DNA from: Azospirillum oryzae
Lineage (GTDB): Bacteria; Pseudomonadota; Alphaproteobacteria; Azospirillales; Azospirillaceae
Assembly: GCF_900177515.1 (NCBI RefSeq)
Contig: NZ_FXAK01000007.1
Location: forward strand, 728,501-792,500
Direction of reading: 5' to 3'
DNA length: 64,000 nucleotides
In this document: positions 1 through 64,000 of the stretch, piece after piece
Position numbering within the stretch: the stretch's first letter is position 1
How the letters are laid out: the number at the start of each line of letters is the position of its first letter
The notes under the pieces: model-generated
The model's input: only the letters and a program-made list of their open reading frames with translations
Database searches by the model: none
What the model was told of the DNA's origin: nothing
Translations under genes and position numbers: made by a program

Positions 1-59
1 GGGGGAAGCCGGGGAGCGGCGCCCCCGAACGCAACGCCCAACCCACGAAAGACCAACCC

Positions 60-944
60 TTGCAGCGTCGCGTCACCTTCGACAGCCGGCTGTTGCCCTA
101 TCTGCTGCTTGCGCCGCAGGTGGCGGTGACGCTGGTGTTCTTCATCTGGCCGGCGGCCCAGGCGGTCTGGCAATCGGTGCATCTTCAGGACGCCTTCGGC
201 ATCCGCAGCGAGTTCGTCTGGTTCGAGAATTTCACCTATGTGCTGAGCGATCCGAACTATCTCGACACGCTGCAGACCACGGTGATCTTCAGCGTTGCGG
301 TGACCGTGCTGGCGATGGGCGTGGCGCTGCTGCTGGCGGTGCTCGCCGATTCCAAGATCAAGGGCGCCAGCGCCTACAAGACGCTGCTGATCTGGCCCTA
401 CGCGCTGGCCCCGGCCGTCGCGGCGGTGCTGTGGATGTTCATCTTCAATCCCGATATCGGGTCCTTCGGCCGGGCGCTGCGGGCGATGGGCTATGACTGG
501 GATTACCGGCTGAACGGCGGGCAGGCGCTGCTGATGGTGATCCTCGCCGCCAGTTGGAAGCAGGTGTCCTACAACTTCATCTTCTTCCTGGCCGGGCTTC
601 AGGCGATCCCGCGCTCGGTGATGGAGGCGGCCAGCATCGACGGCGCCGGACCGGTGCGGCGCTTCTGGACCATCACCTTCCCGCTCCTGTCGCCGACCAC
701 CTTCTTCCTGCTGGTGGTCGACATGGTCTATGCCTTCTTCGAGACCTTCGGCACCATCCATGCCCTGACCCAGGGCGGGCCGGGCAAGGCGACGGAGACG
801 CTGATCTTCCGCGTCTACCAGGACGGCGTCGTCAACAACGACCTCGGCGGGTCGTCGGCCCAGTCGGTGATCCTGATGGTGATCGTCATCGCGCTGACCG
901 CGGTGCAGTTCCGCTTCGTCGAGCGCAAGGTCCATTACTCATGA
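60..944 (+). CDS. ugpA: sn-glycerol-3-phosphate-type ABC transporter permease UgpA
   Basis: Inner-membrane permease of a binding-protein-dependent importer, expected to pair with UgpE and the UgpC ATPase to take up sn-glycerol-3-phosphate or a similar small polar solute. The 294-residue product has about six hydrophobic segments and the EAA cytoplasmic loop ([15 protein letters not shown], near residues 189-203) that docks on the ATPase. The start is a TTG; the N-terminus it gives ([19 protein letters not shown]) matches the family pattern. The stop overlaps the next start as ATGA, so it is translationally coupled to ugpE. The periplasmic binding protein ugpB is expected just upstream, outside the window. 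Substrate is inferred from family resemblance. Confidence 0.9.
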
Positions 945-1789
945 AGCAGACCCGTTTCATCGATCTGGTGCCGCACATCGTCCTGATCGTCGGCGTGCTG
1001 ATCTTCGCCTATCCGATCTATGTGACGCTGATCGGCTCCACCTGGGATTCCGGCACCATCGGGCGCGGCGGGCTGCCGCTGTGGCCGGGCGGGGAGGGGG
1101 TGGCCAACTACGCCCAGGCCTGGGTGGGCGAGGCGGGCGACCGCGCCATGTACACGCCCGTCCGCACCATGATGCTGAACAGCCTGGTGATGGCGCTGTC
1201 GATCGCGCTGGGCAAGATCGCCATCTCCATCCTGTCGGCCTACGCGGTGGCCTTCTTCCGTTTTCCGCTGCGCATGGCCTTCTTCTGGCTAATCTTCATC
1301 ACGCTGATGCTGCCGGTGGAGGTGCGGATCATCCCGACCTACAAGGTCGTCGCCGATCTGGGGCTGATCAACACCTATGCCGGGCTGGCGATCCCGCTGA
1401 TCGCCTCGGCCACCGCGACCCTGCTGTTCCGCCAGTTCTTCCTGACCATCCCGGACGAGCTGCTGGAGGCTGCGAAGATCGACGGTGCCGGGCCGGTGCG
1501 TTTCTTCATCGACGTGGTTCTGCCGCTGTCGCGCACCAACATCGCGGCGCTGTTCGTCATCCTCTTCATCTATGGCTGGAACCAGTATCTCTGGCCGCTT
1601 CTGGTCACCAGCAGCGGCGACATGGAAACCATCGTGACCGGCATCACCAAGATGATCGGAACCGGCGAATCGGCCAACGACTGGCACATCATCATGGCGA
1701 CCACGGTTCTGGCGATGCTGCCGCCGGTGGCGGTGGTGGTGTTCATGCAGCGCTGGTTCGTCAAAGGTCTTGTGGACAGCGAAAAGTAA
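941..1789 (+). CDS. ugpE: sn-glycerol-3-phosphate-type ABC transporter permease UgpE
   Basis: Second permease of the importer, 282 residues, six predicted membrane segments. The EAA loop [14 protein letters not shown] lies near residues 176-189. The ATG at 941 overlaps the ugpA stop by four bases (ATGA). In-frame reading upstream of 941 runs through ugpA in another frame and is not real coding. A 25-base gap separates it from ugpC, so the three genes form one operon. Family members form a UgpA-UgpE heterodimer in the inner membrane. Confidence 0.9.
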
Positions 1790-1814
1790 GCGCGGGCGAA
1801 GGGAAAGAAGAACA

Positions 1815-2879
1815 ATGGCAACCGTTGAAATCCGCAACGTCCGCAAGTCCTACGGCCCGGTCGAAGCGATCAAGGGCATCGACATCGCGATCCAGGACGG
1901 CGAATTCCTCGTCCTGCTCGGGCCGTCCGGCTGCGGCAAGTCCACCCTGCTGCGCATGGTCGCCGGGCTGGAGGGCATCACCGGTGGCGAGATCGCCATC
2001 GGCGGGCGCGTGGTCAATCACCTGGACCCCAAGGACCGCGACATCGCGATGGTGTTCCAGAACTACGCGCTCTACCCGCACATGACGGTCTTCGACAACA
2101 TGGCCTATGGCCTGAAGATCCGCGGGATCCCGAAGGCGGAAATCCGCGCCCGCGTCGACAAGGCGGCGGAGATCCTCGAACTCGGTCGCTTCCTCGACCG
2201 CCGGCCGAGCCAGCTGTCGGGCGGCCAGCGCCAGCGCGTCGCCATGGGCCGCGCCATCGTGCGCGAACCCGCCGCCTTCCTGTTCGACGAACCGCTGTCG
2301 AACCTGGACGCCAAGCTGCGCACCCAGATGCGGGTGGAGATCAAGCGGCTGCAGGACCGGCTCGGCATCACCAGCCTCTACGTCACCCACGATCAGGTGG
2401 AGGCGATGACGCTGGCCGACCGCATTCTGGTGATGAACCATGGCGTGGCCGAGCAGATCGGTACGCCGCTGGAGGTCTACCAGCGCCCGGCCAGCCTGTT
2501 CGTCGCCGGCTTCATCGGCTCGCCGCCGATGAATGTGCTGGACGGCCGCATCGACGACCGCGGCGAGGCGGTGCTGGTGCCCGGCGGACAGCGTCTGCTC
2601 CTGCCGCGGCCGCGCCCGACCGACGCCGGCCGCCCGGTGAAGCTGGGCATCCGGCCGGAGCATATGGCCGTCGCCGCGGAAGGCTTTTCCATCGAGATCG
2701 AACTGGTGGAGGCGCTGGGGGCCGACACGGTGGTCTATGGCCGCCTGCCGGACGGCGAGACCCTGCTGGTCCGCATGGCCGGCATCCCCACCGTGCGCGA
2801 GCGTGATCGCCTGACCGTCGCCCCGCAGGACGGCGCCCTGCACCTGTTCGACGCGGTGACGGGGCGCCGGATGGAGTGA
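1815..2879 (+). CDS. ugpC: ABC transporter ATP-binding protein UgpC (MalK family)
   Basis: Cytoplasmic ATPase energising the UgpAE permease. 354 residues: Walker [10 protein letters not shown] near residues 36-44, Q-loop in [12 protein letters not shown], signature LSGGQRQR near 135, Walker [12 protein letters not shown] near 155-165, and switch histidine in [12 protein letters not shown]. Residues beyond about 235 form the TOBE/OB region typical of the MalK/UgpC branch, which often serves regulation. The ATG at 1815 is chosen because GGGAAAGAAGAA lies just before it; an in-frame GTG at 1770 would overlap ugpE. Downstream it converges on the small SDHAF4-like gene after 9 bases. Confidence 0.92.
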
Positions 2880-2888
2880 GGTTGGCGA

Positions 2889-3077
2889 TCAGAAGTCCGA
2901 ACAGCGTCCCTTGAACTCCCAGTCGCCGTAGCGGGTCGGTTCCGGTCCCTTCGGGCCGCCGATCTCGCCGGGCTTCTGTTCGGGGCCCTTGGTTTCCGTG
3001 GTCTCCGTGGTTTTGGTGGCGGTCACCGTCTCGGCGGTGTCCTGCTGTGGCTTGGTCGGTTCGGTCATCATATCCAT
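2889..3077 (-). CDS. DUF1674 / SDHAF4-like small protein
   Basis: Short soluble protein (62 residues from the ATG at 3077; 77 if the ATG at 3122 is used). The N-terminal half is low-complexity, rich in Thr, Lys, Glu and Pro. The C-terminal block is the conserved part: [20 protein letters not shown] followed by RCSDF at the very end, which is the signature of the DUF1674 family, homologous to mitochondrial succinate dehydrogenase assembly factor 4. In that family the protein helps flavinated SdhA mature. No sdh genes lie nearby. The start is uncertain because neither candidate has a strong Shine-Dalgarno sequence. Confidence 0.8.
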
Positions 3078-3170
3078 CGCACTGCTGCGGGCATCTTGAA
3101 CGGGGGCGCGGATCGGGCCCATATCTCGGATCAGGGCGGGTTACCCCGCCTCGGCCCATCCTGAACCGAT

Positions 3171-4190
3171 ATGGCGATCATGACCAGCTATCTGAAGACC
3201 ACCATTCTCCTTGCCGGCCTGACGGCGATCTTCATGGCGGTCGGCTTCCTGCTGGGCGGCAAGACCGGCCTGATCATCGCCTTCGTCTTCGCGCTGGGCA
3301 TGAACCTGTTCAGCTATTGGAATTCCGGCGACATGGTGCTGTCGATGTACGGCGCCCGCGAGGTCGACGCCTATTCGGCGCCGGAGTTCCACGGAATCGT
3401 CGCCCGGCTGGCGGAGCGCGCCGGCCTGCCGATGCCGCGCGTCTACATCATCCAGAACGACCAGCCCAACGCGTTTGCCACCGGCCGCGACCCGGAGCAT
3501 GCGGCGGTCGCCGCCACCACCGGCCTGCTGCAGCGCCTGACGCCGGAGGAGATCGCCGGCGTGATGGCGCATGAGCTGGCCCATGTGAAGAACCGAGACA
3601 CCCTGATCATGACGATCACCGCGACCATCGCCGGTGCGGTGTCGATGCTCGCCAATTTCGGCCTGTTCTTCGGCGGCTCCAGCAACGACGAGCGCGGCGG
3701 CAACCCGCTGGGCATGGTGGGTGCGATCCTGGCCGCCATCCTCGCCCCCATCGCCGCGACGCTGGTGCAGATGGCGATCAGCCGCACCCGCGAATTCGAG
3801 GCCGACCGCATCGGTGCCGAGATCTGCGGCCGTCCCAACTGGCTGGCCGATGCCCTGACCAACATCCACAACAGCGCCAACCATATCCCCAATTATCAGG
3901 CGGAGGCGCATCCGGCGACCGCCCACCTGTTCATCGCCAACCCGCTCAGCGGCGCCAGCATGGCCAGCCTGTTCTCCACCCACCCCGACATGGGCGAGCG
4001 GGTGGCGCGGCTGCGCGCCATGGCGCCCCAGAGCGGCGGCTTTACCGGTGGCTTCGGTGGCGGCTTTGGCGGCGGCCGGACCGCCCCGCCGCGCGACGGC
4101 CGCTCCCCCTGGGGTGCGCCGCCGCAGGGCGGCAATCAGGGCGGGCAGGGCGGCTTCATGCCGCAGAACCGCCGCGGCCCGTGGGGCTGA
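3171..4190 (+). CDS. htpX: HtpX-type M48 zinc metalloprotease
   Basis: Inner-membrane metalloprotease that degrades misfolded membrane proteins. 339 residues: two N-terminal membrane segments (about 10-50), zinc motif HELAH at residues 134-138, two further hydrophobic stretches (about 145-205), then the third-ligand region [12 protein letters not shown] near 206-217. The C-terminal tail (from about 285) is rich in Gly, Phe, Arg and Pro ([10 protein letters not shown]) and is probably disordered. Length is slightly above the E. coli enzyme because of this tail. The ATG at 3171 is first; a second in-frame ATG at 3180 is possible. Heat or envelope stress control is usual for the family, but no site is evident here. 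Confidence 0.93.
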
Positions 4191-4301
4191 TCCGGGGCTG
4201 ATCTCAGCAACAATCCTCTGGTAAAGCATTGCGCGCCGAAGGGGTAGGCGACTACCCTTCCGGCACGCGCTCAACCATGACGGTCGCCAGGGGAAGTTTG
4301 C

Positions 4302-5234
4302 ATGTCCGACGCCGCGAAATACCGCCTCGTTACCCGGTCCGACTTCGACGGGCTCGTCTGCGCCGTCCTGCTGAAGGAGCTGGGCATCCTCGACGAGATC
4401 AAGTTCGTCCATCCCAAGGACATGCAGGACGGCAAGGTCGAGATCACCGGCCGCGACATCACCACCAACCTGCCTTATGTCGAAGGCGCCCATCTGGTGT
4501 TCGACCATCACCTGTCGGAGACCATGCGCGTCGGCGAGAAGCCGAACCACATCATCGACCCCAAGGCGCCGTCGGCCGCCCGCGTCGTCTATGATTACTA
4601 TGGCGGGAAGGAGCGCTTCCCCACCATCTCCGACGAGATGATGCAGGCGGTCGATCAGGCCGACTCGGCGCAGTACCAGCGCGACGACATCCTGAACCCC
4701 ACCGGCTGGACCCTGCTGAACTTCATCATGGACGCGCGCACCGGCCTGGGCCGCTTCCGCGAGTTCCGGGTGTCGAACTATCAGCTGATGATGGACCTGA
4801 TCGACTACTGCCGCACCCACTCCATCGCGCAGATCCTGGAACTGCCGGATGTGAAGGAGCGGGTGGAGCTCTACACCCAGCATGCCGAGCTGTTCGTCGA
4901 CCAGCTGAAGCGCTGCGCCACCGTGCGCGGCAATGTCGTCGTGCTCGACCTCCGCAAGGAGGAGACGATCTATGCCGGCAACCGCTTCATGATCTACGCG
5001 CTGTTCCCCGACACCAACGTGTCGATCCACGTCCTGTGGGGCCTGAAGCAGCAGAACACCGTTCTGGCCTGCGGCAAGTCGATCCTGAACCGCAGTTCGA
5101 AGACGGACATCGGCCCGCTGATGCTGCAGTATGGCGGCGGCGGCCATCAGGCGGCCGGCACCTGTCAGGTCGACAACGACCGGGCCGAAGAGGTATTGGA
5201 GGCCATCGTCGCCCGCATGCGCGCGGACGGCTGA
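4302..5234 (+). CDS. DHH/DHHA1-family phosphoesterase
   Basis: Predicted cytoplasmic metal-dependent phosphoesterase of 310 residues. The first metal motif is SDFDGLVCAVLL (D14, D16 region), the DHH motif is at residues 68-70 in LVFDHHLSET, and the DHHA1 substrate loop GGGGHQAAGTC lies near 278-288. The family includes RecJ, oligoribonucleases (NrnA), cyclic-dinucleotide phosphodiesterases and exopolyphosphatase-like enzymes; this short, RecJ-core-free form cannot be placed more precisely by eye. It is preceded by a 111-base gap with a small imperfect hairpin near 4238-4260 and followed 26 bases later by a gene of unknown family. Confidence 0.85.
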   Translation: MSDAAKYRLVTRSDFDGLVCAVLLKELGILDEIKFVHPKDMQDGKVEITGRDITTNLPYVEGAHLVFDHHLSETMRVGEKPNHIIDPKAPSAARVVYDYYGGKERFPTISDEMMQAVDQADSAQYQRDDILNPTGWTLLNFIMDARTGLGRFREFRVSNYQLMMDLIDYCRTHSIAQILELPDVKERVELYTQHAELFVDQLKRCATVRGNVVVLDLRKEETIYAGNRFMIYALFPDTNVSIHVLWGLKQQNTVLACGKSILNRSSKTDIGPLMLQYGGGGHQAAGTCQVDNDRAEEVLEAIVARMRADG

Positions 5235-5260
5235 CACGCCACCGACCGGATCCTGAGCGA

Positions 5261-5980
5261 TTGAGCGCCTTTCCTCCCTTCCCCGACGGCACCCTGTTCG
5301 ACGCCGGCTGGCTGTCCGCCCTGTCCGACGAGGTGCCGAGGGACGAGGCGCTCGACCGCGCCCGCCCGGTGGTGGCCGACGCCATCGCCCGCACCGACGC
5401 GGCCGGTGCGGCGGCGCTGGCCCGCATCGACGCGCTGGTGAGGGGGGCGGCGCTCGACGCCATCCCGGCCCTGCTGGCGGCGGAGACGGTGGAACTGCCC
5501 GACGCCGCCGCGACCGCCGAACGCTCGATCCACGACCTGATGAGCCGCGTCGCCTACAAGCGGCGCGAACTGATGCCGCTGTTCCCGGACCTGATCGAGC
5601 GCGTCGCCGCCGTCCATGCCGCGGCGGTGCAGGCCTGCGGTATCGCGCGCTGGCGCCTGATGGCGGCACGGGCGCGGCTGCAGCCGGGCCGGCCGTCCAG
5701 CCCGATCCAGGGCGCCGGCACCCGCTATGTGAAGAGCGACCGCTTCGACGCCCGCGCCGCCGAAAGCCTGCCATCCATCGACCGCACCCGCGCCGACCGC
5801 ATCCTGAAACGGCTTGGCGAGGCGCCGGTGCCGGACGAGCTGGAGCTTCGTCCGCTGGATGACGGCGACGACCTCTGGACCATCAAGGCCGGCGGGATCA
5901 GCCGCTTCATCCTGCGGGTGGAGCGCGACCGGCGGGGGCCGTTCTACATGGTGGAGGATGTCGGGCCGCAGGCGGCCTGA
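5261..5980 (+). CDS. protein of unknown family, helical with C-terminal beta region
   Basis: I do not recognise this 239-residue protein. The start used is TTG at 5261, the first plausible start after the upstream stop at 5234; the frame is open further upstream but only as antiphase reading of the phosphoesterase gene. Residues 1-140 are Ala-rich and mostly helical (RARPVVADAIARTDAAGAAA). The last 45 residues look like a beta sheet: LWTIKAGGISRFILRVERD then FYMVEDVGP, loosely recalling the fold of small RelE/ParE-type or plasmid-stabilisation domains, but without a diagnostic motif. It is cytoplasmic by composition and may be co-transcribed with the DHH phosphoesterase (26-base gap). Confidence 0.6.
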   Translation: MSAFPPFPDGTLFDAGWLSALSDEVPRDEALDRARPVVADAIARTDAAGAAALARIDALVRGAALDAIPALLAAETVELPDAAATAERSIHDLMSRVAYKRRELMPLFPDLIERVAAVHAAAVQACGIARWRLMAARARLQPGRPSSPIQGAGTRYVKSDRFDARAAESLPSIDRTRADRILKRLGEAPVPDELELRPLDDGDDLWTIKAGGISRFILRVERDRRGPFYMVEDVGPQAA

Positions 5981-5984
5981 CGGC

Positions 5985-6971
5985 TCAAGATGCCTGGCGC
6001 GCCCGCGTCTGCTCCCGATAGAAGATGTAGACGCCGCTGCCGACGATTATGATCGTGCCGGCGATCGTCGACAGGCGCAAATCCTCACCGAACAGCATCA
6101 GCGCATAGACCGCCGCCCAAACCAGTGTCGTGTAGCCGAAGGGCGCCACGGTGGCGGCGGGCGCGGCGCTGTAGGCACGGATCAGGCAGAAATGGCTGAT
6201 GCCGCCCAGCGTTCCCAACAGCACCATCAGGGCAACACCGTTCAGGTCCGGCGTCACCCAGTTGAAGGGCAGGGCCAGCGTACAGACCACGGTACCGGCC
6301 ATGCCGGTGTAGAAGATGGTGGTGGTCGGCGAATCGACACCCTTCAGCTTGCGCGTCGCGATCTGGTACAGCGCGTTGCAGAAGGCTGCGCCCAGCGGAA
6401 GGGCCAGCGCCCATTGGAAAGTTCCGCCCACCGGGCCGACGATGAGCAGCGCACCGGCCATGCCGGCCAGCACGCCGACCCAGCGCCGCCAACCGACCTT
6501 CTCGCCGAGCAAGGGCACCGACAGCGCCGTCACCAACACCGGGGCCGCAGCGGCAATCGCCTGCACCTCTGCAAAGGTGATGCTGCGCAAAGACAGGACG
6601 GCGAGCAGGGTGGTCGCCAGCAGCAGGCAGGAGCGGACAAGCTGCAGGGGCAGGCGGTGCGACACCATCAGATGCGGGCTGCGCCACGCGACCACGATGC
6701 CGACCAGCAACATATGGACCGCGAACCGCGCCCAAGCGACCTCCATCACCGGATAGCTTTTGGCCAGGATACGGGTGGTGGCGTCCTGGGTGACGAACAG
6801 CAACGTGGTCAGGATCATCCAGAAGATGCCGGCCCGGCCGGCCCGCCGCTCGGCCAACGAATGCTCCGGCAAGGATCGCTCCACCTGCGCCGCATTGCCG
6901 GGACTGGCCCGCATCCCCGCAGCCGTCGTCTCCCCCGTCCCCATGGCCCCGCTTTTCCCCAAGGTTGCCAT
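5985..6971 (-). CDS. DMT-superfamily (EamA) transporter
   Basis: Inner-membrane transporter of 328 residues with about ten membrane segments in two homologous EamA halves, after a roughly 45-residue polar N-terminal extension. The first EamA repeat begins near GIFWMILTTLLFVTQDATTR; the second begins near WALALPLGAAFCNALYQI. Members export or take up small metabolites; the substrate cannot be read from sequence. The ATG at 6971 gives a long extension, so a later in-frame ATG (for example at 6941 or 6914) is possible. It converges on the upstream unknown gene with a 4-base gap. Confidence 0.87.
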   Translation of the reverse strand: MATLGKSGAMGTGETTAAGMRASPGNAAQVERSLPEHSLAERRAGRAGIFWMILTTLLFVTQDATTRILAKSYPVMEVAWARFAVHMLLVGIVVAWRSPHLMVSHRLPLQLVRSCLLLATTLLAVLSLRSITFAEVQAIAAAAPVLVTALSVPLLGEKVGWRRWVGVLAGMAGALLIVGPVGGTFQWALALPLGAAFCNALYQIATRKLKGVDSPTTTIFYTGMAGTVVCTLALPFNWVTPDLNGVALMVLLGTLGGISHFCLIRAYSAAPAATVAPFGYTTLVWAAVYALMLFGEDLRLSTIAGTIIIVGSGVYIFYREQTRARQAS

Positions 6972-7055
6972 ATTAGTATATGGGCGACCGAGGTGCGATG
7001 CCTTGCCAAAGGCGTGACATTGCCGTGCCCTATGCGCAGGGCTGTCCGGCGGTGA

Positions 7056-8039
7056 CTAAATCCCCGCCACGCCCCACAGCAGCAGCGCCACCAGCCCGAC
7101 CAGCAGCAATGCCGCGACCGCCGATAAAGCGAGCGCTCGCCCGATGTCGGCGGGGGTGGCGCGGGCGCGGCCGTCGCCGATCCAGTTCTCGGTGATGACC
7201 ACGCCGCCGTCGCGGTGCGGCCCGCCCAGGGCCAGACCCAGCGCGCCCGCCATCGCGGCGATGGGCCAGCCCATGTTCAGCGACGGGTGCTTGCGCGCAT
7301 CACGGCTGAGCGCGCGGAGGGCGGCGCCGGCCTTGGCGGTGCCGATGAAGGGCGCGGCCAGCGCCAGCAGCAGTCCGGCCAGCCGGGCGGGCAGGGCGTT
7401 CAGCGCGTCGTCCAGCGTCGCCGCCGTCAGGCCGAAGCGGCCATGGCGGACACCGGGGCTGCCGAGCGCGGCGTCGGCGCCGTCCAATGCGGTCCAGACG
7501 AACAGCCCCGGCACGCCAAGCAGGGCATAGCCGAAAACCGGCGCCACCAGCTTGCGGTCGAAGGCGCGGGCGGCGGCCTCCACCGCGGCGCGGGCAATGC
7601 CGTGCTCGTCCAGGCCGTAGACATGGCGGCGGGTCAGCGACTGGATCGCCTCCTGGCCGGGCACCACACCGCCGCTTTCAAGGGCGCGGCGCACCGCGCG
7701 GATGCGGGTCCAGGCGGCCCGGCCGCGCAGGCCGCAGAGCAGGGCCAGCAGCTCCACCATCCAGCCGCGGCCGATGGAGCCGATCCATTCGACCAGCAGC
7801 CCGGCCGCCACTGCGATCAGCACCAGCGCCAGCACCACCAGAGCCCCGCGGATCACTTGGGCCGACTTTCCCCGCTCCGCCCGGTTCAGCCGGGCATCGG
7901 CGGCGTTGCAGAAGCGCCGCGCCAGCCCCGCCGGATCGGGCAGGATGCGGTCCAGCCAGTCGCCGAACAGCGCGTCGATCCCCAGCGCCAGCAGCAGGAG
8001 CAGCAGCGGGCCGGGACCGCCAAAGGCCGAACCGAACAT
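7056..8039 (-). CDS. cobD: adenosylcobinamide-phosphate synthase CobD/CbiB
   Basis: Inner-membrane enzyme that attaches aminopropanol (phosphate) to cobyric acid late in cobalamin synthesis. 327 residues. Family marks seen: GIDALFGD near the N-terminus, RRHVYGLDEHGIARAAVEA, and the conserved SLNMGWPIAAMAGALGLALG block in the C-terminal third. Several hydrophobic segments alternate with these loops. GGAGACC lies before the ATG. No cobalamin riboswitch box is visible upstream, and no other cob gene is in the window, so the rest of the pathway must be elsewhere. Confidence 0.93.
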   Translation of the reverse strand: MFGSAFGGPGPLLLLLLALGIDALFGDWLDRILPDPAGLARRFCNAADARLNRAERGKSAQVIRGALVVLALVLIAVAAGLLVEWIGSIGRGWMVELLALLCGLRGRAAWTRIRAVRRALESGGVVPGQEAIQSLTRRHVYGLDEHGIARAAVEAAARAFDRKLVAPVFGYALLGVPGLFVWTALDGADAALGSPGVRHGRFGLTAATLDDALNALPARLAGLLLALAAPFIGTAKAGAALRALSRDARKHPSLNMGWPIAAMAGALGLALGGPHRDGGVVITENWIGDGRARATPADIGRALALSAVAALLLVGLVALLLWGVAGI

Positions 8040-8081
8040 GAGGTCTCCGCGAGGTAGTGTCCGACCGCCAGCGGACGCGAA

Positions 8082-8645
8082 TCAGCGCGCGCCGGCTTGG
8101 CGCAGCAGCGTGCCGACGCGGGCGTTGCGGCTGTCCTGCGCCCAGTTCAGCGCGGTCCGGCCGGTGAAGTCGGAGCGGTCGACCTGCGCCCCGGCCTTCA
8201 GCAGCCGTTCCACCACGTCGGCCCGGCCGCTGCGGGCGGCGACCATCAGCGGGGTCATGCCCTCGCGGTTCTCCATGTCGACCTTGGCGCCCTTCTTCAG
8301 CAGCAGGTCGATCAGCTCCGGATTGCCGTTCTCCGCCGCGGCCAGCAGCGGGGTGTTGCCCGCCTTGTCGGCGCGGTTGACGTTGGCGCCGCTGTCCAGC
8401 AGCAGCTTGGCGATTGCCGGGCTGGAACGGTCGACGGCGGCCAGCAGGGCGGTCTTGCCGTGGATGTCGGACTGATTCGGGTTCTCGCCCCGCAACAGGG
8501 CGCCCTTCGCCTTGGCGACGTCGCCGTCGTTGACCGCCTGCATCAGTCCGGTGTCCTGGAACAGGCTGATCTGGGCGAGGGCCGGGGCGGCGGAGCCGGC
8601 GGACAGGCCGGCGGCGAACAGGGTGGCGAGCAGGAGCCGCTTCAT
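8082..8645 (-). CDS. exported ankyrin-repeat protein
   Basis: 187-residue protein with an N-terminal signal peptide (MKRLLLATLFAAGLSAGSAA, cleavage expected after PALA) and about five ankyrin repeats, recognised by GKTALLAAV, GNTPLLAAAENGN, GMTPLMVAARSGRADV and GRTALNWAQD. It is expected to act in the periplasm as a protein-binding scaffold; the partner is unknown. The ATG at 8645 is preferred over one at 8690 because it begins a clear signal peptide and follows GGAAGGATA. Short periplasmic ankyrin proteins of this kind are common next to catalase or redox genes, but nothing like that is adjacent here. Confidence 0.85.
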   Translation of the reverse strand: MKRLLLATLFAAGLSAGSAAPALAQISLFQDTGLMQAVNDGDVAKAKGALLRGENPNQSDIHGKTALLAAVDRSSPAIAKLLLDSGANVNRADKAGNTPLLAAAENGNPELIDLLLKKGAKVDMENREGMTPLMVAARSGRADVVERLLKAGAQVDRSDFTGRTALNWAQDSRNARVGTLLRQAGAR

Positions 8646-8755
8646 GGCGGGTATCCTTCCTTGACAGCAGGGGTGCCGGATACTAGCCAAAAGACCGGTG
8701 CTTTTGCCAGATCGGCATTCATCTCCATGCCTGCTGCGTCGACAGGTTGAAGCTC

Positions 8756-8914
8756 ATGCTCCACAATCCGCTGGCCCGCCACATCGCGCTGTTCCTGCTG
8801 GTGAAGGCCATGCTGATCGGGTTGGGGCTGTGGTGGTTCCTGGGCGCCATGCCGGAACCGCGCGGGATTGTGCCGCCACCTGCCTCATCATCGGCCACAT
8901 CATCGCGACCCTGA
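8756..8914 (+). CDS. 52-residue single-span membrane protein, CydP-like
   Basis: Small ORF of 52 codons with one strongly hydrophobic segment (residues 9-31) ending in LWWFLGAM, followed by a Pro/Ser-rich tail. The pattern of a short basic N-terminus (NPLARHIALFLLVKAM), one helix and a double Trp recalls CydP, a small protein proposed to associate with cytochrome oxidases. No oxidase genes lie near. There is a weak GGTTGAAG upstream of the ATG. The assignment rests on pattern memory; the ORF itself is supported by its clean membrane-protein character. Confidence 0.5.
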   Translation: MLHNPLARHIALFLLVKAMLIGLGLWWFLGAMPEPRGIVPPPASSSATSSRP

Positions 8915-8986
8915 GCGGAACCTTACGCCCGATTTGCGGTTGGATCCGGATTGTTCGGACTTCCTGCGAAGCGAAGGGGTGGAGGC

Positions 8987-9613
8987 ATGATCGAGAGCCG
9001 CGACCAGAACCCGACCACGATCGATTCCAGCGCCTGGACGGGAGACACCGGAGACACCAATGCTGCGGTGCGCGAGGCCGTGGCGGTCTTCGACAGCCGT
9101 GAGGCCCTGCAGAGCGCTATCGACGACCTGTCCCTGGCCGGATTCCAGCGCCACGAGCTGAGCGTGCTGGCCAATGACGAGACGATCCGCGACCGTCTGG
9201 GCGGCGTTCCCGGCGATGTCGGCAGCCTCGCCCATGACCCCGACGCACCGCGGCAGTCCTACATCTCGCCGGAGGATGTCGGCAGCGGCAAGGGCGCTGC
9301 GGTCGGTTTCCCCGCCTATGTCGGGGCGATCATCGCCACCGGCGCGGTGCTGGCCACCGGCGGCACGGCGCTTGCCGCCGCCGCGGCTGCCGCGGCGGCC
9401 GGTGTGGGCAGCGGCGCGGCCGGATCCTTCCTGTCGCAATGGATCACCGACAAGCGCAACGAGCCGATGCTGCAGCAACTCGACAAGGGCGGCATCCTGC
9501 TTTGGGTCAATGTCGGCGACGCCGCCCGTGAACGCATTGCGCTGGAGGTCCTGAACCGCCATGCCGCCCATCCGGCCGAGGTGCACGAGGTCCGCCAGAC
9601 CGGATCCGAGTGA
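8987..9613 (+). CDS. stress-type protein with glycine-zipper membrane region (YflT/GsiB-17M-like N-terminus)
   Basis: 208-residue protein. Residues about 25-75 (AVREAVAVFDSREALQSAID and following) match the general-stress 17M/YflT-like domain that begins by sensing a pair of adjacent helices and strands. Residues about 102-150 form a Gly/Ala-rich hydrophobic hairpin (GAIIATGAVLATGGTALAAA), typical of glycine-zipper membrane insertion. The C-terminal part (GGILLWVNVGD, HAAHPAEVHEV) is a short alpha-beta unit. The ATG at 8987 follows GGGGTGGAGG; the in-frame ATG at 8951 is less well placed. Function is unknown; homologues are often stress induced. Confidence 0.7.
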   Translation: MIESRDQNPTTIDSSAWTGDTGDTNAAVREAVAVFDSREALQSAIDDLSLAGFQRHELSVLANDETIRDRLGGVPGDVGSLAHDPDAPRQSYISPEDVGSGKGAAVGFPAYVGAIIATGAVLATGGTALAAAAAAAAAGVGSGAAGSFLSQWITDKRNEPMLQQLDKGGILLWVNVGDAARERIALEVLNRHAAHPAEVHEVRQTGSE

Positions 9614-9643
9614 TCGTTCCGGATTGATCGCGCTGGGGATCCG

Positions 9644-11038
9644 TCAGCCCCGCCGGCCACGGCGGACCAGGGCGTCGGGGGTGAAATCCTGCGGCGTCAG
9701 CGGCGCACCGAACTCCGGCGGGGGCAGGCCGTTGTCCAGGCCGCGGGCGGTGTAGCGGTCGGCGGTCAGGTCGAAGGCGAACTCGACCGCCGGCACCAGG
9801 GCGGGAACCTGCCAATGCTGCACCGGGTGCGCCTCGGCGTAGCGCAGCAGGTCGCCCTTGCCGTTGTAGTGTTCCGACGCCAGGATCTGCCAGCTGTCCT
9901 CGTCCAGGTAATAGGTGCGGTCGGGCAGGGCGTGCTGGAAATTCGGCTTCAGCCGGGCATCGACCACCCAGACCCGGTGCATCTCATAGCGCAGGAACTG
10001 CGGGTTGGGATGGCCCGGCCACAGGATGTCCCGCATCGTCAGGCCGGGGTTGGACAGCCGGTAGGCGTTGTAGGGCATATACATCTCGCGCCGCGTCACC
10101 AGCGTGTAGTCGAAGCGGTCGAGCGCGCCGCTGAACATGTCCAGCATGTCGGCGGTGCAGATGCCGCCGGTCACCGGGTCCGGCGTGTCATAGGCGAAGT
10201 CGGGAGCCCTCATCACACGGCCGCGCTCCCCCTCCCGCGCCCAGGCGTGGGTGCGCGCGGCGATGGGATCGAGCGTCCCCTGCAGGATCAGGCTGCTGCC
10301 GGCCTGCTCCCTCGGTTCCAGGATGGTGCGGCGATAGAGCAGCGGCGGTGCCGCCATGTCGCCGTCGGCATAGGGGGAGGCGAACTCCTCCCGCAGCTTC
10401 GTCGTCGAACGGCTGCCGTCGCCGGACTGGACCACGGTCAGGCTGGTGCGCGCCACGCTGCCGCCGCGCCAGCGCAGCTTGTGGTTCCACATCGCCTGCA
10501 CGCCGTTGGCCGGGATGGGAAAGGGCACGCCGACCGACGCGTCGTGCAACGCCAGCCCGTTGTCGCCGAGATTGGCGCGGTCGGCGTTGGCGAGTGATGC
10601 GTCATAGATCCTTTGCGGTGCGGCGGCGCTGCGGTGGCAGGGGAACAGCGCCAGTTCGAAGCTTTCCGGATATTTCGCCAGCAGCGCCTGCTGCCCGGCG
10701 GTCAGCCGGACCTTGTAGCGCTCGACATCGGCGGCGCCGACGGTGAACCAGCGGACATCCTCGATGTAGGGATCGGGCGGCGGCCGGCCGGGCACATAGC
10801 CGCGCGGCGCGGTGGTCAGCCCCCCGGTCCAGCGCGGGATCGCCCGCGTGCGGTTGCCGGCCTGAACCGCCCCGAAGGGCGTCAACTCCTCGCCCAGCCG
10901 CGGCATGCCGACGTCAGGCGGAGCGTCCTGGGCGAAGGCGCATGGTGCGGCGGTCGTGGCGGCAGCCCCCAGCAGCAGACCCAGGGCCTCCCGCCGGTCA
11001 GGTCGGAAATCGGGCCGGAAATCCATCGGATCACTCAT
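9644..11038 (-). CDS. Tat-exported DUF1329 protein
   Basis: 464-residue protein of the DUF1329 family, exported proteins usually found with DUF1302 outer-membrane proteins and RND-type exporters; molecular role unknown. The N-terminus has a twin-arginine-like signal ([19 protein letters not shown]). The mature part carries the expected motifs, such as [35 protein letters not shown] and [14 protein letters not shown]. The ATG at 11038 overlaps the stop of the hybrid kinase gene (ATGA), so its translation is coupled to a signalling operon, which is unusual for the family. The frame remains open far upstream but that part is antiphase reading of the kinase gene. Confidence 0.85.
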
Positions 11039-13746
11039 GCCGTTGACCGCTCCGTTCCGGCAAGGTCCCGTTCGATGGCGGCACAGGTCGCGGCGAAGCT
11101 GTCGCGCAGCCGGTCGGCCGCCTCCGCCAGACGGTCGGGCGGGGCGCCTTCGCTGGCGGCCTGTTCCAGAAGGCGGGCCGCCTCCGCCAGCGGCTTGGCG
11201 CCGGCATTGCGGGAGGAGCCCTTCAGATTGTGGGCGCAGGCCCGCACCCAATCGCGGTCGCCGTTGCCGAGCGCCGTCCCCAGGTCGGCAAGCACGCCAC
11301 GGCCGATGGTGACGAAATCGTTCAGCAGTTCCGCCAGCATCGCCGCATCGCCGCCGCACAGCGCACGCAGATTGCCGAGGTCGACCAAGGCGGCGCTGCC
11401 GGCCGCGGTGGCGGCGGTGGCGGTGGGCACAGGCGCCGGTGCCGCATCGGGCATCGCGGCATCGGCCGGGGCCGGCGGCATCCAGCGGGCGAGCGTCACC
11501 GCCAGTTGCGACAGTTCCAACGGCTTGCTCAGCACATCGTCCATTCCGGCGGCGCGGTAGCTCTCGATGTCGGCCGGTGCGGCGTTGGCGGTGATGGCGA
11601 CGATGGGCAGGCGGCTGCCCGCGCCGGCCGACGCCTCGCCGCTGCGGACCTGACGGGTCAGTTCGAACCCGTCGATCTCCGGCATCTGGACGTCGGTCAG
11701 CAGCATGGCATAGCGGCGCCGGCCCTGCCGCATGGCGTCCAGCGCCTCCAACGCCTCCGCCCCGCCCGGCGCCATCTCGGCGGCATAGCCCAGCGCCTGC
11801 AACTGCATCTGCAGGACCTTGCGATTCACCGGGTTGTCTTCCGCCACCAGGATCAGCCGCCCCTGGGCCATCGCCTCCTCGACGGTGGGTGCCCCCTGAC
11901 CATTTGCCGGGCCGGTCTGGCCGCGCCCGGCCCTGGTCGAGGACTGCGCCGTCGGGGAACGGTCGGAACCGGTTTGGGCCGCCGGTTGGGAAGGGCACAG
12001 ACGCCCCGCGGCGATGGCCACCGCGCGCAGCAGCACCAGCCGGCGCAACGGCCGGCTCAGCACCATCGTGCCCGGCTCCGCCCCCCGCGTGCCGGGGAGG
12101 GAGTCGGGACCGGGCTTTCCGCCGGTTTCGTGGCAGAGCAGGACCACCGGCGGCCGGGCCTCGCCGCTGCGGCGGCCCAGCTCTTCCGGTGCGCAGGCGG
12201 CGGCGGGGATGTGCAGCGCCTCGTCGATGGCGACCACTCCGACGGCGCAGCCGGCCTCCCGCGCGATGCGGGCCTGGGCCGCCAGTTCGGGCGGCGAGGC
12301 GGCCGGCAGCACGCGGGCGCCGGCCTGTTCCAGATAGCGGGCGAGGAAGCCGCGCTCCATGTCGTCGGGCACCCCCAGCAGGACCGTCAGCCCGTCCAGC
12401 CCGATGGCGTCCTGGCCGTCCTCCGCCGACGCCGGCCCCGCGGCGCGGTCCGCCGGCAGGCGCAGCCAGAATGTGGAGCCTTCGCCGGGCTTGCTCTCCA
12501 CCCCGATCTCGCCGCCCATCAGCGCCGCCAGCCGCCGGCTGATCGACAGCCCCAGTCCGGTGCCGCCGAAACGCCGGGTGGTGGAGCTTTCGGCCTGGGT
12601 GAAGGGCTGGAACAGGCGCTGGCAGCTGTCCTCGGCGATGCCGATGCCGGTGTCGGACACGGCGATGCGCAGCAGCGGCCCGGCCGCGCCGTGTTGTGCG
12701 CCGGGCGGCTCCAGTTCGGCGCGCAGCACGACCCGGCCCGCCTCGGTGAACTTGATGGCGTTGCCGGCCAGATTGAACAGGATCTGGCGCAGCCGCACCG
12801 GATCGCCCAAAACCGCCTGCGGAATCGCAGGGTCCACATAGGTCAGCAGCGTCAGCCCCTTGCCCCCGGCGGCCGGCGCCAGCGTTTCCGCCACCCCCTC
12901 GACCAGGGCCGGCACCGACAGCGCCACCCGCTCCAGATCCATCTTCCCGGCTTCGATCTTCGAGAAGTCCAGGATGTCGTCGATGATCCGCAGCAGGGCG
13001 TTGGCCGATTCGCGCATGGTGCCGACGGTGTCGCGCTGCTGCTCGTCCAGGTCGGTCCGTTCCAGCAGGCCCAGCATTCCCAGCACCCCGTTCATCGGCG
13101 TGCGGATCTCGTGGCTCATGGTGGCGAGGAAGGCGGATTTGGCCCTGGTCGCCTCTTCCGCCTGCTCGCGGCTCTCGCGCAGCTCGCGCGTGCGCTCCGC
13201 CACCCGGGTTTCGATCGACTGGATCTGGTCGAAGGCGCGCAGGGCCGCGATCACCGCGGTGAACAGGCTTTCGGCCGACAGGTCGGCCTTGGGCTTGTAG
13301 TCGTTGATGTCGTAATCGACGATCACGTCGCGCTGCGGCGCCTGTCCCGGCTGGCCGGTGCGCAGGATGATGCGGATGTCGCGGTTGCCCAGCTCGTCGC
13401 GGATCCAGCGCACCAGCTTCAGGCCGGAATCGTCCTCCTCCATCACCACGTCCAGCAGGATCACGGCGATATCGCGCCGGTGTTCCAGAACGTTGCGGGC
13501 GTCCGCCGCGGTGAAGCAGCTGATCAGGTTCAGCCGCCGCCGCTGGAAGGTGACGTCGGCCAGCAGCAGCCCGGTCATGGAATGCACGTCGGATTCGTCG
13601 TCGACCACCAGGATTGGCCAGGGCGCCGCCGCCGGGTCGACGATGGCGGCGCGCGCCGCCGCCACCGCGCCATGCCCGGCCGCGGCGCCGTCCGCCTCCT
13701 CGTCGGCGAACAGAATCTCGTCGTCGTCGTAGGCGCCGCTGCTCAT
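11035..13746 (-). CDS. complex hybrid histidine kinase: REC - HisKA - HATPase - pseudo-REC - REC - HPt
   Basis: 903-residue soluble multistep phosphorelay protein. It starts with a receiver (VVDDESDVH, acceptor Asp99 in [10 protein letters not shown], Lys in NDYKPK), then a coiled linker and HisKA with H212 in [11 protein letters not shown], HATPase with [19 protein letters not shown] and [11 protein letters not shown] degenerate receiver-like segment follows (about 445-590), then a full receiver ([31 protein letters not shown]) and a C-terminal HPt with the phospho-His near residue 837 in [10 protein letters not shown]. There is no membrane segment, so input probably arrives through REC1, plausibly from the kinase encoded immediately upstream. 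It overlaps both neighbours by ATGA. Confidence 0.92.
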
Positions 13747-16175
13747 GCGGGTTCCTTCTCCTGCGATGCGGGCTCCAGCGAAACGGGCGTCGTCGTGAGC
13801 GAAGCTGTGGGGGGCGAGGCGGCTGCTGCGGTCTTCGGGATGCGCAGGGTGAAGGTAGTTCCATCGCCGGGAACGCTGTCAACCGAGATCCGCCCGCCCA
13901 GCGACTGCGTCACCAGATTGAAGACGATGTGCAGCCCCAGCCCGCTGCCGCCCGACCCGCGCCGCGTGGTGAAGAAGGGCTCGAACACCTTCGGCAGGTT
14001 CTCGGCGGCGATGCCGACGCCGTCGTCGGCGAAGCGGATTTCCACCTCGCCGTCCGCCGTCTCGTCCACGTCGATGACCATGTGTCCCTTGCTGTCGGCC
14101 GGAAAGGCGTGGGTCAGCGCGTTCATCACCAGATTGGTCACCACCTGGCTCAGCGCGCCGGGGAAGCTGTCCATCACGATGCCGGGCGAACAGGCGATGG
14201 CGACGCGGTGGCGGCTCTTGCGCAGGGTGGGGCCGAGCGAGGTCACCACCTCCTCCAGATAGGCCAGCAGGTCGAAGCGGCGCCGCTCCTCGCTGGTCTG
14301 GTCGACGGCGACGCGCTTGAAGCTCTGGATCAGTTCGGCCGCGCGGGTCAGGTTCTGTTCGATCAGACGGGAGGATTCGCCGGCGGTGGCGACATAGGCG
14401 GCCAGTTCGGACTTCTTCATCGTACCGCCTTCGAACGCGTCGGCCAGCACCGCCGTCCGCCCGGACAGGTGGGTGGCGCAGCCGAAGGCGATGCCGATGG
14501 GGGTGTTGATCTCGTGCGCGACGCCGGCGACCAGCAGGGCGAGCGAGGCCATCTTCTCCGCCTGGACCAGACTGGCCTGGGTCTCCTTCAGGTCGGCGTA
14601 GGCGCGCTCCAGCTCCTGCATCGCATTGAAGATCTCCTCGGCCGAGCGCGCCTCCACCGTCACGTCGGTGAGGGTGCGGACGAAGCCGCCCTCCGGCAGG
14701 GGGTTGGTGCGCACCTCGACGATGCGGCCGTCGGGGCGGCGGCGCTTGAAGGTGAAGGGCTGGTCGATCATCCCCGCCGGCTCGCCCAGCGGAATCCCGA
14801 ATCCGTCGTCGGACCCCGCTCCGGCGGCCCCCAGACCGTTGCCTCCCAGGCCCGCACCCCCCAGGCCGGTCCCGAAACTCAGATAAAGGTCGGGATCGTC
14901 GCCCATTTCCCCGAACTCGCCCTGGCGGCGCTGGATCGCCACGATGTCGGCGAAGCGGGGGTTGCCGGACAGCACCTCCGGCGCGATGTTCAGCAGTTCC
15001 GCGGCCCGGCGGTTGGCCGTCACCACGCGCCCGTCGCCGTCGACCTTGATAATGCCCTGGTCGGTGTTGTCCAGCGTCACCTGCAGCACGTTGCGTTCAT
15101 GCGCCAGATCCAGCTCCGCCCGCACCCGCTCGGTGACGTCGGACATGGTTCCGGTCAGGCGCAGCGCGCGGCCGTCGGCATCGCGCTGGGCGGTGGCGCG
15201 ATCCTCGATCCAGGCCCATTTCCCGTCGCGCCGGCGCATGCGGTAGACGGCGGTGTAGGCCATGGCGTGATCGCGCAGGCGCCGGCGCGATTCGGCCATC
15301 ACCCGTTCCGCCTCGTCCGGGTGCAGCAGCGAGGACCAGGTCGCCGCCGTCATCGGCAATTCGCTGGAGCCATAGCCGAGCAGGGCGGGAAATTCCTTCG
15401 ACCACCAATAATGCCCGGTGTGCAGGTCATAGTCCCAGACGGAGGACCGGGTCGCGGTGATCGCCAGCGCCAGCCGCTGCTCGCTCTTGCGCAGGGCGGC
15501 CTCCTCCTGCCCCAGCCGGGCGAGCATCGCGTTGTAGGCCTGGATCACCCGGCCCAGTTCGTCGGCGGCGCCCCAGTCCACCGGCTCGTGCCCGCCGCCG
15601 CGCTCCGCTTCCAGGATGGAGGCGATCAGCCGCCCCAGCGGCCGCCCCACCGTCAGCCGCAACGCCGCCAGCGCCGCCGCGATGGTGCCGGCCAGCATCA
15701 GCAGAAGCAGTGCCGCCGTGTTCATCACCTCCTGCCGCAGCTGTTCGCGCACGACGTCCTGGCTGTAATGCAGCGTGAGGGTGCCGACCTGGAGGTTCTG
15801 CACCCGGATCGCACGGCGCTCGACAAGGGCGTCGTCGGCGGCCGGGCAGTCCGATCCCGGCCAGACGAACCGCCCCTCCGCCAGATCGTCGCTGACCTCG
15901 ACGCAGACCAGTTCCCGGTTGGCGCCGATGGCCTGGATGACGTTGCGGATCGCCGGGACGTCGAAGGTCCATAGGCTGTTGGTCAGCGCCGCCGCGTTGA
16001 CGTCGGCGATGGCCGCCACCTTCTCCCGCAGCCCGGCCTGAAGATCCTTGTAGCGGTCGTAATAGAACAGGGCGGAACACAGCGAGACGGTGACCACCAG
16101 ACTCGGCACGAGGATCAGAAGGAACTTGGCCGATACCGTCGGGACACAACGCCACGCCTCAGCGATCCTGGTCAT
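13743..16175 (-). CDS. membrane sensor histidine kinase with HAMP and PAS domains
   Basis: 810-residue sensor kinase. TM1 is near 17-37, a periplasmic sensor of about 120 residues follows, TM2 near 157-180, HAMP near 183-235, a PAS-3 type domain ([20 protein letters not shown]) near 248-355, a second PAS ([20 protein letters not shown]), then HisKA with the phospho-His near 552 ([11 protein letters not shown]) and HATPase ([27 protein letters not shown]). A Gly/Leu-rich insert ([16 protein letters not shown]) splits the second PAS near 432-457. It has no receiver; phosphate transfer to the overlapping downstream hybrid kinase is likely. The stop overlaps the next start (ATGA). Confidence 0.92.
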
Positions 16176-16531
16176 GCGTTGCCGTTCCGGAGGTTCTGGG
16201 TAAGGGCGGTTGGACGGGACGTGCGGAACGGGCGGTGCCCGGCGGTGGACGTCCGCGGCTGGTGTGTCTGGAGCCGGCGCTGCCGGTTCGGCACGCGGCG
16301 CGCGTGCCTTCCCGGATATGTTCTACTCTGTTGCGCGTAACCCGTCCATGGGGGTGAATCCCGAGGCAGTCCATGGATGCGGTGACGCCGCTCCGGGGAA
16401 ATGCTGCACAGTCTCAGCATCGGCACTTGAGACAAGATGGCGGAATGCACTACTGTGCATAAGCAATATGCCTGGGTTTCGCGCGCATTCGTATGGATGC
16501 GGCCAGGGCTGTGGACCGGTTGAGGGGATTT
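16176..16531. other. divergent intergenic region between sensor kinase operon and STAS cassette
   Basis: 356 bases with no convincing gene in any frame. It must carry promoters for both directions. The only structure I see is a perfect inverted repeat at 16445-16460 (listed separately) and an SD sequence (GAGGGGA) just before the STAS start. A looser TGCTG-N8-CAGCA repeat sits near 16402. Confidence 0.6.
16445..16460. promoter_or_regulatory. 16-bp perfect inverted repeat upstream of STAS cassette, candidate operator
   Basis: ATGCAC-TACT-GTGCAT: two perfect 6-base arms around a 4-base centre, 72 bases before the STAS start, inside a divergent promoter region. The spacing suits a dimeric regulator. 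No regulator can be named and no promoter hexamers are clear around it. Confidence 0.35.
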
Positions 16532-16846
16532 ATGGATTTCAAGACGACCAATACAGGCGATGCGACCGACGTCAGGCTGACGGGCCGCCTGGAGTTCACC
16601 GACCACGACAAGATACCCGACATCGTCGAGCTGCTGGACCAGATGGCGGGGAATGGCAGGCGTCGTCTGGTCATCGACATGTCGGCGCTGGAGTTCATCG
16701 ACTCCGCCGGTCTCGGCATGCTGCTGATCCTTCAGGAAGAGGCCGAGAGCCGCGAAATCAAGATGATTGTCAGCGGCCCGGCGGGAGACGTCAGGCGGTC
16801 GATCGAACTCGCGCGGTTGAGCGAGATCATCACCATCGAGCCCTGA
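16532..16846 (+). CDS. STAS-domain anti-sigma factor antagonist
   Basis: 104-residue single STAS domain of the SpoIIAA/RsbV type. The phosphorylation loop is DMSALEFIDSAGLGML, with the acceptor Ser following FID. In partner-switching systems the unphosphorylated form binds an anti-sigma kinase or other target and a PP2C phosphatase reactivates it. Both partners are encoded directly downstream. The ATG at 16532 follows GAGGGGA; an in-frame ATG at 16493 is not needed. The gap to the next gene is 83 bases. Confidence 0.9.
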   Translation: MDFKTTNTGDATDVRLTGRLEFTDHDKIPDIVELLDQMAGNGRRRLVIDMSALEFIDSAGLGMLLILQEEAESREIKMIVSGPAGDVRRSIELARLSEIITIEP

Positions 16847-16929
16847 GCGGCTGAATTCGAACTGCGGGGACGGACCGATCCGATCCCGCCCGCCCGCCTG
16901 CCGGTTTCCGTCCGATGGGAGTTTGCCGC

Positions 16930-17757
16930 ATGGACGCCGCTCACCACGACCGCAGGGCCGAGCCTCCGGCCGACGCGGCTTTGCGTGGCTTCAGCCTGCT
17001 GCGCGACCGGGTGCCTGCCGATATGGCCGCCCGCGTGGCCGCGCGCTTCGGCGGAGCGGACCAGCTTCCGGCGGATGTCTCCGCGGCACCGGGCGCGCGG
17101 CAGAACGAACCGCCACGCGAACCTGTGGTGGAAACGCTGCTGATGGACCGGGCGGACCGCGACCGGCTGCGCGCCGCCTTCGACCGCGGCCCGTTCCTGA
17201 CCGTGGAACTGGGTGAGGGGGCCGACGAGGCGGCGGCCCTGCTGGACGACTGGTCGGGCGCTCCGGCGGCGGATCATCCGGACCTGCCCGGATTCTACCT
17301 GTCGCTGACCACCGGCAGCGCCTATGGCCTGCAATGTCCGGTGCTGGTCTGCGACGAACTGGTGCGGCGGGGCGCGCTCGACCCGCAGCGCCGTTCCAAT
17401 GTCGAACTCTGCCTGCACGAGGCGGTGGCCAACGCCATCGTCCACGGCAATCTCGGCCTTTCCAGCTCGGTGAAGGGGGAGCCGGGCGGTTACCGCCGCT
17501 TCAGCGAGATGATGCGCGACCGGCTGGGCGATCCCGCCGTCGTGCGGCGCAGGCTGGACATCTTCTGCCGCTGGAACGAGCGCAGCATCGCCATCGCGGT
17601 GGTGGACCAGGGCGGCGGCTTCGACACCGAACTGGCTCCGGCCGTCAGCGGCAACAGGGCGCGGTCGGGCCGCGGCTTCGTCTTCATGCGCACGCTGGCC
17701 TCCCGGGTGACGGTGACCGACGGCGGGCGCTGCACCGTCCTGCAGTTCGACCGCTGA
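16930..17757 (+). CDS. RsbW/SpoIIAB-like HATPase with N-terminal extension
   Basis: 275-residue protein whose C-terminal half is an anti-sigma-type HATPase: N-box LCLHEAVANAIVHGNLG and G-box VVDQGGGFDTEL, then GRGFVFMRTLASRV. About 145 residues precede it; these lack a recognisable family, so this is about twice the usual size of RsbW. A stretch of about 45 residues rich in charged residues separates the N-box from the G-box. It is expected to phosphorylate the upstream STAS protein and bind a target. ATG at 16930 is preferred over ATG at 16915 because GGGAG lies eight bases before it. The phosphatase gene starts 10 bases downstream. Confidence 0.8.
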   Translation: MDAAHHDRRAEPPADAALRGFSLLRDRVPADMAARVAARFGGADQLPADVSAAPGARQNEPPREPVVETLLMDRADRDRLRAAFDRGPFLTVELGEGADEAAALLDDWSGAPAADHPDLPGFYLSLTTGSAYGLQCPVLVCDELVRRGALDPQRRSNVELCLHEAVANAIVHGNLGLSSSVKGEPGGYRRFSEMMRDRLGDPAVVRRRLDIFCRWNERSIAIAVVDQGGGFDTELAPAVSGNRARSGRGFVFMRTLASRVTVTDGGRCTVLQFDR

Positions 17758-17767
17758 CGGAGCGTCC

Positions 17768-18955
17768 ATGGCCGGGCCTGCCCTGTCGCTGTCGGACTGC
17801 CGCGTCCTGATCGTCGACGACAACGAATTCAACCGCAAATCCCTTGCCCTGGTGATCCGCCGCGCCGGCATCACCGACATCGCCTTCGCCGAGAATGGCC
17901 GCGAAGGGCTGGCGGCCGTCGACCGTTTCCGTCCAGACCTCGTCCTGCTCGACGTCGACATGCCGGTGATGAACGGCTGGGAGATGTGCGAGGCGCTGCG
18001 CCGCAATTCCACCCACGAGGAGCTTCCGGTGCTGTTCCAGACCGCGCTGGACAGCGACGAGGAGCAGGTGCGCTGTTTCGAGGCCGGCGGCAGCGACTTC
18101 ATCTCCAAGCCGATCAAGCCGGGCGAATGCGTGGCCCGCGTCCGCCACCAGCTGGAGAAGCGCAAGCTGTTCGGTGACCTTGCCGCCTTCCGCGAGCGGG
18201 TCCAGCGCGAGTTGTCGCATGCCCGCGCCATGCAGACCTCGCTTCTGCCGGAGAACCGCCGGCTGGCCGAGGTGGCCGACCGCTACGGCCTGACGCTGGA
18301 CGCGCATTTCGAGACGTCGTCGGAGCTTGGCGGCGATTTCTGGGGCCTCTACCCGCTGGGCGACCGGCGGCTGGGGCTGCTGATGGTCGATTTCGCCGGG
18401 CACGGCATCACCGCGGCGATCAACACCTTCCGCCTGCACACGCTGATCGACCGCTTCCCGATGCAGCACATGGCGCCGTCGCAATGGCTGGCGCAACTGA
18501 ACGCCGCCTTGAAGGACGTGCTGCCGACCGGGCAGTTCGCCACCGCCTTCTTCGGCATCCTCGACCTTGCCATCGACACGCTGACCTTCGCCGCGGCGGG
18601 TTCGCCCAACCCGGTGCTGGGGACGCCGCCCGCCACCAGGGGGAACGCGCCGGACATCCGCCTGCTCGATTCGGCGGGGCTGGTGCTGGGGGCATCGCGC
18701 CGGGCGCAGTATGTCGACCAGAGCCATCGCCTGCCGCGCGGCGGCTTCCTGTTCCTGTACAGCGATGCCCTGATCGAATGCGGCGGCGACGAGTGCGGCC
18801 CACTGGGGCAAGAGGCGGTGCCCAATTTCGTCCGCGACGGATTGGCCCGCGACCGTCAGCATCCGCTGCGTCCGATGATGGACAGCTTCTATGCCCGCAC
18901 CAGCCTGCCGCTGCGCGACGATCTGACCGCCGTCTGGGTCGCCAGACGGGCATAG
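17768..18955 (+). CDS. response regulator with PP2C/SpoIIE phosphatase output (RsbU/RssB type)
   Basis: 395 residues. The receiver (about 10-130) has VLIVDDNEFNR, acceptor Asp62 in LVLLDVDMPVMNG and Lys in DFISKPIKPG. A coiled linker (LAAFRERVQRELSHARAMQT) leads into a SpoIIE-type PP2C domain with SELGGDFWG, LMVDFAGHGITAA and the late metal Asp in LPLRDDLTAVWV. It would dephosphorylate the STAS protein when phosphorylated by a kinase. The cognate kinase is not obvious; the divergent kinase operon is a candidate. It converges on NAD kinase with a 6-base gap. Confidence 0.92.
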   Translation: MAGPALSLSDCRVLIVDDNEFNRKSLALVIRRAGITDIAFAENGREGLAAVDRFRPDLVLLDVDMPVMNGWEMCEALRRNSTHEELPVLFQTALDSDEEQVRCFEAGGSDFISKPIKPGECVARVRHQLEKRKLFGDLAAFRERVQRELSHARAMQTSLLPENRRLAEVADRYGLTLDAHFETSSELGGDFWGLYPLGDRRLGLLMVDFAGHGITAAINTFRLHTLIDRFPMQHMAPSQWLAQLNAALKDVLPTGQFATAFFGILDLAIDTLTFAAAGSPNPVLGTPPATRGNAPDIRLLDSAGLVLGASRRAQYVDQSHRLPRGGFLFLYSDALIECGGDECGPLGQEAVPNFVRDGLARDRQHPLRPMMDSFYARTSLPLRDDLTAVWVARRA

Positions 18956-18961
18956 GGGGCG

Positions 18962-19825
18962 TCAGGGTGCGAATTGCTCCTTCAGGATGCGTTCCTCGAA
19001 ATTCAGTTCGGGGTCGAACAGCAGGGTCAGGCCGACGTCGCGGCATTCCTGCACCTCGACCCGCAGCACCTCGCGCACCTCGGTGAAGTCGGCGACGGCG
19101 CTGACCGGGCGCTTGGTCTCCTCCAGCACGTCGAAGCAGATGTGGGCGGCATGGGGAAGCAGGGCGCCGCGCCAGCGCCGCGGACGGAAGGCGCTGATCG
19201 GGGTCAGGGCCAGCACGCCGGCGTTCAGCGGCACGATCGGGCCATGGGCCGACAGATTGTAGGCGGTGCTGCCGGCCGGCGTCGCAACCAGGGCGCCGTC
19301 GCAGATCAGCTCCGGCAGCCGGACCACCCCGTCGATGGTGATGCGCAGCTTGGCCGCCTGCCGCGTCTCGCGCAGAAGCGACACCTCGTTGATGCCCAGC
19401 GCCTCCACCCGCTCGCCATTGACCCGCGTGGCCACCATGCGCAGCGGGTGCAGATGGACATGCTGGGACGCCACGATGCGCTCCGCCAGATCCTCTTCGC
19501 GGTAGACGTTCAGCAGGAAGCCGACCGAGCCGCGGTTCATGCCGTAGACCGGCGTCGGCCGCTGGCGGTCGCGGGTCAGCGCCCGGTGCAGCGTCTCCAG
19601 CAGGAAGCCGTCGCCGCCCAGCGCCACGATCACGTCGGCCTCGTCCGCGGTGGCGTTGCCGTAGCGGTGGACCAGCCGCGTGCGGGCCGCCCGCGCCTCG
19701 TCGGTATCGGCGCAGGCGAAGGCGATGCGCAGCGCGTCGGGCGCGGGCATCAGGGGCGCCTGGGCATCGGCGGAGTGGGGAAGGGCGGGCGCAGCGGCGG
19801 ACTGCATGGCGACGGGATCGGTCAT
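18962..19825 (-). CDS. nadK: NAD kinase
   Basis: Cytoplasmic ATP-NAD kinase producing NADP. 287 residues: GGDGF motif at 70-74 in [14 protein letters not shown], conserved [23 protein letters not shown] and the [20 protein letters not shown] block. The ATG at 19825 is chosen because upstream codons are not conserved-looking; an ATG at 19888 would add 21 residues. The gene is followed closely by the convergent phosphatase gene. Confidence 0.93.
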
Positions 19826-19916
19826 GCCGCGACCATAGCGCAGTCCGGCAGTCGCGCAAAAGTTTCGCGCGGTGACGAAGCGATGCAAATGAGTGCATCC
19901 GCCTGTCGCGCAATGG

Positions 19917-19946
19917 AAAAAGGGGGCCGCGGACGGCCCCCTTTTT
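19917..19946 (-). terminator. rho-independent terminator of clpA
   Basis: Perfect 12-bp stem (AAAAAGGGGGCC / GGCCCCCTTTTT) with a 6-base loop, ending about 40 bases past the clpA stop. A/T runs on both sides make it effective in either direction, but only clpA reads into it from a nearby gene. Confidence 0.88.
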
Positions 19947-19986
19947 TACCATGTGGAACGAGCGGCGTGGGACGGATCGGCCGAGG

Positions 19987-22302
19987 TTACTCGACCATCT
20001 CCGACACCATCTCCTCGTCGTCGTCGCCGGAGGTGCGCTTCGGCCGGTTGCCTTCGGCATACTCGAAGGCCGGCTTGTCGTCCTTGACGGTGACCTTGAC
20101 CAGACCGCCCTTGCTGAGCTTGCCGAACAGCAGCTCTTCCGCCAGCGGCTTCTTGATGTACTCCTGGATCACGCGGCCGAGCGGGCGGGCGCCATAGAGC
20201 GGGTCGTAACCCTTCTTGCCCAGCCACTCGCGCGCCTCGTCGTTCAGCTCGATGGACACGCCGCGGTCTTCCAACTGCGCTTCCATCTGCATGATGAACT
20301 TGTCGACGACGCGGTTGATGACCTCCTGCGTCAGCGGCGCGAAGGGGATGATCGCGTCCAGGCGGTTGCGGAACTCCGGCGTGAACATCTTCTCGACCGC
20401 TTCGATGTCCTCGCCGACCCGGCGGTCACGCTCGAAGCCGATGGCGGGCTTGGCCATGTCGGCGGCCCCGGCGTTCGAGGTCATGATCAGGATGACGTTG
20501 CGGAAATCGACGATCTTGCCGTTGTGATCGGTCAGCTTGCCGTGGTCCATGATCTGCAACAGGATGTTGAACAGATCCGGATGGGCCTTCTCGATCTCGT
20601 CCAGCAGCAGGACGCAGTGCGGGTGCTGGTCGATGGCGTCGGTCAGCATGCCGCCCTGGTCGAAGCCGACATAGCCCGGAGGGGCGCCGATCAGGCGCGA
20701 CACCGTGTGCCGCTCCATGTACTCGGACATGTCGAAGCGGGTCAGCTCGATGCCCAGCGTCATGGCGAGCTGGCGGGCCACCTCGGTTTTGCCGACACCG
20801 GTCGGGCCGGTGAACAGGTAGTTGCCGATGGGCTTTTCCGGCTCGCGCAGGCCGGCGCGGGCCAGCTTGATCGCGGACACCAGCGCGTCGATCGCCTTGT
20901 TCTGGCCGAAGACCATGGTCTTCAGGTCACGCTCAAGGTTCAGCAGCGTTTCCTTGTCGTCGCGGCTGACCGACTTCGGCGGGATGCGGGCGATCTTGGC
21001 GACCACCGCCTCCACGTCCTTCACGCCGATCTTCTTGCGGCGCTTGTTCTCCGGCAGCAGCATCTGCGCCGCACCGACCTCGTCGATGATGTCGATGGCT
21101 TTGTCGGGCAGCTTGCGGTCGCCGATGTACTTGGCCGACAGCTCCACCGCGACGCGGATGGCGTCGTTGGTGTAGGTGACCTTGTGGTGCTTCTCGTAGT
21201 AGGGCTTCAGGCCCTGCAGGATCTTCACCGCATCCTCGACCGACGGCTCGTTGACGTCGATCTTCTGGAAGCGGCGGACCAGCGCCCGGTCCTTCTCGAA
21301 GTAGCTGCGGTATTCCTTGTAGGTGGTCGACCCGATGCAGCGCAGCGAACCCGACGCCAGGGCCGGCTTCAGCAGGTTCGAGGCGTCCATCGCCCCGCCC
21401 GAGGTGGCGCCGGCGCCGATCACCGTGTGGATCTCGTCGATGAAGAGAATGGCCCCCTCCGTCGCCTCGAGTTCCGACACGACGGCCTTCAGCCGCTCCT
21501 CGAAATCGCCGCGATAGCGGGTGCCTGCCAGCAGCGAGCCCATATCGAGCGCGAAGATGGTGGCGTTGCGCAGCACCTCCGGCACTTCCTGCTGGACGAT
21601 GCGGCGGGCAAGGCCCTCGGCGATGGCGGTCTTACCGACACCGGGGTCGCCGACGTAGAGCGGGTTGTTCTTCGACCGCCGGCACAGGATCTGGATGGTC
21701 CGTTCGACCTCCTGCTCCCGGCCGATCAGCGGATCGATCTTCCCGCCGGACGCCTTCTTGTTCAGGTTGACACAATACGCCTCTAGCGCTTCGCTGCCTT
21801 TTTTCACGACCTTCTCCGCCGCCGCCTCGTCGTCAGCGCCCGAGACACGCTTTGTTTCCGAGCGGCCCGGAGCCTTCGCGATTCCGTGAGAGATGTAGTT
21901 GACCGCATCGAACCGGGTCATCTCCTGCTCCTGCAGGAAATAGACCGCATGGCTCTCGCGTTCAGAGAACAAGGCAACGAGCACATTTGCTCCCGTCACC
22001 TCCTCACGTCCCGACGACTGGACGTGGATGGCCGCACGCTGCAGAACCCGTTGGAAACCAGCCGTCGGCTTGGCATCATCAGGCCTGTTCGTGATAAGGT
22101 TCGCCAGTTCGTTGTCGAGGTAATCCGACAGTTCCGCGCGCAGACGGTCGAGGTCGATCCCGCAAGCGCGCAAGACGGCAGTAGCATCGGAGTCTTCGGT
22201 CAACGCGAGCAAAAGATGTTCGAGCGTCGCGTATTCATGCCTGCGCTCGTTCGCGTGGGCCAGGGCTCGGTGCAGCGTCTGTTCCAGGTTACGCGACAGC
22301 AT
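19987..22302 (-). CDS. clpA: ATP-dependent Clp protease ATP-binding subunit ClpA
   Basis: Hexameric AAA+ unfoldase that feeds ClpP, receiving N-degron substrates from ClpS. 771 residues: two Clp-N repeats ([19 protein letters not shown] and [11 protein letters not shown]), first AAA+ with [13 protein letters not shown] and LFIDEIHTV, second AAA+ with [13 protein letters not shown] and [12 protein letters not shown], and a ClpP-contact IGF-type loop region. It ends in an acidic tail ([13 protein letters not shown]). Start ATG at 22302 gives the standard MLSRNLE N-terminus; an ATG at 22332 is possible. The clpS stop lies 8 bases upstream. No clpP is in the window. Confidence 0.96.
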
Positions 22303-22310
22303 GTGTGGGT

Positions 22311-22637
22311 CTAATCCTTTTCTAACGTGCATTGCAGCGGATGCTGGTTCTGGCGCGCAAAGTCCATCACCTGCGTGACTTTCGTCTCCGCCACCTCGTA
22401 GGTGAACACGCCGCACAACCCCACACCCCGCCGGTGCACATGCAGCATGATCTGGGTCGCTTCCTCCCGCGATTTGCTGAAGAAGCGTTCGAGAACGAGA
22501 ACGACGAACTCCATCGGAGTATAATCGTCGTTCAACATCAAGACCTTATACATCGACGGCTTTTTGGTCTTCGGCTTGGCCTTTACGACCACGCCGCTGT
22601 TCGTGCCGTCGTTGCCCTGCTTGTCAGAGTCGGCCAT
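22311..22637 (-). CDS. clpS: ClpS adaptor protein
   Basis: 108-residue N-recognin adaptor. The folded core begins at [20 protein letters not shown], with the substrate-pocket residues N-D-D and the later [19 protein letters not shown] block. The first 28 residues are polar and Lys-rich, as in alphaproteobacterial ClpS. It is directly upstream of clpA in one transcription unit. Confidence 0.96.
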
Positions 22638-22997
22638 GGTCCCAGTCGAATGTCATCGCGATGCACTGTCACTGTGAATGATATGGTCATTTCGGGCGCG
22701 GTGGGAAGGGGCCGTTTTCGGTCTCTCTCCATTTGGCAGACCCTCCTTTGGTCCGGTCAGCCTTCCGATACCCCTAAATAGGAGATACCTCTTGCCTTCG
22801 GACCGCAATCGGCGGGAAACCCTAAGCCTTTGTGTGCATCGCTTGGGCTAGGCTCAGGCAGAGGGGCTTCCGGACGCAAAAAAAGCGGCCCGGCACCCCT
22901 GTCCGGGATGCCGGGCCGCTGCGATGCGGTCGTTCAGGTGGGCATAGGATGCCCGCCGATCAAGCCGGGAGGATCAGTCCAGGCCCGTGGGCGCCGA
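22638..22997. other. intergenic region between clpS and first phasin gene
   Basis: 360 bases. It holds the clpS promoter side (minus strand, near 22640-22760; no clear hexamers) and, near 22884-22920, the phasin terminator. The first part is less GC-rich than its surroundings (22660-22800). No ORF with coding character was found. Confidence 0.6.
22884..22920 (-). terminator. rho-independent terminator of first phasin gene
   Basis: Perfect 12-bp stem AGCGGCCCGGCA / TGCCGGGCCGCT with a 13-base loop; on the minus strand it is followed by a run of seven Ts (plus-strand A run at 22878-22884). It lies about 80 bases after the phasin stop. Confidence 0.9.
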
Positions 22998-23477
22998 TCA
23001 GGCGGCGACCGGCTTCTTCGACAGAACCTCGACCGTGGCGTTGACACGGGCGCTCAGCGGAGCCAGCGCCTCGTTGGCGACCTTGACGGTCAGCTCCTGC
23101 ATCTTGGTGCTCTCGGACACGAAGGCGTCGAGGCTCGCCTTGGTGTAGGCCTTCTGCAGCTCGACCAGTTCCTGGATCGTCTTCACCGCCAGCATGGACT
23201 TGGCGTTCGACACGCTCTTTTCCAGCGAGGACTGGGTGAAGGCGGCGACCTGCTTGCCGGCCTCTTCCGCGCCCTTGGCGACGACGGTGCCGGACTGCAC
23301 GAACGCGTCGACATTCCCCTTGGTGAGGGCGGTCAGCTCCTCATAGCCCTTCAGCACCTGGGCGGAGGCCTTTTCCATCTGCTCCTGCTGGGCCTTCACG
23401 AGGCCTTCCAGGTTCTGCTTGGCGGTGGCGATGGCGTCTTCGACGGACTTGGTGACGGCGGCGATCTGGTCGGACAT
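22998..23477 (-). CDS. phasin family protein (copy 1)
   Basis: 159-residue, almost wholly helical protein of the phasin family that coats polyhydroxyalkanoate granules. Typical features: repeated Lys/Glu heptads (NLEGLVKAQQEQMEKASAQV), the central GYEELTALTKGNVDAFVQSG block, and a C-terminal AALS-like tail (LSKKPVAA). AGGAG precedes the ATG. It is a paralogue of the next upstream phasin; the C-terminal halves align closely (EALAPL-ARV-ATVE-SK). Promoter and operator are listed separately. Confidence 0.9.
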   Translation of the reverse strand: MSDQIAAVTKSVEDAIATAKQNLEGLVKAQQEQMEKASAQVLKGYEELTALTKGNVDAFVQSGTVVAKGAEEAGKQVAAFTQSSLEKSVSNAKSMLAVKTIQELVELQKAYTKASLDAFVSESTKMQELTVKVANEALAPLSARVNATVEVLSKKPVAA

Positions 23478-23590
23478 GGCTATGCTCCTCGCGCTCTCTC
23501 AGGGGTCAACCGCGCGGCCCCGGCGATGCGGCGACCGGGCGCGGAGTGGGTTGAGGCCCTCGGACCCCGAAGAACCGGGCGCCCGAGATA

Positions 23591-23603
23591 TGCTGCACTG
23601 CAA
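23591..23603 (-). promoter_or_regulatory. candidate PhaR operator, phasin copy 1
   Basis: Minus-strand TTGCAGTGCAGCA (plus strand TGCTGCACTGCAA), about 114 bases before the phasin start and 10-22 bases downstream of the predicted -10 element, so at or just after the transcription start. PhaR of Paracoccus recognises TGC-rich CTGC-N3/4-GCAG sites at the phasin promoter and represses until it binds PHA granules. An identical copy lies in front of the other phasin. Confidence 0.65.
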
Positions 23604-23612
23604 CATAAGCTG

Positions 23613-23641
23613 AATGTAGGAAAATCCGGGCGCGGAGTCAA
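23613..23641 (-). promoter_or_regulatory. sigma-70-like promoter of phasin copy 1
   Basis: Minus-strand -35 TTGACT at 23641-23636, 17-base spacer, -10 TACATT at 23618-23613. Six of the twelve bases at the most important positions match consensus and the whole arrangement repeats at phasin copy 2. Confidence 0.6.
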
Positions 23642-23647
23642 TGGGTA

Positions 23648-23662
23648 TTGTGCACTGCACAA
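23648..23662. promoter_or_regulatory. 15-bp palindrome upstream of phasin copy 1
   Basis: TTGTGCA-C-TGCACAA, perfect 7-base arms about one central base. It lies seven bases upstream of the phasin 1 -35 hexamer and shares the TGCA-S-TGCA core of the PhaR-like operator, so it may be a second, higher-symmetry binding site. Confidence 0.5.
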
Positions 23663-23701
23663 AATCCGTCGGCGTGCTGGGAGCGGAGCCCGGAACGCAA
23701 A

Positions 23702-23736
23702 ACGGCCCGGCAACCGCGTGGAGGTCGCCGGGCCGT
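23702..23736 (-). terminator. probable terminator of second phasin gene
   Basis: 10-bp stem ACGGCCCGGC / GCCGGGCCGT with a 15-base loop, about 60 bases past the phasin 2 stop. Only a short T run follows on the minus strand. Its stem sequence resembles that of the phasin 1 terminator, supporting duplication of the whole unit. Confidence 0.65.
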
Positions 23737-23795
23737 CTGCGGGGCCGGGGGTCATGGCTGAACCCCGGCCGTCAGGTCTCGTCCGTTCGCGCCGG

Positions 23796-24308
23796 TCAGG
23801 CGGCGATCGGCTTGGAGAAGGTCTCCACCGTCGCGGTGACGCGGGCGTTCAGCGGGGCCAGTGCCTCGTTGGTGACCTTGGTGGTCAGCTCCTGCAGGCG
23901 GCTGGTCTCGGCCAGCATCGCGTCGAAGCTCGACTTCATGAAGTCGTTCTGCAGCTCCACCACTTCCTGCAGGGTCTTGGCGGCCAGCAGGGCCTTGCCG
24001 GTGGTGATGGACTTGTCCAGCGCCGACTGGCCATAGGCGACCACCTCGCGGCCGAGATCCTCGGCGCCCTTGGCGGCGATGGTGCTGCTGGCGATCAGCG
24101 CCTCGACATTGGCCTTGCCGGTGGCCTGCAGGTCCTCATAGCTCTTCAGCAGCTGGGCGGCAGTCTTCTCGAACTGCTCCTTGGCGGCGGTCGCGGTCTG
24201 CTCGAACTGCTTGACCGTCTGCTCCTGGCCGGCCTTCACCAGACCCTCGTACTGCTCCTTGGCCTGGGCGGCGACGGTTTCGAGCGACTTCGGCGTAAAC
24301 TGGTTCAT
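23796..24308 (-). CDS. phasin family protein (copy 2)
   Basis: 170-residue helical phasin, starting MNQFTPKSLETVAAQAKEQY. Central block SYEDLQATGKANVEALIASS aligns with GYEELTALTKGNVDAFVQSG of copy 1. The C-terminus (EALAPLNARVTATVETFSKP) is nearly the same as copy 1. AAGGA precedes the ATG. Both copies are separately promoted and terminated, which suggests they are expressed independently although both carry the same operator. Confidence 0.9.
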   Translation of the reverse strand: MNQFTPKSLETVAAQAKEQYEGLVKAGQEQTVKQFEQTATAAKEQFEKTAAQLLKSYEDLQATGKANVEALIASSTIAAKGAEDLGREVVAYGQSALDKSITTGKALLAAKTLQEVVELQNDFMKSSFDAMLAETSRLQELTTKVTNEALAPLNARVTATVETFSKPIAA

Positions 24309-24467
24309 GACGCGCGTTCCTTCCTGGCTGATGCCGGCGTATGGAGAGTGGACCCGGCCGCCGCAAAGCGTGGCGCGGGGCCGGCCGGCAGCGGTGTGCG
24401 TTGCGTTTTTTACGTTGTGCAGCCGTTGTCACGATTTTCCCGGTGGACGCGGATGCGCCCCGGAAAA

Positions 24468-24480
24468 TGCTGCACTGCAA
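24468..24480 (-). promoter_or_regulatory. candidate PhaR operator, phasin copy 2
   Basis: Same 13-mer as upstream of copy 1 (minus strand TTGCAGTGCAGCA), 160 bases before the phasin 2 start and 10-22 bases after the -10 element. Flanking bases also match: both are followed on the plus strand by YATAAG. Confidence 0.65.
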
Positions 24481-24489
24481 TATAAGAGT

Positions 24490-24518
24490 TTTATGGGCTA
24501 AGCACTGCGCGGTGTCAA
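24490..24518 (-). promoter_or_regulatory. sigma-70-like promoter of phasin copy 2
   Basis: Minus-strand -35 TTGACA at 24518-24513 (perfect), 17-base spacer, -10 CATAAA at 24495-24490. Geometry is identical to the copy 1 promoter, with the operator at the same distance downstream. Confidence 0.65.
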
Positions 24519-24806
24519 CAGTCCGTTCGGCGGGTATGCGGCTTAATCCCTTGCGCCGAACCTACTCCGAATGCGTGAAGATCCTGTGACACCGTCGCCG
24601 CTTTCGTTGCGGGCGGGGGCGGCGGTCGCGGAAGCGGCGGCAAGTCTCCGATGGAGACTGTCCTTAACGAAGACTTTACCGGCGCTGGGACAAGTGTAGC
24701 GTGGCCGTGGAGGGGATTCGCCTCGGCCATTGGTCAGGTGCGGCGCTTGGACGCGGCGCGCCGGGCCATCCCTTCATCAGGCCGCATCTTCGGGACCATT
24801 TCGACC

Positions 24807-25568
24807 ATGACCTATTGCCTTGGCATCAAGACCCGCGACGGCCTGATCGGTCTGTCGGACGGCCGGATCACCAGCGGATCGCAACTGTCGTCGGCCCGCA
24901 AGGTGACGATGATGGGCAGCGGCGGCGACCGCTTCTTCATCATGAACTCGGGCCTGCGCAGCGTCCGCGACAAGACGCTGGCCTATCTGCGCCGCGACAT
25001 GCAGAAGCGCCGGGGCGAGGCCTACTCCACCATGCTGGACGCGGTGTCGGCCTTCACCACCTGCCTGCGGCAAGTCGCCGCGGAGGACCGGGAGTCGCTG
25101 GAGGCGTCCAAGCTGCACTTCAACCTGCACGCCATCATCGGCGGCCAGCTGGCCGAAGACCGCGAACCCTACATGTTCCTGGTCTATCCAGAAGGCAACT
25201 GGATCGAGGTGGACGAACGCACGCCCTACCTGTCGATCGGCGCCACCGCCTACGGCAAGCCGATCCTGGACCGCGCGCTGACCTACGGCACCGACATGCA
25301 GACGGCGCTGAAGCTGGCCTATCTGTCCTTCGACAGCACCCGCTTCTCCACCAACGACGTCGGCTTCCCCATCGACATGGTGTCCTACCATGCGGAGTCG
25401 CGCAGCTGGCGCCAGTCGAACTACGACTATGACGATCTCAGCGAACAGCGCCAGTGGTGGAACCGCAACCTGACGGAGCTGGCCCGCCGCATGCCGGACG
25501 GTCCCTGGGTCGAGACGCTGGTCCCGGAAGAGATGCGTCCGCGCCAGCCTGCCGAAGAAGCGGTCTGA
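24807..25568 (+). CDS. Anbu-type proteasome-like Ntn hydrolase (COG3484)
   Basis: 253-residue member of the Anbu family, bacterial proteasome beta-subunit relatives. After removal of Met1 the catalytic nucleophile is Thr2 (MTYCLGIKTRDGLIGLSDGR), with the Asp and Lys of the family (SDGRI, SARKVTMM) following. The family block YPEGNWIEVDERTPYLSIG with YGKPILDRALTYG is present. The ATG at 24807 is required by the Thr2 mechanism. Anbu is usually next to genes for ATP-grasp, alpha-E and transglutaminase-like proteins; none of these are here. Its physiological substrate is unknown. Confidence 0.9.
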   Translation: MTYCLGIKTRDGLIGLSDGRITSGSQLSSARKVTMMGSGGDRFFIMNSGLRSVRDKTLAYLRRDMQKRRGEAYSTMLDAVSAFTTCLRQVAAEDRESLEASKLHFNLHAIIGGQLAEDREPYMFLVYPEGNWIEVDERTPYLSIGATAYGKPILDRALTYGTDMQTALKLAYLSFDSTRFSTNDVGFPIDMVSYHAESRSWRQSNYDYDDLSEQRQWWNRNLTELARRMPDGPWVETLVPEEMRPRQPAEEAV

Positions 25569-25586
25569 CGGGATACTTGGCCGGGG

Positions 25587-26372
25587 TCACTTCCCCGGAA
25601 GGGCGCTCAGCAGCAGCGCCCCGAAGGGGGCGGTCGGGCCAACCAGTCCGTCGCGGCCGACCTGGATTTCGAAGAACACCCCGCCGTCGGCCAACTGGCC
25701 GGAAGAGGGCAGGGTCTGTGGCGCGTCGTCGGGTTCCGGCAGGCCGGGGAAGGCGACGCCCGTCGGGTCGAGGCCGCGCAGAAGCTCCGGGAAGTGGGCG
25801 TTGGTGAAGCGGCTGGACGGGTAGGGAAAGGCGGTGAAGAACCACTGCCCGGCGCGGCAGCCGTTGATCAGCCAATAGAAGCCGTTGGACGGCAGCCGCA
25901 GCCCTTGGGGCGGCGGGTCGAACGCCCCGTCGTCGCGCAGGCGGCCGATGAAGCTGTCATATTGCGCCGCGGTCAGCTGCAGGGTGGCCGTGCGGCCGCG
26001 CGCCGCGGAGAACGGGTCGGTCAGCGTCATGCGGGCGAGGTCGGTCGCCTCGATCACATGCGCCTCCACCGCCGCACCGCCGCGGTCGGAATCGCCGACG
26101 ACGTCGTAGGTTCGCACGTGCCGATTGTAGTCGGCGTTGAAGATCAGCCGGAAGCGGTCGGCGCCGTCCTTGCCGCAGCGCGACCGCAGATCGTCGCCGT
26201 TGAGATAGCTGAACCAGGTCAGCTTGCGCGCCAGCGGATTGTCGGTCGGCCCCACCGAGCCGCAGCCGGCGAGCGCCAGCAGGGAGACGGCCATGGCCGC
26301 CGCCTTGACGCCGTGGGCCAGGCCATGGCGGAAAAGGGTGGCCGGAACGGTTCTTTGATGACCACGACTCAT
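25587..26372 (-). CDS. lipoprotein of unknown function
   Basis: 261-residue predicted lipoprotein. The signal sequence ends in the lipobox LALAGC (Cys near residue 37), so it should be anchored to the inner or outer membrane. The rest lacks a family I can name; conserved-looking parts are RLIFNADYNRHVRTYDVVG and NGFYWLINGCRAGQWFFTAF. A start at ATG 26372 is favoured because it precedes the signal peptide closely; in-frame upstream reading to 26609 is not convincing. It faces away from the carboxypeptidase gene and converges on Anbu. Confidence 0.75.
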   Translation of the reverse strand: MSRGHQRTVPATLFRHGLAHGVKAAAMAVSLLALAGCGSVGPTDNPLARKLTWFSYLNGDDLRSRCGKDGADRFRLIFNADYNRHVRTYDVVGDSDRGGAAVEAHVIEATDLARMTLTDPFSAARGRTATLQLTAAQYDSFIGRLRDDGAFDPPPQGLRLPSNGFYWLINGCRAGQWFFTAFPYPSSRFTNAHFPELLRGLDPTGVAFPGLPEPDDAPQTLPSSGQLADGGVFFEIQVGRDGLVGPTAPFGALLLSALPGK

Positions 26373-26670
26373 TGTCGCTTGCCTCGCGTCTGCGGCCCCT
26401 GGTAGGTGGAGAAGAACGGGTGCTGCGGCAAGCCCCGGATGACGGGCTTCGGCCTGTCGGAGGGCGCCGGTACCCCGTCTGCCCCCTGCCGTAACCCTTC
26501 CGCCGTGCCCTTGTCCGCCGTCCTTTCCCTCGTCATGCAGGACCCGCAATTTTGGCCACAGAAACTGCGAAAAGCCAAAGCAGTAAATTAACGAATTCAT
26601 GCTAGACACTGATTTCGCACGAATTTACCATTGAACCAAGCACCAGTATCTAGCGGTTGGCGGGGCCATC

Positions 26671-28011
26671 ATGAGTGTAACGCGCAACACCGTTCGTAAC
26701 GGATTGTTTCCGTTCGCCTTTCGCGCGGCGGACACGAACGGGGGGCGGAGTTCGGCGGGTGTTGGGCGCCATTTGTTCGCGGCTGCTGCGCTGCTGGGCA
26801 TGGTGGCCGTCGGGTCCGGCCTGTCCGCGGCAGAGGCGCTGGCGGCCAAGGCAGCAGCCATCGTCATCGATGCCCGGACTGGGCAGGTGCTGATCGACCA
26901 GGATGCGGACGCGATCGTCCATCCGGCGTCCCTGACCAAGATGATGACCCTGTACCTGACCTTCGACGCGCTGGACGACGGTCGCCTGACCCTCGACCAG
27001 CAGTTGCCGGTCTCGTCCTGGGCGGAAAGCATGTCGCCGACCAAGCTGGGACTGCGCGCCGGCCAGACGCTGAAGGTGGAGACGGCGATCCTCGGCCTCG
27101 TCACCAAGTCGGCGAACGACGCCGCGGTGGTGCTGGCGGAGGCGCTGGGCGGCACCGAGTCGCGCTTTGCCGAGATGATGACGCGCAAGGCCCGCGAACT
27201 CGGCATGCGCCACACCGTCTACCGCAACGCCTCCGGGCTGCCGAACATGGAGCAGGTGACGACCGCCCGCGACTACGCGATGCTGTCCCGCGCGCTGATG
27301 CGCGACCATGCCAGATATTACCCCTATTTCAGCCGCCGCAACTTCGTCTACGGCGGCCGTACCCTGGCCAACCACAACCACCTGATGTCCCGCTACGAGG
27401 GCATGGACGGCATCAAGACCGGCTATACCGTGGCGTCCGGCTTCAATCTCGCCGCCTCGGCGGTGCGGGACGGGCGGCGTCTGGTCGGTGTGGTGATGGG
27501 CGGCAAGTCGGCCGTGTCGCGCGACAACAAGATGGCGGCCCTGCTCGATCAGGCCTTCGGCCGGCCCAGCCGGGGCCAGGAGGACGCGCCGGTGATGGCG
27601 AGCCTCGACACCACGCGCTCCGACGCCACCGACGGCGAGGGGGATGACGATGAGGAGCCGGTGGTGAAGGCCAGGCCGGTTCGCGCCTCCCTGCAGACGG
27701 CGGCGATCCCGGTCGCCCCCGCGAAGGAGGAGAAGGCGAGCCGCGGCAGCGCCTCCTCGCATTGGGGTGTCCAGGTCGGCGCCTTCTCCAGCAAGGCGGC
27801 CGGCAACAAGGCGGTCAGCCAGGCGGTCAAGCAGGCGCCGTTCCTGCTGCGGACGGCCAAGCCCAGCGTCGTGCAGGCGAAGACCGGCAAGGAGACCGTC
27901 TACCGTGCCCGCCTGACCGGCCTGGACGAGAAGGACGCCCGCAAGGCCTGCGCCGTTCTGACCAAGCACGGCCACCATTGCGTCGCCGTCTCCCCGGGCG
28001 AGCGGGGCTGA
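26671..28011 (+). CDS. D-alanyl-D-alanine carboxypeptidase (PBP5/6 type) with SPOR domain
   Basis: Periplasmic peptidoglycan-trimming enzyme, 446 residues. After a long signal peptide (hydrophobic 35-57) the three active-site motifs are SLTK at 87-90, SAN at 147-149 and KTG at 249-251. An Arg/Glu/Asp-rich linker (DGEGDDDEEPVV) leads to a C-terminal SPOR domain (about 366-440: WGVQVGAFSSKAAGNKA) that binds denuded glycan strands at the division site. Fusion of PBP5-type enzymes to SPOR is seen in alphaproteobacteria. Its gene stands alone, divergent from a lipoprotein gene. Confidence 0.93.
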   Translation: MSVTRNTVRNGLFPFAFRAADTNGGRSSAGVGRHLFAAAALLGMVAVGSGLSAAEALAAKAAAIVIDARTGQVLIDQDADAIVHPASLTKMMTLYLTFDALDDGRLTLDQQLPVSSWAESMSPTKLGLRAGQTLKVETAILGLVTKSANDAAVVLAEALGGTESRFAEMMTRKARELGMRHTVYRNASGLPNMEQVTTARDYAMLSRALMRDHARYYPYFSRRNFVYGGRTLANHNHLMSRYEGMDGIKTGYTVASGFNLAASAVRDGRRLVGVVMGGKSAVSRDNKMAALLDQAFGRPSRGQEDAPVMASLDTTRSDATDGEGDDDEEPVVKARPVRASLQTAAIPVAPAKEEKASRGSASSHWGVQVGAFSSKAAGNKAVSQAVKQAPFLLRTAKPSVVQAKTGKETVYRARLTGLDEKDARKACAVLTKHGHHCVAVSPGERG

Positions 28012-28036
28012 CGACGGCAGCCGCTGCCGGCCGGTC

Positions 28037-28792
28037 TCACCCCCGCGCCGCGGCGGCGCACCGTTTCAGGAAATCCAGGGCCGGCGCCAGCGTGCCGGCC
28101 AGTTCCCCGGCCGGCGGCGCCTGATCGGCGCCCGGCTGCTCCAGGCCCGCCTCCAGGGCACGGGCCGCCCGGCGCAAAGCCAGACAGCCATATTGTCCCG
28201 AGACTCCGGCGATCTTGTGGGCCAGCGCCCCGGCCATTGCCAGATCCCCTGCCTTCAAAGCGGCGTCCAGCGCCTGCCAGTGCTGGTCCAGAACCGCTGC
28301 CGTCCGGTCGAGCAGTTCGGCGGCACGGACGGGCGGCAGCATCTCCCGCATCGTCTTGATCGCCCCCTCGTCGAAATCCGGCCCGGTTGCCGGCGGTGCG
28401 GCTTGCGGTCCGCTTTCCGGCAGGGAGAACAAGGCGTCCAGCCGCAGCGGCTTGGTCAGCATGCCGTCGGCGCCGCAGTCCGTGCAACGGGAGCGCCCTT
28501 GGGCGGTGGCGCTGGCGGTCAGCATCAGAATGCGCGGGGCGGCGCCGTTCGGCTGGCCGCGGATGGCGCGCACCGCCTCGTCGCCGGGCAGGCCGGGCAG
28601 GTCCAGATCCATCAGGATGAGGTCGAAGCCACCCTGCGCAGCCGCCGCGACGGCGGCCGGGCCATCCTCCACCGCCACCACACGATGGCCGGCACGTTCC
28701 AGCAGGGCGCGGGCGGCAAGGCGGGTGACCGTCTCGTCCTCCGCCAGCAGGATCTGCAAGGGGTGGGCTCCGCCCGTCCGGTTCACCGTCAT
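28037..28792 (-). CDS. response regulator with C-terminal HPt domain
   Basis: 251 residues: receiver with LLAEDETVTR, acceptor Asp62 in LILMDLDLPGLPG and Lys in MLTKPLRL; HPt with the phospho-His at 192 in ALAHKIAGVSGQYG. It looks like the C-terminal half of a hybrid kinase encoded separately, and could shuttle phosphate between a kinase and another regulator. A PAS kinase without a receiver lies 700 bases upstream on the same strand. ATG at 28792 follows a GGGAG-like sequence; ATG at 28861 is also in frame. Confidence 0.87.
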   Translation of the reverse strand: MTVNRTGGAHPLQILLAEDETVTRLAARALLERAGHRVVAVEDGPAAVAAAAQGGFDLILMDLDLPGLPGDEAVRAIRGQPNGAAPRILMLTASATAQGRSRCTDCGADGMLTKPLRLDALFSLPESGPQAAPPATGPDFDEGAIKTMREMLPPVRAAELLDRTAAVLDQHWQALDAALKAGDLAMAGALAHKIAGVSGQYGCLALRRAARALEAGLEQPGADQAPPAGELAGTLAPALDFLKRCAAAARG

Positions 28793-28880
28793 GCCGGTCC
28801 GCTCTCCCTGGTTGATGTGGCCGCCCAGTCTACCCGGTTCCGCGCCGCCGCGCACCGCCAAGGTCAGGGGAGCGGCGGGA

Positions 28881-29372
28881 TCAAACGGTGGGCGAGGCCT
28901 GGGTGAACATCGGATCCTCGATCCGGTGCAGCCGTCCGGCGCCGGTCATCGCGGCGCGCAGCAGCAGGGTCTTGCGGCGGGCGGCGGCCAGCTTGGCGAC
29001 CGGCGCCTCGCGCAGGACCTCCGCGCCATAGGCGTCGGCGACCATCAGTCCGCAATCGTCCGGGATCAGTTCGGTCGGGAACCCGTCGTCGACGGCAAAA
29101 TAGAAGGCATCGCACCAGTCGCGATACTCCTGCCATTTCTGGTCGGAGCGGAAATCGGGAACGCCGCTCTTCACCTCGACGATCAGGATGCTGCCGGCCT
29201 CGTCGATGGCCAGCACGTCGGCCCGCCGGCCGCTCGCCAGCCGGAATTCGGTCAGGGTCGCATAGCCGCGCAGAGCCAGTGCCCGCCGCACGCCGCGGAA
29301 GATCGGCGGCGCCCCCCCGGCCGGGAGGCCGGGATCGCTGTCGGAAACCGGAACGGCAATATCGTCGCTCAT
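28881..29372 (-). CDS. mmcB: MmcB-family DNA repair protein
   Basis: 163-residue protein of the MmcB (formerly DUF1052-type) family with a PD-(D/E)XK-like core: the conserved part runs RRADVLAIDEAGSILIVEVK, whose Asp and Glu-x-Lys (EVK) fit the nuclease fold, followed by SGVPDFRSDQKWQEYRDWCD and YFAVDDGFP. In Caulobacter an SOS-induced homologue protects against mitomycin C. I see no LexA box. It lies between a PAS kinase gene and a REC-HPt gene on the same strand, with gaps of 113 and 88 bases. Confidence 0.85.
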   Translation of the reverse strand: MSDDIAVPVSDSDPGLPAGGAPPIFRGVRRALALRGYATLTEFRLASGRRADVLAIDEAGSILIVEVKSGVPDFRSDQKWQEYRDWCDAFYFAVDDGFPTELIPDDCGLMVADAYGAEVLREAPVAKLAAARRKTLLLRAAMTGAGRLHRIEDPMFTQASPTV

Positions 29373-29485
29373 GGCGCGGTGCCACCATCGAAACAGGAAC
29401 GGGTAGGGAACATGTCCCCACAATGACCTGTCGGCGCGTCGTCGCCAAGGGGCAAAAGATGGCCGGTGAGATCAGGTCACCCCGA

Positions 29486-31096
29486 TCAGCCCGGCAGAAC
29501 GACCGGGGGCAGGGGGGCCGGACGGCAGCGGTCGCGCGGCAGGCTGCGCTCGGCAGGGAAGACCAGCACCACGGCGGTGCCGACGCCGGGTTGGCTGGTC
29601 AGTTCCAGCCGTCCGCCATGCATCTCCACCAGCCGCTTGACGATCGGCAGGCCCAGCCCCGTCCCGCGGGAGTTGCGGGCGATGGTGGAGTCCGACGGTT
29701 CGAAGGGGTGGAGGATGCGGGGAAGATCGGCGGTCGGGATGCCGACGCCCGTGTCGGCCACCATCAGCCCGAGCCCGCCGTCGGGCATGAGATGCACCGT
29801 CAGCACCACCTCGCCGCCGGGACGGGTGTGGGTGACGGCGTTCGACAGCAGGTTGGTCAGCATCTGGGTCAGCGCCTGGGCGTCGCCCTGCAGCAGCGGC
29901 AGGCCGGCCGGCACCTCCCGGCGCATGCGCACGTCGCCTTCCGCCGCCACCTCATTCAGGGCGGAGACGACCCGCAGCGACAGCGTGTCCAGATCCACCC
30001 CTTCCTCAGCCAGCGGCATGCCGCCGCCGTCCAGGCGCGACAGCTCCAGAATGTCGTCGATCAGCGCCAGCAGGTGGGTGCCGGCATCGCGGATGTCGCC
30101 GGCATAGCTGCGGTAGCGCGGGTTGCCCAGCGGCCCGAACGGCTCCGTCAGCAGCATCTCCGAGAAGCCCAGAACCGCGTTCAACGGCGTGCGCAGCTCG
30201 TGGCTCATCTGGGCCAGGAAGGCGCTCTTGGCGCGGCTGGCACTTTCCGCGTCCGCGCGGGCGGCCCGTGCCTCCATCTCGCGAACGCGCAGCCGCTCCT
30301 CGTTCAGCTTCAGCGTCGTGACGTCGGTGTAATGGACCAGCACCCCTCCCGGCACCGCATGCTCGCGGCTGAGCAGCCAGCGCCCGTCGGGCAGCGGCAC
30401 CACCACCGGCGGCTCCAGGCGGCGATGGCGCTCCAGCCGCGCCGTCATCCAGGCCGCGCGTTCCTCGTCGGTGGTCAGGCGCGGATCGGCCAAGGCGAAG
30501 CCGCGGGCCAGCTCTTCGAACGGCACGCCGGGAACCAGCCGGTCGGCCAGATCGGGCAGGTCCTTCTTCAGCCGGCCGTTGGCGTGGACCAGCCGGTCCG
30601 CGTGATCGAACAGGGCGAAGCTCTCGGCGCTGTGTTCCAGCGCCGCGGTCAGGCTTTCGGCCAGCGCCTCGGCCACGGACGGGTTCTCGGGACCGAGATC
30701 GGTCAGGATGGCGCACAGCCCGCCGGGAGCCGGTCCGGCCGCCACCCGCCAGCGCACCGGCGTCGTCCCGCGCCGGGCGGCGACGGTGCGCTCCACCGGG
30801 CCGTGCAGGGCATCGGTCAAGGCGGCGAACAGCCCGGGGCAGGCGGCATCGGTGCCACCCCCGCGCAACCTTTTGCCGGTGAGCGGAGCGACGCCCAGCA
30901 GCCGCTCCGCCGCCGGATTGGCAGACTGCCATTCCAGATCCGTCAGCGCGCCGGTACAATCATGATGTGCCTTGAAGAGCGCAACGGCGTCCGGCAGTTG
31001 CAACATGCCGAACAGCAGCGGATCCACCGACGGGAATTCCCCGGTCTTGGTTCCATCATGCCCTCCGTCGGCACAAGTCTGCGCGTCGCAATCCAT
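29486..31096 (-). CDS. soluble PAS-domain histidine kinase
   Basis: 536 residues, no membrane segment. Two PAS-like regions (about 25-135 and 150-265), a coiled linker rich in Ala/Glu/Arg, HisKA with H299 in MSHELRTPLNAVLG, then HATPase with NLLSNAVTHTRPG, ADTGVGIPTADL and RGTGLGLPIVKRL. It resembles the PAS-kinase type associated with alphaproteobacterial PleC/DivJ. No receiver is fused; the separately encoded REC-HPt protein downstream could be its partner. The tail is Pro/Arg-rich (RDRCRPAPLPPVVLPG). Confidence 0.9.
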   Translation of the reverse strand: MDCDAQTCADGGHDGTKTGEFPSVDPLLFGMLQLPDAVALFKAHHDCTGALTDLEWQSANPAAERLLGVAPLTGKRLRGGGTDAACPGLFAALTDALHGPVERTVAARRGTTPVRWRVAAGPAPGGLCAILTDLGPENPSVAEALAESLTAALEHSAESFALFDHADRLVHANGRLKKDLPDLADRLVPGVPFEELARGFALADPRLTTDEERAAWMTARLERHRRLEPPVVVPLPDGRWLLSREHAVPGGVLVHYTDVTTLKLNEERLRVREMEARAARADAESASRAKSAFLAQMSHELRTPLNAVLGFSEMLLTEPFGPLGNPRYRSYAGDIRDAGTHLLALIDDILELSRLDGGGMPLAEEGVDLDTLSLRVVSALNEVAAEGDVRMRREVPAGLPLLQGDAQALTQMLTNLLSNAVTHTRPGGEVVLTVHLMPDGGLGLMVADTGVGIPTADLPRILHPFEPSDSTIARNSRGTGLGLPIVKRLVEMHGGRLELTSQPGVGTAVVLVFPAERSLPRDRCRPAPLPPVVLPG

Positions 31097-31350
31097 TCAG
31101 CCATCATTGCGGGCCATTCCTAAAAAACACTGAAGGCCGGGCTTGGAGCGTCATCGAATATTTGTCGAATTGTAACAGCCGCATTCGAGTGCTCAAGCAA
31201 TGCTCAGGATTTGCCGAAAAAGCAACGAAAGGTTTGATTGAGGATGCCGTTGTGATCTTCGCGTGGAGTCTGCCGAATGGCGGGCTTTGCAACGGGCCGC
31301 GCCTTCCATAGTGTTGAGTCCTGTCGGAGCATGACGCATGGGATGCAGGT

Positions 31351-32784
31351 GTGACCGTGAACGGCAGCCAAGACGACGCCGACGGTGCGGTGCCGGCCCT
31401 TCTAGTGTTCGGTGCCGGTGGAGCGCTGACCGATTGGACTTCGGCGGCAGCGGTCCTGCCGGCGTTTGCCGGTCGACTGGCGATCGGACTGTCGGCCGAT
31501 GAACTGAACGCCAGCCTCTCCTCCGGCGCGTCGGCCAGCGCACCGGTCGGAGCGACGCCGGTGCGCACGGTCCTGCCGCTTGCCGGCGGCGGCGCGGTGT
31601 GGAGGTTCGACGTATCGCCTCCGTCGCCGGACTCCCCCAAGGCGGCGGCCACGCCGATGGGCGATCCTGCCGGGCGCCTGTTCGCCGCCGCGAGCCACGA
31701 CCTGCGCCAGCCTCTGGCGGCGCTTTCCCTGCTGATCGGCACGCTCGACGGCAGGCTTGACGGCAGGCCGGATCGCGACCTGCTGCGCTCGATGGCCCAG
31801 GCGGTGGAATCCATGCGCAGCATGGTCGACGGCCATTTCGACCTCGTCCGGCTGGAAAGCGGCCTGACCGAACCGGACATCCGCACCCACGCCGTCAACG
31901 GCGTGCTGATGCGCCTTGCGCTGGAGGTGGCGCCGCGTTTCGCCGACCGTGGGCTGCGCTTCACCGTGATGCCCTGTTCGGCCATGGTGCGGACGGATTC
32001 CGCGCTGCTCGAACGTCTGCTGCATGGCCTGGTCGCCAACGCCCTGCGCGCGACGGTCCGGGGCCGCGTGTTGCTGGGCTGCCGCACGCGCGGCGACCGT
32101 CTGCGCATCGAGCTGTGGGACAGTGGCCGCGGCCTGTCGCCGCAACGTCTGGCCGCCTTGCGGACGGAACTGGCGAAGCCGGCCGGGGAAGGGGCGGGGG
32201 CGCTGGGGCTGGACCTGACCCTGGTGCGCGGCCTTGCACGGAAGCTCGGTCTTGGACTGGAGGTCTGTGCCGAGGAGGGGCGGGGCACCGTGATGGCCGT
32301 CGTGGTTCCCCTCTCCGTCGAAATGGGCGGCGATGTGGCCGACGCCTCCGGCCGGGAGGAGGCCGTCGCAGCCCCGGCGCCGGACAGCCGCACCGCCGAC
32401 ATCAGCCGCACCCGTATCCTGGTGATCGAGGACGATCCAATGGTGCTGGCCGCGCTGGAGGCGCTGCTGGGGCAATGGGGATGCAGCGTCCTCGGGGCCG
32501 AGTCCTATGACATGGCCGTCGAACGGATCGGTCCGGCGCCGGCGCCCTTCGACCTCATTATCTCCGATCTGCGGCTGAAGGGGGCTGCCAACGGCATCGT
32601 CGCGATCCGGCAGATCGCCAAGCTGTTCGACCGTCCCGTGCCCGGCATGATCCTGACCGGCGATACCGATCCCAAGCGCCTGCGCGAAGCCCGGTTGTCC
32701 GGATACCCTCTGCTGCACAAGCCGGTCGCGCCGCTCGCCCTGCGTGCCGCCGTCGTCCGCCTGCTCGGACATGATCCCCTTTGA
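31351..32784 (+). CDS. soluble SHDLRQP-type histidine kinase with C-terminal receiver
   Basis: 477 residues starting at GTG 31351, preceded by ATGCAGG; no in-frame ATG lies upstream. The first 100 residues lack a clear sensor domain. HisKA has H116 in AAASHDLRQPLAALSL. The HATPase is recognisable (LVANALRATVRG, LWDSGRGLSPQ, GALGLDLTLVRG). A Pro/Ala linker leads to a receiver with VIEDDPMVLA, acceptor near Asp405 in LIISDLRLKG and KPVAPL. The neighbouring downstream kinase shares the SHDLRQP H-box. Confidence 0.88.
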   Translation: MTVNGSQDDADGAVPALLVFGAGGALTDWTSAAAVLPAFAGRLAIGLSADELNASLSSGASASAPVGATPVRTVLPLAGGGAVWRFDVSPPSPDSPKAAATPMGDPAGRLFAAASHDLRQPLAALSLLIGTLDGRLDGRPDRDLLRSMAQAVESMRSMVDGHFDLVRLESGLTEPDIRTHAVNGVLMRLALEVAPRFADRGLRFTVMPCSAMVRTDSALLERLLHGLVANALRATVRGRVLLGCRTRGDRLRIELWDSGRGLSPQRLAALRTELAKPAGEGAGALGLDLTLVRGLARKLGLGLEVCAEEGRGTVMAVVVPLSVEMGGDVADASGREEAVAAPAPDSRTADISRTRILVIEDDPMVLAALEALLGQWGCSVLGAESYDMAVERIGPAPAPFDLIISDLRLKGAANGIVAIRQIAKLFDRPVPGMILTGDTDPKRLREARLSGYPLLHKPVAPLALRAAVVRLLGHDPL

Positions 32785-32860
32785 TAACAAAGATCTGATT
32801 CTGGAATTGACCTCTTGAAGAAATGCGCACCGAATATTTAGTGTCGCATCTTTCGGTACA

Positions 32861-32873
32861 TGCTGCAGTGCAA
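32861..32873. promoter_or_regulatory. third copy of the phasin-operator 13-mer (one base changed)
   Basis: TGCTGCAGTGCAA. It differs from the two phasin operators only at the central C/G. It lies 216 bases before the CHASE kinase start. No promoter hexamers in phasin-like spacing were found around it, so orientation and target are uncertain. Confidence 0.35.
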
Positions 32874-33043
32874 TGACAATACTGAAACAGAGGCAGGGTG
32901 GATGCGGCAAAATGCAACAAGGTTGCGACGTTTATTCGCAAGGCAAGCCCATTCCTATCCTCCTATCGGTGGATCGAGCTCTTCCTTTGGTTCAATGGTA
33001 AACTTAAACATGCCCATTTATGCTTTTCCTTCGTTATGATCCA

Positions 33044-33066
33044 GTTTGAACACTGACTGTTCGAAC
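33044..33066. promoter_or_regulatory. inverted repeat before CHASE kinase, candidate operator
   Basis: GTTTGAAC-N7-GTTCGAAC, 8-base arms with one mismatch, ending 22 bases before the ATG. The 15-base centre spacing is compatible with a dimeric regulator contacting adjacent turns. Confidence 0.35.
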
Positions 33067-33088
33067 GGATTGGGTGGAGGGCGTTCGG

Positions 33089-35347
33089 ATGAACCGGCGG
33101 TATCGGGCAGGGAGAGGGACGGCGGCGCTGCCGGTGATCATCGTCACCGGGCTGTTCCTGTCGCTTTCGGCCTTTCTGCTGATCCGCAGCGCGACGAGCC
33201 AAGCCGAACATGCCCTGGCCGACCGTCAGGCGATCCAACTCCACGACGAGCTGAAGGCGAGGCTGGAACGCCAGAGCATGCTGCTGCGTGCGCTCAGCGG
33301 TCCGCTGGCCGGCCCCGCCCCGGTGACGGATGCGAGCTTCTCATCGGCGGCCGAACCGCTGCTGCCGCTTTATCCCAATCTGCGGGCGGTGGCCTGGGCG
33401 CGCCGGATTTCCGAACGGAACGTACCGCTGCTGGAGCGGGCGATGCGTTCGGCCGGCTACACGTCGTTCGCGGTTCGCAATGCCGATGGCGGGAGCGGTC
33501 CGGACCACGGCGCCCCTGGGATTTCGGCCGACCGGTTCGTCAATGTGCTGGCCGAACCGCGATCCGCCGCCGGACTGATCGGTCTCGACATGGCCAGCCT
33601 TCCCGGCCAGCGCGACGTGCTGGTGCGGTCCTGCGCGGCGAACCGGCTGGTCGCGGCCGAAGGCGAGCTGCCGCGGGCGGAACTGGGCGAGAGTTCCGTG
33701 CTGATCTACCTGCCGGTCTACACCCGCGAAGTCGAAGATGATCCCGGCCGGCTGGTCGAGCCTATCGTCTGCGACCTGCTGACCGGCTTCCTGTGGACCA
33801 GTTTCGACATCGGGCAGTTGCTGCAGGATGCGGTGCGCCGTGTCGGCATCTCCATCGGCGACGTCTATCTTCTGGAGCCGCCGGCCCGGCCGGGTATGGG
33901 CGCGCCACGGATGCTGGCCGCCGAAGGGACGATCGGCCGTCCCGGAGAACTGCCCCATCCGCCGGTCGATCCCCTCACCGTCGAGCAGTTGACGGGAGAC
34001 GCAGCGCCGCACGCCATCGTCCGCGACATCGCCTTCGCCGGGCGGGTTTGGCGGCTCTACGTGCTGCCGGATGCGGCGCGGCTGTTCAGCGCGGACGACC
34101 GTCTGGCCTGGACCATGCTGATCGGCGGGATCCTCCTGACCGCAGGTGTCGCGGCCTATGTCCTGCGGGAGGCGCGCACCAAGCGCCTGCTGCGGACCGA
34201 GGCGCGTGCCCGTGCCGCCATGGCCCGCGCCCTGCGCGAGAGCGAGGAGCGATTCCGGCTGGCGTTACGCTATTCCAAGGTCTCGCTGTTCAGCCAGGAC
34301 CGCGACCTGCGGCATCTGTGGATCTATTGCCCACGCACCGACCTGCATCCGGAGCGGATGATCGGCCGGACCGATGCCGAGCTGTTCCCGGCGGCGGAGG
34401 CCGCGCGGACGGCGGCCATCAAGCGGTCGGTGATGGAAAGCGGCACCGGCACCCGCTGTGAGCTGGAGCTGACCTATGGCGGCAGCCGGCGGGTGCTCGA
34501 CCTGTCGGTGGAGCCGATGCGCGACGAGACCGGAGCGGTGGCAGGCGTCGTCTGCGCCGCCATCGACATGACGGAATCGGTCGAGATCCGGGATGCGTTG
34601 TCCCGCGCCCATGCCGAGGCGGAGCGGGCCAACCAGGCGAAGAGCCGCTTCCTGGCCGCCGCCAGCCACGACCTCCGCCAGCCCTTCCAGGCGATGAGCC
34701 TGTTCCACCACATCCTGATGAGCAAGCTGGACGATCCCCAGCAGGTGGAGGTTGCGAACAAGCTGGGGGAGGCGCTGACCGCCGGCAACACGCTGCTGTC
34801 CACCCTGCTCGACACCTCCGCGCTGGAGGTCGGCAACGTCAAGCCGCGGGTCTCTGAATTCGAGATCCAGGACATTCTCGCCCGGCTGTCGATCGAGATC
34901 GGCGACCAGGCGATCGACCGCGGGCTTCAGCTGCGGACCGTCGGCTGTTCCGCCCGGGTGCAGAGCGACCCGATCCTGTTGGAGCGCATGATCCGCAACC
35001 TGCTGGTCAATGCCCTGCGCTACACCACCGAAGGGCGGATCCTGCTGGGCTGCCGGCGCCGCTCCGATGCCAACGGCGGATTCCGCTTGTCCATCGAGGT
35101 GTGGGACACCGGCCCCGGCATCGCCGAAGCGGAAATGACGGCGATCTTCGAGGATTTCTACCGCTGCGGCACCGACCAGCGCGACAGCGGCCGGGGGCTG
35201 GGGCTGGGGCTGTCCATCGTCCGCCGCATGTCCCAGATGCTCGACCATCCCGTCACTGTGCGGTCGCGGGTGGGGCGCGGCACCGTTTTCGCGGTCAGCG
35301 TGCCACTGATCGAGCAGGAATGTTCCTGCTGCGCCGCCGCGGAGTGA
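33089..35347 (+). CDS. CHASE-domain membrane sensor histidine kinase
   Basis: 752 residues starting at ATG 33089 after GGAGG. TM1 at about 11-31, a large periplasmic CHASE-type domain (NLRAVAWARRISERNVPLLE, then ESSVLIYLPVYTRE), TM2 near 340-360, a PAS domain (FRLALRYSKVSLFSQDRDL), HisKA with phospho-His near 527 in AAASHDLRQPFQAMSL and HATPase (NLLVNALRYTTEG, VWDTGPGIAEAEM, GLGLGLSIVRRM). CHASE domains bind small extracellular ligands; the ligand here is unknown. There is no receiver. It shares the SHDLRQP H-box with the kinase upstream, suggesting a common ancestry. Confidence 0.9.
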   Translation: MNRRYRAGRGTAALPVIIVTGLFLSLSAFLLIRSATSQAEHALADRQAIQLHDELKARLERQSMLLRALSGPLAGPAPVTDASFSSAAEPLLPLYPNLRAVAWARRISERNVPLLERAMRSAGYTSFAVRNADGGSGPDHGAPGISADRFVNVLAEPRSAAGLIGLDMASLPGQRDVLVRSCAANRLVAAEGELPRAELGESSVLIYLPVYTREVEDDPGRLVEPIVCDLLTGFLWTSFDIGQLLQDAVRRVGISIGDVYLLEPPARPGMGAPRMLAAEGTIGRPGELPHPPVDPLTVEQLTGDAAPHAIVRDIAFAGRVWRLYVLPDAARLFSADDRLAWTMLIGGILLTAGVAAYVLREARTKRLLRTEARARAAMARALRESEERFRLALRYSKVSLFSQDRDLRHLWIYCPRTDLHPERMIGRTDAELFPAAEAARTAAIKRSVMESGTGTRCELELTYGGSRRVLDLSVEPMRDETGAVAGVVCAAIDMTESVEIRDALSRAHAEAERANQAKSRFLAAASHDLRQPFQAMSLFHHILMSKLDDPQQVEVANKLGEALTAGNTLLSTLLDTSALEVGNVKPRVSEFEIQDILARLSIEIGDQAIDRGLQLRTVGCSARVQSDPILLERMIRNLLVNALRYTTEGRILLGCRRRSDANGGFRLSIEVWDTGPGIAEAEMTAIFEDFYRCGTDQRDSGRGLGLGLSIVRRMSQMLDHPVTVRSRVGRGTVFAVSVPLIEQECSCCAAAE

Positions 35348-35852
35348 GCCGCACCCGCCCGTCTCCCCGTCCCGCCCTCCCGTCCTGCCTTCCGATGCCG
35401 CAGCGCGCAATGGTGGCAGTCCCGCCGGCGGGTCCGCATTTCCCGTCCGCCTTCGCGCAAGTTTCGGTTATGCTGCAGCTGCTCACTGCGCCGAAACGAA
35501 CCCAGTAACCCAGCTGCAACAATAGCTTGGCAACTTTATTGATGTAGGTCATTGGGCCCCTTTGCCATAGGGGCTATTTCTTTCGCACAAGCACACTCCT
35601 TGGAAAATCCTTGGAGGGCGAAGGTTCCGCTTCGACGGAGCCCAACAAGACGGAGTTCGGCCCGTCGCCATGGCATCGCCCCAGGAGGGCGCCGGGGGCA
35701 ACGGGAACCGGACTTGGGAGGATACGGCCTGCCGCCGCGACGGATGCCCCGGTCCAACGGGGCATCCGTTCCGGTCACCGGCATTCGGGCTTCCGCCGTT
35801 CTGGGGCGGGTCCGTTGGTCGGGCGCCGCGATCCTTTTCAGGAGCATTGAGT
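35348..35852. other. long leader/intergenic region before the MaoC-Pta gene
   Basis: 505 bases without a convincing gene. It contains an inverted repeat GTTTCGG / CCGAAAC (35461-35467, 35491-35497), a TGC-rich stretch between them, a perfect hairpin at 35740-35769 and an SD AGGAG at 35840. An in-frame ATG at 35670 reads through to the Pta start but its 61 codons have no protein-like pattern. Confidence 0.55.
35740..35769 (+). promoter_or_regulatory. perfect 12-bp hairpin in the pta leader
   Basis: ACGGATGCCCCG - GTCCAA - CGGGGCATCCGT, 84 bases before the start codon. It has no U tract, so is not a simple terminator. It could be a leader RNA structure or a binding site; it matches no riboswitch class I recognise. 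Confidence 0.45.
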
Positions 35853-37322
35853 ATGGACACCGCCATCGCCGCCCCCTCCGCCGTCCCGGCGGGTCGCAGC
35901 GGCCTCGTTCCGACCGGCAAAAACGGCAGCCCCATGATCGAAAACGTCACGTTCGAGGAAATCCACATCGGCCAGCAGGCCAGCCTGTCGCGCCGCCTGA
36001 CCATGTCCGACATCGAGCTGTTCGCGACGGTGTCCGGCGACCTCAACCCGTCCCATGTGGACGAGGATTACGCTGTCGACCACAAGGTGGTCGGGCATGG
36101 CATGTGGTCGGGCTCGCTGATCTCCGCCGTTCTCGGCACCCTGCTGCCCGGCCCGGGCACAGTCTATGTCGGCCAGGATCTGCGGTTCGAGCGTCCGGTC
36201 CTGCTGGGCGACATCGTCACCGTGACGGTCACCGCCAAGTCCAAGGATGCGGAGCGCAAGACGGTCGTCTTCGACTGCCTCGCCGCCAACCAGGACGGCA
36301 AGACGGTGGCGACCGGCATCGCCGAAGTGATCGCCCCGACCGAGAAGGTGCGCCGCGCTGCGGCGGAACTGCCGCAGGTGCAGGTGATCCGCCATGACGG
36401 CCACGAGCTGATGCTGAAGAAGTGCGAGTCGCTGCCGCCGGTGCCGACCGCCGTCGTCCATCCCTGCGACGAAAGCTCGCTGCGCGGAGCCGTCGAGGCG
36501 GCGGAGGCCAACCTGATCGACCCGGTGCTGGTCGGTCCTGAGTCCAAGATCCGCTCCGTCGCCGAGACCTTCGGCCTGGACATCTCCCGTTACCGCATCG
36601 TCGACGTCGCCCACAGCCATGCTTCGGCCGAGACCGGCGTGCGGCTGGCCCGCACCGGCGAGTGCGAGGCGGTGATGAAGGGCAGCCTGCACACTGATGA
36701 GCTGATGGGCGAGGTGGTGCGGAAGGAGACGGGCCTGCGCACCGGCCGCCGCCTCAGCCACGTCTTCGTCATGAACGTCCCGACCTACCCGCGTCCGCTG
36801 CTGATCACCGATGCGGCGATCAACATCTACCCGACGCTGGAGGACAAGGTCAGCATCGTGCAGAACGCCATCGACCTCGCCAAGGTGCTGGGCGTCGAGG
36901 TGCCGCGCGTCGCCATCCTGTCGGCGGTCGAGACCATCAACACCAAGATCGCCTCGACGCTGGAAGCCGCCGCACTCTGCAAGATGGCCGACCGCGGCCA
37001 GATCACCGGCGGCATCCTCGACGGCCCGCTGGCCTTCGACAACGCCATCAGCCGTGAGGCCGCCATCACCAAGGGCATCAAGTCCGATGTGGCCGGACAG
37101 GCCGACATCCTGCTGGTCCCCGACCTTGAGGCCGGCAACATGCTGGCCAAGCAGCTGTCCTTCCTCGCCCATGCCGACGCCGCCGGCATCGTGCTGGGCG
37201 CCCGCGTGCCGATCATCCTGACCAGCCGCGCCGACAATGTGCGCACCCGTCTGGCGTCCTGCGCCGTGGCCGTCCTGTCGGCCGCCGCCCGCCGCCGCGG
37301 TGCCGCCGCCGCGGCCGAGTGA
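35853..37322 (+). CDS. bifunctional MaoC-like hydratase / phosphate acetyl-butyryltransferase
   Basis: 489 residues. Residues about 28-160 form a MaoC hot-dog domain (LFATVSGDLNPSHVDEDYAV contains the catalytic D-N-P-x-H pattern). Residues about 170-489 are a phosphotransacetylase / phosphotransbutyrylase domain (ECEAVMKGSLHTDELMG, VFVMNVPTYPRPLLITDAAI, GILDGPLAFDNAIS). It would convert acyl-CoA to acyl phosphate, feeding the acetate kinase encoded 14 bases downstream; the hydratase part hints at a 3-hydroxyacyl or crotonyl-CoA link to polyhydroxybutyrate turnover. AGGAG lies eight bases before ATG 35853; ATG 35934 is an alternative. Confidence 0.9.
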   Translation: MDTAIAAPSAVPAGRSGLVPTGKNGSPMIENVTFEEIHIGQQASLSRRLTMSDIELFATVSGDLNPSHVDEDYAVDHKVVGHGMWSGSLISAVLGTLLPGPGTVYVGQDLRFERPVLLGDIVTVTVTAKSKDAERKTVVFDCLAANQDGKTVATGIAEVIAPTEKVRRAAAELPQVQVIRHDGHELMLKKCESLPPVPTAVVHPCDESSLRGAVEAAEANLIDPVLVGPESKIRSVAETFGLDISRYRIVDVAHSHASAETGVRLARTGECEAVMKGSLHTDELMGEVVRKETGLRTGRRLSHVFVMNVPTYPRPLLITDAAINIYPTLEDKVSIVQNAIDLAKVLGVEVPRVAILSAVETINTKIASTLEAAALCKMADRGQITGGILDGPLAFDNAISREAAITKGIKSDVAGQADILLVPDLEAGNMLAKQLSFLAHADAAGIVLGARVPIILTSRADNVRTRLASCAVAVLSAAARRRGAAAAAE

Positions 37323-37336
37323 GGAGGGCGGGGCCC

Positions 37337-38521
37337 ATGTCCAACGCGATCCTCGTCATCAATGCCGGCTCCTCCAGCCTGAAATTCTCGGTGTTCCGGG
37401 ATCATGGCGGCGGGGATCCGGTGGTTACCATCAACGGTCAGATCTCGGGCATCGGCACCCAGCCGGTGTTCGAGGCCAAGGATGCCCAGCGCCGCCCGCT
37501 CGCCGAGAAGAGCTGGGGGGCGGGTGAGGCCAGCGACCGCACGGCGTTGCTGTCCTACCTGCTCGACTGGATCGAAGAGAGGCTGGAGGGGGCGACGCTG
37601 ATCGCCGCCGGCCACCGGGTGGTGCATGGCGGCGTCCGCCACGCTGCCCCGGTGCTGCTGACCTCCTCCGTGCTGGATGAGTTGGACGGCTTGGTGCCGC
37701 TGGCTCCGCTGCACCAGCCGCACAACCTCGCCGCCATCCGTGCGCTGGCCGAGGCGCATCCGGAGCTGCCGCAGGTCGCCTGCTTCGACACCGCCTTCCA
37801 CCGCAACCAGCCCTGGCAGGCACAGACCTTCGCCATCCCGCGGGAGCTGACGGAGGAGGGCGTGCGCCGCTACGGCTTCCACGGCCTGTCCTACGAGTAC
37901 ATCTCCCGCCGCCTGCCGGAGATCGCGCCGGAGTTGGGCGACTCGCGGGTCGTCGTCGCCCATCTCGGCAGCGGCGCCAGCATGTGCGCCATCCATGGCG
38001 GGCGCAGCGTCGACAGCACTATGGGCTTCACCGCGCTTGATGGCCTGCCGATGGGCACCCGCTGCGGCACCATCGACCCCGGCGTGCTGATCTACCTGAT
38101 GCGCAAGGGCATGGACGCCGGCGCCATCGAGAAGATGCTCTACAACAAGTCCGGCCTGCTCGGCGTGTCGGGCATCTCCAACGACATGCGCGCCCTGCTG
38201 GAGAGCAGCGACCCGCATGCGCAGGAGGCGGTGGAACTGTTCTGCTTCCGCATCGCCAAGGAGACCGGCGCGCTGGCCGCTTCGATGGGCGGGGTGGATG
38301 CCGTGGTGTTCACGGCGGGCATCGGCGAACGCTCCGCCCCGGTGCGGGCGCGGGTCGGCGACAAGCTTGCCTGGATGGGCGTCGAGATCGACGCGGCGGC
38401 CAACGAGGCCAATGCGACGAAGATCTCCACGTCGCGCAGCCGGCTGCCGGTCTATGTCATCCCGACCGACGAGGAACGGATGATCGCGCTGCACACGCGC
38501 AAGGTGCTGACCGGGCGGTGA
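37337..38521 (+). CDS. ackA: acetate/propionate kinase
   Basis: 394-residue cytoplasmic kinase interconverting acyl phosphate + ADP and acid + ATP. N-terminal signature VINAGSSSLKFSVF, RRYGFHGLSYEYIS in the middle, and GIGERSAPVRARVG near the C-terminus. GAGGAGG precedes ATG 37337. It lies in one unit with the MaoC-Pta gene, as often in alphaproteobacteria. Substrate could be acetate, propionate or butyrate. Confidence 0.94.
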   Translation: MSNAILVINAGSSSLKFSVFRDHGGGDPVVTINGQISGIGTQPVFEAKDAQRRPLAEKSWGAGEASDRTALLSYLLDWIEERLEGATLIAAGHRVVHGGVRHAAPVLLTSSVLDELDGLVPLAPLHQPHNLAAIRALAEAHPELPQVACFDTAFHRNQPWQAQTFAIPRELTEEGVRRYGFHGLSYEYISRRLPEIAPELGDSRVVVAHLGSGASMCAIHGGRSVDSTMGFTALDGLPMGTRCGTIDPGVLIYLMRKGMDAGAIEKMLYNKSGLLGVSGISNDMRALLESSDPHAQEAVELFCFRIAKETGALAASMGGVDAVVFTAGIGERSAPVRARVGDKLAWMGVEIDAAANEANATKISTSRSRLPVYVIPTDEERMIALHTRKVLTGR

Positions 38522-38636
38522 GGGCCGGGCGGTGAGTTATGGGGGTGTCGGTTGACAATGCCCCCACATCCCGCTGGAGCCTGCCCGCAATCGATGTTAG
38601 CTCACCCTCCGGCATCAAGCATCGTCCGGGGAACCC

Positions 38637-39527
38637 GTGGTCCGGCCCTACCTGCCGCTGAACGCCCTGCGTGCCTTCGAGGCGTCAGCGCGGCATCTCA
38701 GCTTCACCCGCGCCGCCATCGAGCTGTGCGTGACCCAGGCCGCCGTCAGCCATCAGGTCAAGCTGCTGGAGGAACGGCTGGGCGCCAGCCTGTTCCACCG
38801 CCTGCCGCGCGGCCTCGCCCTGACCGACGAGGGGCGGGCGCTGCTGCCGACGCTGGAGGAGGCGTTCGACCGCATCGGCGGCCTGCTCGACCAGTTCGAG
38901 GGCGGGCGGTTCCGCGAGGTGCTGACGGTCGGCGCCGTCGGCACCTTCGCCGTCGGCTGGCTGCTGCCGCGGCTGATGCGCTTCCGTGAGGCGCATCCCT
39001 TCGTCGATCTGCGCCTGTCCACCAACAACAACCGCGTCGACATCGCGGCGGAGGGGCTGGACTACGCCATCCGCTTCGGCGACGGCGCGTGGCACGGCAC
39101 CGACGCGATCCGGCTGTTCAACGCGCCGCTGTCGGTTCTGTGCGCTCCGGAGATCGCCCGCCGCCTGCGCGACCCCGCCGATGTCGGCCGCGAGACCCTG
39201 CTGCGCTCCTACCGGTCCGACGAATGGCCGGGCTGGTTCGCCGCCGCGGGGATGGAGCCGTCGGTGATGCCGCCGGTCAAGGGGCCGGTCTTCGATTCCT
39301 CCTCCCTGATGGTGGAGGCGGCGATCCAGGGGGCCGGGGTGGCGCTGGCTCCGGTATCGATGTTCCGCCGGCCGCTGGCGTTGGGCCTGATCGAGCAGCC
39401 CTTCGCCGTCACCGTGTGCAAGGGCGCCTATTGGCTGACGTCGCTGAAATCGCGGCCGGAGACGCCGACCATGCGCGCCTTCCGCGACTGGCTGTTCGCC
39501 ATGGTCGCGGAAGACGGCACGGACTAA
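38637..39527 (+). CDS. LysR-family regulator of the AmpR/GcvA group
   Basis: 296-residue DNA-binding regulator starting at GTG 38637. The winged helix begins RPYLPLNALRAFEASARHLS and contains QAAVSHQVKLLEERLG. The ligand-binding half has motifs very close to AmpR: VGTFAVGWLLPRL, DLRLSTNNNRVDIAAEGLDY and FGDGAWHGTDAIR. AmpR proteins respond to cell-wall muropeptides and control an adjacent divergent beta-lactamase. No beta-lactamase is nearby; the convergent neighbour is a small membrane protein. Confidence 0.9.
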   Translation: MVRPYLPLNALRAFEASARHLSFTRAAIELCVTQAAVSHQVKLLEERLGASLFHRLPRGLALTDEGRALLPTLEEAFDRIGGLLDQFEGGRFREVLTVGAVGTFAVGWLLPRLMRFREAHPFVDLRLSTNNNRVDIAAEGLDYAIRFGDGAWHGTDAIRLFNAPLSVLCAPEIARRLRDPADVGRETLLRSYRSDEWPGWFAAAGMEPSVMPPVKGPVFDSSSLMVEAAIQGAGVALAPVSMFRRPLALGLIEQPFAVTVCKGAYWLTSLKSRPETPTMRAFRDWLFAMVAEDGTD

Positions 39528-39531
39528 GCGG

Positions 39532-39786
39532 TCAGGACAGCGTGACCCGGCGCGGCGCCTGCTGCCGCTCTTCCCGGCGCTGCCAGAAACGCAGACGCAT
39601 GCGCGGCGCCACGAACCAGGCGATGGGGGCCGCAAGCACGATGCTGAGGATCACCACGGTCGGCATCAGCGTCATCGCCTGCTCGGAAAAGCTGGGGACC
39701 GCCAGAACCAGGACGGTGCCGATGCCGAAGACCACACCCTGGATCATGCCGTAGATCAGGATGGCGAGGCGCAAGCGTGTGGACAT
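39532..39786 (-). CDS. small two-span membrane protein
   Basis: 84 residues with two hydrophobic segments (LAILIYGMIQGVVFGIGTVL and TLMPTVVILSIVLAAPIAWF) and a very basic C-terminus (RLRFWQRREERQQAPRR). It ends 4 bases from the LysR stop, convergently. I do not recognise the family; similar small proteins occur in related genomes. Confidence 0.6.
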   Translation of the reverse strand: MSTRLRLAILIYGMIQGVVFGIGTVLVLAVPSFSEQAMTLMPTVVILSIVLAAPIAWFVAPRMRLRFWQRREERQQAPRRVTLS

Positions 39787-39937
39787 TGGGTCGCTCCGGT
39801 TGTGAGGGTTGGTGCAAAGACCGTTTCCCTCTTCAACCGTGGCGTGGCGGCGATGTTGCGAACGCTATCGGGGGAAGGCTATCCCGCCCGATTGCGTTCG
39901 CACACATACAATTACTTGGCGTAAGCCGGGGCGCTCC

Positions 39938-41611
<1,674 letters not shown>

Positions 41612-41795
41612 TCAGCGGTCCTTTGACGCGGCCCATCTGCGGGGCGCAGGGAGCCTAACACCGACCGCCGGCATCGGCCACGGGCCAAAACGCGGCGGTT
41701 GGTGCTGCTTATCGGCCTATGCACGCCGGCCGAGCCGTGCAACCGGACGGCGGACGGACTGTTGTGACTGTCAGGAAATTCGACAGGAGGAAGCC

Positions 41796-41963
41796 ATGTC
41801 CGACAAGCCCGCCACGCCGCCGCTGGAAGAGCGCGAAGAGCAGAACGACCGCGACGATGCCGCGCGGCCGGATCAGGTCGGGATCATTCCCGGCAAGGTG
41901 CCGGGCCATCCGGTCGACCCCAGCGATCCGCGCTTTCCGGGGAGCCAGCCGGATTTGGCGTGA
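41796..41963 (+). CDS. 55-residue acidic small protein
   Basis: Short protein with a strong AGGAGG five bases before ATG 41796. The sequence is highly charged at first (EEREEQNDRDD) and then Pro/Gly-rich with a patterned end: VGIIPGKVPGHPVDPSDPRF. No cysteine, no membrane segment. The family is unknown to me. It is too short for a usual ORF cut-off. A hairpin terminator-like structure follows within 20 bases, consistent with a separate transcript. Confidence 0.65.
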   Translation: MSDKPATPPLEEREEQNDRDDAARPDQVGIIPGKVPGHPVDPSDPRFPGSQPDLA

Positions 41964-41980
41964 GGGTAAGGGGTTGATTT

Positions 41981-41998
41981 GGGGGGCTGACGCCCCCC
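41981..41998 (+). terminator. possible terminator between small protein and M16 gene
   Basis: Perfect 7-base stem GGGGGGC - TGAC - GCCCCCC followed by TT, located 17 bases after the small ORF and just before the convergent M16 stop. Stem is short and the U run brief. Confidence 0.5.
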
Positions 41999-42002
41999 TT
42001 CC

Positions 42003-43358
42003 TCAACTCCCCCCTTCGATCGTCCGCGTCGGCGAGACGCCGTCCGGCTTGCCGACCAGCACGGTCAGCAGCTTGGCCGGGTCGAGCAGGCGCTGGGCGA
42101 CGCGCTTGATGTCGGCCTGGGTCACCGCGTTGATGTAGCGGTCGCGCTGGTTCAGGTAATCGATGCCCAGGTTGTCGCGCTTCACCTGCAGCAGGATGCG
42201 CGCGATGGCCTGGGTCGAGCCGAGCTGCAGCGGGAAGGAGCCGGTCAGATAGGTCTTGGCGTCGGCCATCTCCTGATCGGTCAGCCCGTCCTTCGCCATG
42301 CGCGCCCATTCCTGGCGCATGATGTCGAGCGCCTGACCCGCCTTGGCATTCACGGTGGAGCCGCTGGCCATCACCAGCGCCGCATGGTCCATCGGGATGA
42401 GATAGCTGTAGACGCCATAGCTGAGCCCGCGCTTTTCCCGCACCTCTTCCATCAGGCGGGATCCGAAACCGCCGCCGCCCAGCACATAGTTCATCACCGT
42501 GGCGGCATACCAGTCGGGATCGTCGCGCTTGACGCCCGGCTGGCCCATCAGCATCACCGTCTGCGCGGTCGGCCGCGGCAGCAGGATGGTCTGGCCCAGC
42601 CCGGACATCGTCACGTCGGGAATCGGCGGCACATCGGCCTTGGCCGGCAGCCCGCCGAACACCGTGTCCAGCGCCTTGCCGAGCTCCTCCGGCGAGATGT
42701 CGCCGGTGGCGGCAACCACCAGCCGGTCGCGGCCGAACTGGCCCTTCACGAAGCGGCGGAGGTCGTCGGGCGTGATGGTCGGCAGGCTTTCCAGAGTGCC
42801 GCGGATCTCGTCGCCATAGGGATGGTTGGGGAAGGCGGTGGAATAGAACTGGCGCCGCGCCACATAGTTGGGATCGGCGAGGTCCCGCTTCAGGCTGGCG
42901 GTGATCGAGGCCCGCATGCGCTCCAGGGAGTCGGGCGCGAAATGTGGCTCGGTCAGCGACAGACGGGTCAGCTCAAGCGCCTCGTCGCGATGTTCGGTCA
43001 GCGTGCGCATCGACCCGCTGAAGCCGTCGCGTCCGGCATCGAAGCCCAGCGCGATGGCGTTGTCCTGCAACCGCGCCTGGAAGGCCTGGGAGTCGTACGG
43101 CCCGGCGCCCTCGTCCAGCATGGTGGAGGTCAGGTTCGCCAGCCCCTCCTTGCCCTTCGGGTCGGTGCCTCCGGCTCCTTCGAAGGCCCATTCCAGCGCG
43201 ATGACCGGAACCTTGTGGTCCTCGACCAGCCACGCCTCGATGCCGCCGGGGCTGACCACGCGCTTGATGTCCATCGCGTGGGCTGGGAGGGTGACGGCAA
43301 CGACGGCGAGGAAGAACGCGGCGATGCCCGACCGCATGGAAATGTGACGCACGCTCAT
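42003..43358 (-). CDS. M16 metallopeptidase-like subunit lacking the zinc motif
   Basis: 451-residue exported M16-family protein with signal peptide (GIAAFFLAVVAVTLPAHA). The position that should hold HxxEH reads GLANLTSTMLDEGAG, so zinc ligation is lost; the domain pattern otherwise continues (YVLGGGGFGSRLMEEVREKR). In alphaproteobacteria such a subunit pairs with an active M16 protein, which is encoded directly upstream. ATG 43358 is preferred: AAGGA lies nine bases before it, and the alternative at 43364 is a TTG. Periplasmic location is predicted. Confidence 0.9.
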   Translation of the reverse strand: MSVRHISMRSGIAAFFLAVVAVTLPAHAMDIKRVVSPGGIEAWLVEDHKVPVIALEWAFEGAGGTDPKGKEGLANLTSTMLDEGAGPYDSQAFQARLQDNAIALGFDAGRDGFSGSMRTLTEHRDEALELTRLSLTEPHFAPDSLERMRASITASLKRDLADPNYVARRQFYSTAFPNHPYGDEIRGTLESLPTITPDDLRRFVKGQFGRDRLVVAATGDISPEELGKALDTVFGGLPAKADVPPIPDVTMSGLGQTILLPRPTAQTVMLMGQPGVKRDDPDWYAATVMNYVLGGGGFGSRLMEEVREKRGLSYGVYSYLIPMDHAALVMASGSTVNAKAGQALDIMRQEWARMAKDGLTDQEMADAKTYLTGSFPLQLGSTQAIARILLQVKRDNLGIDYLNQRDRYINAVTQADIKRVAQRLLDPAKLLTVLVGKPDGVSPTRTIEGGS

Positions 43359-43360
43359 CC

Positions 43361-44758
43361 TCAACTGTCCTTTCCGGTCGGGGGCAGCAGCAGGCCGGTG
43401 ACGTGGTTGGTCTGGCTCAGCACGGCGCGGGCGGCGGCGTTGACCTGATCGGCGGTGACGGCATCGATCCGCACCGGCCAGCTTTCCACATCGTCGATGC
43501 TCTGGCCGGTGGCGAGCGCCGCTCCCAGCGTCTGGGCCGGCCCGGTCAGGCTGTCGCGGGCATAGGCCGCGGCGGCCAGCATGCGTTTGCGCGCGGTGGC
43601 GACCTCATCCTCCGTCACGCCGGACTTCATCAGCTTGTCGATTTCCGCCCACAGCGCCGATTCCAGCTTCTCCATCGTCACCCCGGCGGCCGGGCTGGCG
43701 CCGACGCTGAGCGTCGCCATGTCCCAGGCGGTCGGGCCGTAGCCGAGCCAGGCCGAGGTGGCGAGCTTCTGATCCACCACCAGACTGCGATAGAGGCGGG
43801 ACGTTGTGCCGCCGCTCATGATCTCGGCCAGCACCTGCAGCGCATAAGCCTGATGGTCGGGGTCGACGCGATAGGACGGTGCGGTCCAGATGCGGCGGAC
43901 CGACGGTTGCCGCACCTCCTCGTCACGCAGCACCACCTGCCGGGAGGAATTGAGCGGCGGTTCGGTCACGCGCTTGCGCTCCGGCACCGGGCGGGCAGGG
44001 ATGGCGCCGTAATAGCGTTCCGCCAGCGGCTTCAGTTCTTCCACCGTGACGTCGCCGGACACCACCAGGATGGCGTTGTTGGGCGCGTACCAGGTCTTGT
44101 AGAAATGCTCCGCCATTTCCCGTGTCAGGGTCGACATCTCCTGCGGCCAGCCGATCACCGGTGTGCCGTAGGGGTGATGGACGAACATGGTGGCGTTGAT
44201 CTGCTCGCCGATCCGGTCGGCCGGCTCGTTCTCGATGCGCTGGCGCCGTTCCTCGATGATGACGTCGCGTTCGGGATAGACCACCGCGTCGGTCAGCTTC
44301 AGGTTGGCCATGCGGTCGGCCTCCATCCGCATCACCATCTCCAGCCGGTCGCGCGCAACGTTCTGGTAATAGGCGGTGTAGTCGTAGCTGGTGAAGGCGT
44401 TGTCGCGCCCGCCGTTCTTGGCGATGATCCGGCTGAACTCGCCGGGCTTGATCACGTCGGTTCCCTTGAACATCAGGTGTTCCAGGAAATGCGCGATGCC
44501 GGACTGGCCGCGCTCCTCGTCGGCGGCGCCCACCTTGTACCAGACCATGTGGGTCACCACCGGCACGCGGTGGTTGGGGATCACCACCACCTGCATGCCG
44601 TTGGACAGGCTGAAGCTTTCGGGGAAGAACACGCCCTTTTCCGCCGCGTAAGCCGGTGGAGCGGTGAGCGGCATCGGCGCCAGGGGAGCCGCGACGGTCA
44701 TCGTCAGGGCCAGGAGACCGGCCGCGGCGAAGCGGCGGGCGGAGAGGACGGCAGGCAT
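43361..44758 (-). CDS. M16 family zinc metallopeptidase (active subunit)
   Basis: 465-residue exported M16 peptidase. A signal peptide occupies about residues 1-38 (cleaved near AYA). The zinc motif HFLEH follows SGIA, and the third ligand lies in VIIEERRQRIENEP. The C-terminal half has the usual inactive repeat. With the downstream inactive homologue it likely forms a heterodimer processing periplasmic peptides or proteins. ATG 44758 follows GGGAG; an ATG at 44851 would add a basic region without signal character. Confidence 0.92.
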   Translation of the reverse strand: MPAVLSARRFAAAGLLALTMTVAAPLAPMPLTAPPAYAAEKGVFFPESFSLSNGMQVVVIPNHRVPVVTHMVWYKVGAADEERGQSGIAHFLEHLMFKGTDVIKPGEFSRIIAKNGGRDNAFTSYDYTAYYQNVARDRLEMVMRMEADRMANLKLTDAVVYPERDVIIEERRQRIENEPADRIGEQINATMFVHHPYGTPVIGWPQEMSTLTREMAEHFYKTWYAPNNAILVVSGDVTVEELKPLAERYYGAIPARPVPERKRVTEPPLNSSRQVVLRDEEVRQPSVRRIWTAPSYRVDPDHQAYALQVLAEIMSGGTTSRLYRSLVVDQKLATSAWLGYGPTAWDMATLSVGASPAAGVTMEKLESALWAEIDKLMKSGVTEDEVATARKRMLAAAAYARDSLTGPAQTLGAALATGQSIDDVESWPVRIDAVTADQVNAAARAVLSQTNHVTGLLLPPTGKDS

Positions 44759-44791
44759 GAAGGCTCCCGGATCAGGAGGTCCGAATCGAAA

Positions 44792-44818
44792 GGGCGCCCT
44801 TCGCTGGGAAGGGCGCCC
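44792..44818 (-). promoter_or_regulatory. intercistronic 11-bp hairpin
   Basis: GGGCGCCCTTC - GCTGG - GAAGGGCGCCC, perfect, between the lipoprotein stop and the M16 start. Only a short CTTTC follows on the minus strand, so it is a weak terminator or RNA processing/stabilising hairpin within the operon. Confidence 0.5.
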
Positions 44819-44881
44819 CCGAAAACTGGTGTGATACCGCGCCTTGGACAAGGCTGAAACGGCGGTTCGAATGGCTGTCGC

Positions 44882-45472
44882 TTAGAACAGGCCTTCCAGC
44901 GGCGCCTTGCGCTTGCGCTCGATCGTCGGGGTGGCGGCGCCGTCGAGCGACTTGCCCTGGGCCTGGGCCTCGCGCAAGCGCTGCTGTTCCTTGGCCGGGT
45001 CGACCAGCGAGTAGGGCTGTTCCTGCTTCTGCCAGAACAGCAGCGAATCGATCCAGCTCTTGTCGGCGATGATCAGCTGGGTGGTTTCCTGATCGACCTT
45101 GGCGCGGATGTTCGGGTCGATGCCGTCGCGGGCCGAGGCCTGGGCGATCAGCGAGCGCTCGCCGGACGACTCGCCGGCCGCATTGCCGGTGCGGCGCGCG
45201 GCGCCGCCGAACACGGCGCCGGCCGCGGTCTGAGTCGGCGTGCTGTCCTGCGGGCGGGCGGCGCCGGGGCGCGGCTTCGGCAGGTCCTGCATGCTGGGCG
45301 GCAGGGTCAGCGGAGCGCGGGAAACGACGGCGAATTCGTCGGGGCTCTGGCGGTCGAGACCGATGGACCGGCGCACATCCGAGCAGCCGGCGAGCGTCAA
45401 CGCCGCAAGCGCCAGCCCGATGAGCGGAAGCCGATTCCGGGGGAAGGAGAGGGCGGAGGAGATGCTGGTCAC
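44882..45472 (-). CDS. DUF3035-family lipoprotein
   Basis: 196 residues. The signal sequence ends in lipobox LTLAGC (Cys30). The remainder is polar with a central Gly/Ala/Arg stretch and a C-terminal conserved part (SWIDSLLFWQKQEQPYSLVD), which is characteristic of the DUF3035 family. It lies between lspA and the M16 pair in a conserved alphaproteobacterial order; LspA processes such lipoproteins. Role unknown, probably outer-membrane associated. Confidence 0.85.
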   Translation of the reverse strand: MTSISSALSFPRNRLPLIGLALAALTLAGCSDVRRSIGLDRQSPDEFAVVSRAPLTLPPSMQDLPKPRPGAARPQDSTPTQTAAGAVFGGAARRTGNAAGESSGERSLIAQASARDGIDPNIRAKVDQETTQLIIADKSWIDSLLFWQKQEQPYSLVDPAKEQQRLREAQAQGKSLDGAATPTIERKRKAPLEGLF

Positions 45473-45579
45473 GTTCGGAGGATCCCGTCGTCTGTCACGT
45501 CGTAGCGACCCGGCCCGAAGGTCGAGGCCGCTTGGGTCAGCGCTCGCCGGCGGTTATAGCGCCACCGGCGACGGAACTC

Positions 45580-46083
45580 TTACGACTTTTCGCGGCCCGC
45601 GAACAGTCCGTCGATCAACAGCAGCACCACGCCGACGCTGATTCCGCTGTCCGCGACGTTGAAGGCCCAGAAATGCCAGCCGGCGACGTGGAAATCGAGG
45701 AAGTCGACCACGGCGCCATGCATCAGCCGGTCGACGACGTTGCCCACCGCCCCGCCGATGATGAAGCCCAGCGCCAGCGCGATCAGCCGCCGTTCGGCCT
45801 GCCGCAGCCAGAAGACCAGGCAGACGGCGATCACCGCGGCGATGGCGCTGAGGATATAGGGCATCAGCGCCCCGCCGCCGGCGAAGGTGCCGAAGCTGAC
45901 GCCGTAGTTCCACACCAGCACGAGGTTGAAGAAGGACGTCACCTCGATGACATGCGGCACCGGCTGCATGACCTGTTCGAGGATCCACCATTTGCTGCCC
46001 TGGTCGAGCACGACCACCACCACGGCGACGATCAGCCCGAACAGCCAGTAGGAGCGGGTTTGGTTGGCGACGAAGGCGTTCAT
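45580..46083 (-). CDS. lspA: lipoprotein signal peptidase
   Basis: 167-residue aspartic protease of the inner membrane that removes lipoprotein signal peptides. Four membrane segments. The conserved Asp residues are in GNVVDRLMHGAVVDFLD and AFNVADSGIS. ATG 46083 gives the usual N-terminus; upstream in-frame ATG 46095 is possible. It follows ileS after a 148-base gap filled by an inverted repeat. Confidence 0.96.
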   Translation of the reverse strand: MNAFVANQTRSYWLFGLIVAVVVVVLDQGSKWWILEQVMQPVPHVIEVTSFFNLVLVWNYGVSFGTFAGGGALMPYILSAIAAVIAVCLVFWLRQAERRLIALALGFIIGGAVGNVVDRLMHGAVVDFLDFHVAGWHFWAFNVADSGISVGVVLLLIDGLFAGREKS

Positions 46084-46098
46084 GTGCCCACACATCCT

Positions 46099-46203
46099 CC
46101 CTCTCCCCCCCGGGGAGAGGGCCGGGGTGAGGGGGATGCGCGGCGAGGAGCGTCCGGCAAGCGGATCCCCCTCACCCTAGCCCTCTCCCCGGGGGGGAGA
46201 GGG
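46099..46203. repeat. long imperfect inverted repeat (REP-like) between ileS and lspA
   Basis: Two arms of about 38 bases (46099-46136 and 46165-46203) read CCCTCTCCCC-GGGGAGAGGG-GGTGAGGGGGAT and its complement. Each arm is itself a near-palindrome, and the intervening 28 bases are GC-rich. This composition matches the widespread CCCTCTCC/GGAGAGGG intergenic elements of proteobacteria. It would fold as a very stable RNA hairpin inside the ileS-lspA transcript. Confidence 0.85.
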
Positions 46204-46231
46204 GATAGGACCGCGGTTGTGGCGGAACGCC

Positions 46232-49063
46232 TCATGCCACCGCGTCGGAGCAGCGGATGCACAGCGTCGGGTGGTCGGCGACCGTGCCGACTTCCTCCAG
46301 GACCTTCCAGCAGCGCTCGCACTTCTCGCCTTCGGCGAGCGCCGGGACGACGGCGATACCGGGGACGTCGGGCAGGGTGAAGGCCCCCTCCGGCGCCGCC
46401 GCGTCCGTCACCTCGATGGCGGAGGTGATGCAGACGTCCTGGAAATCGACGTCGGCCAGAAGGGCCTTGGTCGCCGAGTCGACATGGACGGTCGGGTCGG
46501 CCTGCAGCGACGAGCCGATGGCCTTGTTGGCACGCTCCAGCTCCAGCGCGCCGGTAACGACGCGGCGGACGTTGCGCACCGACTCCCACTTTGCGGCGAG
46601 AGCGTCGTTCCGCCATTCCGCCGGGACCTCCGGGAAGCCGCGCAGATGCACGCTTTCCTCGGTCCAGCCCAGACCTTCCGGACGCGCCAGCCAAGCTTCC
46701 TCGGCGGTGAAGCAGAGGATCGGGGCGAGCCATGCGGTCAGGGTGGAGAACAGGTGCTCCATCACCGTCCGAACCGACCGGCGGCGCACCGAATCGACCG
46801 GGTCGCAATAGAGGCTGTCCTTGCGGACGTCGAAGTAGAAGGCCGACAGCTCCACCGCACAGAAGTTGTGCAGCGCCACGAACAGGGCGTGGAAGTCGTA
46901 GGCCTCGACCTTCTCGCGGACCAGCGTGTCCAGCTCCGACAGGCGGTGCAGGATCCAGCGCTCCAGCTCCGGCATCTCGGCGGCGTCGATCCGCTCGGCC
47001 GGGGTGTAGTCGGCCAGCGCGCCCAGCAGGTAGCGCAGCGTGTTGCGCAGGCGGCGGTACAGGTCGGCCTGGGTCTTGATGATCTCCTTGCCGATGCGGA
47101 GATCTTCCGAATAGTCGGAATTGATGATCCACAGCCGCAGGATGTCGGCGCCATACTGGTCGCAGACCTCCTGCGGGGCCACGACATTGCCCAGCGACTT
47201 GGACATCTTGCGGCCCTGCTCGTCCAGCACGAAGCCGTGGGTCAGCACCGCGTTGTAGGGCGCCCGGCCACGCGTGCCGCAGCTTTCCAGCAGCGAGGAA
47301 TGGAACCAGCCGCGATGCTGGTCCGAACCCTCAAGATAGAGGTCGGCCGGCCAGGCCAGCTCCTCCAGCCGCTGTTCCAGCACGAAGGCGTGCGAGGAGC
47401 CCGACTCGAACCAGACGTCGACGATGTCGCGGACCTGCTCGAACTCCTCGGCGGAATAGGCGTTGCCGAGGAAGTCCTGCGGATCGCGGGCGAACCAGGC
47501 GTCGGCGCCCTCCTGCTGGAAGATGTCGGCGATGCGGGCGAACACCGCCTCGTCGCGCAGGATCTCGCCGGTCGCCTTGCGGACGAACAGGGCGATCGGC
47601 ACGCCCCAGGCGCGCTGGCGGCTGATGCACCAGTCCGGACGGCTTTCGATCATCGAGCGGATGCGGTTCTCGCCCTGCGGCGGGACCCAGCGGGTGTCGG
47701 AGATCGCCTGCAGCGCCACCTTGCGCAGGTCGTTCGTGTCCATCGAGATGAACCACTGCGGCGTGGTGCGGAAGATCAGCGGCGCCTTCGACCGCCAGCT
47801 GTGCGGATAGCTGTGCTTGATCCGGTTGCTGGCCAGCAGCGACCCGGCTTCCTCGAAGGCTTCCAGCACCGCCTTGTTGGCCGGGCCGGGCTTGCCCTGG
47901 TCAGTGTAGACGGCCAGCCCGGCGAACAGCGGCACATGGGCGTAATAGCGCCCGTCCTCGCCCACCGTCTGCGGCACCTCGATGCCGTTGGCCTGACCCA
48001 GGCGGAAGTCGTCCTCGCCATGGCCGGGGGCGATGTGGACGAAGCCCGAACCGGCATCGGTCGTCACGAAGTCGCCGGCCAGCAGCGGCACCTTGAAGTC
48101 GTAGCCCTTGCCGTTCAGCGGGTGGCGGCAATAGGTGCCGGCGAGGCGCGAGCCGGGGAAGCGGTGCAGTTGCTTCCACTCGGTGACGCCGGCCTCCTTC
48201 AGCACGCCCTCGGCCACGCCGGTGGCGAGCACCAGACGCTCGCCGACCACGGCCTTGCTGCCTTCGGCGACGGCGGTCACCTTGAAGGTCGCGTATTCGA
48301 TCTCGTCGCCATAGGCGATGGCGCGGTTGGCCGGCAGGGTCCAGGGCGTGGTCGTCCAGATGACGATGCTGGCCTCGTCCACCTCCGGCGCCGACGACCC
48401 CCAGACGGGGAAGCGGGCGAAGACGGTGGTGGAGGTGTGGTCGTGGTATTCCACCTCGGCATCGGCCAGCGCGGTCTTCTCCACCACCGACCACATGACC
48501 GGCTTGGAGCCCTTGTAGAGGCCGCCGTTCATCGCGAACTTGTGGATTTCGCGGACGATCTGCGCCTCGGCCGGGAAGGTCATGGTGGCGTAGGGGTGCT
48601 TCCAGTCGCCCTCCACGCCCAGCCGGCGGAACTCGGCGGCCTGGATGCCGACCCATTCTTCGGCGAACTGGCGGCATTCGGCGCGGAACTGGATGAGCGG
48701 CACGTCATCCTTGTTCTTGCCGGCCTTGCGGTACTTCTCCTCGATCTTCCATTCGATGGGCAGGCCGTGGCAGTCCCAGCCGGGGACATAGTCGGCGTCG
48801 AAGCCCTGCATCTGGCGGAAGCGGACGATGACGTCCTTCAGGATCTTGTTGACGGCGTGGCCGATGTGGATGTTGCCGTTGGCATAGGGAGGGCCGTCGT
48901 GCAGCACGAACTTCTTCCGGCCCTTGGCGCCGGCGCGCAGCTTGCCGAACAGGTCCATCTCGGCCCAGCGCTTCAGCAGCTCGGGCTCCTTGGTCGGCAG
49001 GCCGCCGCGCATGGGGAAGTCGGTGCGCGGCAGGAAGACGGTCGATTTGTAATCGCGGGTCAT
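46232..49063 (-). CDS. ileS: isoleucyl-tRNA synthetase
   Basis: 943-residue class I synthetase charging tRNA-Ile. HIGH-like motif in [18 protein letters not shown] in [10 protein letters not shown], editing domain with [16 protein letters not shown], and a C-terminal zinc-binding [12 protein letters not shown] with [14 protein letters not shown] precedes ATG 49063. It heads the ileS-lspA-lipoprotein-M16-M16 run. Confidence 0.97.
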
Positions 49064-49451
49064 ATCGGATCCCTGGGGAAGGCGTCACCATCGGGCGGCG
49101 TGGTCCTGCCACCCGACGCACATAAGGTCTCGATCCCGGCCCTCCTCAGAGAGCCGGGCCGGTAATTCGCGCGCGATGCGCCGGTGCGCGCATCATCATC
49201 GGGATCCGTGCAGAGACGTCCATGGCGCCGGATATTAGCGGCGCGGGCCGTACGGTCAAGGACCGCTCACATGCGCCCTGTGCGACTGCGAAATGTGCAA
49301 CTGCGAAACCACGTCGCCGGTCAAGCGCCGCGCGGTGGTTCCGAAAATAGCGCTGGCAAGCGGGCGGCGGCAAACTTACGGTGTGGCCGCCGAGCTTGTC
49401 CGGGGCAGGGGGCCGCTCGCGGCAATCAGTGCGTGCGGGAGCGTCTTGGGC
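49064..49451. other. divergent intergenic region between ileS and glycan operon
   Basis: 388 bases. I see no gene and no strong repeat. Promoters for both operons must lie here, but hexamers are unclear. In-frame reading into the first glycosyltransferase from 49293 is rejected because the sequence before the ATG at 49452 lacks a protein-like pattern. Confidence 0.55.
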
Positions 49452-50429
49452 ATGATCGACCAGCGGACCAGCGATTTCCTTTCGGAATTTCTGGCGTCTT
49501 CCCATCGGGACCCGGCGCGGCTCGACAGCTTTCTGTTGCATGGGCCCGGCCGCGGCGCTCGCGCGGCGAAGCCGCGGCTGAAGATCGCCTTCTTCGATTT
49601 CTGGCCGGAGTTCGATCCGGCTGCCAACTTCTTCGTGGATATCCTGTCCGCCCGCTTCGACGTTTCGGTCGTCGACAACGACAGCGATCTCGCCATCGTG
49701 TCGGTGTTCGGCACCCGCCACCGCGAGGCGCGGACCGCCCGGTCGATGTTCTTCACCGGCGAGAATGTGCGGCCGCCGCTCGACGGCGTCGACATGTCGG
49801 TGTCGTTCGACCGCATCGACGATCCCCGCCATTACCGCCTGCCGCTCTACGTCATGCATGCCTGGGACCACAGGCGGGAGGGGGCGACGCCGCATTTCTG
49901 CCAGTCCGTCCTGCCGCCGGTGCCGCCGACGCGGGAGGAGGCCGCGAAGCGGAAATTCTGCGCCTTCCTCTACAAGAATCCCAACTGCGCCCGACGCAAC
50001 GATTTCTTTCAGATGCTCTGCGCCCGACGCCATGTGGAGTCGGTCGGCTGGCTGCTGAACAACACCGGCAGCGTGGTCAAGATGGGCTGGCTGCCGAAGA
50101 TCCGGGTCTTTTCCCGCTATCGCTTCGCCTTCGCCTTCGAGAATGCGAGCCATCCCGGCTATCTGACGGAGAAGATCCTCGACGCCTTCCAGGCCGGCGC
50201 CGTGCCGCTCTACTGGGGCGATCCGGGGGTCCTGCGCGATGTCGCGGCCGGCAGCTTCATCGACGTGTCGCGCTATGCGTCCGACGAGGAGGCCTGCGAT
50301 GCCATCCTGGCCGCCGACGACGACTATGACACCTATCGCCGCTATCGCAGCACGCCGCCGTTCCTGGGCGCGGAGGACTTCTATTTCGACGCCTTCCGTC
50401 TGGCCGAATGGATCGAAAGCCGGCTTTGA
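49452..50429 (+). CDS. GT10-like (fucosyltransferase fold) glycosyltransferase
   Basis: 325-residue cytoplasmic glycosyltransferase. The conserved GT10 acceptor/donor block is clear: YRFAFAFENASHPGYLTEKI followed by LDAFQAGAVPLYWGDP. The N-terminal part (LKIAFFDFWPEFDPAANFFV) is the GT10-like first domain. Alpha-1,3/4-fucosyltransferases are the best known members, but donor and acceptor cannot be read here. It is the first of five closely spaced genes. ATG 49452 is used. Confidence 0.85.
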   Translation: MIDQRTSDFLSEFLASSHRDPARLDSFLLHGPGRGARAAKPRLKIAFFDFWPEFDPAANFFVDILSARFDVSVVDNDSDLAIVSVFGTRHREARTARSMFFTGENVRPPLDGVDMSVSFDRIDDPRHYRLPLYVMHAWDHRREGATPHFCQSVLPPVPPTREEAAKRKFCAFLYKNPNCARRNDFFQMLCARRHVESVGWLLNNTGSVVKMGWLPKIRVFSRYRFAFAFENASHPGYLTEKILDAFQAGAVPLYWGDPGVLRDVAAGSFIDVSRYASDEEACDAILAADDDYDTYRRYRSTPPFLGAEDFYFDAFRLAEWIESRL

Positions 50430-50447
50430 GCGGCGGGAGGACGTGCG

Positions 50448-51170
50448 ATGAAGCGGGTGCTGCTGAACTATGCCGACGGGGCCTTCACCACGGCGCAGAA
50501 ATACAATGCGCAGACCGGCCTTGCCGTGGGCGGCTTCGACGGCGTGGCCATGATGGGCCGGCAGCACATCGACGCCACCTTCGCCGCACGGAACCGGCAT
50601 ATCCTGGAGCAGCCGCGCGGGGCCGGTTATTGGCTGTGGAAGCCCTATTTCATCGATCTCGTGCTGCGTGAGCACCTGCAGGACGGCGACATGCTGTTCT
50701 ACAGCGACAGCGGCGCCCATTTCGTCCACAACGTCGATCCGGTGATCGAACTCTGCCGCCGGCGGCGCGACCTGCCGGTTCTGCTGTTCACGCTGGAGGA
50801 CGAGCACAGCAACCGTGTCTGGACGAAGCGCGACTGTTTCCATTTCATGGGGCTTGACCGGCCGCCCTTCATCGACGCGCCGCAGATCCTCGCCAGCTTC
50901 ATCGTCTGCGAGCGTGGGCCGGAAAGCCGGGACTTCATTTCCCGATGGCTGCGCTATGCCCAGGATGCCCGGCTGATCACCGACGCCCCCAACGAATGCG
51001 GCCTGCCGAACTATCCGGAGTTTCGCGACCATCGCCACGACCAGAGCATCCTCAGCCTGCTCGGCCGCCGCCACGGCGTGACCACCATTCCCGACATCTC
51101 GAACTGGGGTGATGCCAGACGTCCGGCCGGGATTCCCCGCATCCTGGAACACACGCGCTGGCGCAGCTGA
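50448..51170 (+). CDS. putative glycosyltransferase, family unassigned
   Basis: 240-residue soluble protein, 18 bases after the previous gene. Pattern GYWLWKPYFIDLVLREHLQD then GDMLFYSDSGAHF recalls small GT-A-like transferases that carry a D-x-D/D-x-G metal motif, here YSDSG. The end HDQSILSLLGRRHGVTTIPD is also typical of that group. No family is named with certainty. Its position inside the cluster supports a glycan role. Confidence 0.6.
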   Translation: MKRVLLNYADGAFTTAQKYNAQTGLAVGGFDGVAMMGRQHIDATFAARNRHILEQPRGAGYWLWKPYFIDLVLREHLQDGDMLFYSDSGAHFVHNVDPVIELCRRRRDLPVLLFTLEDEHSNRVWTKRDCFHFMGLDRPPFIDAPQILASFIVCERGPESRDFISRWLRYAQDARLITDAPNECGLPNYPEFRDHRHDQSILSLLGRRHGVTTIPDISNWGDARRPAGIPRILEHTRWRS

Positions 51171-51178
51171 GGTCGGCT

Positions 51179-53821
51179 ATGGCGGACAAAGGCCAATTGA
51201 CCAGCTTCACACGGGGAATGGCGGCGGAAAGGGCCGGCAAAGCGGAGGAGGCGAGGGCGCGATACCTCGAAGCCCTGCAGGCCGAGCCGCAGAATCCGAA
51301 GGCCCTGCACCGGCTTGGCGTCGTCGAGTTGCGGCTGGGCCGCCCGCGCGAGGCGGTGATCCTGTTCCAGAAGTCGCTGGCCATCGCCAAGGACCTGGAC
51401 GTCTATCTCGATTTCGGGGCGGCGATGGCCGGCATGGCCCGTTGGGATGCGGCGGCGACGGTCTATGCGGCGGCGCTGCGGGCCGCGCCCGATTCGGTCG
51501 ATGCCCATTATGGCTTAGCGCTGGCCCTGCACAGCCAGGGACGGCCGCAGGACGCGGAACCTCATTACCGCAAGGTACTGGCGACCCATTCCCATCTGGG
51601 GGAGGTCCACAACAATCTCGGCGTCGCCCTGCAGGACCTCGGACGCTTTGCCGAGGCGGTGGCCGCGCATCGGGAGGCGGCGCGGCTGTCTCCCGCCGAC
51701 GCCTCGGCACTGTCCAGGCTGGGCGTGGCGCTCCATCACCTTGGCCGGAATGCGGAGGCGGAAGCGGCCTTCCGCAAGGCCATCGGCTTGGCGCCGCTCG
51801 ACGTCGGCATCCGGCACGACCTGACCTGCCTGCTCCATGCCGCCGGCCGCCCGGCCGACGCGGTCGCCGCCGGCCGTCCGGCGGTGGCGCTCGACCCGGC
51901 GAACGCGCGGAACTGGCTGGCTCTGGGCAATGCGGCGCATGCAATGCGCCTCCGTGAGGACGCCTGGCGTGCCGCCGCCGCCGCGGTCCGGCTGGAGCCG
52001 TCCAATCCGGCGGCGCACAACAATCTCGCCAACGCCCTGCGGGAACTCGGCCGCCTGCGCGAGGCCGTCGCCGGCTATCGCGCGGCCTTGGACCTGCAGC
52101 CCGATTTCCCGACGGCGGAGATCAATCTGGCTCAGCTCCTGTCGTTCCTGCGCGAGTCCAACGGCGCACTGGCGATCCTGAGAAGCCTGCTCGTCCGGCA
52201 GCCGCTGAACGCCGAGGCTTGGCGGCGGCTGGCCGGCGTGCTGGCGGAGGCCTTCCGCCCCGATCTTGCGGTCGCCGCCCTGCGCAATGCCGTCGCCCTG
52301 GCTCCCGACGATGCGGATGCCTGCGCCGATCTGGCGATGGCCGCCGCGATGAGCGGCTGGAGCGCGGTATCGGCGGTGGCCTGCCGGAGGGTGCTGCGGC
52401 TGGTTCCCGGCCATGGCGCGGCGCTTGGCCAACTGGTTCACCAGCAGAGGCTGCTCTGCGACTGGCGGGACCTGGACGATCTGGAGTCGCTGCTCCTCCG
52501 CCGGGTGCGGGAGGGGGCGGAGGGCATATCCCCGTTCGACGTCCTGTCCTGCGCCTCGACCCTTGCCAACCAGCAATCGGCCGCGACCCGCTGGGCGGCG
52601 GCGAAGGCCCGCGGCGCGGTTCCTCTCTCCCGGCCTCCCGCTCTTCCACGCGATGGCCGTCTGCGGATCGGCTATCTGTCGTCGGATTTCCGGGAACATG
52701 CGATGGGCCACCTGATGGTGGATGCCCTGGAAACGCATGACCGGTCCCGCTTCGCCGTCACCGCCTATTCGACCGGCGCCGACGACGGCAGCCCGCTGCG
52801 CCGCCGGTTCGAGCAGGGGCTCGAACGGTTCGTCGACCTGCACCGCCATGGCGATGCCGACGCGGCGCAGGTCATCGCGGCCGATGGTATCGACATTCTG
52901 GTCGATCTGACCGGCTTCACCACCTTCTCGCGGACGTCGATCCTGGCTGCCCGCCCGGCTCCGCTGCAGGTCAACTGGTTGGGTTATCCGGGCACGCTGG
53001 GGGCCGGCTATGTCGATTACATCCTGGCCGACCCCGAGGTGATCGCGGAGGGCGAGGAGGCGTTCTTCACCGAGCGGGTGGTGCGGCTGCCGGATTGCTA
53101 CCAGCCCAACGACCGCCGCCGTGCCATCGCCGCCGACACCCCGTCGCGCGCGGATTGCGGACTGCCGGCCGACGGATTCGTCTTCTGCTGCTTCAACAGC
53201 GCCTACAAGCTGACGCCCGCCCTGTTCGACGGCTGGGCGCGCATCCTGGCGGCGGTGCCGGGCAGCGTCCTGTGGCTCTATGCCGGAAATCCGCAGGTGG
53301 CGGCCAACCTGCGCCGCGAGGGCGAGGCGCGCGGCCTCGATCCCGGCCGTCTCGTCTTCGCCGGCCCGATTCCCCATGCCGAGCATCTGGCGCGTCACCG
53401 GCTGGCGGACCTGTTTCTCGACACGCTTCCCTACAACGCGCACACCACCGCCAGCGACGCGCTGTGGGCGGGATTGCCGGTGCTGACGCGGCGCGGCACG
53501 ACCTTTGCCGGGCGCGTGGCGGCCAGCCTGCTGCGGGCCGCCGGACTGCCGGAGCTGATCGTCGACGGGCAGGAGGCCTATGAGGCGGCGGCGGTGGACC
53601 TTGCGTGTTCACCACAACGGCTCCGCGGCCTGCGGGAGCGGCTGATCCGCGATCGGCAGACCTGCCCGCTGTTCGATACGCCCCGATTCACCCGGCATCT
53701 CGAGGCGGCCTATCGGGCGATGTGGGACATTCATCTTGCGGGCGGGCCTCCGCGCGCAATCGCCATCGCGGCCGAGGGCGGCAGCGGTTTGCCATCCGCT
53801 GCGCAGGAAGGGAAGGACTGA
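51179..53821 (+). CDS. TPR protein with O-GlcNAc transferase (SPINDLY-type, GT41) domain
   Basis: 880 residues. The first 410 or so hold about ten tetratricopeptide repeats (for example AEEARARYLEALQAEPQNPK, HNNLGVALQDLGRFAEAVAA). The C-terminal half is a GT41/SPINDLY catalytic domain: RIGYLSSDFREHAMGHLMVD, INILV-like DILVDLTGFTTFSRTSI, NWLGYPGTLGAGYVDYIL and DLFLDTLPYNAHTTASDALW. Bacterial members glycosylate Ser/Thr of intracellular or flagellar proteins. It is soluble, so its acceptor should be cytoplasmic before export. The next gene starts one base after the stop. Confidence 0.93.
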   Translation: MADKGQLTSFTRGMAAERAGKAEEARARYLEALQAEPQNPKALHRLGVVELRLGRPREAVILFQKSLAIAKDLDVYLDFGAAMAGMARWDAAATVYAAALRAAPDSVDAHYGLALALHSQGRPQDAEPHYRKVLATHSHLGEVHNNLGVALQDLGRFAEAVAAHREAARLSPADASALSRLGVALHHLGRNAEAEAAFRKAIGLAPLDVGIRHDLTCLLHAAGRPADAVAAGRPAVALDPANARNWLALGNAAHAMRLREDAWRAAAAAVRLEPSNPAAHNNLANALRELGRLREAVAGYRAALDLQPDFPTAEINLAQLLSFLRESNGALAILRSLLVRQPLNAEAWRRLAGVLAEAFRPDLAVAALRNAVALAPDDADACADLAMAAAMSGWSAVSAVACRRVLRLVPGHGAALGQLVHQQRLLCDWRDLDDLESLLLRRVREGAEGISPFDVLSCASTLANQQSAATRWAAAKARGAVPLSRPPALPRDGRLRIGYLSSDFREHAMGHLMVDALETHDRSRFAVTAYSTGADDGSPLRRRFEQGLERFVDLHRHGDADAAQVIAADGIDILVDLTGFTTFSRTSILAARPAPLQVNWLGYPGTLGAGYVDYILADPEVIAEGEEAFFTERVVRLPDCYQPNDRRRAIAADTPSRADCGLPADGFVFCCFNSAYKLTPALFDGWARILAAVPGSVLWLYAGNPQVAANLRREGEARGLDPGRLVFAGPIPHAEHLARHRLADLFLDTLPYNAHTTASDALWAGLPVLTRRGTTFAGRVAASLLRAAGLPELIVDGQEAYEAAAVDLACSPQRLRGLRERLIRDRQTCPLFDTPRFTRHLEAAYRAMWDIHLAGGPPRAIAIAAEGGSGLPSAAQEGKD

Positions 53822-53822
53822 C

Positions 53823-54617
53823 ATGACGACCGGCGACAGCGCGAACCCGCGCCTCCACATCGTCGTCCCCTATCGGGATCGGGAGGACCATCTGCGGCAA
53901 TTCGTTCCGTGGGTGAGCGCCTATTTCGACCGGCTCGTGCCGAGGATCGACTATCGCGTCACCATCGTGGAGCAGGAGGACGGCCTTCCCTTCAACCGGG
54001 GGGCGCTGAAGAATGCCGGTTTCCTGCTGGGCGAAGGGCAGAGCGACTATACCTGTCTGCACGACGTCGATTACCTGCCGGTCGATGCCGACTATTCCTG
54101 GGCCGATTGCCCCACCCCCATCCTCTGGTTTGGGGCGGAGCAGCGGCCGGTCGCGCCTGGGCGGTCGGACAGGACGGTAACCACCAACCTGGAAAGCACG
54201 ATGGGCGGCGCGCTGCTGATGCCGAACGGCGTCATGCGGCAGGTCGATGGCTATTCCAACCTGTTCTGGGGCTGGGGGTACGAGGATTTCGACTTCTCGC
54301 TGCGCATCCGGGCGCGCCGCATCCCCACCGGCCGGCGCAAGGGCCGCTTCCAGCCGCTCGACCACGACAATGACGGTTTCACGCCGGATGCGGCGCCGTC
54401 GCCGATCTCCGTCGTCAACCGTCGCGTCTTTCAGGAGCTTTGGTCCACCGGCAAGATCCCGGCCGGCGACGGGCTGTCGACGCTTTCCTTTGACATACTG
54501 GACCGCCGCCCCTGCGACGGTGCCGTCGCCCAGGCGCGAGCGCGGTGGGAAATCGTCCGCGTGCGCTTCAACCACCGTCCCCGGCCGGAGCAGGCGGCGG
54601 CCGACACTGCGCAGTGA
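53823..54617 (+). CDS. GT7-like glycosyltransferase (beta-1,4-galactosyltransferase fold)
   Basis: 264 residues. It shows the GT7 patterns: VPYRDREDHL near the start, FNRGALKNAGF, DVD metal motif in HDVDYLPVD, and the WGWGYEDFDFSLRI signature. Eukaryotic GT7 enzymes transfer galactose or GalNAc; bacterial members are found in surface glycan loci. ATG 53823 follows GGAAGGAC. The stop is 135 bases before the methyltransferase. Confidence 0.9.
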   Translation: MTTGDSANPRLHIVVPYRDREDHLRQFVPWVSAYFDRLVPRIDYRVTIVEQEDGLPFNRGALKNAGFLLGEGQSDYTCLHDVDYLPVDADYSWADCPTPILWFGAEQRPVAPGRSDRTVTTNLESTMGGALLMPNGVMRQVDGYSNLFWGWGYEDFDFSLRIRARRIPTGRRKGRFQPLDHDNDGFTPDAAPSPISVVNRRVFQELWSTGKIPAGDGLSTLSFDILDRRPCDGAVAQARARWEIVRVRFNHRPRPEQAAADTAQ

Positions 54618-54752
54618 ATCTTCGGCGGGAGATGGGACGACCGCATGACAGGCGGCTTGTCATTTTCGCCGACAGCGGACTTTATGATCGCCCCCGCGTC
54701 CGGCCGACCGTGGTTTCGGCAACAGGACCGGTGAACTGGAGATGAGACGGGT

Positions 54753-55862
54753 ATGAGTGCTGCGCCGGTGACCGCTCTGCTGGAGAATTTCCTGAACGGG
54801 CGGGTCACGCTGCTCGCCGCCGGGCAGGGGGCGGAGGCGTGGTCCGACGGACTGAGATCGGACGACCGGATCGTCATCGCCGCGGACGCACCCGGTCCGC
54901 TGGACGACTGGTGCGCCGGCCTGGGCCTGCGGCATGTCGACTGGCTGGTGCTGCATCGCGTCGGCGGTGTGCTGCCGGTACTGGAAAGCGCCGGAGAGAT
55001 GCTGCGGCTCCGCCGCATCGATTTCCTTCAGTTCGACGGAGCCGGGAACGGTGATGGGGCGTCCGGCGACTTGCCGGCGCTCTATGCCCTGTTGCAGCGC
55101 CATCGCTATTCGATGTTCCGTTTCGACGGCCGGACCTTGCAGCATTGCCTGCAACCGCCTGCGGATGACGGGGCCTGTACCCATCTGGCGGTGGCGCCAC
55201 GCCATGTGCAGCGGCTATTCACCCGTGACCGTACGATGTTCCGCTATTCCGACCTGTTTCCGCGCTATGGCATCATCCCGCGCGGAATCGTCCATGTCGG
55301 CGCGCACGAGGGCGAGGAGTATCCCCAGTATGTCGAAGCCGGCTGCCGCCGGGTCCTGTTCGTCGAGGCCGATCCGGACACCTATGGCCGCCTGGCCCCC
55401 CGCTTCGTCGGCAATCCGGATGTCGTCTGCGTCAATCGCGCGGTGTCCGACCGGGTCGGACGGCTCCCCTTTTCCCGGATGAGCGGCAGCCAGTCCAGTT
55501 CTCTGCTGCCGCCGAAGGAGCATTTGGACGTCTATCCCGGCATCACCCTGACCGGAACCATCGAGGTCGACGCGGCCCCGCTTCCCCACATCCTGGCGGA
55601 ATTCGGAATCGATGCCGACGGCTACAATGTGCTGGCCATCGACACGCAGGGCGCGGAACGCATGATCCTGGCCGGCTGCGGCCCGCTGCTGGGACGTTTC
55701 GACGCCGTGGCGGTGGAGGTGAACTACGCCGAACTTTACCAGGGCTGCGGCCGGATCGCCGACATCGACGATCTGCTGTTCCCCCACGGCTTCGAGCGGG
55801 TCGAGGAAATCAGTCCATTCCACCACAGCTGGGGCGACGCCTTCTACGTCCGCCGCGGCTGA
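54753..55862 (+). CDS. FkbM-family methyltransferase with degenerate N-terminal half
   Basis: 369 residues. Residues about 175-369 form a complete FkbM SAM-dependent methyltransferase (GIVHVGAHEGEEYPQYVEAG, VLFVEADPDTYG, LAIDTQGAERMILAG). Residues 1-160 resemble the later half of another FkbM-like domain (RRIDFLQFDGAGNGDGA, LLQRHRYSMFRFDG) without the SAM loop, suggesting an internal duplication with decay. Methylation of the glycan would cap it. The gene ends the cluster. Confidence 0.85.
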   Translation: MSAAPVTALLENFLNGRVTLLAAGQGAEAWSDGLRSDDRIVIAADAPGPLDDWCAGLGLRHVDWLVLHRVGGVLPVLESAGEMLRLRRIDFLQFDGAGNGDGASGDLPALYALLQRHRYSMFRFDGRTLQHCLQPPADDGACTHLAVAPRHVQRLFTRDRTMFRYSDLFPRYGIIPRGIVHVGAHEGEEYPQYVEAGCRRVLFVEADPDTYGRLAPRFVGNPDVVCVNRAVSDRVGRLPFSRMSGSQSSSLLPPKEHLDVYPGITLTGTIEVDAAPLPHILAEFGIDADGYNVLAIDTQGAERMILAGCGPLLGRFDAVAVEVNYAELYQGCGRIADIDDLLFPHGFERVEEISPFHHSWGDAFYVRRG

Positions 55863-55906
55863 GGGAGCGGCGTCAAGGGGGCGGCACGCACCGCCCCCCG
55901 CCGGCA

Positions 55907-56590
55907 TCACATGCTCGACTTGCCGCCGTGGGCCGACGACCAGCCGACCGGGTCGTTCAGGAACTTCTCGACCTCGGACAGGGTGTTCTCGTCGAAATAG
56001 CGGTTGTCGCGGGCGACCTTCAGCACGTCCCACCAGGTGCACAGCGCATGCAGGCGCACGCCGATGGCGTCCATGTTGACCTTCGACTGCGGGAAGATGC
56101 CGTAGTGGAAGATCACGAAGGTGTCGGTCACCTGGGCGCCGCCGTTGCGCAGCGCGGTGACGAAGTTCTCCTTGCTCTTGCCGTCGGTCGCCAGATCCTC
56201 GACCAGCAGGACGCGCTGCCCCTCGGTCAGCAGGCCCTCGATCTGGGCGTTGCGGCCGAAGCCCTTCGGCTTCTTGCGCACATACTGCATCGGCAGTTCC
56301 AGCCGGTCGGCGATCCAGGCGGCGAAGGGGATGCCGGCGGTCTCGCCGCCCGCCACCGCGTCGATGGCCTCATAGCCGATCTCGCGCTCGATGGTGGCGA
56401 CGGCGAAATCCATCAGCGCCTTGCGGGCGCGCGGGAAGGAGACGATGCGGCGGCAGTCGGTGTAGACCGGGCTCGCCCAGCCCGAGGTGAAGATGAAGGG
56501 CGTCTCGGCGTTGAAGTGCAGCGCCTTGATCTCCAGCAGGATCTTGGCCGCGGTGGCGGCGATGGTGGCCTGATCGGGCAGGGTCGACAT
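55907..56590 (-). CDS. pyrE: orotate phosphoribosyltransferase
   Basis: 227-residue cytoplasmic enzyme making orotidine monophosphate for UMP synthesis. PRPP-binding motif [13 protein letters not shown], the N-terminal [14 protein letters not shown] and [12 protein letters not shown] are typical. Converges on the FkbM gene (44-base gap). It stands apart from other pyr genes. Confidence 0.95.
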
Positions 56591-56701
56591 GGAAGAACGC
56601 TCCGGAAAACGGGATGGCTCGCGCGGATGCCCCCTGTGTAGCGGCGGTTCCGGCGAATCGCAACGGCAGGCGGTCCGGATCCCGCCCGCGCGGGGCGGGA
56701 T

Positions 56702-57211
56702 TCAGACGGGAATGTCGCCGAACACCCGGCCGTCGGGACCGGTCGGCCCCCCAGGAGAGGTGCCGGAACCGGTGCCGGGCGTCATGGTGCCCTTCAGCCA
56801 GCGGGCGAACTGGCGGTCGGCGGTGTTGATGTGCAGCATCAGCCACTGCGGCAGGAATTCGGCAAGGCTCCGCCGCATCTCCTCGTCCGCCACCTCGCCT
56901 GAGGCGAAGGCATGCACGCGGTCCCAGGCGAGCTGGTGCTGGCCGATATGGTCGTCGAGGAAGGGATAGCCCGCCTCCTCCATCACCTGCTGTTCGTCGG
57001 CGAAATGCGACTCGGTGTAGGCGACGGCGGCGGCCAGCGTGCTGCGCATCTCCTCGGCCGGCCGGCCTTCGGTGACGGCGTGTTCGAAGGCCTGGACCAG
57101 CGCGATCCACTCCCGGTGCTGCTCGTCGATGGAGTTGACGCCCAGGACCAGATCGTCGCTCCAGACGAGGCGGCCGTAATCGACGGTGTCGTTGCTCTCG
57201 CTGTCGATCAT
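56702..57211 (-). CDS. bacteriohemerythrin
   Basis: 169-residue O2-binding di-iron protein. The seven expected ligands are all present: H32 (IDEQHREW), H69 and E73 (SHFADEQ), H88 and H92 (DDHIGQHQ), H127 and D132 (LHINTAD). A Gly/Pro-rich C-terminal tail of about 30 residues follows. Expected role: oxygen sensing, storage or delivery, often with chemotaxis; a chemoreceptor gene lies 193 bases upstream on the same strand. ATG 57211 is used. Confidence 0.93.
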   Translation of the reverse strand: MIDSESNDTVDYGRLVWSDDLVLGVNSIDEQHREWIALVQAFEHAVTEGRPAEEMRSTLAAAVAYTESHFADEQQVMEEAGYPFLDDHIGQHQLAWDRVHAFASGEVADEEMRRSLAEFLPQWLMLHINTADRQFARWLKGTMTPGTGSGTSPGGPTGPDGRVFGDIPV

Positions 57212-57404
57212 GGCGGGGCCCAATTTCGGTCGGAGGGGGCGGCGGTCGAAGGTGCATCCGGCGGACGTAACCCGCAGAGCCTGCGGCGGCCGGAGACTTC
57301 CTAGTGTCCCCGGCCGCAACCGGCAAGCGTAGGCTTTGCTACCTTTTGCCCCACCCCCCTTACTATTCCAGGCCGTGACGGGACCGGACCGGACCGTGCC
57401 GGGA

Positions 57405-59111
57405 TCAGACCTTGCCGCGCACGCTGCCGAGGAAGCGGTCGACCTGCGCGTGCAGCAGTTCGGCCTGCTTCGACAACTCCCCGGACGAGGAGAGCAGGCG
57501 GCTGGCGCCGCTTCCGGTCTCCGACGCCGCCTGCAGGACACCGCCGATCGAGGAGGAGACCTCGTTGGTTCCGGCCGCCGCCTGCTGGACGTTGCGGGCG
57601 ATCTCCATCGTGGCGGCGTTCTGTCCGTCCACCGCCTGGGCGATGGTACCGACGATGACGTTCACCTCGCCGATGGTGGCGGCGATGCTCTGGATCGCCT
57701 GGACCGCGTCGGCGGTCGCCGTCTGGATCTCGGCGATCTGCTGCGAGATGTCGCCGGTGGCCTTGGCGGTCTGGTTGGCCAAGCTCTTCACCTCGCTGGC
57801 GACCACGGCGAAGCCCTTGCCCGCCTCGCCGGCGCGCGCCGCCTCGATGGTCGCGTTCAGCGCCAGCAGGTTGGTCTGACCGGCGATGGAGTTGATGAGG
57901 TTCACCACGTCGCCGATCTGGTTCGCCTTGGACGACAGGCCGTCGACGATGCGGTTGGTGCCGTCGGCCTGATCGGCCGCCTGCTTGGCCTTGCGGCTGC
58001 TCTCGCCGATCTGCCGGCCGATCTCGGCGATGGAGGCGGCCAGTTCCTCGGCGGCGGCGGCCACGGTCTGGACATTGACCGACGCCTGTTCCGATGCGGC
58101 GGCGACGGTGGTCGCCTGCGTTTCGGTATGGTCGGCGGTCGTCGCCAGCGACTGCGCCAGGGATCGCACCTCGGTGGAGGAGGAGGCGACGCTGTCGACC
58201 ACGCCCTTCACCTCGCTTTCGAACCGGTCGGCCAGCGCCGCCATCTCGGCATGCTTGCGCTCCTCGGCGGCATGTTCGGCCTCGGCCTGGCGGCGGCGGA
58301 AGGCGTCGGCCTCCACGGCGTTGGCCTTGAACACCTCGACGGCGCCGGTGATCTGCCCGATCTCGTCCTTGGCCTCTGACGGCGGAACGGCGACGCTCAG
58401 GTCGCCCTTGGCCAGCGTCAGCATCGCGTCGGTCAGCCGGCGAAGCGGACGCAGGGCCGCCACCGTCCACAGCCCGAAGGCGCCGGACAGCAGCAGGGCG
58501 GCGGCGCACAGCGACAGCATCAGCGTCTGGAATCCGCTGGCGACGGTGCGGGCGCGGGCGGCGATCTGCTGGTTCTTGTGCTCCTGCAGGTCGATGAAGG
58601 CGTTGATGCGCTTCAGCCATTCGGTGAAGGCGGGCCGGGCGTCCTGCATCAGGGCCTTCTGCGCGGCGGCCATGTCACCCGCCTTGCGCGCGGCGATGAC
58701 CGCCTTGAGCGCCGGCAGGGTCTTCGCTTCCATCTCCTTGATGCCGGCGAGCATGGCCCGCTCCTCCGGCTCGATGTCGGACATGGTCGCGAACATGGCG
58801 TCGAGCGGCTTGGCCGCCTGGTCATAGAAGGCGGCCAGCCGGTCGATGTCGGCCAGGACGGCGGACAGCGTCGCCGCATCGCTGGTCAGCACCACGTCGC
58901 GGAGCGCAATCGCGCGGTCATGCACGCTGCCGCGGAAATTGATGGCATAGCGCTGCTTGACGCTGTTCACGTCGTTGATCCGGGTGAGATCGGAATCGAT
59001 CTTCCGCACCTCGCGGACCCCGATGACGGTCAGGCTGATCAGAAGCACAAGCACCGCGCCGAAGCCGAGGAACAGCCGTGCGCGTATGGTGGCGTGCCGT
59101 GGAAGGAGCAT
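57405..59111 (-). CDS. methyl-accepting chemotaxis protein
   Basis: 568 residues. TM1 near 12-32, a four-helix-bundle-like periplasmic sensor (about 35-190), TM2 near 191-213, HAMP to about 265, then the signalling domain with the conserved tip [20 protein letters not shown]. No C-terminal CheR-binding pentapeptide. The sensor is of the 4HB_MCP type, ligand unknown. Possible functional link to the hemerythrin downstream. Confidence 0.93.
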
Positions 59112-59357
59112 GTCGGCGGGATCCCGTCAAAGTTGGCCCGGATGGGCAATGAAAGAACTCTAACCCGGAAGTCGTTACCTTTTCGGGTTAGTCAGTTTGT
59201 ATCGCACAGTGCAAGCGGCAAGCCCGGCGCGACGTCGGCGTCGGAAAAAATATGTCCTAAAAATGGCATGGGACTCGGGGCCGGTTGCGGATCGCGGACT
59301 GGGCCGCAATATGCGGTGGCTGGAGACCGCCCCGCAGAAACTGTCTTGGATTCCCAG

Positions 59358-60980
59358 ATGCCGCTCCTGTCCGCGCCTTCCCGCTCCCGCAGACTGTCGC
59401 GCCTGCTGGCGTTGGCCCTGCTTCCGGCCCTGCTGATGCCGCCGCTGGTCCCCGGTTCCGCCGCCGCGGCGGACCGGCCGGAAGGCGGCACGACCGAAGC
59501 GGGAAAGGCGGACGCGGCAAAGCCGGCCGACCCCAATTCCGAAGGCCGCAAATCCGACGGGCTCCAGGGCTTCGACCCCCAGCGCAGCGTCACCCGGCAC
59601 AGCCTGCCGCTGCCGGGCGGGGCGCTGGCCTACAGCGCGACGGCCGAGTTCCTGCCGCTTCGCGATGGCGCGAAGGAGGAACTGGCGGCCCGCATCTTCA
59701 CGGTGTCCTACACCGCCGAACCGGCCGAATCGAAGAATCCATCCGAGGGGCCGCGTCCGGTCACCTTCGTCTTCAACGGCGGACCGGGGGCGGCATCGGC
59801 CTATATGCATCTGGGCGCCGCCGGCCCCAAGGTCGTCGCCTTCGGGCCGGACGGAACCCTGCCGCGACCGCCGGCGCCGCTGGTCGACAATCCCGACAGC
59901 TGGCTGGCCTTCACCGATCTGGTCTTCATCGATCCGGTCGGCACCGGCTACAGCCGCGGGCTGAAGCCGGACGAGGATGAGAAGCGCTTCTGGTCGGTGG
60001 AGGGCGACGCCCGGTCGATGGCCGAGATCGTCCGTCTTTGGCTGACCCGCAATGGCCGCTGGTCGTCGCCGACCTTCCTGGCGGGGGAGAGCTATGGCGG
60101 CTTCCGCATCGCCAGGATGGCGGACGAGCTGATCGAACGGGTCGGGCTTGCGGTGAACGGCCTGATCCTGGTCTCCCCCGTCGTCGATTTTGCCGCCATC
60201 GACGAGGACGGCATCCTCGGCCCGGCGCTGAAGCTGCCGTCGATGGCCGCCTCCGCCGCGGCGCTGGGGCGTGCGGCCGGCACGCCGGAACAGGCGGCCG
60301 AAGCGGCGGAACGCTTCGCGCTCGGCCCTTACCTGACCGGGCTGGCCCGGCTCGACTACGGCCGGCTCGACGCGGAAAAGGACGTCTTCGCCGAGGTGGC
60401 GCGCATCACCGGCCTGCCGGTGGAAATGGTGCGGCGCCAGCGCGGGCGCATTCCGATGGGCGTCTTCACGCGCGAGCTTCTGCGCGACCGGGAGCAGGTC
60501 CTCAGCATCTATGACGGGACCTTCACCGCGCCCGACCCCGATCCGGGGGCGCCGCGCGTGCCGTTCGACCCCTTCCTGAAGGGCACGATCCCGACCTACA
60601 CCACGGCCTTCGCCGCCTATGTCCACGACGCGCTCGGGGTGCGGACGGACACGCCTTACCGGCTGCTCAGCGACCGGGTGAACCGGAACTGGGACTGGCC
60701 GCGCATGACGGTGCCGAGCGCCGTGGACGCGCTGCAGACGGCATTGACCCTGCAGCCGGCGCTGCGGGTGCTGATCGTCCATGGCCGCACCGACCTGATC
60801 ACGCCCTACATGGCGTCGCGCTGGGTCGCGTCCAGGCTGGAGCTGCCGGAGGGGGAACGCGGCCGGGTTTCGGTGACGGTGCATCCCGGCGGCCACATGA
60901 TGTACACGCGGGCGGAGGGGCGGGCGGCGCTGGCCGCCGACGCCCGGGCGCTGATCGCGGAGGCCCTGCGGCGGCGCTGA
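59358..60980 (+). CDS. exported serine carboxypeptidase (S10-type alpha/beta hydrolase)
   Basis: 540 residues with a signal peptide (LSRLLALALLPALLMPPLVPG, cleavage near AAAA). Catalytic triad: Ser near 245 in GESYGG, Asp near 478 in HGRTDLITPY, His near 513 in HPGGHMMY. GGPGAASAYMHLGAAGPK forms the oxyanion/cap region. Family members remove C-terminal residues in acid conditions; substrate unknown. ATG 59358 is first after a 246-base gap; SD is weak. Confidence 0.9.
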   Translation: MPLLSAPSRSRRLSRLLALALLPALLMPPLVPGSAAAADRPEGGTTEAGKADAAKPADPNSEGRKSDGLQGFDPQRSVTRHSLPLPGGALAYSATAEFLPLRDGAKEELAARIFTVSYTAEPAESKNPSEGPRPVTFVFNGGPGAASAYMHLGAAGPKVVAFGPDGTLPRPPAPLVDNPDSWLAFTDLVFIDPVGTGYSRGLKPDEDEKRFWSVEGDARSMAEIVRLWLTRNGRWSSPTFLAGESYGGFRIARMADELIERVGLAVNGLILVSPVVDFAAIDEDGILGPALKLPSMAASAAALGRAAGTPEQAAEAAERFALGPYLTGLARLDYGRLDAEKDVFAEVARITGLPVEMVRRQRGRIPMGVFTRELLRDREQVLSIYDGTFTAPDPDPGAPRVPFDPFLKGTIPTYTTAFAAYVHDALGVRTDTPYRLLSDRVNRNWDWPRMTVPSAVDALQTALTLQPALRVLIVHGRTDLITPYMASRWVASRLELPEGERGRVSVTVHPGGHMMYTRAEGRAALAADARALIAEALRRR

Positions 60981-60985
60981 CCGGC

Positions 60986-61015
60986 GCCAAGCCGGTTGGG
61001 GCCAAGCCGGTTGGG
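60986..61015. repeat. 15-bp perfect tandem repeat after S10 gene
   Basis: GCCAAGCCGGTTGGG occurs twice back to back, just after the peptidase stop and before the terminator. Confidence 0.7.
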
Positions 61016-61029
61016 GAAGTCCACAAAGG

Positions 61030-61061
61030 AAAAGGGGCGCCCCGGCGGGGGCGCCCCTTTT
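61030..61061. terminator. bidirectional rho-independent terminator
   Basis: Perfect 13-bp stem AAAAGGGGCGCCC / GGGCGCCCCTTTT with a 6-base loop between convergent S10 peptidase and flagellin genes. A and T runs on both flanks allow it to serve both. Confidence 0.93.
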
Positions 61062-61085
61062 CGTGTGATCGGTTGCCGTTCCGGA

Positions 61086-62948
61086 TCAGAACAGGCGCAG
61101 GATCGACTGCTGCGACTGGTTGGCGAGCGAGAGGGCGATGGTGCCCAGCTGCTGGCGGGTCTGCAGCATCAGCAGGCTGGCGCCTTCCTCGTTCTGGTCG
61201 GCCAGCGTCAGCTTGCTGGCGCCTTCCGTCAGCACGTCGCTGAACTCCTTGGTGAAGCTCTCGCGGGTCGTGATGATGTTCAGGTTGGTCGACAGGTTCT
61301 GCGACGCGGAGCGGATCGTCGCCTTGGCATGATCCAGGCCGGCGACCGCCTTGTCGATGTCGGCGCGGTCCATCCAGCCGTTCTGCGCCGCATCCATCTG
61401 CAGGCCCTGGCCGCTGGTCGACAGGTTGACCGCGTTCACCGTGATCGAGTTGGTGTTGCGCTCGTTGAGCTGGACGGTGATGTCGTTCGACGTGTTGGCG
61501 TCGGAGATCTGCTTGGTGACGATGTTGGCCGAGCAGTTCGCCGAGGCGGCCTGCTTGATGGTCTTGGCGTCGACGTTCAGGCGCACCGTGCCGCTGTCGA
61601 AGGTGAAGGACTGCTCGCCGCCGTCCAGCTTGCCGTCGCCGCGGCTGTTCATACCGTCGCGGGTGACCTGGGCGCCGTTGGAGTTGGTGACCTGGATTTG
61701 CAGGTCGACCTTCTTCTCGATGGTCGAGATGCCGTTGCCCTGGTTGTTCGCCGCTTCCAGCAGGCGGCGGTCGACCGTGAAGGACACGATCGTGCCCGAC
61801 GCGAAGCTCTCCGAGATCTTCTTGGTCAGCGCGTTGGTCGCGCTGGTCGTCACCGTCATCTCGCGAACCACGCCGGCCGTGGTGTTGCCGGTCAGGGTGA
61901 TGGTGCCGCTGGTGCCGATGGACGCGGTGGCGACATCCTTGCCGGCCAGACGACCGCCGCTGGCGATTGCGTTGCTGATCGAGGCCTGCAGCCGGGTCGC
62001 GACGTTGAGGGCGGCGTTCTGGCCGACGGAGACGTCGCCGCTGGTGGCGGTGTAGCTGAAGGACTGGCCTTCCACCGTGATCGAGAAGATGTCGCCTTCC
62101 TCGATGGTGCCGCTGACGTTCACCGTCGACACCTGCGGCACGCCCGAGGTCGCCGCCGTCTGCAGTTTGGCTTCGATCGTCTGGGTGTTGTCGAAGTAGG
62201 AGATCGTGCGGCTTTCGTCGCCGTCCTTGACGATGAAGTCGCGGGTGCGGCCGTTGGCGCCGCGCACCTCGATCTGGACGTCGGAGAAGCTGCCCAGCGT
62301 GCTCGACATCGTGCCCGACAGCTTCAGACCGACGAGGCCGTGCGCGTTCTCCGCGGTGGAGATGTCGGCGGTCTTGCCCTCGACCGAACCGTCACCCTTG
62401 ATGCGGATGGCGTAGGTGTCGGCGGAGATCACGTTGGTGACGCGGGCGTTGTCGACGCCGACGATGGTGTTGACGGCGGCACGGGACGCGCTGGTGCTGT
62501 CCATGCTCATGCCGTTGCCGTTGATCAGGTTCTTGCCCTGATAGCCGCTGTCGGCGGCCAGCTTGTCGATCTGGTCCTTCAGGGTATTGAACTGCGAGGC
62601 CAGCGACTTGCGGGTGGCGATGGAGGCGGCGTCGTTGCCCAGAGCCGCGTAGGCGGCGGTGGTCAGGCCCTTGGCCTGATCGACCAGCGAGTCGATGGAG
62701 GTCAGGCCCTTGTCGGCGGCCTGGATCGTGCTGATCGACTGACCCATCGCGTCCTTCAGCGACGTCAGGTCGCCGGCGCGCTGGTTCAGGCCCTTGGCGG
62801 CGAAGAAGGAGGTGGGACCATCGAGAGCCGAATTGATCTTGTTACCCGTCGACAGGATGTTCTGCTTCTTGTCGATCTGCGACTGCGTGCTCTGCAGCTG
62901 CAGCAGGTTGGTGCGCATCGAGGCGGTCAGGGTCACATTTCCGGCCAT
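61086..62948 (-). CDS. flagellin
   Basis: 620-residue structural subunit of the flagellar filament. Terminal D0/D1 regions are clear (LTASMRTNLLQLQSTQSQID at the N-terminus; NEEGASLLMLQTRQQLGTIA near the C-terminus, ending SLANQSQQSILRLF). The central 350 residues are a variable Ser/Thr-rich beta domain (TITLTGNTTAGVVR, SGTIVSFTVDRR), a typical glycosylation target. Unusually it has one Cys (ASANCSAN). Strong SD AGAAGGAGAC. Length and N-terminus are similar to Azospirillum lateral flagellin, but I cannot decide polar or lateral. Confidence 0.95.
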   Translation of the reverse strand: MAGNVTLTASMRTNLLQLQSTQSQIDKKQNILSTGNKINSALDGPTSFFAAKGLNQRAGDLTSLKDAMGQSISTIQAADKGLTSIDSLVDQAKGLTTAAYAALGNDAASIATRKSLASQFNTLKDQIDKLAADSGYQGKNLINGNGMSMDSTSASRAAVNTIVGVDNARVTNVISADTYAIRIKGDGSVEGKTADISTAENAHGLVGLKLSGTMSSTLGSFSDVQIEVRGANGRTRDFIVKDGDESRTISYFDNTQTIEAKLQTAATSGVPQVSTVNVSGTIEEGDIFSITVEGQSFSYTATSGDVSVGQNAALNVATRLQASISNAIASGGRLAGKDVATASIGTSGTITLTGNTTAGVVREMTVTTSATNALTKKISESFASGTIVSFTVDRRLLEAANNQGNGISTIEKKVDLQIQVTNSNGAQVTRDGMNSRGDGKLDGGEQSFTFDSGTVRLNVDAKTIKQAASANCSANIVTKQISDANTSNDITVQLNERNTNSITVNAVNLSTSGQGLQMDAAQNGWMDRADIDKAVAGLDHAKATIRSASQNLSTNLNIITTRESFTKEFSDVLTEGASKLTLADQNEEGASLLMLQTRQQLGTIALSLANQSQQSILRLF

Positions 62949-63314
62949 GGTCCTAGTCTCCTTCTGAGGCTGTCCCCGCCCCTGGTCATTTGACCGGCGA
63001 GGCAACGTGCGTTTTCCTGACACCACTCTTTCAAGCGCCGTGCCAACTCGTGTGGTGTGACATAAGTCACTGATTTCGCTATGAAATAAAAATAGGTCGG
63101 CAAAAAGGGCAGGGTTGGGCCCAAGGGTTCGGGCCCGGCGTCCGAAAAAGTTTCCCGGAATCTTTTGCCGCTGACGGACGGTTCTGCCGGGATGCCGGGC
63201 GGCAAGAATCTTCCCTCCGCCCCGCAGGCACGGCTATGGTCGGGCTCCAAACCACGTCCCAAACATCGAACGCATGGCCCCGACGCGGGCCAAAGCAGGG
63301 AAGGGAGAAGCATC
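62949..63314. other. divergent region between flagellin and RidA
   Basis: 366 bases with locally lower GC near 63055-63110. It holds the candidate sigma-54 site (separate entry) and the RidA SD AGGGAGAA. No gene with coding character was found. Confidence 0.6.
63031..63045 (-). promoter_or_regulatory. candidate sigma-54 promoter of flagellin
   Basis: Minus-strand TGGCACG-GCGC-TTGA: matches the -24/-12 consensus (TGGCACG-N4-TTGC) with one change at the -12 C. It would start transcription about 70 bases before the ATG. Flagellin promoters are often sigma-28, so this is a candidate only. Confidence 0.35.
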
Positions 63315-63782
63315 ATGACCGGTCGGATCGACGCACGCCTGGCGGAACTGGGCATCGAGTTGCCGCAGGCCGCCGCCCCGGTGGCCGCCTATGTGCCCTA
63401 TACCCGTTCGGGCAATACCCTCTACATCTCGGGCCAGGTCACGGTCTGGAACGGCGAGCGCAAGTTCGTCGGCAAGGTCGGCCAGGACTTCACGGTCGAA
63501 CAGGGCAAGGAAGCCGCACGCCTGTGCGCGCTGAACATCCTGGCCCAGGCCAAGGCCGCGCTGGGCGGCGACCTCGACCGCGTCACCCGCGTGCTGCGGC
63601 TGGGCGGCTTCGTCAATTCCGGCGCCGACTTCCACGACCACCCGCTGGTCATCAACGGCGCGTCGGAGCTGATGCGCGACGTCTTCGGCGAGGCCGGCCA
63701 GCATGCCCGCGCTGCCGTCGGCGCCCCGTCGCTGCCCGGCAACGTCGCGGTCGAGGTCGACGCGATCCTCGAAGTGGCCTGA
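63315..63782 (+). CDS. RidA family protein
   Basis: 155-residue cytoplasmic protein of the RidA/YjgF superfamily, which hydrolyses reactive enamine/imine intermediates. Family parts: AYVPYTRSGNTLYISGQVT, CALNILAQAKAALGGDLD, VTRVLRLGGFVNSGADFHDH and ARAAVGAPSLPGNVAVEVDA, the last containing the Arg and substrate-site Glu region. ATG 63315 follows AGGGAGAA. This member is slightly longer than RidA (about 130) at the N-terminus. Confidence 0.92.
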   Translation: MTGRIDARLAELGIELPQAAAPVAAYVPYTRSGNTLYISGQVTVWNGERKFVGKVGQDFTVEQGKEAARLCALNILAQAKAALGGDLDRVTRVLRLGGFVNSGADFHDHPLVINGASELMRDVFGEAGQHARAAVGAPSLPGNVAVEVDAILEVA

Positions 63783-63862
63783 TGCGTTTACGGCGGTGAC
63801 GGCGTCTTGCTGTAATGCGGCATGAAGCCTACCTCCTTGCCAGTGTTCAAGGAGACGCATGC

Positions 63863-64000
63863 ATGCCCGACGGCAACGATGCCATCACCGTCAAGGTTCT
63901 GACCGGGATCGGCGAGGCGGACCAGCAGGACTGGGACGCCTGCGCCGGTCCCGGCAATCCCTTCCTCTCCCACGCCTTTCTTCTGGCGCTGGAGGAGTCG
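63863..64000 (+). CDS. FemAB-like/COG3146 acyltransferase, 5' part only
   Basis: Begins at ATG 63863 with AAGGAG upstream and runs open to the window end (46 codons). The motif AGPGNPFLSHAFLLALEES is the start of the COG3146/DUF482 family, GNAT-fold FemAB-like acyltransferases. The rest lies outside. Function unknown, perhaps peptidyl or aminoacyl transfer. Confidence 0.8.
   Translation, partial: MPDGNDAITVKVLTGIGEADQQDWDACAGPGNPFLSHAFLLALEES

Follow-up and report, generated by a model that had tools for sequence, protein, structure and literature searches.

A conserved glycosyltransferase cassette of Azospirillum that may build a fucose-containing oligosaccharide on protein

What does a bacterium make with an OGT-type protein glycosyltransferase whose gene stands in a row with other sugar transferase genes, and on which acceptor? 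The question is raised by a locus of Azospirillum oryzae, found in the 64,000-nt stretch of DNA that was analyzed here (the window). Azospirillum is a plant-root bacterium. In a first-pass annotation, the locus had been described as a glycan-transfer operon of five genes, one of them encoding a soluble enzyme of OGT type, and a nearby flagellin had been put forward as its acceptor.

Results

Four of the Five Genes Form a Conserved Cassette

The locus comprises five genes in the same direction, separated by gaps of 18, 8, 1, and 135 nt, which agrees with the first-pass annotation in both coordinates and spacing:

49452-50429, + strand: GT10, α-1,3-fucosyltransferase-like, H. pylori FucT type (325 aa; Pfam and residues)
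50448-51170, + strand: GTx, glycosyltransferase of an unnamed, predicted GT-A family (240 aa; family alignment, model, and PDB fold matches)
51179-53821, + strand: TPR-GT41, predicted soluble protein glycosyltransferase of OGT type (880 aa; Pfam and residues)
53823-54617, + strand: GT7, β-1,4-galactosyltransferase-like (264 aa; Pfam and motifs)
54753-55862, + strand: FkbM-family methyltransferase, a facultative neighbor outside the conserved core (Pfam and locus comparison)

The earlier calls of GT10, GT41-TPR, GT7, and FkbM families are each backed by Pfam, while gene 2 (GTx) has no Pfam match. As for the operon, comparison between loci upholds four genes and removes the fifth. All four genes GT10–GTx–TPR-GT41–GT7 are found in order, with open frames, in 19 of the 20 Azospirillum neighborhoods read, across several genomic contexts and with gaps ranging from short overlaps to ∼80 nt. 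None of the aligned cassette genes has an internal stop, including the GT41 of locus L041, the C terminus of which differs slightly. GT7 lies directly downstream of GT41 in 28/30 loci, and dN/dS is below 0.45 in each pair computed. In one genome the cassette is without GT41 (G024), and in another GT7 and a GTx remnant alone are left (G040). A. brasilense Sp7 carries the cassette; in two A. brasilense plasmid records, which are unannotated in this stretch, the open reading frames were called by our own script. The conserved unit is therefore a four-gene cassette, no description of which was found for Azospirillum in the literature searched. FkbM (Methyltransf_21, 1.5e-12) was rejected as a core gene: in 20 other wide loci it is full length in three, truncated in one, and a fragment in another, and it occurs without the cassette core in G035. 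Since it is optional, the idea that methylation is built into the glycan is not supported.

The cassette is patchily distributed. GT7 is present in 33 of 45 Azospirillum genomes and was not found in any other genus of the same family. GT10 and GT7 had been called uncommon in bacteria, which fits as far as sampled, a relative of the window GT7 being found in 6 and GT10 in 23 of 385 alphaproteobacterial genomes. A GTx relative occurs in 16 of these 385.

The Cassette Proteins Are Predicted Soluble Enzymes with Conserved Catalytic Residues

Catalytic residues are present in the three proteins checked (GT10, GT41, and GT7). GT10 matches FucT_N (6.9e-19) and Glyco_transf_10 (2.1e-15) above cut-off, most of its homologues share the same ATG start, and its residues E104, R182, N231, Y237, E240, and K241 correspond to E95, R195, N240, Y246, E249, and K250 of hpFucT. 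GT7 matches Glyco_transf_7N (2.7e-15) and Glyco_transf_7C (5.1e-11) and contains the FNR, DVD, GG, and WGWGxED motifs, B4GALT7 being its nearest solved relative. It is thus β-1,4-galactosyltransferase-like, with a sequence compatible with Gal, GalNAc, or another donor.

GT41 matches Glyco_transf_41 (3.2e-85) and several TPR models. Its best matches are protein glycosyltransferases, with an E value of ∼1e-97 against XcOGT (2jlb/2vsn); against the TPR protein 5djs the value is 1e-66. D503, H507, K677, H736, and H755 are the equivalents of hOGT D554, H558, K842, H901, and H920 (numbering mapped in this analysis), of which the first three have been described as important (PMC7949088). By domain and catalytic residues, this enzyme, which resembles the animal protein O-GlcNAc transferase, is of OGT type and is predicted to transfer GlcNAc to Ser/Thr. 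The sequence does not fix this first sugar, since other sugars are also transferred by GT41 enzymes, such as Fuc by SPINDLY or Asn-linked hexose by NGT.

The four cassette proteins look soluble because they contain no long hydrophobic segment (maximum KD19 ≤1.33 vs. 2.5-2.6 in two membrane-protein controls). A supply of GDP-fucose is suggested by Gmd, which is above cut-off in 44/45 Azospirillum genomes, and by a second GDP-fucose-type epimerase/reductase near a Gmd in the window genome. That the genes encode a real pathway is supported by their conserved order, by purifying selection, and by the catalytic residues that are kept. Together with the GDP-fucose supply genes, these findings strengthen the earlier description, in which a soluble OGT-type enzyme was part of a glycan-transfer operon of fucosyl/galactosyl flavor.

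Proximity to Flagellin Reflects a pyrE–Flagellin Backbone

The flagellin gene (61086-62951, - strand) lies 5.2 kb past the FkbM stop, at the distance previously given, whereas the Ser/Thr-rich center attributed to it is a mild enrichment (S+T 23.6% at residues 161-520 vs. 22.1% in the whole protein). The cassette sits beside pyrE in 13 of the 20 genomes read, with flagellin within the stretch read in 11 of these, which speaks for a cassette that glycosylates polar flagellin specifically. However, pyrE and flagellin stay linked in genomes without the cassette (G013, G035, G026, G036, G002, and others), and seven of the 20 genomes have the cassette at another site, where the stretch read contains no flagellin. 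The linkage is thus backbone synteny. Comparing carriers with noncarriers of the cassette led us to reject proximity to flagellin as functional evidence, and the flagellin neighborhood does not support flagellin as the acceptor. In addition, a flagellin relative is found in all 45 genomes (weakly in G032) vs. 33 for GT7, and the window genome has a separate flagellin/FlbT/NeuB/TPR locus (G000:C9). A sigma-54-like site precedes flagellin but none was seen in a scan ahead of the cassette, a weak negative. In A. brasilense Sp7, which carries the cassette, the polar flagellin is glycosylated and contains Rha, Fuc, Gal, and GlcNAc (PMC3958885 and PMC8100600). The published glycan is a repeating unit built from the sugars of that strain's O-antigen, which suggests O-antigen machinery. 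Because this glycan holds Fuc, Gal, and GlcNAc, flagellin is a possible acceptor; that the cassette serves polar flagellin specifically seems to us rather doubtful.

A Lipid-Linked Glycan Is a Less Likely Product

GT7-, GT10-, and FkbM-type genes are also known from polysaccharide pathways, and the genome holds glycan clusters with many TPR-GT proteins. The cassette might therefore modify a lipid-linked or LPS/EPS glycan, with TPR-GT41 acting as a scaffold or polysaccharide-type transferase. We consider this unlikely: in the contexts read, no flippase, polymerase, ligase, or sugar-nucleotide genes were seen beside the core, the four proteins have the soluble profile described above, and the catalytic residues of OGT are retained in GT41, which is closest to protein glycosyltransferases.

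GTx Belongs to an Unnamed Family with GT10 Neighbors in Some Viral Contigs

GTx has no match in Pfam, NCBIfam, PHROG, or PDB sequences. Among 60 relatives we found one weak match to Nucleotid_trans and one to GT8, which by sequence does not place GTx in a named family of retaining, GT6/GT8-like GT-A enzymes. It displays the motifs RGAGYWLWKP, YSDSG, and DHRHDQS. A model based on ten close relatives was poor (pLDDT 54.6) and gave no useful fold match, but a 60-sequence alignment (A2) yielded one with a pLDDT of 96.2 and a pTM of 0.93. The best PDB fold matches are XXYLT1, GTA/GTB, and glycogenin, consistent with a GT-A fold, at 9-17% identity to the PDB matches listed. GTx is thus predicted to be a retaining-type GT-A glycosyltransferase, probably of the α-galactosyl type as far as motif and fold similarity, the only guides to donor specificity, can tell. 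The "unassigned transferase" of the first-pass annotation still has no family name by sequence but now falls within a large unnamed GT-A family with a predicted fold.

At least 231 GTx relatives were found in viral contigs. GT10 lies within ∼5 kb of GTx in 18/52 dereplicated viral loci, always in the same direction (18/18), counted in GTx-bearing loci without a control set; single GT10, GT7, and FkbM sequences retrieved nothing or little from viral contigs. GTx, GT10, and GT7 co-occur in 2/385 sampled alphaproteobacteria, the window genome (G000) and G318, a member of another family, each with ∼10 GT41 matches. G318 also has an adjacent GTx–GT10 pair (C4), so that genes of the GTx family stand beside GT10 genes in a second alphaproteobacterium as well as in viral contigs. 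That these pairs lack an adjoining GT41 or GT7, the GT7 of G318 being located at a different site, where it faces a TPR/GT9-like gene head to head, could mean that a virus-type GTx–GT10 module and an unrelated GT41–GT7 pair are loosely joined and share no glycan, but this is improbable given that the four-gene order and tight spacing are kept across contexts in Azospirillum and that G318, despite its distance, has the same set of functions.

Discussion

Our preferred reading, to which we give a probability of about 0.45, is that the four genes form a single operon, whose soluble enzymes would work in the cytoplasm and assemble a short oligosaccharide with fucose directly on the side chains of a protein. 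From gene order, conservation, families, residues, fold, and GDP-fucose supply genes, we infer donors, linkages, step order, acceptor type, and cytoplasmic site, the best reading being a glycan of the GlcNAc–Gal–Fuc(–Gal) type. The TPR superhelix of GT41 would pick the acceptor, and GT41 would put the first sugar on Ser/Thr, most likely GlcNAc from UDP-GlcNAc. Gal would be added next by GT7 and L-Fuc from GDP-Fuc by GT10, and GTx would add a further residue, most likely α-Gal on or beside the fucose. Where present, FkbM might O-methylate a sugar. There is no acceptor gene inside the operon, and polar flagellin would be one candidate. More tentatively, the product may be a Lewis- or Skp1-like oligosaccharide of GlcNAc, Gal, Fuc, and α-Gal, built in the cytoplasm on Ser/Thr, which the OGT homologue would start and to which the virus-shared GTx–GT10 module would add the outer sugars.

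Several known systems resemble parts of this pathway. FlmG of Caulobacter is likewise a TPR-containing soluble glycosyltransferase of an alphaproteobacterium, which O-glycosylates flagellin in the cytoplasm, the site we propose for the cassette. FlmG-dependent modification requires the pseudaminic acid synthase NeuB (PMC7591256), whereas the cassette combines GT41 with GT7 and GT10 and contains no NeuB, nor do NeuB and flagellin form a conserved unit with its transferase. The separate locus with NeuB, flagellin, and TPR genes is a more FlmG-like setting. A111/114R of PBCV-1, which acts on the chlorovirus capsid N-glycan independently of the ER/Golgi, joins a GalT domain to a FucT domain of H. 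pylori type (PMC7826918). Its GalT donor site (Y83, D85, D193, and Q194) resembles Y85, D87, D198, and Q199 of GTx by motif. It differs in being a single polypeptide with an extra xylosyltransferase domain and an Asn-linked Glc core, and in having no GT41 or GT7. The Skp1 glycan of Dictyostelium/Toxoplasma is composed of GlcNAc, Gal, Fuc, and Gal. As in the pathway proposed here, these sugars are attached singly to a cytoplasmic protein, and the composition matches the proposed one. However, this pentasaccharide (PMC7949088) is eukaryotic, is made by other enzyme families, and has a hydroxyproline acceptor, which makes it an analogy rather than a homology. XcOGT and other bacterial GT41 enzymes have the GT41 domain in common with the cassette enzyme. 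Within our limited literature search, we know of no other bacterial GT41 whose gene is kept together with those of GT10, GT7, and GTx in one operon.

To our knowledge, the targets of bacterial OGT homologues are largely open. Here, an OGT homologue sits in a conserved operon with three more sugar transferases, and gene 2 offers a structure predicted with confidence and a probable activity for a family that is common in environmental viral contigs and has no entry in the libraries searched. Because A. brasilense Sp7 and other strains of the genus are tractable, gene deletion combined with mass spectrometry offers a way to both the acceptor and the glycan.

A conserved four-gene glycosyltransferase cassette

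The first-pass annotation had described five co-directional genes separated by gaps of 18, 8, 1 and 135 nt. This layout was re-found at the same coordinates, with Pfam naming four of the five products.

Genes of the operon, all running in the same direction
49452-50429: GT10 (Pfam)
50448-51170: GTx, an unnamed GT-A family glycosyltransferase of 240 aa (no Pfam match)
51179-53821: TPR-GT41 (Pfam GT41 and TPR)
53823-54617: GT7 (Pfam)
54753-55862: FkbM (Pfam)

The cassette has the same GC content (0.684) as the DNA around it in this 7.67-Mb Azospirillum genome (G000). GT7 is present in 33 of 45 Azospirillum genomes and in 0 of 37 genomes from other genera of the family. The order GT10–GTx–GT41–GT7 is kept in 19 of the 20 neighbourhoods read, the exception (L046, in genome G024) being without GT41, and no aligned gene at these 20 loci contains an internal stop. 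GT41 lies immediately 5' of GT7 in 28 of 30 shorter loci, the deviants being G024, without GT41, and G040, where a GTx remnant alone sits beside GT7. Across all cassette genes and pairs computed, pairwise dN/dS stays under 0.45, which indicates that the genes are under purifying selection.

FkbM, previously counted as an operon member, proved separable from this core. Three of the 20 wide loci (L032, L033 and L043) carry it at full length; in L034 its first 124 residues are missing, in L041 it is reduced to a 28-residue match, and in G035, where the core is absent, it lies between ileS and pyrE. The ileS–pyrE junction (window 49064-55906; L124-L135) varies across Azospirillum: it is empty in some genomes and in others holds the cassette, FkbM without the core, an ORF resembling cytochrome c peroxidase, or other ORFs. 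The two genes are adjacent, ~0.2 kb apart, in G013, G036, G002, G015 and G028, and G012, G026, G029 and G044 have other genes there.

GTx, a predicted retaining GT-A enzyme with viral relatives

Searches of Pfam, NCBIfam, PHROGs and PDB sequences gave no hit for GTx, and its 60 aligned relatives yield one weak Nucleotid_trans and one weak Glyco_transf_8 match. In fold comparisons, its structure model (pLDDT 96.2, pTM 0.93) hit retaining GT-A enzymes of the PDB, at E 4.9e-7 at best and TM ~0.4-0.6, as well as viral proteins, for which TM reached 0.89. Residues G58, G60, W62, W64, K65, Y85, D87, R196 and D198 are invariant in the 60-sequence alignment, and Q199 is found in 58. By listed residues, Y85, D87, D198 and Q199 can be likened to Y83, D85, D193 and Q194 at the donor site in domain 1 of PBCV-1 A111/114R, a galactosyltransferase by UDP-Gal hydrolysis, whose domain 3 is an H. 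pylori-type FucT (PMC7826918).

IMG/VR holds at least 231 GTx relatives; GTx is abundant in viral contigs (L144-L223), some with adjoining FkbM and GT10 genes. GT10 lies within ~5 kb of GTx in 18 of 52 dereplicated viral loci, a plain count rather than a tested enrichment. All 18 pairs are co-directional, and this strand agreement is the stronger part of the linkage. Among 385 alphaproteobacteria sampled, GTx occurs in 16, GT10 in 23 and this GT7 in 6, and all three together in G000 and G318 (another family) only. In G318, GTx and GT10 form an adjacent pair, and GT7 (50% identical) is head to head with a TPR/GT9-like gene, a different TPR-transferase partner; ~10 GT41 matches occur there. At that locus (L235, G318:C32, 4367-7185), the C-terminus of the TPR protein is a weak GT9 match.

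A proposed soluble protein-glycosylation pathway

GT10 is of the hpFucT type, with equivalents of E95, R195, N240, Y246, E249 and K250 present. GT41 best matches human OGT, then XcOGT, and by our mapping keeps equivalents of D554, H558, K842, H901 and H920 (hOGT numbering). GT7 is closest to B4GALT7. No long hydrophobic segment was found in any of the four cassette proteins. As for sugar supply, Gmd is above cut-off in 44 of 45 Azospirillum genomes, GT7 also being missing from the exception (G042); in G000, an epimerase/reductase near a Gmd is read as a putative GDP-L-fucose synthase. The G000 genome has ~10 GT41-domain matches, several on glycan-rich contig C6, which also carries Gmd.

With families, fold, residues, order and conservation observed, we favour a soluble protein-glycosylation pathway, whose donors, linkages, step sequence and acceptor we infer. 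GT41 would start a glycan on protein, GT7 would then add Gal, GT10 would add Fuc, and GTx would add further Gal, probably alpha-linked. Of two rival readings, that of two loosely joined modules has the near-constant gene order against it, and that of LPS or EPS modification has the hydrophobicity result against it. All enzyme classes in the favoured pathway are already known; a description of this combination in one conserved soluble cassette was not found in the literature searched.

Flagellin as a candidate acceptor

A third rival is flagellin-specific glycosylation. Proximity of the window flagellin gene (61086-62951, - strand) had been offered as a functional link, which did not hold, since ileS–[variable]–pyrE–...–flagellin belongs to the genomic backbone. 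Flagellin stays near pyrE with no cassette between pyrE and ileS, within ~7 kb in G013, G026 and G035 and at ~15 kb in G036, G002 and G028. Moreover, the cassette is beside pyrE in 13 of 20 loci read and elsewhere in seven, with no flagellin in the ~20 kb read. One of these seven, in A. brasilense Sp7, lies on plasmid p1, flanked by genes that resemble RNase G and ParA (names from reading of translations). A sigma-54-like site, TGGCACGGCGCTTGA, starts at 63045 on the - strand, 5' of the window flagellin; our scan showed no such site ahead of the cassette.

A second G000 locus (G000:C9, 148001-188000; L136, L137) encodes an 88%-identical flagellin, FlbT, very long TPR proteins (1989 and 1185 aa), NeuB, an AMP-binding enzyme, a short-chain dehydrogenase and a KAS III-like enzyme. 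It recalls the NeuB-dependent FlmG system (PMC7591256).

In Sp7, the polar flagellin is a glycoprotein whose sugars include Rha, Fuc, Gal and GlcNAc (PMC3958885, PMC8100600). Since Sp7 carries the cassette and its flagellin glycan contains Fuc, Gal and GlcNAc, flagellin is still a candidate acceptor of the cassette.
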